A stretch of 24,076 nucleotides of DNA, taken from IMG/VR virus record IMGVR_UViG_3300025120_000542, positions 1-24,076 of that record; one strand, given 5' to 3'. Under the pieces are notes generated by a model. It made no database searches. It was not told the DNA's origin and saw nothing but the letters and a program-made list of their open reading frames with translations. This document shows positions 1 to 24,076 of this stretch, piece by piece (positions within the stretch are counted from its first letter, which is position 1; every line of letters starts with the position of its first letter). The stretch is from a virus. The translations under genes were made by a program, and so were the position numbers.

Positions 1-132
1 ACTGTTTGTGATAACCCAAAACTGATGCCAGTGCTTATGCTTAAAAAAAGAAAACAAACCTTTAAGTTCACAGGCTCCAATGCTCTTGACGAGTCAACAG
101 TTAACCCCTTCGATACACTCAAGTTTAGCTAG
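1..132 (+). CDS. 3' end of an unidentified plus-strand phage gene
   Basis: The first 132 bases stay open in frame 1 and end at a TAG (130-132), giving the last 43 residues of a protein that begins before the window. The tail is rich in Lys, Phe and Thr and ends LKFS; no domain can be recognised. It has the same orientation as the nuclease-like gene downstream, so both probably belong to a plus-strand (possibly early or replication) operon that runs head-on into the late operon. Ordinary coding composition and a stop just before the next ribosome-binding site support it as coding, but the fragment is short and the product unknown. Confidence 0.55.
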   Translation, partial: TVCDNPKLMPVLMLKKRKQTFKFTGSNALDESTVNPFDTLKFS

Positions 133-173
133 TTTGGCGGATCTGTTCTTATTATTTACTTGTCAGGGATAGT

Positions 174-233
174 ATGAAAAGAGCTTCAGAGATAACACCA
201 CTGGAACATATAACACGGCTGTTGGTTTTCTAG
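174..233 (+). CDS. possible 19-aa leader ORF coupled to the nuclease gene
   Basis: ATG at 174 follows an AGGGA sequence (165-169) at normal spacing and opens a 19-residue frame ending at TAG 231-233. The next gene's ATG begins at 235, one base after this stop, and has no good Shine-Dalgarno of its own. This could be a small leader whose translation delivers ribosomes to the nuclease start. No similarity is recognised, and an ORF this short could arise by chance. Confidence 0.25.
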   Translation: MKRASEITPLEHITRLLVF

Positions 234-234
234 G

Positions 235-645
235 ATGCCAACTTATCAGACAAATCGAGATGCTGTAAGTGAAGAAGACACTATCGATTTTCTTCGTTCT
301 AAGTGGAATTTTAGGATAGAACGAATGCCTGACTTCCATGAGTTTGATTATGCTGTAATCAATAATGCGGGGTGTGTCAAAGGATTGGTTGAAATCAAAA
401 ACAGGAAGGCAAACGCCGCAAAATACCCCACGATTATGCTATCCATGTCTAAAGTGCTTGCCGCTAAGCAGTGGGCAGATCAGGGTCTGCGTTGCTTCTT
501 AGTTATCAGGATTGGTGAGGATAAGCCAAGGATTCTGGACATCAACAAGACAAAGCCAGCCAGCATTAAATTTGGTGGTCGAGATGGCAGAAACCATCAA
601 GAGCCTTTGGCTCATTTTGACAAAAATGATTTTACTGTTCTGTGA
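235..645 (+). CDS. small PD-(D/E)XK nuclease-like protein (136 aa)
   Basis: This 136-residue protein has the layout of a minimal PD-(D/E)XK nuclease core. Acidic residues lie in the first helix (E13/E14). D38 sits in a strand (FDYAVI), and a following strand carries E53-I-K55 (LVEIKNRK). A helix then holds Lys and Gln residues (around 73-80) and a hydrophobic strand follows (CFLVIRI, about 87-93). In phages such small nucleases act in recombination, DNA processing or host DNA breakdown; which applies here is unknown. The ATG at 235 is the only usable start, because the frame opens at 214 after a TAA and holds no other start codon. Its Shine-Dalgarno is poor, so coupling to the tiny ORF ending at 233 is plausible. 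The fold call is by motif only and the function is inferred. Confidence 0.7.
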   Translation: MPTYQTNRDAVSEEDTIDFLRSKWNFRIERMPDFHEFDYAVINNAGCVKGLVEIKNRKANAAKYPTIMLSMSKVLAAKQWADQGLRCFLVIRIGEDKPRILDINKTKPASIKFGGRDGRNHQEPLAHFDKNDFTVL

Positions 646-655
646 TTCTGCGCGG

Positions 656-739
656 TTGCGCTAAATAGGGCTTATTTTACAAACTCTCTATGGAAAAGTT
701 TTATAAGAAAGTTTCTAAAATAGGGTGTTTTTAGCGCAA
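656..739. repeat. 10-bp inverted repeat around an AT-rich loop
   Basis: TTGCGCTAAA at 656-665 is the exact reverse complement of TTTAGCGCAA at 730-739. Each arm overlaps a local GCGC hairpin, so the region could switch between two small hairpins and one long stem with a loop of about 64 nt. AAATAGGG also occurs directly repeated at 663-670 and 718-725. Confidence 0.5.
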
Positions 740-788
740 GAGCGCAAATAAACCCACTGTTGTTGACGAGTAAATAGCAGTAGGGGCT

Positions 789-824
789 TCCCAAATATTT
801 TTGGGATATCACAAATATTTTTGT
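789..824. terminator. two tandem hairpins, possible terminator of the late operon
   Basis: TCCCAAA (789-795) pairs with TTTGGGA (800-806) around a TATT loop, and ACAAA (811-815) pairs with TTTGT (820-824) around another TATT. The shared 12-mer CAAATATTTTTG occurs at 792-803 and 812-823. They lie just after the stop of the last late gene on the minus strand. The missing T tract makes a classical intrinsic terminator uncertain. Confidence 0.4.
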
Positions 825-829
825 AGAAC

Positions 830-1123
830 CTACTTCTTTTTCTTTCTAGTCACCTTCTTCTTTTGGTAGTTCCTGCTGCGGTTCTTGCTCCTGCTTTCTA
901 TCGTTACGCCATCCTTATTGGAGCCGCCCCGACTGAGAGGCTTCTTGTGGCTAACGTCCTTGCCTTCCCGCCGATCTGCCGTGCCGTTCTTGTTCTTGTC
1001 TGCGCCAGTCTTGTCTATCTTGCGTCTGGCCCGTTGCCGCTCCATGCGGGCTGGGTGCTCGCCACGCTCTTTCTGTTGCTGATACTCTTTTTTATAGGGT
1101 CTGGGCTTCTTCTTATAAGGCAT
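830..1123 (-). CDS. small, very basic HNH-like protein (97 aa)
   Basis: This is the last gene of the late operon. It is extremely Lys/Arg rich at both ends. Residues 55-84 (KDVSHKKPLSRGGSN, then NRSR) follow the HNH/beta-beta-alpha-metal pattern: an Asp-x-x-His pair (D56, H59), a PLSRGG turn, N69, and a final Asn-Arg (81-82). The zinc-binding cysteines of longer HNH proteins are absent. It may be a small DNA-binding or nicking protein, or a packaged basic protein. The start ATG lies one base after the TAA of the 2755-aa gene, so the two are translationally coupled. Residues 42-53 also match an EF-hand loop pattern, which may be chance. The HNH assignment rests on a single motif. Confidence 0.6.
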   Translation of the reverse strand: MPYKKKPRPYKKEYQQQKERGEHPARMERQRARRKIDKTGADKNKNGTADRREGKDVSHKKPLSRGGSNKDGVTIESRSKNRSRNYQKKKVTRKKKK

Positions 1124-1124
1124 C

Positions 1125-4100
1125 TTATAGTCCTATGTTTTTCCTTACAGGAAGGTTAGCTTCACGCTTGAGTATTGGGGTAAACCTAACAGCCGCTTCA
1201 ATTTCATTTTGAATCTCATCTATCATGTCTCTCTTTAGGTCACTAGAAAGATCCGACCTTTCAACTATCTGTCTTTGTTTTCTTAGCTCACTCAGCCTTC
1301 GGCCTGTGTAGTTGAGCGTATCTTTCATTGCAAGCAGATGCCCTCTAGCCCTGAATACAGCCTCGTACTCATCCAGCCTATCTTCTTCAACCAGACGCTT
1401 TAAATCACCAGAAAGCTCCTTTACCTCTGCCCTTAAATCGTAGAAGTCCTGAACATCTCCGCTAGAGAATTTATTAAGGAAGAATCTCTTCATTACTGGA
1501 AGCTGCGTAAAATCTTTGGTTGGCGCTGCCGTGCCTTTATCTCCTAGAACTGCTGGGTTCTTAAAAATCATCTCATCGACAACGTCGATAATATAACCAC
1601 CGATTGTCCCTACATAACCCCGCATAACATGGTCTATCTTCATTGGGCTTGTATTACCAATGATAGGTAGGTCAGATTTTCCAATTAGCTTGGCAAGCTC
1701 TGTATTGGAGGCTCTTGCTATAAGACCTTGGCTGCTGTTTTGAGAAAGATAAAACGGAACAATATCTCTGCCTGTATAGAAATTTTTATTCCAAACAGCT
1801 TCTATTAAGGGGGCAACTATCTGCGCTCCTAGCGGGTTAAGAGCAAGCGTTTCTCCTACCCCTCTGGTAAGAGATTCACCCAGCTCTCTTTGACTTGTTT
1901 GCCCTGTCTTGCCAAATACCTCTGCCACACCGTAGGTATCTAGAATTCTTTCTGGGATTGTCTTAAACAGCAGGCCTACCTCAAAAGGAACCGGAATCCT
2001 TAAAGGAACATCAACACCAAAAGACTTTGGCAAAGGGAGTATCCAGTTAAGGTCTCTCTGTTCATCGGTTGCTTTCTTGTACTCCTCATCGTCAGAGAAC
2101 ATTAACCAGTACGCCATAGTGGTGGCTGTAATGATGCTGCCCCTCATAAGAGCCGTTGCGGTCGCTTGCCTTCTGGATTTTTCTTTATCTGCCGAGTTGT
2201 GCCCCATGAAGCCACGGTACAATACATCCAGACCTTGAAACCTAGCGTTCAGGAAAGGTATAGCTGTAGTTAAAAGCCTTACCCCCGGATTCCTTCCTCT
2301 TCTTGAGAAGTTAATAACCTCTAGTGCTTGGAAAGCAGCCTCTGCTTCGTTACCTGTTCTGGCAAGGACATCGTAGTAAACCGCTTTTCTTGTGGCAGCA
2401 TCTGAAGCTGTTGTTGCGTTTCCAGACCAATTCCACAGCTTTTTAAATATCCCTATGGAGTCCCCTGTACCATCGACATCAACGCCTCTTTCTTTAGAGT
2501 AATCGCCAAAAGCTCTTACTATATCCTCTGGGTCGTTAGAAAAATCATAGCCACCAACAACTCCAAACCTTTCAAGCTCTTCAAAGTTAAGGTTGATGTT
2601 CTTTACAGTGTCAATGACAGGGATAAAGTTAGCACCGGAAGTAACATACGCAGAGAGGGTGTCTCTCATCATGTTAGCAAACATGAATCCGGGGTCTCTA
2701 GTAATCATCTCCCTTAATAATTTGGACGGCCCGCCGACTAAAGATGTCCCCATGAGGGGTGCGCTAATAGGCTGCATTGACTCGTAAATAAGAGGATCTT
2801 TTATTGAATAGTGTTGGTCTACCCCATCAACCTTGAAACTAACAACATAGTTCTGTGTTTTGTTTCTTCTTTGTTCTGGCGTGGCTTTTTCCGCAAGGCC
2901 AATCTGTATCATGTCCCTGACAATTCTTTGCTGGGCTACGTTCTTCATGCCAGAGTCTATTGCCATAGACAAGTTTCTTGTTATCGCGTCAAGCATAGGG
3001 ACGTTAACAGCTTTCTCGCTGCCCTTTAGCTTCGTCAGCTTCACTGCTGTTGTCATGTTGCGCTTAAACATCTGGGGGACATTCTTACCCAGATCAACGG
3101 TCTCGCCTTCGACTGCGTCAGCTTGCCGATAAAACGGTATGTAATCTGACATCTCTATCCATTTTTGAGCCAGAGCATCGTCCACAATACCCGTAGCCTT
3201 CATGAACTCTACTGTTTTACTGTTGTAGGCTTGCCAAGTGTCATACCACTCCTCAATGATAGGAACGCCGTCTTCATTTTTAAACTTGGCTATCTCCGCC
3301 TCAAGAACAGCTAGGTCGCCAGCCTCTGTCGGAACAGGCAGTCCTTGTTTTCTTAGCCTGTCGGCTCTTTTTGCTATGGCATAAGCCTGTGCAAGCTCTT
3401 CTAAAGAAACATTGTATTCATTGGAGTAAAGAGGAGCCATTACATCCACCAGCCCCTTGTACGTTTTCCTAACTCCTGACTTGTTAATGTAAACAAAATC
3501 TACGACTCTGGTCATGCCGTCTTGGTAAACAACGACACCGCTCTTTAGGGCAGAAGCAACTATACCCATAGATCTATCCGCAAACAGGGCCGCAGCTATG
3601 GAGCTTGTGTCGGCAAGATTTTCCTTGAAAGCTGGATCTCTATTGAGCACTTCTAGCCTTGCGTAATTTTGCATTGTCTCTTGTTTAAACTTGGTCAGAT
3701 ACTGAGACAGCTTGCCCTTAAAGGTTTGTGCTGCTTCTAGGTAGGTTTCGCCGGGGGTTGCATCTGTTTCTGGCTTGGCAGACACCCTGCTGACAACCGA
3801 CTGGGCTTCAGGGGCAAGCTCCGGGGAGTTTCTTCTTGAAAACTTGTCAGTGAGGGTGGGGCTTGGGGTTATCCCCTCTTCTGGGTTCTGGGCGATGTAT
3901 TGCGCTTCTGGGTCTGCTGTAAAGCTAAACCTTGGAACGTGATCTGCTGGTGTTTCTACGGCATCTTGCTCGTTCTTGTCTACTACCTTCTGTACAGCAC
4001 CGGCATCTCTAGTAACTTTCTGGATGTCAGAGTCGCCACCAACCAAAGAGCCGTCAGCCCTTTCCCGTAAAACAGACATCTCACCAACAGATTCTATTTT

Positions 4101-7100
4101 AAGGGGCTGACCTCTTTCATCTACTCTGGGGTCTGGTCTTTCCTTTGTGTCTGGCTCAAATCCAAGTCGATCTGCTGTTCTTGTGTAGAGTTCCCAGAAC
4201 GGTTTATAAAGCGTATCGTCGATCCTCCCGTATATATCGGATGATCCGGGGACGCCTCCTTCACTCCCAATGATTCTAATATTTTTCTTGTAGTCGCTCG
4301 ATTCAAAATAGTCTCCTTCTTGGTAAAAAGCTACTGTATCAACATCCAAAGATGTGGGTAGTTTGGTGCTAAGCTCTTCAATAAACTCAGGAAGCATTTC
4401 TACTTCATTGTAAACAACCGAATCATCATACACTCGACCATCCATAAAGGAAAGAACGTCTGGCGAAACAAGGGTAAAGTTTAATCCGTAAGGACTTTTC
4501 TCAGGGTTAACGCTTCTGCCGATAACTTCAAGCTCTTCTAACTCAAAATTGCTGCCATCTTTTTTCTGTAGAGCAACTCCTACTTGAGAGCCTGAACCAA
4601 AAGAAGGTCGAGCCATAATAGCCGCATCCTGCAAAAGAGCATCACCCAATATGTTGGCAGCGAAAGAAGCCTGCCTTGGGGTTCCGTCAAGCAGCTTTAC
4701 TGTGATGCTAGGCTCTATTCCTTCATAGCTACCAAAGGTCTCTGTAACTTCATGAGAGATACCCAAGTCTCTAAGGAAAGGTATTTGCCCTGACTCGTCA
4801 GTAATAACGTCTATAGCTTCTCTGTTGAAATCAACGATCTCCGAAAGCTCTACTTCTGCGGGGAAGCCGTAGCCTCTAGCGTTGCCGGGATTTGCAGAGA
4901 ACACAGCTTTTGGCGCTCTAGCTCTGGCAACAGAAAGAAGGTCTTCATTTTGAAGAATGTTAGAAAACGAAACACTCTTTGTTGTTATTTTGTTTGAAGC
5001 CTTAATCGGATCAGCCAATGCTGGAGTTGCTGCATTATTTTTATCAAAGACGCCGGAATTAACCATGTCCTGTATTTGTTTTATTTCTGGCTGAGAAACA
5101 TTTTTTGCTGAGTCCCACGTTCCGGGCTTTCCTTTTCTGCCGCTTTCTTTCAAGGGGCTAAGATTGCTCTTTGCATAAAACCACAAAGCGGCCTGCATTT
5201 GGTTAGGGGTTACACGAAACTCTTCTGCCAGCTTAGACGTTAAAAACTGTGCATACCTGTAGCTGTTATCGGTTGGTATTTTTGCATCGTCAACGACTCG
5301 ATTACTGTCTGGATCTATTTTCTTTCTATTGAAGCCAAAGACTCTTGCCATATGAACATCTTGAACGCTAAATGGATTAAATTTATTAGCCGCCCTGTCC
5401 TGTATCATCTGCATGTAAGTTGATGTTTTCAACCCAGCCTCGGCAAAACCTTCGTTATAAAGTCTGGTTATTCTGTTTATCTGGTCGCCGGTTATTTTTA
5501 GCCCTTGCCCTCCGGGGCGTTTTCCGTTTCTTAATTCTTTTATAAACTTATCTTTGTCCTTAACAGGGTCTATTTTTCTAGCAACAGCCATGATGTGCAA
5601 AGTGTCAGCAAGGTTTTGCTCCGCAGAGTTTTGCTGAGATGTTATGCCAAAAACAACAGAAGCTTCTGGCAGATTCTTTTCTCCAACTATTTCTCTAATG
5701 CCGACGCCAAATTGGTCGTACCATCTATTGCTATTTCCAGCCAAACCCACCCTAGCCATCATTCTCAGGGTGGTAAAGGGCGTTGGTTTTACGTTGGAGT
5801 CAAGCTTGTTTTTTATTTTTCTCCCGCTTTTTGTTTTACTAGTTCTTGGCGAAGGAGAGCCTGTAACCTTAGCAAGCTGGCTAGATGTAGGAGCTTCGGA
5901 TGCTTTAAACAAATCCAACAGTCCTTGCTCAACCTCACCTATCGGAAGTATTGGTGATAACTCTTCAGGAGTAGGAACCCTTGTTTTTATTGGCAAACCC
6001 TGTCTTGAAAATTTATCCTCCAAAGAAGCTTCTGGTATGAAGTCAGGCATTCTCTGCCCTTCTGAGGTTCCTCTCGCAACTATCTCTGCTACTTCTTGGG
6101 GTAACCTGCCGCCTCTTTCTCTGGCACCAACGGCTCCGCTTTCTATGTCAGCAATAAGCCCTTCAAAGGTGGTATACCCAGATCCCGAAAGGAATCCTTT
6201 AAGTCTTGCAAACAGCTCAGGTATTCGGGAAAGAAGATTCTTTGGCTTCCCAGATATTATCTTAGGGTTTCTTCTAGCAGCACGAACCAGCTCCGCTACC
6301 GCTTCTTCGATCTTTCCTTCGTCAGTTAGATCCCGGTAATTTTCACTGGCAACCCGAAGGAATGTTTGATCAGGGACTCGATCTGACTTTACATTTTCTG
6401 TTGCCTTAGAAAGAATTGACCACTCTTTATCTGTAAAGAGATTAGCTTCCCTCATGGCGTGGACTTGTTCGTGATGAAGCAACTCTATTGCTCTATCAAC
6501 TTGCTGCTCTACAGGTAGAGTCGAGTCAATCTTGTCTAGACCTAAGAATATTTCCCCGGTTGGAGTTGAGTAGAATGCTTGAACATCTGAGGGGGGAGCA
6601 TCATCTAAAATCAGTGAAGCAGACCCTCCAAAAGACTCACCGCCTACCTCTCCCGCAGCTCTCGGCCTAACACCAAAGACAAGCTCACCTTCAGCGTTCC
6701 GCAAGACATTTTGCAGGGTTCTGGAGATCGTAGCCCTGATGTCGCCAAGGCCCGTCTTATCCATCCTCTCATCTAACGCTTTCTGTATGACCTCAAGCTT
6801 CTCGTCGCCTAAAGTTTTCTGCGGCAACAGCAGTGGAGGCTGATCATCCGGAACAACCTCTTCCTGCACGGCTTCTATGGCAGGCGCTTTCGTTGGCAGA
6901 AAGTTAACAAGGGGAGTCGGATCAGCAAACTGAGGTAAAGACCTGATCTTCTGATAAAGGATCTTCATCTCTGCGTTTGAGAGGTCATTTATTCTTTTAC
7001 TTCCAGAAGCTTTAACGCCAGTAAACGCTTCTATCAGAACCCTAAACTCAGGAGAGCCAACCTCTGTGACAATATTCTTGCTGTCGAGTAACCTGTTCAG

Positions 7101-9392
7101 CTCAGGTATTCTAATATTCTTATTTGCAAATACTGACTCGTCAACACTTGTAATGCTTCTATCTTCGTTTCTTTTTTTGGCGTAAAGAGAAGCGTCAAAC
7201 ATATTGACAAAAGGCTTAACCTCAAACTCATCACTCTTTGATTTCTTTTTCTTTATCCCGGTGATATGCCCTGCTATCACTTCTCCTGACGAGGTAACAA
7301 CAACGGGCTTGCCATCTGGGCCTTTCTTAGCTGCGTAGGTTTCTGTTTCTATCTCGCCTGTTCTTATGTTGCCAAACTTCGCCCCAAGAACATCCTTCAC
7401 TTCTTCTACCGTAAAAGAATTTGTTGGGGTCTTGCCTTTAGCCATTCTTTTTTTGTTAATTCTCTGACTCATTGTCAGCTTAGACGGGGCTGTATTGTTT
7501 ATCTCTTCGTTTGATAGTTGCTCGTTAAAGCCCTCAATAACAGTTGTTCCTCCTGCTTGGTTCAACTCAGCAGAGGTGTAAGTGTTTTGGTCTGTATTGA
7601 GAGTCTTCCAGCCGTAAGCAAACATGGTGCTTCTTTCTTCTGGAGAAAGATCTAGCCCAGAGTTATCAATAGCTGTATTTATTCTTTGTGCAACCTCTGC
7701 GTCAGAAAGCTGCTCATTAAGGTTTCCCGCAAGGCTTATCGCCTCTTCTTTTTGGTTGCCTGCAAAAGGTTTTCCGTAGCGAATGCCGCCAGCCACCACT
7801 TCAAAAATTCGCGTACCATCAGGGGCTGTTTTTTCTTCAACATCAAAAGAAGCTTCGGGGATGTAATCTTTTTCTTTTGTGGAGTACTCTATTCCTTCAA
7901 ACGTGAAGACTTCATCCTTATTTTTTTTAGCATTAGCAAATGCAGCTTCAAACCTTGCAGCTTTTTCTCTTGCTTTTTTACCAGCTAATAAGAATTTTCC
8001 TCCAGCCAACTGCCTTATACGCCTAGCGTACTGAAGCATTGGATCTTTGCTTCTTCTGGATGGTATGTTTGTGGGTGCTGGCAGGACAACCTGTGAGGAA
8101 ATCCCCTCAACAGGAACTCCGTCCCTAGAAAGAACTACATTGGTAAAGGTTCCGTCATCGTTAACTCTCCTAACGTAACGCTCCTCTCTGCCTTTCTTGA
8201 AAGAAATTTTTTCTTCCGCCTGAAACTCATTACCTTCCCTGTCTACGACATTCAGGTATGCCCCAGAGCTACCCGCCGCCCCGGCAAGCTCTCCACGCCT
8301 TGGTGCTTCTATTTCGCCAAGATCCACTTCAGAAGCAGTAGATGGCGCTAGTCCCTGTCTTGCAGCCAGCTCTTGTTCGTAGACAACTTGAGCAGAAGAA
8401 ACCTCTTGAGCTAATTTTTCTCTTTCTATTTCCAAGATCTCTTTAGCGTTTTTTTGAGCTTCGATCTGTGCATCAGCACCCATCTGCCTTCTTCGTCCGG
8501 CTGCACCATCCAAGGCTAGATCTGCAAGCGTACCAACCGCACCACCTATGGTGAAATCGTCAAGCATAGAGTCTGATCGGGCAAGGTTTTCGTTATAGAT
8601 GCCGCGCTCTGTAGCGTCTTGAAGTATGCCTGCAACTGCTTCTTGGACACCCTCAACAACGCCGGTTCCCAAGGCTTCTTTAATTCTTGCTGCAATGGTC
8701 GCTTTTACTTCTGGGTTGGCATTTTTAGAAATCCTAGACAAGATTCGGGTTGGGGCAAAAAGCTCACTAGCACCTATTACTGAGCCAAAAACACCAATGG
8801 CAAGGTCTTCGTCACCCTCAGAGATCTCTATCCCTTGGTCTCTTGCTGCTTGTATTCTCTGGGCTTGATCTCCAGCTCCAGAACCAACAGCCAGAGCGCC
8901 TGCTCCCCCCAACTGACCAAGACTAGCAAGCTTTCCTGTGGCTCCAGCCACCTTGAGCACCCCTGCCGGGGTAAAGAAGCTGGCAAAGGAGCCAAGCCCC
9001 TCGCCAAACTTTGTCATCCATGTGTCTCTGTAAGCCTCATCAGCTCCCATTGACTCTTGCAGAGCAGCCCTACCATCTCTTGCAAGGCTGACCATTGCGT
9101 TATCTTCACCACTGTCTATAAGATCTTCTAACCCTATAGTGTTGGTGGCAGCATCAGCTAGTTCAGCAAGACCCTCGCCTGCTGTGAGGAAAGATCCTGC
9201 GAATCCACGGGGGATCGCCTTGGCTGTCTCAAAGACTTGACCGCCAAAGGTTCTTTCATCGGCGAAGGGATCTTCCCCTTGCTCTGCATCGTACTCCTCA
9301 AAGAGAGCCTTTATCTGCATGGGGTTTGGGGGGGACGCTCCCTCGACCCGCAGAATACGACCCGCAGGATCTCCCACTTCATAGATAGGCAT
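1125..9392 (-). CDS. giant polyvalent internal-virion/ejection-type protein (2755 aa)
   Basis: I place the start at the ATG 9392-9390, which overlaps the stop of the upstream gene as TAATG; the frame is open a further 36 codons upstream but that part lies over the neighbour's coding end. The N-terminal ~330 residues contain Gly/Ala-rich hydrophobic helices typical of ejected phage proteins. Residues 974-978 read HEQVH, an HExxH metallopeptidase-type motif. A module from about 1200 to 1400 carries GNSNRWYDQFG and DVHMARVFG. The C-terminal part (about 1870-2500) resembles the large polyvalent protein domain LPD38, with RDPGFMFANMMRDT near 2231 and FLNARFQGLDVLYRG near 2385. KFSR linkers occur at 1127 and 1850. 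By analogy with T7 gp16 and other polyvalent phage proteins it is probably packaged and ejected into the host. Domain names are from recall, not a search. Confidence 0.8.
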   Translation of the reverse strand: MPIYEVGDPAGRILRVEGASPPNPMQIKALFEEYDAEQGEDPFADERTFGGQVFETAKAIPRGFAGSFLTAGEGLAELADAATNTIGLEDLIDSGEDNAMVSLARDGRAALQESMGADEAYRDTWMTKFGEGLGSFASFFTPAGVLKVAGATGKLASLGQLGGAGALAVGSGAGDQAQRIQAARDQGIEISEGDEDLAIGVFGSVIGASELFAPTRILSRISKNANPEVKATIAARIKEALGTGVVEGVQEAVAGILQDATERGIYNENLARSDSMLDDFTIGGAVGTLADLALDGAAGRRRQMGADAQIEAQKNAKEILEIEREKLAQEVSSAQVVYEQELAARQGLAPSTASEVDLGEIEAPRRGELAGAAGSSGAYLNVVDREGNEFQAEEKISFKKGREERYVRRVNDDGTFTNVVLSRDGVPVEGISSQVVLPAPTNIPSRRSKDPMLQYARRIRQLAGGKFLLAGKKAREKAARFEAAFANAKKNKDEVFTFEGIEYSTKEKDYIPEASFDVEEKTAPDGTRIFEVVAGGIRYGKPFAGNQKEEAISLAGNLNEQLSDAEVAQRINTAIDNSGLDLSPEERSTMFAYGWKTLNTDQNTYTSAELNQAGGTTVIEGFNEQLSNEEINNTAPSKLTMSQRINKKRMAKGKTPTNSFTVEEVKDVLGAKFGNIRTGEIETETYAAKKGPDGKPVVVTSSGEVIAGHITGIKKKKSKSDEFEVKPFVNMFDASLYAKKRNEDRSITSVDESVFANKNIRIPELNRLLDSKNIVTEVGSPEFRVLIEAFTGVKASGSKRINDLSNAEMKILYQKIRSLPQFADPTPLVNFLPTKAPAIEAVQEEVVPDDQPPLLLPQKTLGDEKLEVIQKALDERMDKTGLGDIRATISRTLQNVLRNAEGELVFGVRPRAAGEVGGESFGGSASLILDDAPPSDVQAFYSTPTGEIFLGLDKIDSTLPVEQQVDRAIELLHHEQVHAMREANLFTDKEWSILSKATENVKSDRVPDQTFLRVASENYRDLTDEGKIEEAVAELVRAARRNPKIISGKPKNLLSRIPELFARLKGFLSGSGYTTFEGLIADIESGAVGARERGGRLPQEVAEIVARGTSEGQRMPDFIPEASLEDKFSRQGLPIKTRVPTPEELSPILPIGEVEQGLLDLFKASEAPTSSQLAKVTGSPSPRTSKTKSGRKIKNKLDSNVKPTPFTTLRMMARVGLAGNSNRWYDQFGVGIREIVGEKNLPEASVVFGITSQQNSAEQNLADTLHIMAVARKIDPVKDKDKFIKELRNGKRPGGQGLKITGDQINRITRLYNEGFAEAGLKTSTYMQMIQDRAANKFNPFSVQDVHMARVFGFNRKKIDPDSNRVVDDAKIPTDNSYRYAQFLTSKLAEEFRVTPNQMQAALWFYAKSNLSPLKESGRKGKPGTWDSAKNVSQPEIKQIQDMVNSGVFDKNNAATPALADPIKASNKITTKSVSFSNILQNEDLLSVARARAPKAVFSANPGNARGYGFPAEVELSEIVDFNREAIDVITDESGQIPFLRDLGISHEVTETFGSYEGIEPSITVKLLDGTPRQASFAANILGDALLQDAAIMARPSFGSGSQVGVALQKKDGSNFELEELEVIGRSVNPEKSPYGLNFTLVSPDVLSFMDGRVYDDSVVYNEVEMLPEFIEELSTKLPTSLDVDTVAFYQEGDYFESSDYKKNIRIIGSEGGVPGSSDIYGRIDDTLYKPFWELYTRTADRLGFEPDTKERPDPRVDERGQPLKIESVGEMSVLRERADGSLVGGDSDIQKVTRDAGAVQKVVDKNEQDAVETPADHVPRFSFTADPEAQYIAQNPEEGITPSPTLTDKFSRRNSPELAPEAQSVVSRVSAKPETDATPGETYLEAAQTFKGKLSQYLTKFKQETMQNYARLEVLNRDPAFKENLADTSSIAAALFADRSMGIVASALKSGVVVYQDGMTRVVDFVYINKSGVRKTYKGLVDVMAPLYSNEYNVSLEELAQAYAIAKRADRLRKQGLPVPTEAGDLAVLEAEIAKFKNEDGVPIIEEWYDTWQAYNSKTVEFMKATGIVDDALAQKWIEMSDYIPFYRQADAVEGETVDLGKNVPQMFKRNMTTAVKLTKLKGSEKAVNVPMLDAITRNLSMAIDSGMKNVAQQRIVRDMIQIGLAEKATPEQRRNKTQNYVVSFKVDGVDQHYSIKDPLIYESMQPISAPLMGTSLVGGPSKLLREMITRDPGFMFANMMRDTLSAYVTSGANFIPVIDTVKNINLNFEELERFGVVGGYDFSNDPEDIVRAFGDYSKERGVDVDGTGDSIGIFKKLWNWSGNATTASDAATRKAVYYDVLARTGNEAEAAFQALEVINFSRRGRNPGVRLLTTAIPFLNARFQGLDVLYRGFMGHNSADKEKSRRQATATALMRGSIITATTMAYWLMFSDDEEYKKATDEQRDLNWILPLPKSFGVDVPLRIPVPFEVGLLFKTIPERILDTYGVAEVFGKTGQTSQRELGESLTRGVGETLALNPLGAQIVAPLIEAVWNKNFYTGRDIVPFYLSQNSSQGLIARASNTELAKLIGKSDLPIIGNTSPMKIDHVMRGYVGTIGGYIIDVVDEMIFKNPAVLGDKGTAAPTKDFTQLPVMKRFFLNKFSSGDVQDFYDLRAEVKELSGDLKRLVEEDRLDEYEAVFRARGHLLAMKDTLNYTGRRLSELRKQRQIVERSDLSSDLKRDMIDEIQNEIEAAVRFTPILKREANLPVRKNIGL

Positions 9393-12088
9393 TATCCAGC
9401 TTTCCCTTGGATGGTGTACCCAGCAGTGCTGTCTGAGGGTGCCCCCATTCCCGAACCAAATTGATTGATAGCATCTCCAGCCATTCTTCTCAGATACCAC
9501 GCCCTTCTTTTCGTATCACTCATAGAGCTTAGCTCTATAGCTAAGGCAGGATTATTAGCCATTAAGGTTTTAATCTCTGCATCTACGATATGATCTGGGA
9601 ATTGGGCTGCAAACTCTCGGGAATTGGCTAGTGCTGTTGCCGACTCTGCGCTGGCATCGTAGTACCTTGCCATTGCCTCATTTTTAAGCCTGTCACTTCC
9701 TGCTTCTTGAACCTTTAAAAGCAGCTCTGATCGTTGGAGGACAGCGTTGTACAGTTTTTCATTACGGTTAATGGCATTCTCAGCGCCTTTTATTGCCAAG
9801 TTCTGAAGAGCAATATCTCGCTCGTTCTGCGCTTCAAGAGTTTTAATTCCAAGAGTGGATTGTTGCTGCCTATCTGCTAGTTCTATTTGACGCTGAAGCG
9901 TAGTAAGCCCTTTCTCTTCTTCTCTAGCTTCTCTTCTGGAAAGCATAGCCGCCTCGCCTGCCTTAGAAATACCTCCAGCCATGTCGCCCCCAGCTATCCC
10001 AGCGCCAAGCTGGATTAGGGCGTTAGAGCCTGCATCTCTTCTTGCCTGTTCAGCAGCTAGTTTAGACCTAGCTTCTTCCTTCTCTAACAAACCCTTGAAA
10101 TCTACTTTATGACCCAAGTAGTCTAACTTTTTCCCCAGCTCACCCTTTAACTCAGAAAGATCAACCGTTCCAAATGCAGGCATTGCGGGGTCAACGAAAC
10201 CACTCCCTTGACCTCCCGCACCGCCACCAGTCAAAGCAGCTACTCTAGCCTGCTCTGCTGCCTCGGCATCCGCAGCATCATCTATTTCAAATTGCGCGAA
10301 GATATTTTTAAACTCAGGCTCAGAGATTTCTATACTTTTGTATTGAGCGTACTCGTCAAGAGTGCCCGGAGCAAACAGCTCTCGATCTCTGGCCTGTTCT
10401 GCTGCAAGAACATTTTCATTAAATGTTCTGGTTATATCTGGGCCTTCAAGGTAGCCTCTATCACCTAAAGCTTCTCTTTTGGCAATAATGTCTCTTTGTC
10501 TAGCTTCAGACTCTGCTCCGGGCAGAGCATACGCCCCAGCACCCGGAATTACTCCCATGGCACTAGGCGTTTCCCTCAAATCAGCGATACCTGCCGCCCT
10601 CTCTCTTTCTATAGCCTTATTCATAGCCTCTTCGTATGTCGCTCTCATTTCTGGCGTTGCTTGACTTAGTAGCTCCTCGGATATACCAAGCTGAGACATG
10701 ATCCTTTTAATATCTGGAATTCTCCTCCCATCATACATCCGATAAGGCATCATCCCGCCATCGGCAGCCATTTCCAGCGTTTCTCCAGCGTAGATCATGT
10801 CTGGATTGGAGATTTTGTTAGCTAAAGCAAGAGCCTCTACGGTTGTTCCGTGAGCTTGGGCAATACCCGAAAGGGTGTCCCCTCTTTGGATCTCATACCT
10901 AGCTGAACCCAGCTCTTCCAAAACATTCAAAGCGTCTAGATTTTCGGCCTCTGCTTCTTGTTTAGCAGCCACTCTTGGGTTTACTTTAACTGAGCCTGCT
11001 TCAGGCGCGGCTATCAGCTTAGCCAATTCAGGATCAAAGCCCTCCAAGAAGCCAGCCTCCCCGAGTTTGGGCTTGGCAGATCTAGATACATCATCCTGCA
11101 AGGCCGTTAAAGATATGCTTGGCTTTGCAGAAATCTGAGCTAACCTAGCCGCATCAATGCCTAAATTTTCTTCTTCGGACAAGCCGCTTGTAAGAGTTTT
11201 TTGAGGCTCGGAATATTCTGCGGCAATCTCCTCTAAAGGGGGAACATAAAACCCATGAGACTCCAAGGCTTGCGTTAATTCCCCAATATCTGGAGGACGA
11301 CGAAGATTTAAAGCTGCGGCTACAAGCTTTGGAACTTGCTCTTGGGAAAGACCCTTCTGGACTGCTCTATCTATAACCCCTTGCACCCCCCCTCCGACAC
11401 CCGTATCTTCTCCAAGCGCACCCAAGATCGTTTCTTTTTCGGGATCACCTTCCGCATACATGATTTGGTTGCCCATCCTGTTCAGCACCGGACTCCCCAT
11501 ATCATCTCTTCTGCCGCGAGGATAAACGCCTCCTTCATTAATATAAGAGCCTCCGCCCATATTTGTTATGTTGTACTCCAGCGGGAAAGGAACCGTCTTT
11601 CCCTGATCCATCCGATAAGGCATCATGCCGCCACCGGCAGCCATCATCCCTTGCTGCATCATAGGATCTTGCATCATAGGATCTTGCATTGGCATCTGCA
11701 TCATTGGGTCTTGAGGCATCTGCTGACCCATCGCAAGATCTTGAGGCATCTGCCCCATCATGGGATCTTGCATCTGCCCCATCATAGGATCTTGCATTGG
11801 CGGCTGCATCATGGGGTCTTGGCCCATCATTGGATCTGGTGCGCCCATAGCCATACTCATTAACGGGTCAGGGTTAGGGTTCATGGCTGCTATGCCGCCC
11901 GAAATTATCTGTTCTGTAACGGTGTTTTGGGGAACCTGCTCATCAAACTTGCTCCTCATCTTCTCCCGTCTTTGAATCTCAGAGACAACTAGATACTGGG
12001 GGACATTCCCTGTCGGGGCTTGCGCCTCCTCGACAAGCACCTGATCAGGCAATCCTTTGATGAGATCTTCTTGTTCAAGTATATTCAT
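9392..12088 (-). CDS. Met-rich LysM-domain virion protein (898 aa)
   Basis: Residues 398 to about 440 (YEIQRGDTLSGIAQAHGTT, then the typical NP..I.AGE.L ending) form a clear LysM domain, a peptidoglycan-binding module. Before it, residues ~73-150 are a low-complexity tract with seven DPMM units separated by Gln, Met and Pro. GGMMPYRM occurs twice, just after that tract and again just after the LysM. The C-terminal ~200 residues are Gly/Ala-rich, then long and helical with many Glu, Arg and Gln. The protein sits between the 354-aa protein and the giant polyvalent protein and overlaps the latter (TAATG), so an internal-virion or tail role with contact to peptidoglycan during DNA entry is likely. 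GAGG lies 7 bases before the ATG. The LysM call is firm; the virion role is inferred from context. Confidence 0.8.
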   Translation of the reverse strand: MNILEQEDLIKGLPDQVLVEEAQAPTGNVPQYLVVSEIQRREKMRSKFDEQVPQNTVTEQIISGGIAAMNPNPDPLMSMAMGAPDPMMGQDPMMQPPMQDPMMGQMQDPMMGQMPQDLAMGQQMPQDPMMQMPMQDPMMQDPMMQQGMMAAGGGMMPYRMDQGKTVPFPLEYNITNMGGGSYINEGGVYPRGRRDDMGSPVLNRMGNQIMYAEGDPEKETILGALGEDTGVGGGVQGVIDRAVQKGLSQEQVPKLVAAALNLRRPPDIGELTQALESHGFYVPPLEEIAAEYSEPQKTLTSGLSEEENLGIDAARLAQISAKPSISLTALQDDVSRSAKPKLGEAGFLEGFDPELAKLIAAPEAGSVKVNPRVAAKQEAEAENLDALNVLEELGSARYEIQRGDTLSGIAQAHGTTVEALALANKISNPDMIYAGETLEMAADGGMMPYRMYDGRRIPDIKRIMSQLGISEELLSQATPEMRATYEEAMNKAIERERAAGIADLRETPSAMGVIPGAGAYALPGAESEARQRDIIAKREALGDRGYLEGPDITRTFNENVLAAEQARDRELFAPGTLDEYAQYKSIEISEPEFKNIFAQFEIDDAADAEAAEQARVAALTGGGAGGQGSGFVDPAMPAFGTVDLSELKGELGKKLDYLGHKVDFKGLLEKEEARSKLAAEQARRDAGSNALIQLGAGIAGGDMAGGISKAGEAAMLSRREAREEEKGLTTLQRQIELADRQQQSTLGIKTLEAQNERDIALQNLAIKGAENAINRNEKLYNAVLQRSELLLKVQEAGSDRLKNEAMARYYDASAESATALANSREFAAQFPDHIVDAEIKTLMANNPALAIELSSMSDTKRRAWYLRRMAGDAINQFGSGMGAPSDSTAGYTIQGKAG
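11642..11860 (-). repeat. imperfect DNA repeat encoding DPMM units
   Basis: A motif like CATCATAGGATCTTG recurs many times with variation on the plus strand here and encodes Met-Met-Gln-Asp-Pro in the minus-strand LysM gene. Spacing stays a multiple of three, so copies could be gained or lost without a frameshift. Confidence 0.7.
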
Positions 12089-12090
12089 AT

Positions 12091-13155
12091 TTAACCTCTC
12101 AATGCTCTATACAAACCAAGCCCACCAATACCAGCACCCAACGCCTGTTGTGTCGCTGAAGGGCCGCCGTACATACTTCTTGTTTGGTCTGGTGAGACAG
12201 GTAATCCCTGCAACATCTGACTGAAAACATTGAGCTGCTGGTAAGGATACGTTCTCTGGCGCAGGTAGTCTTCGTAACCTGTGTCGAGCGATCTTTGCGC
12301 CATACCTCTTCTGATTTCGCCAACACCGCCCAAGGCTCCCAGCCTTTCGAGTGCCATTGCCTGATCTGCCTTGCCCAAATCACCTAGCATTCCTGCGGCC
12401 TGCAACGATTGGCCTCTTGTTGCCATGTCCTGACCAAGACCTGCAAGCCCCAGCCTTGACCTTTGCTCCATCAACGCCGCGTTCTGCTGTCTTGCCTGCA
12501 TCCTGCGGCTGTCTTCTTCCATTCTGGATCTTCTGTCGGCCTCGATACCCTGCATCGCTTGCTGATAACCAGCTAATCCACCTTGAGCCTGCATGTCGCC
12601 AAGCTGCTGATTCAGGTTTCTCTGCCGCTCAGACTGCATAATAGCCTCTCGGTAGCCACCTAACCCGCCAGCTTGAGCCGCCTGACCTGCAATCTGGTTA
12701 CCCTGCATGTCAGACTGCCTAATGGCTTCCCGCTTCTGAATGTCTGTAACGTTCTGCTGGTACGGGTTCATATAGGCACCAACAGTATAAGGGTTGGCAA
12801 CGCTACCGCCGAAATAGTCCGTTCTCTGCGTAGGCGGCTGGAACTGCCTTGCAAGATCCATTCCCTGTCCTGTGGGCTGGTAGCCAACTTGGGTGCTAAT
12901 GTCAGTCGCAGACCCTATCTGTGAGGGCGCGCCCTGCATACCCATCTGGGCTGTACCTTCTTGCGCCATCGACTCATAAGGGTCAAAGTACGCCATCCGC
13001 TGACCGGGATAAGGGGTGTACGGCCTTGTTGACTCATATGCCGTCCTGCCAAGCAGATTTTCAAACCAAGGCCGCGCATACTCCGGCAAATTGTTTTGAG
13101 TTACCGTGCTTGTGGTGTGACTTGGTGCGCTACCGCCACCTTTCATCCTAATCAT
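12091..13155 (-). CDS. Gln/Met-rich virion-type protein (354 aa)
   Basis: I do not recognise an enzyme domain. The N-terminus carries a GGGSAP segment and a stretch NLPEYARPWFENLLGRTAYE followed by Tyr/Pro-rich residues (TRPYTPYPGQRMAYFDPYES). The middle (about 150-300) is rich in Gln, Met, Ala and Arg and looks helical or coiled-coil. The C-terminus is Gly-rich. Proteins of this look sit in the structural modules of uncultured marine phages. The start ATG (13155) overlaps the end of the upstream gene by 8 bases and has AAGGA eight bases before it; a second Met three codons in follows another AGG. It ends two bases before the LysM gene's ATG. An internal-virion or connector role is inferred from position only. 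Confidence 0.7.
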   Translation of the reverse strand: MIRMKGGGSAPSHTTSTVTQNNLPEYARPWFENLLGRTAYESTRPYTPYPGQRMAYFDPYESMAQEGTAQMGMQGAPSQIGSATDISTQVGYQPTGQGMDLARQFQPPTQRTDYFGGSVANPYTVGAYMNPYQQNVTDIQKREAIRQSDMQGNQIAGQAAQAGGLGGYREAIMQSERQRNLNQQLGDMQAQGGLAGYQQAMQGIEADRRSRMEEDSRRMQARQQNAALMEQRSRLGLAGLGQDMATRGQSLQAAGMLGDLGKADQAMALERLGALGGVGEIRRGMAQRSLDTGYEDYLRQRTYPYQQLNVFSQMLQGLPVSPDQTRSMYGGPSATQQALGAGIGGLGLYRALRG

Positions 13156-13654
13156 GGGTTATATCCTTTTCATAAAAGACCAGCGACTCTTCATAGCCAG
13201 ACTTCTTTAGTTTTCGAGAAAAACCTTTTCTTCCCCAAATCTCTATACAGTGGCAACCAACATCCTTTGCGTATCGCTCAAGCTTGTTTAATACCACATC
13301 AATGGTAGAACCCCCTGTCTGCCCATCAATGCCACCGGCAAACTGGATAGCTAAGGCAATCTTATTGGGGTAATGGATAATTTCGGTTGTCAATGCGTTG
13401 GTAATCTCATTGTCTTTATCAAAGGTTACCCAAAGCTGTTGCTTTCCATTCGCTAGAGCAAAAAACAAACTCCGAAGATCCCACCTGCCGCCTGTCCTGT
13501 CAGCTCCTCCCCTTAATAATCCTTCAACATCAGGCCAAACGGTATTGACGTAATTAGAAGGCACCAGAGTAACCGTGTAATTAGCAACCCCTTCTTCTAT
13601 TGGAGTTATCTCGGCTAGGGAAAGATCATCTATTGGTTGCAAGTTGGCTTTCAT
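13148..13654 (-). CDS. GNAT-like protein, T7 gp13-like (168 aa)
   Basis: The protein has the length and strand/helix order of a GNAT acetyltransferase: a beta-rich first half with QLWVTFDKDNEITNALTTE, a central strand KIALAIQFAGG, a helix LNKLERYAKDVGC, then CIEIWGRKGFSRKLKKSGYE and a final strand. The usual acetyl-CoA loop (R/Q-x-x-G-x-G/A) is not visible; GGIDGQTGG stands in its place, so catalytic activity is doubtful. Short GNAT-like proteins of this type occur beside the internal virion genes of T7-like phages, where gp13 is a structural or assembly protein, and the same position is seen here. It starts at an ATGA overlap with the 636-aa gene. Confidence 0.65.
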   Translation of the reverse strand: MKANLQPIDDLSLAEITPIEEGVANYTVTLVPSNYVNTVWPDVEGLLRGGADRTGGRWDLRSLFFALANGKQQLWVTFDKDNEITNALTTEIIHYPNKIALAIQFAGGIDGQTGGSTIDVVLNKLERYAKDVGCHCIEIWGRKGFSRKLKKSGYEESLVFYEKDITHD

Positions 13655-15561
13655 CGCGGCAGAACCCCTCCCTTACGCAACGGGCGTGGTTGCTGGGTGG
13701 TGTTTGTTCTTTCTACCCTAACTCGATCCAGCATTCCGTCTAACTGCTGAACGCCCGCATCTGTTGACCCGTCACCAATACCGGAGACAACATCGGCAGG
13801 GACAATATACTCGCCGGGAGATACAGCAACAGGCTGCTGGTTACCAATCATGCCCATGATCTGATCATCCATGCCGCCGCCGGGGCCAACAATTTCTCCC
13901 TCTTTCTGGGAGCCGGGGACTATTCCTTCAAGAACAGATTCCCTTAATGCTGAGAAAGATTCTTCGCCAAACTCATCAATAAAGGCTTGGATAACAACCC
14001 CCGCCTCCTCCTCTGGCAACTCACCTAAAACTGCCATTGCAGCCAGATCAATTAAACGATCCGCATCTGCGTTTACCTGAGTCTCACCGCCTTCCGCGAA
14101 AGGACTAATATTGAAGTTGCCACCGTACTTCATGTACTGGTCATACAGGTCGGTATAATCCTCTGCTGACAGCCCAGCTCCAGCAGGCGAAGTGGTTGTT
14201 GTTTCAGTTGTTGTTTCAGTTTTTGTTTCCTCGCCAGACGTTGTACCCTGCAAATCACGAATAGCGTCTAAGTATTGTTCATACGTTATCTCTCCAGCCT
14301 GAAACTGCCTAGATAGCTCTGGAATGCCTGTAAGATTTGCCGGACTACCTTCGCCGCCCCCTTCGCCGCTGCCTTCCGATGGAGCCGCTATTGGATCTGG
14401 CACCCAGTCTTTGAACGGGTTGGGGTTAACGCCTCTCTCAGGAGTGAAATACATGATTTCCGGGCCAAATCCGGGTAGCCCCTGTTGAGCATATGCGTCC
14501 TGCAACTGCCCCGGAGAGATTACATAAGGGTCTCTTAGTGCTGCTTGTTGCTGGGCAGGGATAGCGTTACCGTAGCCGCCCATTCCAATCATGTTGCCAA
14601 AATCAATATTTCCAATGCCCCCTCCAGCCTGCATGCCCACTATCGGCGCACCCATCTCCATCAACCCGTTAAATCTTTTCTTGAAGTCACTAGGGTCTAA
14701 AGAAACAATGCCGCCTGCGTTTGCATATTGGGCACCGTAATCAGTTCCACCGGGGTCGTATGGGGCGGGTGTCAGGCTAGGGTTAAACTGATTTGCAAGT
14801 ATCGCCTCACCCTGTCTGGCAAGCTCAGCCTCGCTCATTCTTTCGCCAGCCTTATCAAACTTTCTCATAGCCTCTTCTGCTACCATTTCAGCGTTGTAAC
14901 CTTCAGCTACAGCGGCTGGGATAAGTGCTTGGGGAGAGGTTAGGGCTGCAATCCCTTCTTTTGAGAACATGTCTCCCACTCTATCGCCAAATGACGAAGG
15001 ATCGGGAACAACGCCTGACAAATCTGAGGCCGGCATTATTGACCCTCCCGGTAGAGCCAGACTTTCAAATGATGGAGTCTCCATGATTGCCTTTCCTACA
15101 TCGCTAGACAAGGCTTCTCCTGCGAATCCTTCTGTCGTAGTCGCGGCATCTTTTGCTGCCCCGCCAATACCACCTAAAGCAGACCCTATGCCAAATCCTG
15201 TAATGCCTGAGACTAGTCCCTGTTTAAGGTCGCCGGTTGATGCCCAAGAAGCCAGCCCTGAACCTATTGCGCCTGCTGCTGCTGAACTTAATCCCGTAGC
15301 GCCAAGTATCCCACCAGCACCAAGCCCTGTCAGGGCAGCACTACCTCCCAAGCTCCCCAAAAGAGGAATAAGGAATGGTAAGAACGCTTCTGGCTGCCCT
15401 GTTTCCGGGTTAACAGTAAGAGACCCTGTGGGAGACATGGATGCAAGCCCCTCAACCTCTATAGGGTTCATGTGGACTAGCATAGAGTCCCCATATCTGC
15501 CCTGCTTGGCTAAGAGGCCCGCTACACCTTCGAGTCGTCGTTGTTGTTGCTGCTCGTACAT
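13651..15561 (-). CDS. Gly-rich probable internal virion protein (636 aa)
   Basis: The N-terminus includes a long Gly/Ala-rich hydrophobic region (residues 60-138, for example LPFLIPLLGSLGG and GITGFGIGSALGGIGG) that could insert into membranes, as in ejected or tape-measure-like phage proteins. A Thr/Glu-rich linker (around residue 450) precedes an acidic helical region. The last ~80 residues hold VAVSPGEYIVPADVVSGIG, LDGMLDRVR and a Lys-Gly-Gly-Val-Leu-Pro-Arg end. ANAGGIVSL and FAEGGET are short Gly-Gly motifs similar to ones in neighbouring proteins. No enzyme domain is recognised. The start ATG overlaps the preceding stop (TAATG) and the stop overlaps the next ATG (ATGA). A virion/ejection role is inferred from composition and neighbours. 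Confidence 0.7.
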   Translation of the reverse strand: MYEQQQQRRLEGVAGLLAKQGRYGDSMLVHMNPIEVEGLASMSPTGSLTVNPETGQPEAFLPFLIPLLGSLGGSAALTGLGAGGILGATGLSSAAAGAIGSGLASWASTGDLKQGLVSGITGFGIGSALGGIGGAAKDAATTTEGFAGEALSSDVGKAIMETPSFESLALPGGSIMPASDLSGVVPDPSSFGDRVGDMFSKEGIAALTSPQALIPAAVAEGYNAEMVAEEAMRKFDKAGERMSEAELARQGEAILANQFNPSLTPAPYDPGGTDYGAQYANAGGIVSLDPSDFKKRFNGLMEMGAPIVGMQAGGGIGNIDFGNMIGMGGYGNAIPAQQQAALRDPYVISPGQLQDAYAQQGLPGFGPEIMYFTPERGVNPNPFKDWVPDPIAAPSEGSGEGGGEGSPANLTGIPELSRQFQAGEITYEQYLDAIRDLQGTTSGEETKTETTTETTTTSPAGAGLSAEDYTDLYDQYMKYGGNFNISPFAEGGETQVNADADRLIDLAAMAVLGELPEEEAGVVIQAFIDEFGEESFSALRESVLEGIVPGSQKEGEIVGPGGGMDDQIMGMIGNQQPVAVSPGEYIVPADVVSGIGDGSTDAGVQQLDGMLDRVRVERTNTTQQPRPLRKGGVLPR

Positions 15562-15890
15562 TAAGTAGTCTCCACGCCAAACAGGTTAAAGCTCACATTG
15601 GATGCACTTGTGTAAACTTTGACCACATCGGCTTGATTTAAACATATCCCGATTACTACGGTTCTTGTTGTTGTCGCCGCTAGGGCTTCATCATAGAAAA
15701 TAAATTGCTTGTCGTCTGCCCCTGCGCCAGCGACATGAATGCTGACCCTGAAGGTGATGCCAGAGCCTCCCCGGTTGCATATCACCAGAGAGCTTACGGT
15801 TGTCTGTGTCAGGTCAGGAGCAGTGTAGAGGGTGGTTACCGTTGTTGCGCTTGGGTCTAGCTGGCCCAGAACCTTTATAGAATCTGCCAC
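15561..15890 (-). CDS. small beta-rich virion-type protein (109 aa)
   Basis: This protein appears to be almost entirely beta strands, with alternating hydrophobic residues and many Thr/Val (TVTTLYTAPDLTQTTVSSLV, ITFRVSIHVAGAG). That suits a small decoration, capsid-accessory or fibre-associated protein. It starts at GTG (15890), which overlaps the stop of the 65-aa gene as TAGTG, and its TAA overlaps the ATG of the next gene. I recognise the general type as a conserved small protein of marine phage structural clusters but cannot name a function. Confidence 0.65.
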   Translation of the reverse strand: MADSIKVLGQLDPSATTVTTLYTAPDLTQTTVSSLVICNRGGSGITFRVSIHVAGAGADDKQFIFYDEALAATTTRTVVIGICLNQADVVKVYTSASNVSFNLFGVETT

Positions 15891-16087
15891 TAGGAGGCTC
15901 CCATCAAAAGAAATTGAAATCGCCGCATCGCTAAAGATCCCGGCTTGTCGCCCTGAGTCTTAGCAAGGCCTATATCATTTTCTATTTGATCCAAGGCAAA
16001 TTCCAAGGTTCTTCTGGTAACAGCTTCGTTCTGGACATTGTACTCCTCCAACGGAACAGGCAACGGGTTTCTGCGTCTTTCCGCCAT
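15890..16087 (-). CDS. small conserved virion-cluster protein (65 aa)
   Basis: This 65-residue, mostly helical protein opens with a basic run (MAERRRNPLPVP) and continues with VTRRTLEFALDQIENDIG, ending RRFQFLLMGAS. No domain is recognised. Overlaps on both sides (TAATG with the stabilisation gene and TAGTG with the next) show it is a real member of the operon. A small scaffold, chaperone or connector role for the tail is possible but cannot be shown. Confidence 0.65.
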   Translation of the reverse strand: MAERRRNPLPVPLEEYNVQNEAVTRRTLEFALDQIENDIGLAKTQGDKPGSLAMRRFQFLLMGAS

Positions 16088-17940
16088 TATCTTCTACCGT
16101 CCTGTCTCAGCCCAAACCTAAAGCCGCCTAACCTCCAACCAAACCCAACACCGCTGCTTTCAACCCGAAGGATAGTGTGCCTCGCTCTGGCTCTGACGTT
16201 AGATTGGGTTGTACTGCTGGTAATGGTAGCTGTGGCTAATGTAGAGGCTGTTTCCAGCGGGAAGTTACTGCCTTTTATCGTCATGGCAATAGAAGCGTCA
16301 CCAGTTTCCCCGCTGAAATTAAAATCAGGCACAACCCTGTTGATCATTGTAAACCTTTCACCGTCACCAATCTCTAAGTCTCCAGACTCTATGTATGCCG
16401 TCAGTGCAGAACCGTCATCGTCATATCCGACTTCATGGCTGTAAAGATAGTTAGCTTCTGTGTCAGTTGTCACGCTGGAGGCTACTGGCCCATCCAGAAC
16501 GCCCGAATCAAGCCAAGCTCCTCTTGCAAGGGTTCCCACAGCCCACAGGTTTTCTTCATAGTTGTAAATGACATAATTCGTTATGTCCGGGGTGCCTGCC
16601 CCAGAAGGGTAAAACCAGATAATTTCTGAAAAAGCATTATTTTCAGCCGCAAACACTTTAAACGCCTGCGTCATGTTTATGCCGGAAAACACATAATCCT
16701 GTACAGAACAGGGGAGCTTTTGTACCGCCCCGTTGTAGACGTAGAACCCTGTCTTGTCCATGAAGAAGACATTCCCTCTGGCATTAACTGCCGCATTTGG
16801 GGAAATCATCGAAACATCTGGGCTCAGGGAGGTGAACTCAAAAATAAACGGGGCACCTACAAACCGCATGGAGTGCAGGCTAGTATCCGTCCATATCAGT
16901 ATTTCCTGTCTGGTCTGAACCGCACCAACGATAACTGATCCCGAATTGACTCTGACCCCGCCAGCGGTATTAGTTGCCGTTGGAGTCCAGTCTGCCGCGC
17001 TTTCCTGATCAGACCACCTCACTAGCAGTGGATCTTGGACGGCAGAGCCTAATGTATTAGAACCAAAAGCAATAACATGCTGATCATTATCTGAGACTAA
17101 AACCTGTGCAGCAGCCGTTGGACAATCTGATGCTCCCCCAAGAGAGGTGATATCCACAGCTCTTGTGCCTACCCCTGAAGACTGATCCCAATAATAAATG
17201 CCGCCATTACGGACATTAAAAATTAAGTCTTCCCCAAAGTTATCTTGGCTATACAGTCTTAACTGTCCAGCAATACCAAGGGCTGCGCCGCTTCCCCAAG
17301 TTCCATCTCCCCACGGTGCTGCTCCCCACCCTACTGCTGACACATAAGTATTAAGGCCGGTAGTAATCTGGTAAGCCCCCACCACAGAAGATCCGCCATT
17401 GCCACTATCACTAGAATTCGCAGTAACAGTGTCCCCGCTAGTATCTTTAGCGACAATGGTATAAACATTCGCACTAGAAAGCGCCGCGATCTGATATTCC
17501 TGATTCAGGACGGCAGCCGTAATAGTGCCGCCCAGACTTGCCGCACCGGAAAAGGTGACAAAATCATTTTTAGCGGCACCATTACTAGCGTCAGTAACAG
17601 TTACCGTGGAAGATCCGTTTGACGCGGAAAATGTTACATCCCCAGCCGAGGTGGTAACTCTCAAGGGGGTTATGTCGTTAGGCTTAACGCCTTCTACCAC
17701 ATAAAATTTTAGGTTTGTTCCCAGCCCAATATACTTAACAACCGCAAGAGAAGCCCAAGCAAATGCAGACCTGCACACCCCAAGGAAAGAGCTTTCAGTA
17801 TATTTTGTCCACCCGCCTATCTTTTCAGGCCTGCCTTTTCTAAATCTGATCTTGTCAGAATCAAACCAGCCAGAATCCGCAGTGTATTCTGTGCCCTCCT
17901 TATTTACACCGGGAGAGAACTGTATTTTTTGCAATGGCAT
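16087..17940 (-). CDS. phage stabilisation protein, P22 gp10-like (617 aa)
   Basis: The N-terminus (about 9-43: FSPGVNKEGTEY, then SDKIRFRKGRPEKIGGW, then FLGVCRS) is the hallmark of the Phage_stabilise family, related to P22 tail accessory factor gp10, which plugs the portal and keeps packaged DNA in the head. The family's usual length is about 450-650 residues. Residues ~90-190 form a Thr/Ser/Val-rich beta domain that looks like an insertion. The rest is beta-rich with Trp and Tyr, consistent with a propeller-like body. The gene begins two bases after the stop of the collagen-like gene and ends in a TAATG overlap. Family recognition is by eye, but the N-terminal signature is strong. Confidence 0.75.
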   Translation of the reverse strand: MPLQKIQFSPGVNKEGTEYTADSGWFDSDKIRFRKGRPEKIGGWTKYTESSFLGVCRSAFAWASLAVVKYIGLGTNLKFYVVEGVKPNDITPLRVTTSAGDVTFSASNGSSTVTVTDASNGAAKNDFVTFSGAASLGGTITAAVLNQEYQIAALSSANVYTIVAKDTSGDTVTANSSDSGNGGSSVVGAYQITTGLNTYVSAVGWGAAPWGDGTWGSGAALGIAGQLRLYSQDNFGEDLIFNVRNGGIYYWDQSSGVGTRAVDITSLGGASDCPTAAAQVLVSDNDQHVIAFGSNTLGSAVQDPLLVRWSDQESAADWTPTATNTAGGVRVNSGSVIVGAVQTRQEILIWTDTSLHSMRFVGAPFIFEFTSLSPDVSMISPNAAVNARGNVFFMDKTGFYVYNGAVQKLPCSVQDYVFSGINMTQAFKVFAAENNAFSEIIWFYPSGAGTPDITNYVIYNYEENLWAVGTLARGAWLDSGVLDGPVASSVTTDTEANYLYSHEVGYDDDGSALTAYIESGDLEIGDGERFTMINRVVPDFNFSGETGDASIAMTIKGSNFPLETASTLATATITSSTTQSNVRARARHTILRVESSGVGFGWRLGGFRFGLRQDGRR

Positions 17941-17942
17941 AG

Positions 17943-19862
17943 TTAGGCTCGGCGCGAATTCAGTTGATCTAGCATCCCGTTGAGGTTTGGCTGTGCTGCT
18001 CCAACACGACCACCCCGCGCAAACCCCGTGTTGTATCTAGCCAACCACTCTTCGTTAGAAAGAGCTGGAGGCAAAGAGGAGCGTCGCGGCGGAGGTATTG
18101 AAGCCATTCTAGGCGGCGGAGCCATTCCAGTAAGCCCCGGAAGGCCTTGGAGACCTTGCTGTCCCATAAGCCCTTGGAGTCCTTGGAGTCCTTGCTCTCC
18201 TATGAGCCCCTGAAGACCTTGCTCTCCTATGAGCCCCTGAAGACCTTGGAGTCCTTGTTCTCCTTGTTGTCCTACTTGTCCTACTTGTCCTACTTGTCCT
18301 GCTTGTCCTTGGAGTCCTTGGAGTCCTTGGAGTCCTTGGAGTCCTTGAAGTCCTCGGGCTCCACGCAAACGAGGATCATTCTGAATCGCTGATTCCATCC
18401 CCTGATACGTTAGATAATTGCTAAGATCGGGCGCAGCGTAGTCGGGTAAATCCGCTGCGGTTAAATAACCGCTAAGGTCTGGCCCTTCGGCACCTTCTAA
18501 TTGTCTTAATCTTGCTTGCAGTTGGCTAGGGTCAAAAGGGTTAAACTGAGGAATTTCCCTTCCTTCCAACTCTGCTAATCTGCCTTGCAGCCTCGATGGA
18601 TCAAATGTTCCTTTGCCTTCCAAAGCAGACAATCTTTGTTGCAACCCACTCGGATCAAAAGGATCGGCAGCGCCCCCCATAGAGCCAAGGCCTTCTAGCG
18701 AAGCCAATCTTTTCTCTATTTCTGAGGCATCAAATGTTTGCGTCTGCCTGTTCTGCAATGCGTCGATCTGTTGCTGAAGCCCCGAAGGATCGAACTGTTT
18801 AAATGTCCCCTTTCCTGCTGCCTCTGCAAATTCCGAAGAAGTGAATGTAGAAGGAAGCTGCTCACCAGCAGCGGCTTGATCCTCCGCAGCTTCAATTTCC
18901 ATCTGCCTATAACCATCCATTGTAAGGCCAGACATAGGGCCGTAAGTTGGATGGTTGTAAGTGTAGCGACCGTCCGCATCTGGTGTTGGAGAGCCGGATG
19001 ACGCAGACGTAGCAGGATTCTTGAACTGCCGCCATTCCTCGTTAGTTACAAAACCATCACTGTTAAGATCGCCCCCTTGCGTGACTGCGCTGGCATTGTG
19101 TGCCACCGCTTCTTCGTATGTCTTCCCCTGCCTTTCCATTAGGTTGGCGATTTGACTTTCATAAGCCGCAGACCCTGCGCTAGGCTCTTGCTGAGCCCCT
19201 CCCGGTGGGGTGTATGTCTCTCCGGGGAACATCTTCTTGAACCAAGCTTCGTCTGACGTCCCCTCCAATTCTGCATTTCTTCCCTGCGCCGCCTCTCTTG
19301 CAGCATCTCCTTGCTCTTGAGTTGTACCCACTCGCTCATGGTAATCAAACCAATTTTCATCTGCGCGTTTGTCCGTCGGATTAGCAGGCACTTCTGGAGA
19401 GGGATAACCTCCGCCGAAGATAGGATCTTCGGCTCTACCGCCTTTGCCGCCACCACTTTGCTGGTAAAAAGGAGAAGGAGCGTAGGGAGAAGGATAACCT
19501 CCGCCGCCGCCACCCCTGAACCTGTCAAGCATATTCAGCGTTGTGTCACGCCGGTAGGGGTTCATCAGGTTGTTTGGCCCAGACAAGGACTGAATCAAGT
19601 TCTGGCTCCTCATGGGAGCGCCGTAGCCCTGATCCCTAAAGGGTATGTTGGTTGGAGTTACCTGCCCCATGCCGCCACCAAAAATTGGCCCCATGTTCTG
19701 GTTGCCGTAACCTCCGCCGCCATCTTGGGGCATCATCGGCGCATATCGGTCAAACCTTTGCTGGTAAACAGGAGAAGGAGCGTATGGGTTTCTATAGCCG
19801 CGAGGCATTTGTTGCTGCCTTGGAGGGAAGCGTAAGCGTCTGCCAAAATCCATTACTGTCAT
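17943..19862 (-). CDS. collagen-like, EF-hand-bearing probable fibre protein (639 aa)
   Basis: Four parts are visible. Residues 1-150 are Pro/Tyr/Gly/Gln-rich low complexity, with YAPSPVYQQ and YAPSPFYQQ repeats. Residues 265-276 (D265, N267, D269, E276; sequence DLNSDGFVTNEE) form a canonical EF-hand calcium loop. From about 356 to 460 come five units beginning FDPS or FDAS and continuing as LQxRLxxLEG, which should form short coiled coils. Residues 501-581 are 27 uninterrupted Gly-X-Y triplets, mostly GLQ, GQV and GEQ, a collagen-like triple-helix segment. The end has FARGGRV and LNGMLDQL. This suggests a trimeric extended fibre or appendage. GGAG lies six bases before ATG 19862, and the upstream lysozyme stop sits within that site. 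Confidence 0.75.
   Translation of the reverse strand: MTVMDFGRRLRFPPRQQQMPRGYRNPYAPSPVYQQRFDRYAPMMPQDGGGGYGNQNMGPIFGGGMGQVTPTNIPFRDQGYGAPMRSQNLIQSLSGPNNLMNPYRRDTTLNMLDRFRGGGGGGYPSPYAPSPFYQQSGGGKGGRAEDPIFGGGYPSPEVPANPTDKRADENWFDYHERVGTTQEQGDAAREAAQGRNAELEGTSDEAWFKKMFPGETYTPPGGAQQEPSAGSAAYESQIANLMERQGKTYEEAVAHNASAVTQGGDLNSDGFVTNEEWRQFKNPATSASSGSPTPDADGRYTYNHPTYGPMSGLTMDGYRQMEIEAAEDQAAAGEQLPSTFTSSEFAEAAGKGTFKQFDPSGLQQQIDALQNRQTQTFDASEIEKRLASLEGLGSMGGAADPFDPSGLQQRLSALEGKGTFDPSRLQGRLAELEGREIPQFNPFDPSQLQARLRQLEGAEGPDLSGYLTAADLPDYAAPDLSNYLTYQGMESAIQNDPRLRGARGLQGLQGLQGLQGLQGQAGQVGQVGQVGQQGEQGLQGLQGLIGEQGLQGLIGEQGLQGLQGLMGQQGLQGLPGLTGMAPPPRMASIPPPRRSSLPPALSNEEWLARYNTGFARGGRVGAAQPNLNGMLDQLNSRRA
18191..18352 (-). 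repeat. in-frame tandem DNA repeats in the collagen-like segment
   Basis: Inside the Gly-X-Y coding region a 27-bp unit is perfectly duplicated (18191-18217 and 18218-18244), TCCTACTTG occurs three times in tandem (18270-18296), and CTTGGAGTC occurs four times perfectly plus one variant (18308-18352). All periods are multiples of nine, so slippage changes fibre length by whole triplets. Confidence 0.9.
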
Positions 19863-19871
19863 ATTTTTCTC

Positions 19872-20354
19872 CTATGCGTCAGCTAAAGCTAACATTCTTA
19901 CTTTTAGTCTTTCGGCGCGTTCAGGCGTTTGACCAGCCCATCTTGAGTCGAGCATTTCGAGTGCAGCCCTTTGCCACTGATAGTCTTCGATAGCCACTTT
20001 AAGATTCTTGAATTTACTTAATCCCCCCTGCCCAAGCTGAAAACACATGTTAACTAAAATGTGTTGAGCTTCTTGCGGGAGTTCTTCCCAGTTGCCATAA
20101 ATCTTCTCACATCCATCAATCGCAATCTGGACATCCCCTTGAAAGAGTTCGTAGCACCTATCCTCTGAGATACGCTGGTCATCAGTAACATCAGCACCAA
20201 TTCCGTAAACTTGCAGGTCATTTTCTACGTCCGTGCCAAGAACCTTGTGGCCTATCCCCACCGTTTTGTGGTGTTCACTACACAAATAGGCATGGAGTAC
20301 TCTACCTTCGTCGGCAGAAATTTCTTCATAAACTTGCTTCACATCGACTGTCAT
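19872..20354 (-). CDS. T4-type lysozyme endolysin, GH24 family (160 aa)
   Basis: Residues 15-36 align with the active site of T4 lysozyme: E16 in ADEG, then C25 and T31 followed by VGIGH. This is the E-8-D/C-5-T triad spacing of phage muramidases, with Cys in place of the usual Asp. The length is normal for the family. Conserved later segments include LVNMCFQLG and a Trp near the end (SRWAGQTPERAERL). It cleaves the MurNAc-GlcNAc bond of peptidoglycan. No signal peptide is visible, so it needs a holin to reach the wall. Its ATG overlaps the stop of the EF-hand membrane protein (ATGA). It lies at the end of the lysis region, just before the fibre gene. Confidence 0.88.
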   Translation of the reverse strand: MTVDVKQVYEEISADEGRVLHAYLCSEHHKTVGIGHKVLGTDVENDLQVYGIGADVTDDQRISEDRCYELFQGDVQIAIDGCEKIYGNWEELPQEAQHILVNMCFQLGQGGLSKFKNLKVAIEDYQWQRAALEMLDSRWAGQTPERAERLKVRMLALADA

Positions 20355-20680
20355 TTATTTTTCCCTGCAAAAACTTGGCTTCCAAAAAATACGCTGACCA
20401 CGCCCCCTGTTGCGAGAAAATACATATTTGCCATGTCTGAGAGCAAGACAGCGGCATCATTCATCCCCAAGAACGAGCAAATAGCTACCCCAGATGGGTA
20501 TAAAAGCATACCGCCTAGAGCAAACCAAACCATACTGCGTTGAGCATCAGCTTTTTCGTGCGCTGCTTCTAGCTGCTGAAGTCGCGCAGTTGTTTCAAGC
20601 TCCTCATCTGAAACTATACCATCACCGTCTGCATCGTATTTCGCGTATTCACTCCCCGGTTCTAGTTGTTTAGGGGTCAT
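20351..20680 (-). CDS. EF-hand protein with two membrane segments, candidate holin (109 aa)
   Basis: The N-terminus has one canonical EF-hand loop: D16, D18, D20, G21 and E27 in YDADGDGIVSDEEL. A helix with many Glu and Gln follows (28-48). Then come two hydrophobic segments, about 50-72 and 84-104, suitable for membrane spans, and a basic tail AGKNK. Size, two spans, charged tail and position directly upstream of and overlapping the lysozyme fit a holin. The EF-hand suggests calcium binding on the N-terminal side. I recall similar EF-hand membrane proteins from marine phages, but not any with a shown function. Both ends overlap neighbours by ATGA, so it should be made together with the lipase and lysozyme. 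Confidence 0.75.
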   Translation of the reverse strand: MTPKQLEPGSEYAKYDADGDGIVSDEELETTARLQQLEAAHEKADAQRSMVWFALGGMLLYPSGVAICSFLGMNDAAVLLSDMANMYFLATGGVVSVFFGSQVFAGKNK

Positions 20681-21246
20681 GCTACTCCCGGTAATTTCTT
20701 CATCTTAACGTAGTTGGCCATATAATGATCTTTGATTGCGCTTCCTCGTTTACCAAACTCGACCAGCTTGTTGTGCCTCCTACACACCCCTAAAACTGGC
20801 ACTATATCCTTTCCATGCCGGTACTGGGTCACGGGTACGGTATCCAGTATCTTCAATCGTCCACACCGAGGAGCGCCGAAGGTTACAATTTGCTTGGGCG
20901 GGATCTCGTCCCTTACCATTAACGCGCCAACAATAAGGGCTACCGCGCCCCCTAAGCTATGCCCCGTTAACTCTATGCTCTTATGATCAATGTCCTGCTC
21001 TAAGCACGTTGAAGTCACTTTATTAACAAGCCGTCTGCTGGCCTTGAGAAATCCTGCGGGGCACCAGCCTAGCTCTCGCGTCCACAGAGGGAGGATGCGT
21101 ATGTCTCGTATTGCATCCTTGGGTTCATCAGTACCCCTGAAAGCAAACACATTACCCTTTACCAGCACCTCAATATTAGCTTCCTCAAAAGTGCTTTCTT
21201 GATAACATTCTCCGCAAATACGGGATAATTTCTGATGATTAGTCAT
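20677..21246 (-). CDS. class 3 lipase-like alpha/beta hydrolase (189 aa)
   Basis: All hallmarks of the Lipase_3 family are present: the FRGTD stretch (36-40) before the catalytic core, the nucleophile elbow GHSLGG with S97, TFGAPRCG (122-129), an acidic residue D147 in HGKDIVP and H174 in KDHY. At 189 residues it is a minimal core. No signal peptide is seen, so it would act in the cytoplasm until the membrane opens, or be packaged. Expected substrates are glycerides or phospholipids. I choose ATG 21246, which overlaps the upstream lipoprotein stop and has GAGGG before it; an upstream GTG at 21279 in the same frame is less likely. Being flanked by lysis genes suggests a role in host envelope disruption. 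Confidence 0.85.
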   Translation of the reverse strand: MTNHQKLSRICGECYQESTFEEANIEVLVKGNVFAFRGTDEPKDAIRDIRILPLWTRELGWCPAGFLKASRRLVNKVTSTCLEQDIDHKSIELTGHSLGGAVALIVGALMVRDEIPPKQIVTFGAPRCGRLKILDTVPVTQYRHGKDIVPVLGVCRRHNKLVEFGKRGSAIKDHYMANYVKMKKLPGVA

Positions 21247-21433
21247 CGTTGAGAGCCCTCTCCTCTGGATCACGCTCACAATCTACATGGTCAGAGCTGC
21301 GTTTTATCTTAAAGGCACCATTTAAGAAGGGCACTGTGTTAGGTACTTCAAAGCTGTACTCCCTCGTCCCACACACTTGTAGAGATGAGCACCCAGAAAT
21401 AAATAAAAGGCTAATCAAAAGTAAGCGTCCCAT
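21239..21433 (-). CDS. small lipoprotein, candidate o-spanin (64 aa)
   Basis: The first 15 residues (MGRLLLISLLFISGC) form a lipoprotein signal: basic start, hydrophobic core and lipobox ISGC with Cys15 as the lipidation site. The mature part would be about 50 residues and mostly polar, with two more Cys and a very acidic end. A small outer-membrane lipoprotein inside a lysis region is what an o-spanin looks like, with the 164-aa protein upstream as a possible inner-membrane partner. It is not Pro-rich as many o-spanins are, so other lipoprotein roles remain possible. AAGGA five bases before the ATG (21433) supports the start. Confidence 0.7.
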   Translation of the reverse strand: MGRLLLISLLFISGCSSLQVCGTREYSFEVPNTVPFLNGAFKIKRSSDHVDCERDPEERALNDD

Positions 21434-21447
21434 AAAAATCCTTACAA

Positions 21448-21624
21448 TTAGAGGTATTTAGCTAAGAATACGGACGCCAGAATAAAAGGGTAAACTCCCC
21501 AAATAGACATTTCCATCCTATCCATTCTTTGAGACCCCCGCTCTAGCCGCTCCTCAATAGCCTTGAATCGGAGCGCGCACTCCTTCTCATGCGTTTCAAT
21601 CTTGGCGAGTGCATCCTTAGCCAT
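21448..21624 (-). CDS. 58-aa coiled-coil plus C-terminal membrane anchor protein
   Basis: From ATG 21624 to TAA 21448 the frame gives a 58-residue protein. Residues 1-39 are charged and helical with heptad-like spacing (AKIETHEKECALRFKAIEER and following). Residues 41-55 (IWGVYPFILASVFLA) form one short membrane segment near the end. This layout is seen in phage XhlA-like and holin-accessory proteins. Its ATG overlaps the stop of the 53-aa gene (TAATG), strong evidence that it is translated. It sits among lysis genes, so a role as holin partner or antiholin is likely but not proven. Confidence 0.65.
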   Translation of the reverse strand: MAKDALAKIETHEKECALRFKAIEERLERGSQRMDRMEMSIWGVYPFILASVFLAKYL

Positions 21625-21785
21625 TATTCCTTCGCCTTACCAACATTGATTGCCAGCAAATCGACTATCTTGTACGCTTTTGCAAGCATTGAGTCATCTT
21701 TCGGTGTAGGAGTTACCGCAGCAATTGCACTACATGACGCAATTAAAGCCGTGAGAATATTTACAATTTCTATGAGCTGATCCAT
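21624..21785 (-). CDS. 53-aa single-span holin-like protein
   Basis: ATG 21785 to TAA 21624 encodes 53 residues: a hydrophobic helix from about 4 to 24 (LIEIVNILTALIASCSAIAA), a TPTPKDD turn, and a second amphipathic helix AKAYKIVDLLAINVGKAK. Small proteins of this pattern, with a hydrophobic start, a TPTPKDD-type turn and a DLLA.N.GKAK end, recur in phage lysis regions. A pinholin or holin role is plausible. AGGA eight bases before the ATG marks a good ribosome-binding site, and its stop overlaps the next start. Confidence 0.65.
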   Translation of the reverse strand: MDQLIEIVNILTALIASCSAIAAVTPTPKDDSMLAKAYKIVDLLAINVGKAKE

Positions 21786-21797
21786 TTTGATGTCCTG

Positions 21798-22292
21798 TTA
21801 TTCAGTGTCGTTCAGTGGATTTTCAAGTATCTTCATAATCTTTTCTTCTAAGTCTTTTCTTAGCTCTCTAGTCTCTGCATCCATCTCTTTGAAGCGGCTA
21901 TTCATATCACGCTCCATAGCATACACATCATTTCTAATCTCTCTTTGTGTGTCTGCTGATGTCTTTTCAGTTGTCCTTGCTAAGTCCATTACCGCACCAG
22001 TCTCTTCTCTTACTATATTAATATCCCCTTTGGCTGTATTAATATCCTCTCTGGCCGCGTTAATATCTTCTCTCAAGTCAATTTTAATGATCTCTGTAAG
22101 CTCCGTTAGCCTTACAAGCTCTGTTTGTATTGCGTCTGGCTTTAGATTTGCCAATGTATCTTCTGCTTCAAGCAAACGGCTATAAAGTTCAAAACCTCCC
22201 CACAGGCCACCGATCAATGTGCCTAACAACGGAATTATAAACAGCATTTTACTGCCGCTCATTTTTATTCCCTCATATTCTACTTCTGCCAT
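21798..22292 (-). CDS. N-anchored coiled-coil protein, candidate i-spanin (164 aa)
   Basis: A short polar N-terminus is followed by one membrane segment at about 15-37 (MLFIIPLLGTLIGGLWGGF). The rest of the chain, about 38-164, is almost all charged helix with EDINAAREDINTAKGDINIV repeats, a predicted long coiled coil. An N-terminal anchor with a periplasmic coiled coil is the plan of phage i-spanins, which fuse inner and outer membranes together with an outer-membrane lipoprotein. Similar anchored coiled coils also occur as holin accessories, so the call is tentative. AAGGAAGGAA before the ATG is a strong ribosome-binding site. It begins 17 bases after the preceding gene ends. Confidence 0.65.
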   Translation of the reverse strand: MAEVEYEGIKMSGSKMLFIIPLLGTLIGGLWGGFELYSRLLEAEDTLANLKPDAIQTELVRLTELTEIIKIDLREDINAAREDINTAKGDINIVREETGAVMDLARTTEKTSADTQREIRNDVYAMERDMNSRFKEMDAETRELRKDLEEKIMKILENPLNDTE

Positions 22293-22309
22293 TTCCTTCC
22301 TTGTTAGTT

Positions 22310-24076
22310 TTACTCCTGATTATATTGACTGTGTATCATTGCCTGTAGTTTTCCTTGAGTTCTACCTGCCATCCTGTAAAACCCTGCCACGTTATCAACA
22401 GTCTTCTGCCCTTTATACACTTGGGAGCTATCATACCAACTTTGCTTATCTGCCAGTTGTGCTTGTGATGTGTACTCGCTAAACCCCGCAGAATACCCTA
22501 TATACGAGACAGCGATAGTTTGGTCGCCATAATCGTTAGTGTTCTCGTTGTCTTGCTGTAATTTGTTTAACTCTGCTTGTAAGTTTGATGCTATAACGGT
22601 TGAACTAACAGAATCTGCTAAACTTTCTACTGCACTTGATTGTCGTTGCTCTTGGAACGTAGGTGCTTCAACTTCAAACTTAGCAAAGTCGGGCACTGTG
22701 TTACTTAAAAATTGTCCTATTGATTGTCCTGCCCCCAAAGCATCATCAAACGAACTCTCAAAGTTTTGATCGGCTATTGTAAAATTAGAGCCATCATCAA
22801 ATGTTAATTCTTGTTGTTCTTCTTGCTGCTGCTCTTGTTGTTCAGCTACTTCAAAGGCAGTAACTGCTGGGCCGGAATCAACTATCTCTGCTGCTTGTAT
22901 CTGTACCTGTCCTGTAGATTGCTCTTGCTGCTCTATGACTAACTCGTTACCTGTAGACTGTACTATTTGTTCTTGCTCAGAGCCTGTAGCCGCAGCACTA
23001 CTACCACTTGAGTAGGAGCTTGAATCAGAACTATCACCTGTTGAACTACCTGACCCATCATCTAATTGTTCTTGCAGGACTTCAGCAACTGTTACTTGTT
23101 CTTCTTGCGTACCTCCAAAATCTATTGCCGCCACCACTGCTTGTGTACTGCTAGAACTTGAATCCTGTAATACTGCTTGTTGTTCTTGTTGAGCTATTAC
23201 TGTAAATGTTTGTTCTGCGCTAGTTGCCGGGCTTGTACCAGAAGCCACAAATCTTGTACTTTTATTTTCTTCTACTTTTTCCTTCTTAAAAAAGGTCTCT
23301 TCATCCTCTTCGTTAATGAGTTCTTCTAACTCATCCTCGTCTATTAGATCTTTAAAAGCCTTGTCGTTTTCTAAGTAAATCTCTTCTTCACGTTCAAAGT
23401 CTACTAGCTCTTCTGCTTGTATTTCGCTCTCTTCAACAGGCTCCCATGCTTCTTCAACAAATATCTCGACACCTATTGTTTCTTCTAGTATGTAAATATC
23501 TTGATGTGTAAGGTTTTGAGCCAGCAGTTCTACTTCCTCTACAACCTCTACCTCATAAAATTCTTCTTCGTAGGGTTCTACTAAAGGAGTCTCTGCTACA
23601 AATACTTCCTCAACAAACTCTATGCTCTCCTCTACAGGTTCAAATTCTTCTATTTCGTATGCAAACAAATCTTCCTCAGCTTGCACAGGAGCATAGAAGG
23701 CTTCTTCTTGCGCCCAGTACTCTTCTTCTTGCGCTAACATTACTGCATCTTCCAACATTTGCTGCTCTTCTTGAGCTAACATCTCCTCTTCTACAGCCCG
23801 CAAGACTTCTTGTTCTTGAGCATAAGTATCTATACCCTCATCAATCTCTGCCCAATATTCTTCCTGTACTAATATTTCCGCATCTTCTAATGTTTGCTGT
23901 CCTTGCTCTGCCCCATAAACTTGTTCTTGAGTATAAGCACCCGTATTCGCATCTACTTCAGCACCGTACTCTTCTTGTGTTGTATCCACTCCACAACCGT
24001 TCTCAGAACAAGGATCATTAGGGTCTAAGTATTCATCCTCAAACCCATAATCTGTATATTCCTCATTCCCATATTC
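22310..24076 (-). CDS. acidic, Gln/Ser-rich virion-type protein, 5' end outside window
   Basis: The frame is open from the right edge to TAA 22310, giving at least 588 residues. A GTG at 23989 could be taken as a start, but reading continues upstream without a stop (EYGNEEYTDYGFEDEY and on), and that stretch has the same acidic composition as the rest, so the true start probably lies beyond 24076. The first ~270 residues are very rich in Glu with Tyr, Ala and Gln. Then come Gln/Ser/Thr-rich low-complexity blocks (SGSSTGDSSDSSSYSSG). The last ~70 residues form a distinct, likely folded end: VSYIGYSAGFSEY, QVYKGQKTVDN and SQYNQE. I recall this Tyr/Gly ending from marine phage structural proteins. 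A tail, fibre or capsid-accessory role is inferred. Confidence 0.7.
   Translation of the reverse strand, partial: EYGNEEYTDYGFEDEYLDPNDPCSENGCGVDTTQEEYGAEVDANTGAYTQEQVYGAEQGQQTLEDAEILVQEEYWAEIDEGIDTYAQEQEVLRAVEEEMLAQEEQQMLEDAVMLAQEEEYWAQEEAFYAPVQAEEDLFAYEIEEFEPVEESIEFVEEVFVAETPLVEPYEEEFYEVEVVEEVELLAQNLTHQDIYILEETIGVEIFVEEAWEPVEESEIQAEELVDFEREEEIYLENDKAFKDLIDEDELEELINEEDEETFFKKEKVEENKSTRFVASGTSPATSAEQTFTVIAQQEQQAVLQDSSSSSTQAVVAAIDFGGTQEEQVTVAEVLQEQLDDGSGSSTGDSSDSSSYSSGSSAAATGSEQEQIVQSTGNELVIEQQEQSTGQVQIQAAEIVDSGPAVTAFEVAEQQEQQQEEQQELTFDDGSNFTIADQNFESSFDDALGAGQSIGQFLSNTVPDFAKFEVEAPTFQEQRQSSAVESLADSVSSTVIASNLQAELNKLQQDNENTNDYGDQTIAVSYIGYSAGFSEYTSQAQLADKQSWYDSSQVYKGQKTVDNVAGFYRMAGRTQGKLQAMIHSQYNQE

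Follow-up and report, generated by a model that had tools for sequence, protein, structure and literature searches.

Around 13% of the tailed phages that infect Gram-negative hosts lack a recognisable spanin, and the question of what takes its place at the outer membrane is open (PMC12819732). A lipolytic enzyme in a lysis cassette has its precedent in LysB (PMC6116114), and the nearest published idea to the system described here is the GDSL lipase from the lysis region of Pseudomonas phage psageB1, which acts on cells in a fusion with an endolysin (PMC12173070). The lipase studied here resembles LysB of mycobacteriophages in being a serine lipolytic alpha/beta hydrolase of a lysis cassette with a presumed third-step action at the outer membrane, but it is of the class 3 family rather than cutinase-like, is encoded behind a lipoprotein gene and would act on a presumed Gram-negative host without mycolates. 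Like the psageB1 enzyme, which helps to kill from outside as an endolysin fusion, it lies beside candidate holin and endolysin genes, but the GDSL lipase is of an unrelated family, carries a carbohydrate-binding domain and has no reported EF-hand partner. A class 3 lipase gene that overlaps a lipoprotein gene, with a small membrane protein gene preceding, also occurs in Shewanella phage vB_Sb_QDWS and Burkholderia phage BgManors32, which differ in their distant lipases, unrelated lipoproteins, lack of an EF-hand protein and GH19-type endolysins a few genes away. With lipases in lysis cassettes already precedented, two things are new here: the lipase is combined in a conserved way with a membrane protein of EF-hand type, and a 3TM holin (GTA_holin_3TM, PF11351) is excluded.

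The window analysed is the whole of IMG/VR virus record IMGVR_UViG_3300025120_000542 (24,076 bases), probably a fragment, from a marine tailed phage. Seven minus-strand ORFs run end to end from 22292 to 19872, overlapping or a few bases apart, and ORF calls, Pfam matches and hydropathy agree with the sequence-only reading, which had described a dense region with a lipase, an EF-hand membrane protein and a lysozyme; the anchored coiled coil, two small membrane proteins and lipoprotein that it listed are likewise recognisable by hydropathy and lipobox. In order of transcription, the block opens with a 164-aa protein (21798 to 22292) whose N-terminal hydrophobic segment and following coiled coil give it an i-spanin-like shape, a 53-aa small membrane protein (21624 to 21785) with a single N-terminal hydrophobic segment at residues 7-25 and a match to phrog_9685, a family of unknown function (E=1e-13), and a 58-aa tail-anchored protein (21448 to 21624) with a charged helix and a C-terminal hydrophobic segment, an XhlA-like shape without family match. 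These are followed by a 64-aa lipoprotein (21239 to 21433), the class 3 lipase (20677 to 21246), a 109-aa EF-hand protein (20351 to 20680) and a T4-type lysozyme (19872 to 20354). Compared to close relatives, dN/dS is low throughout, which argues that the seven are not chance ORFs: 0.00-0.19 in the first three genes (164, 53 and 58 aa), 0.13-0.25 in the lipoprotein gene, 0.06-0.07 in the lipase gene (strong purifying selection) and 0.07-0.10 in the lysozyme gene. For the EF-hand gene, two relatives give 0.05-0.10, and saturated dS leaves the ratio undefined for three more.

We read the block as a lysis module that attacks successive envelope layers by means of a holin-like EF-hand protein, an endolysin and the lipase, with a probability of roughly 0.55. 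That it is a host-lysis module at all appears highly probable, and the chances seem evenly balanced that the outer membrane is the main site of lipase action.

The lysozyme, presumed to be the endolysin of the block, matches PF00959 (E=5e-10, 40.2 bits against a Pfam cut-off of 22.3 bits) and the endolysin family phrog_7 (E=1.3e-14), shows the E-8aa-C-5aa-T arrangement and has no signal peptide. A transglycosylase-like stretch in another gene of the window (9392 to 12088; phrog_4602, E=5.2e-12) likely belongs to a virion wall enzyme separate from this lysozyme. Downstream of the block lie genes for a tail protein with collagen repeats and for a virion protein of the stabilisation type, with relatives of the latter in DSL-LC04, Pelagibacter phages HTVC023P and HTVC027P, roseophages CRP-901 and CRP-902 and, among others, Planktothrix and Synechococcus phages. 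Genes annotated as holin and M15 peptidase stand immediately upstream of the stabilisation protein in DSL-LC04, suggesting that the same genome place is the lysis region there too; the EF-hand model had no match in the four stabilisation-protein relatives searched (DSL-LC04, HTVC027P, CRP-902 and HTVC023P). The collagen triple-helix tail protein (17943 to 19862) itself has an EF-hand-like loop, DLNSDGFVTNEE (PF13202, E=0.0049).

The lipase matches PF01764 (E=5.6e-17, 62.4 bits against a curated Pfam cut-off of 22 bits) and phrog_21992, and searches of Pfam and PHROGs returned neither a cutinase nor a LysB family for it. Its start is most likely ATG 21246 and not GTG 21279, giving a protein of 189 aa without signal peptide, because homologue alignments begin at M-x-[SN]HQ, the stretch GAGGAGAGG precedes this ATG and the ATG overlaps the lipoprotein stop; GTG 21279 has no obvious ribosome site. 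Numbered from ATG 21246, the predicted catalytic triad is Ser97, Asp147 and His174 in the motifs GHSLGG, GKDIVP and DHYMANY, with Asp147 and His174 assigned via the family motif. All three residues are invariant across 16 aligned relatives, and GHSLGG, which fits the GxSxG pattern, recurs in 145 of 147 further lipase matches that come largely from the already counted contigs. The structure model is only moderate (pLDDT 64), and a fold search with it retrieved fungal lipases at TM < 0.5, which adds little beyond lipase family membership. Matches by sequence and by fold are mostly to fungal lipases, and when the species-genome collection was scanned with the lipase, no relative turned up.

The lipoprotein encoded directly before the lipase has an o-spanin-type lipobox (ISGC, Ser at +2) with equivalents in relatives, an IPF..DHVDC motif, and invariant Cys21 and Cys52. 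No gene of the window gives a good match to an accepted spanin family: neither the lipoprotein nor the coiled coil clearly matches the Rz/Rz1 families (phrog_739, phrog_812), with Rz-type matches at E=0.56 and, for the 164-aa protein in PHROGs, at E=0.061. Might the coiled coil, or some other gene, and the lipoprotein nonetheless be an ordinary spanin pair with the lipase as a minor passenger? The shapes fit, an N-anchored coiled coil and a lipoprotein of outer-membrane type, true Rz1 takes the place of the lipoprotein in three relatives (L498, L503, L077), and lipoprotein genes without lipase are found beside lysozyme genes. However, the two genes lie two genes apart rather than adjacent or nested as in i-/o-spanin layouts, the lipoprotein also occurs at places with no visible coiled-coil homologue in the vicinity (homologues of the 164-aa protein occur in a minority of loci), the Rz-family match is only the E=0.56 one, and the lipase is kept under strong purifying selection, so that we regard a plain spanin pair as quite unlikely compared to the preferred reading of a layered lysis module with an active lipase.

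Across relatives, the lipase gene directly follows or overlaps lipoprotein genes of several unrelated forms, namely the small DHVDC lipoprotein, Rz1 in L498, L503 and L077 and yet another in L492, besides the unrelated ones of QDWS and BgManors32. In L492, neither an EF-hand gene nor a lysozyme gene adjoins the lipase. Conversely, of 79 loci with the lipoprotein, 7 lack the lipase, truncated loci among them; as an obligate partner of the lipase it is weakened as a candidate by loci that have the lipoprotein alone or the lipase alone. In L498, L503 and L077, the lipase, EF-hand and lysozyme genes follow Rz/Rz1-type genes identified by PHROGs (Rz1 only in L077), and L496, L497 and L500 have a like layout with putative genes of this type. 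A lipase directly behind a true Rz/Rz1 pair is not simply a spanin substitute, and these cassettes weaken that plain version of its role. The i-spanin, o-spanin and lipase genes of L498, L503 and L077 overlap serially.

Downstream of the lipase, the EF-hand protein combines a canonical 12-residue calcium loop, DADGDGIVSDEE (residues 16-27; 20600 to 20635, minus strand), with two hydrophobic segments, and its Pfam EF-hand scores are below cut-off. The loop is canonical in all 109 homologues checked, a figure favoured by two of the three underlying scans, which used patterns on or near the loop. In a set of 19 homologues with identities as low as 32%, the sole invariant residues are D16 and E27, at loop positions 1 and 12, together with Q47 and M50. 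AlphaFold predicts one helix from residue 25 to 70, running on into TM1, and a second from 74 to 107 (pLDDT 77.5), and both ends would be cytoplasmic by the charge rule. The protein has the shape of a holin, being small, spanning the membrane twice and lying beside the endolysin gene, and it is the only holin-like candidate found in lipase-bearing contigs. Its score for holin family PF07332 lies below cut-off (19.6 against 28.4 bits), and we therefore call it holin-like only.

This two-span family is widespread in marine phages judging from the scans: relatives are encoded in 557 of 600 pattern matches, among the matches listed, and 12 matches from species genomes are mostly on phage-looking MAG contigs. 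An ORF-level match exists at 97 loci, and the DNA fetched around them includes a T4-type lysozyme at 47, a 3TM holin at 38 and neither at 36; many EF-hand phages carry a 3TM holin in addition. Neighbourhoods include EF-lysozyme (L245, L246, L251), EF-Rz-Rz1-lysozyme (L241) and EF-Rz-M15 peptidase (Limnohabitans phage DC31). In Roseobacter phage CRP-207 (L227), the gene directly preceding the EF-hand gene (3292 to 3873) is annotated as a "putative lysozyme" but seems to encode a counterpart of the 164-aa N-anchored coiled coil, a probable misannotation. Literature searches restricted to open-licence papers found no EF-hand holin. The cytoplasmic calcium loop continues as one helix into TM1, which could let all copies open at once; it is conceivable, though we consider it doubtful, that the protein is a calcium-gated holin triggered by the first leak of seawater calcium, releasing the lipase to rupture the outer membrane by chemistry rather than by spanin-type fusion.

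A lipase scan of viral contigs yielded 67 loci with 73-100% identity, which together with four contigs from other scans (L073, L077, L157, L200) make 71 distinct lipase contigs, three of which end before the lipoprotein. In each of the 71, the next gene after the lipase is the EF-hand gene, and the order lipoprotein-lipase-EF-hand-lysozyme is seen in 67 of the 68 with enough flank, one of these 67 (L036) ending before the lysozyme. Absence or scattering of the lipase and EF-hand genes among close relatives, named beforehand as the outcome that would speak against a joint system, was looked for and not found. The idea of all seven genes as one conserved unit did not hold, and only the last four form the core: upstream, some relatives have the coiled-coil, 53-aa and 58-aa genes and others the 58-aa gene with genes for a 148-183-aa tail-anchored protein and a 71-aa protein, and in many relatives other membrane-protein genes stand in for those of the window. 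Of the expanded envelope-disruption system proposed from the sequence, a conserved and contiguous lysis-type module containing the lipase and EF-hand genes stands, but the EF-hand protein is not an addition to a complete holin-endolysin-spanin set, being the only holin-like candidate found in lipase-bearing contigs, and the window has no good spanin match.

The core is kept across diverged structural backgrounds. Over 33 loci, lipase identity correlates with that of the lysozyme at r=0.60 and with that of the stabilisation protein at r=0.18, suggesting that the block evolves as one piece, separately from the virion genes. This weighs against a place in the virion, with use at entry, for either the lipase or the EF-hand protein, as could be suspected from the tail and stabilisation-protein genes that flank the block and from EF-hand two-span homologues between the baseplate and tape-measure genes of myophages HTVC008M and Melnitz (L228, L229); with EF-hand homologues often beside lysozyme or holin genes, we consider a virion role extremely unlikely. 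Joint inheritance with the lysozyme and the near-invariant position between lipoprotein and EF-hand genes, together with the slot exchange with a holin described below, also make it very unlikely that the lipase is a host-takeover or lipid-recycling enzyme merely located among lysis genes, even though the lipase gene of P-SSM2 has metabolic genes around it, with tRNA ligase and primase genes close by, and a Cylindrospermopsis virus lipase adjoins dCTP deaminase.

Three contigs (L153, L165, L192) have the 3TM holin PF11351 (E=5e-20 in L153) exactly in the slot that the lipoprotein and lipase genes fill in L027, and a fourth (L156) has a phrog_2524 protein there; in the lysozyme tree, all four are nested inside an otherwise lipase-bearing clade. 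This three-span, non-enzymatic holin was never seen alongside this lipase: PF11351 was absent from 31 of 31 lipase-bearing contigs searched (4 to 58 kb, window excluded), weak evidence for any single fragment, and present in 9 of 19 EF-bearing lipase-less contigs of at least 22 kb, one of the nine below the curated cut-off. A Fisher test of 0/12 against 9/19 gives p=0.005 but takes no account of kinship, which means that few of the events are independent. A search run without positive control detected no relative of the lipase among the EF-bearing lipase-less contigs of at least 22 kb, and PF01764 was absent from 22 lipase-less contigs, with control L060 giving a match. The exchange and the mutual absence would suit a lipase that replaces the 3TM holin, disrupting the inner membrane from the cytoplasmic side, alone or together with the EF-hand protein, and setting lysis timing. 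But a cytoplasmic lipase active once made would provide no timing, a two-span holin-like gene still adjoins the lipase, QDWS and BgManors32 retain a separate small membrane protein beside theirs, and the independent swaps are few. We rate holin replacement as unlikely and continue to favour a lipase that acts after a holin-like protein.

For the favoured lysis module, the steps beyond gene content and conservation are those that we infer. Late in infection, the lipoprotein would be exported while the signal-less lipase and lysozyme wait in the cytoplasm, until the holin-like EF-hand protein possibly releases both enzymes into the periplasm. The lysozyme would then cut peptidoglycan and the lipase hydrolyse phospholipid of the envelope. 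The main effect of the lipase would be to weaken the outer membrane, at which the lipoprotein may also act, or in some relatives the Rz1 o-spanin whose gene immediately precedes that of the lipase. The lipase would thus provide a spanin- or LysB-type third step that is at least partly enzymatic. Against this we count the coexistence of lipase and Rz/Rz1 in L498, L503 and L077, where the need for a lipase at the outer membrane is not obvious, the L492 layout, the lipase-less lipoprotein loci, the sub-cut-off holin score, the 3TM holin in many EF-hand phages, and the mostly fungal lipase matches with a moderate model. Dozens of related ocean viruses keep lipase, EF-hand protein and lysozyme together, suggesting that the outer membrane of marine bacteria may be broken partly enzymatically. 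A conserved lipase under purifying selection in a lysis module is a concrete candidate outer-membrane breaker for spanin-less phages, and the widespread EF-hand two-span family makes calcium control of phage lysis testable.

Elsewhere in the window, a 2,791-aa ORF (1125 to 9500) with an HExxH-type motif (HEQVH) overlaps the next gene by ~110 bases and possibly encodes an ejected virion protein. A 136-aa plus-strand ORF (235 to 645; phrog_7141) runs opposite to the other long genes, and a Glu/Gln-rich low-complexity ORF (22310 to 24076), open at the window edge and without a convincing family match, has homologues only in some near relatives.
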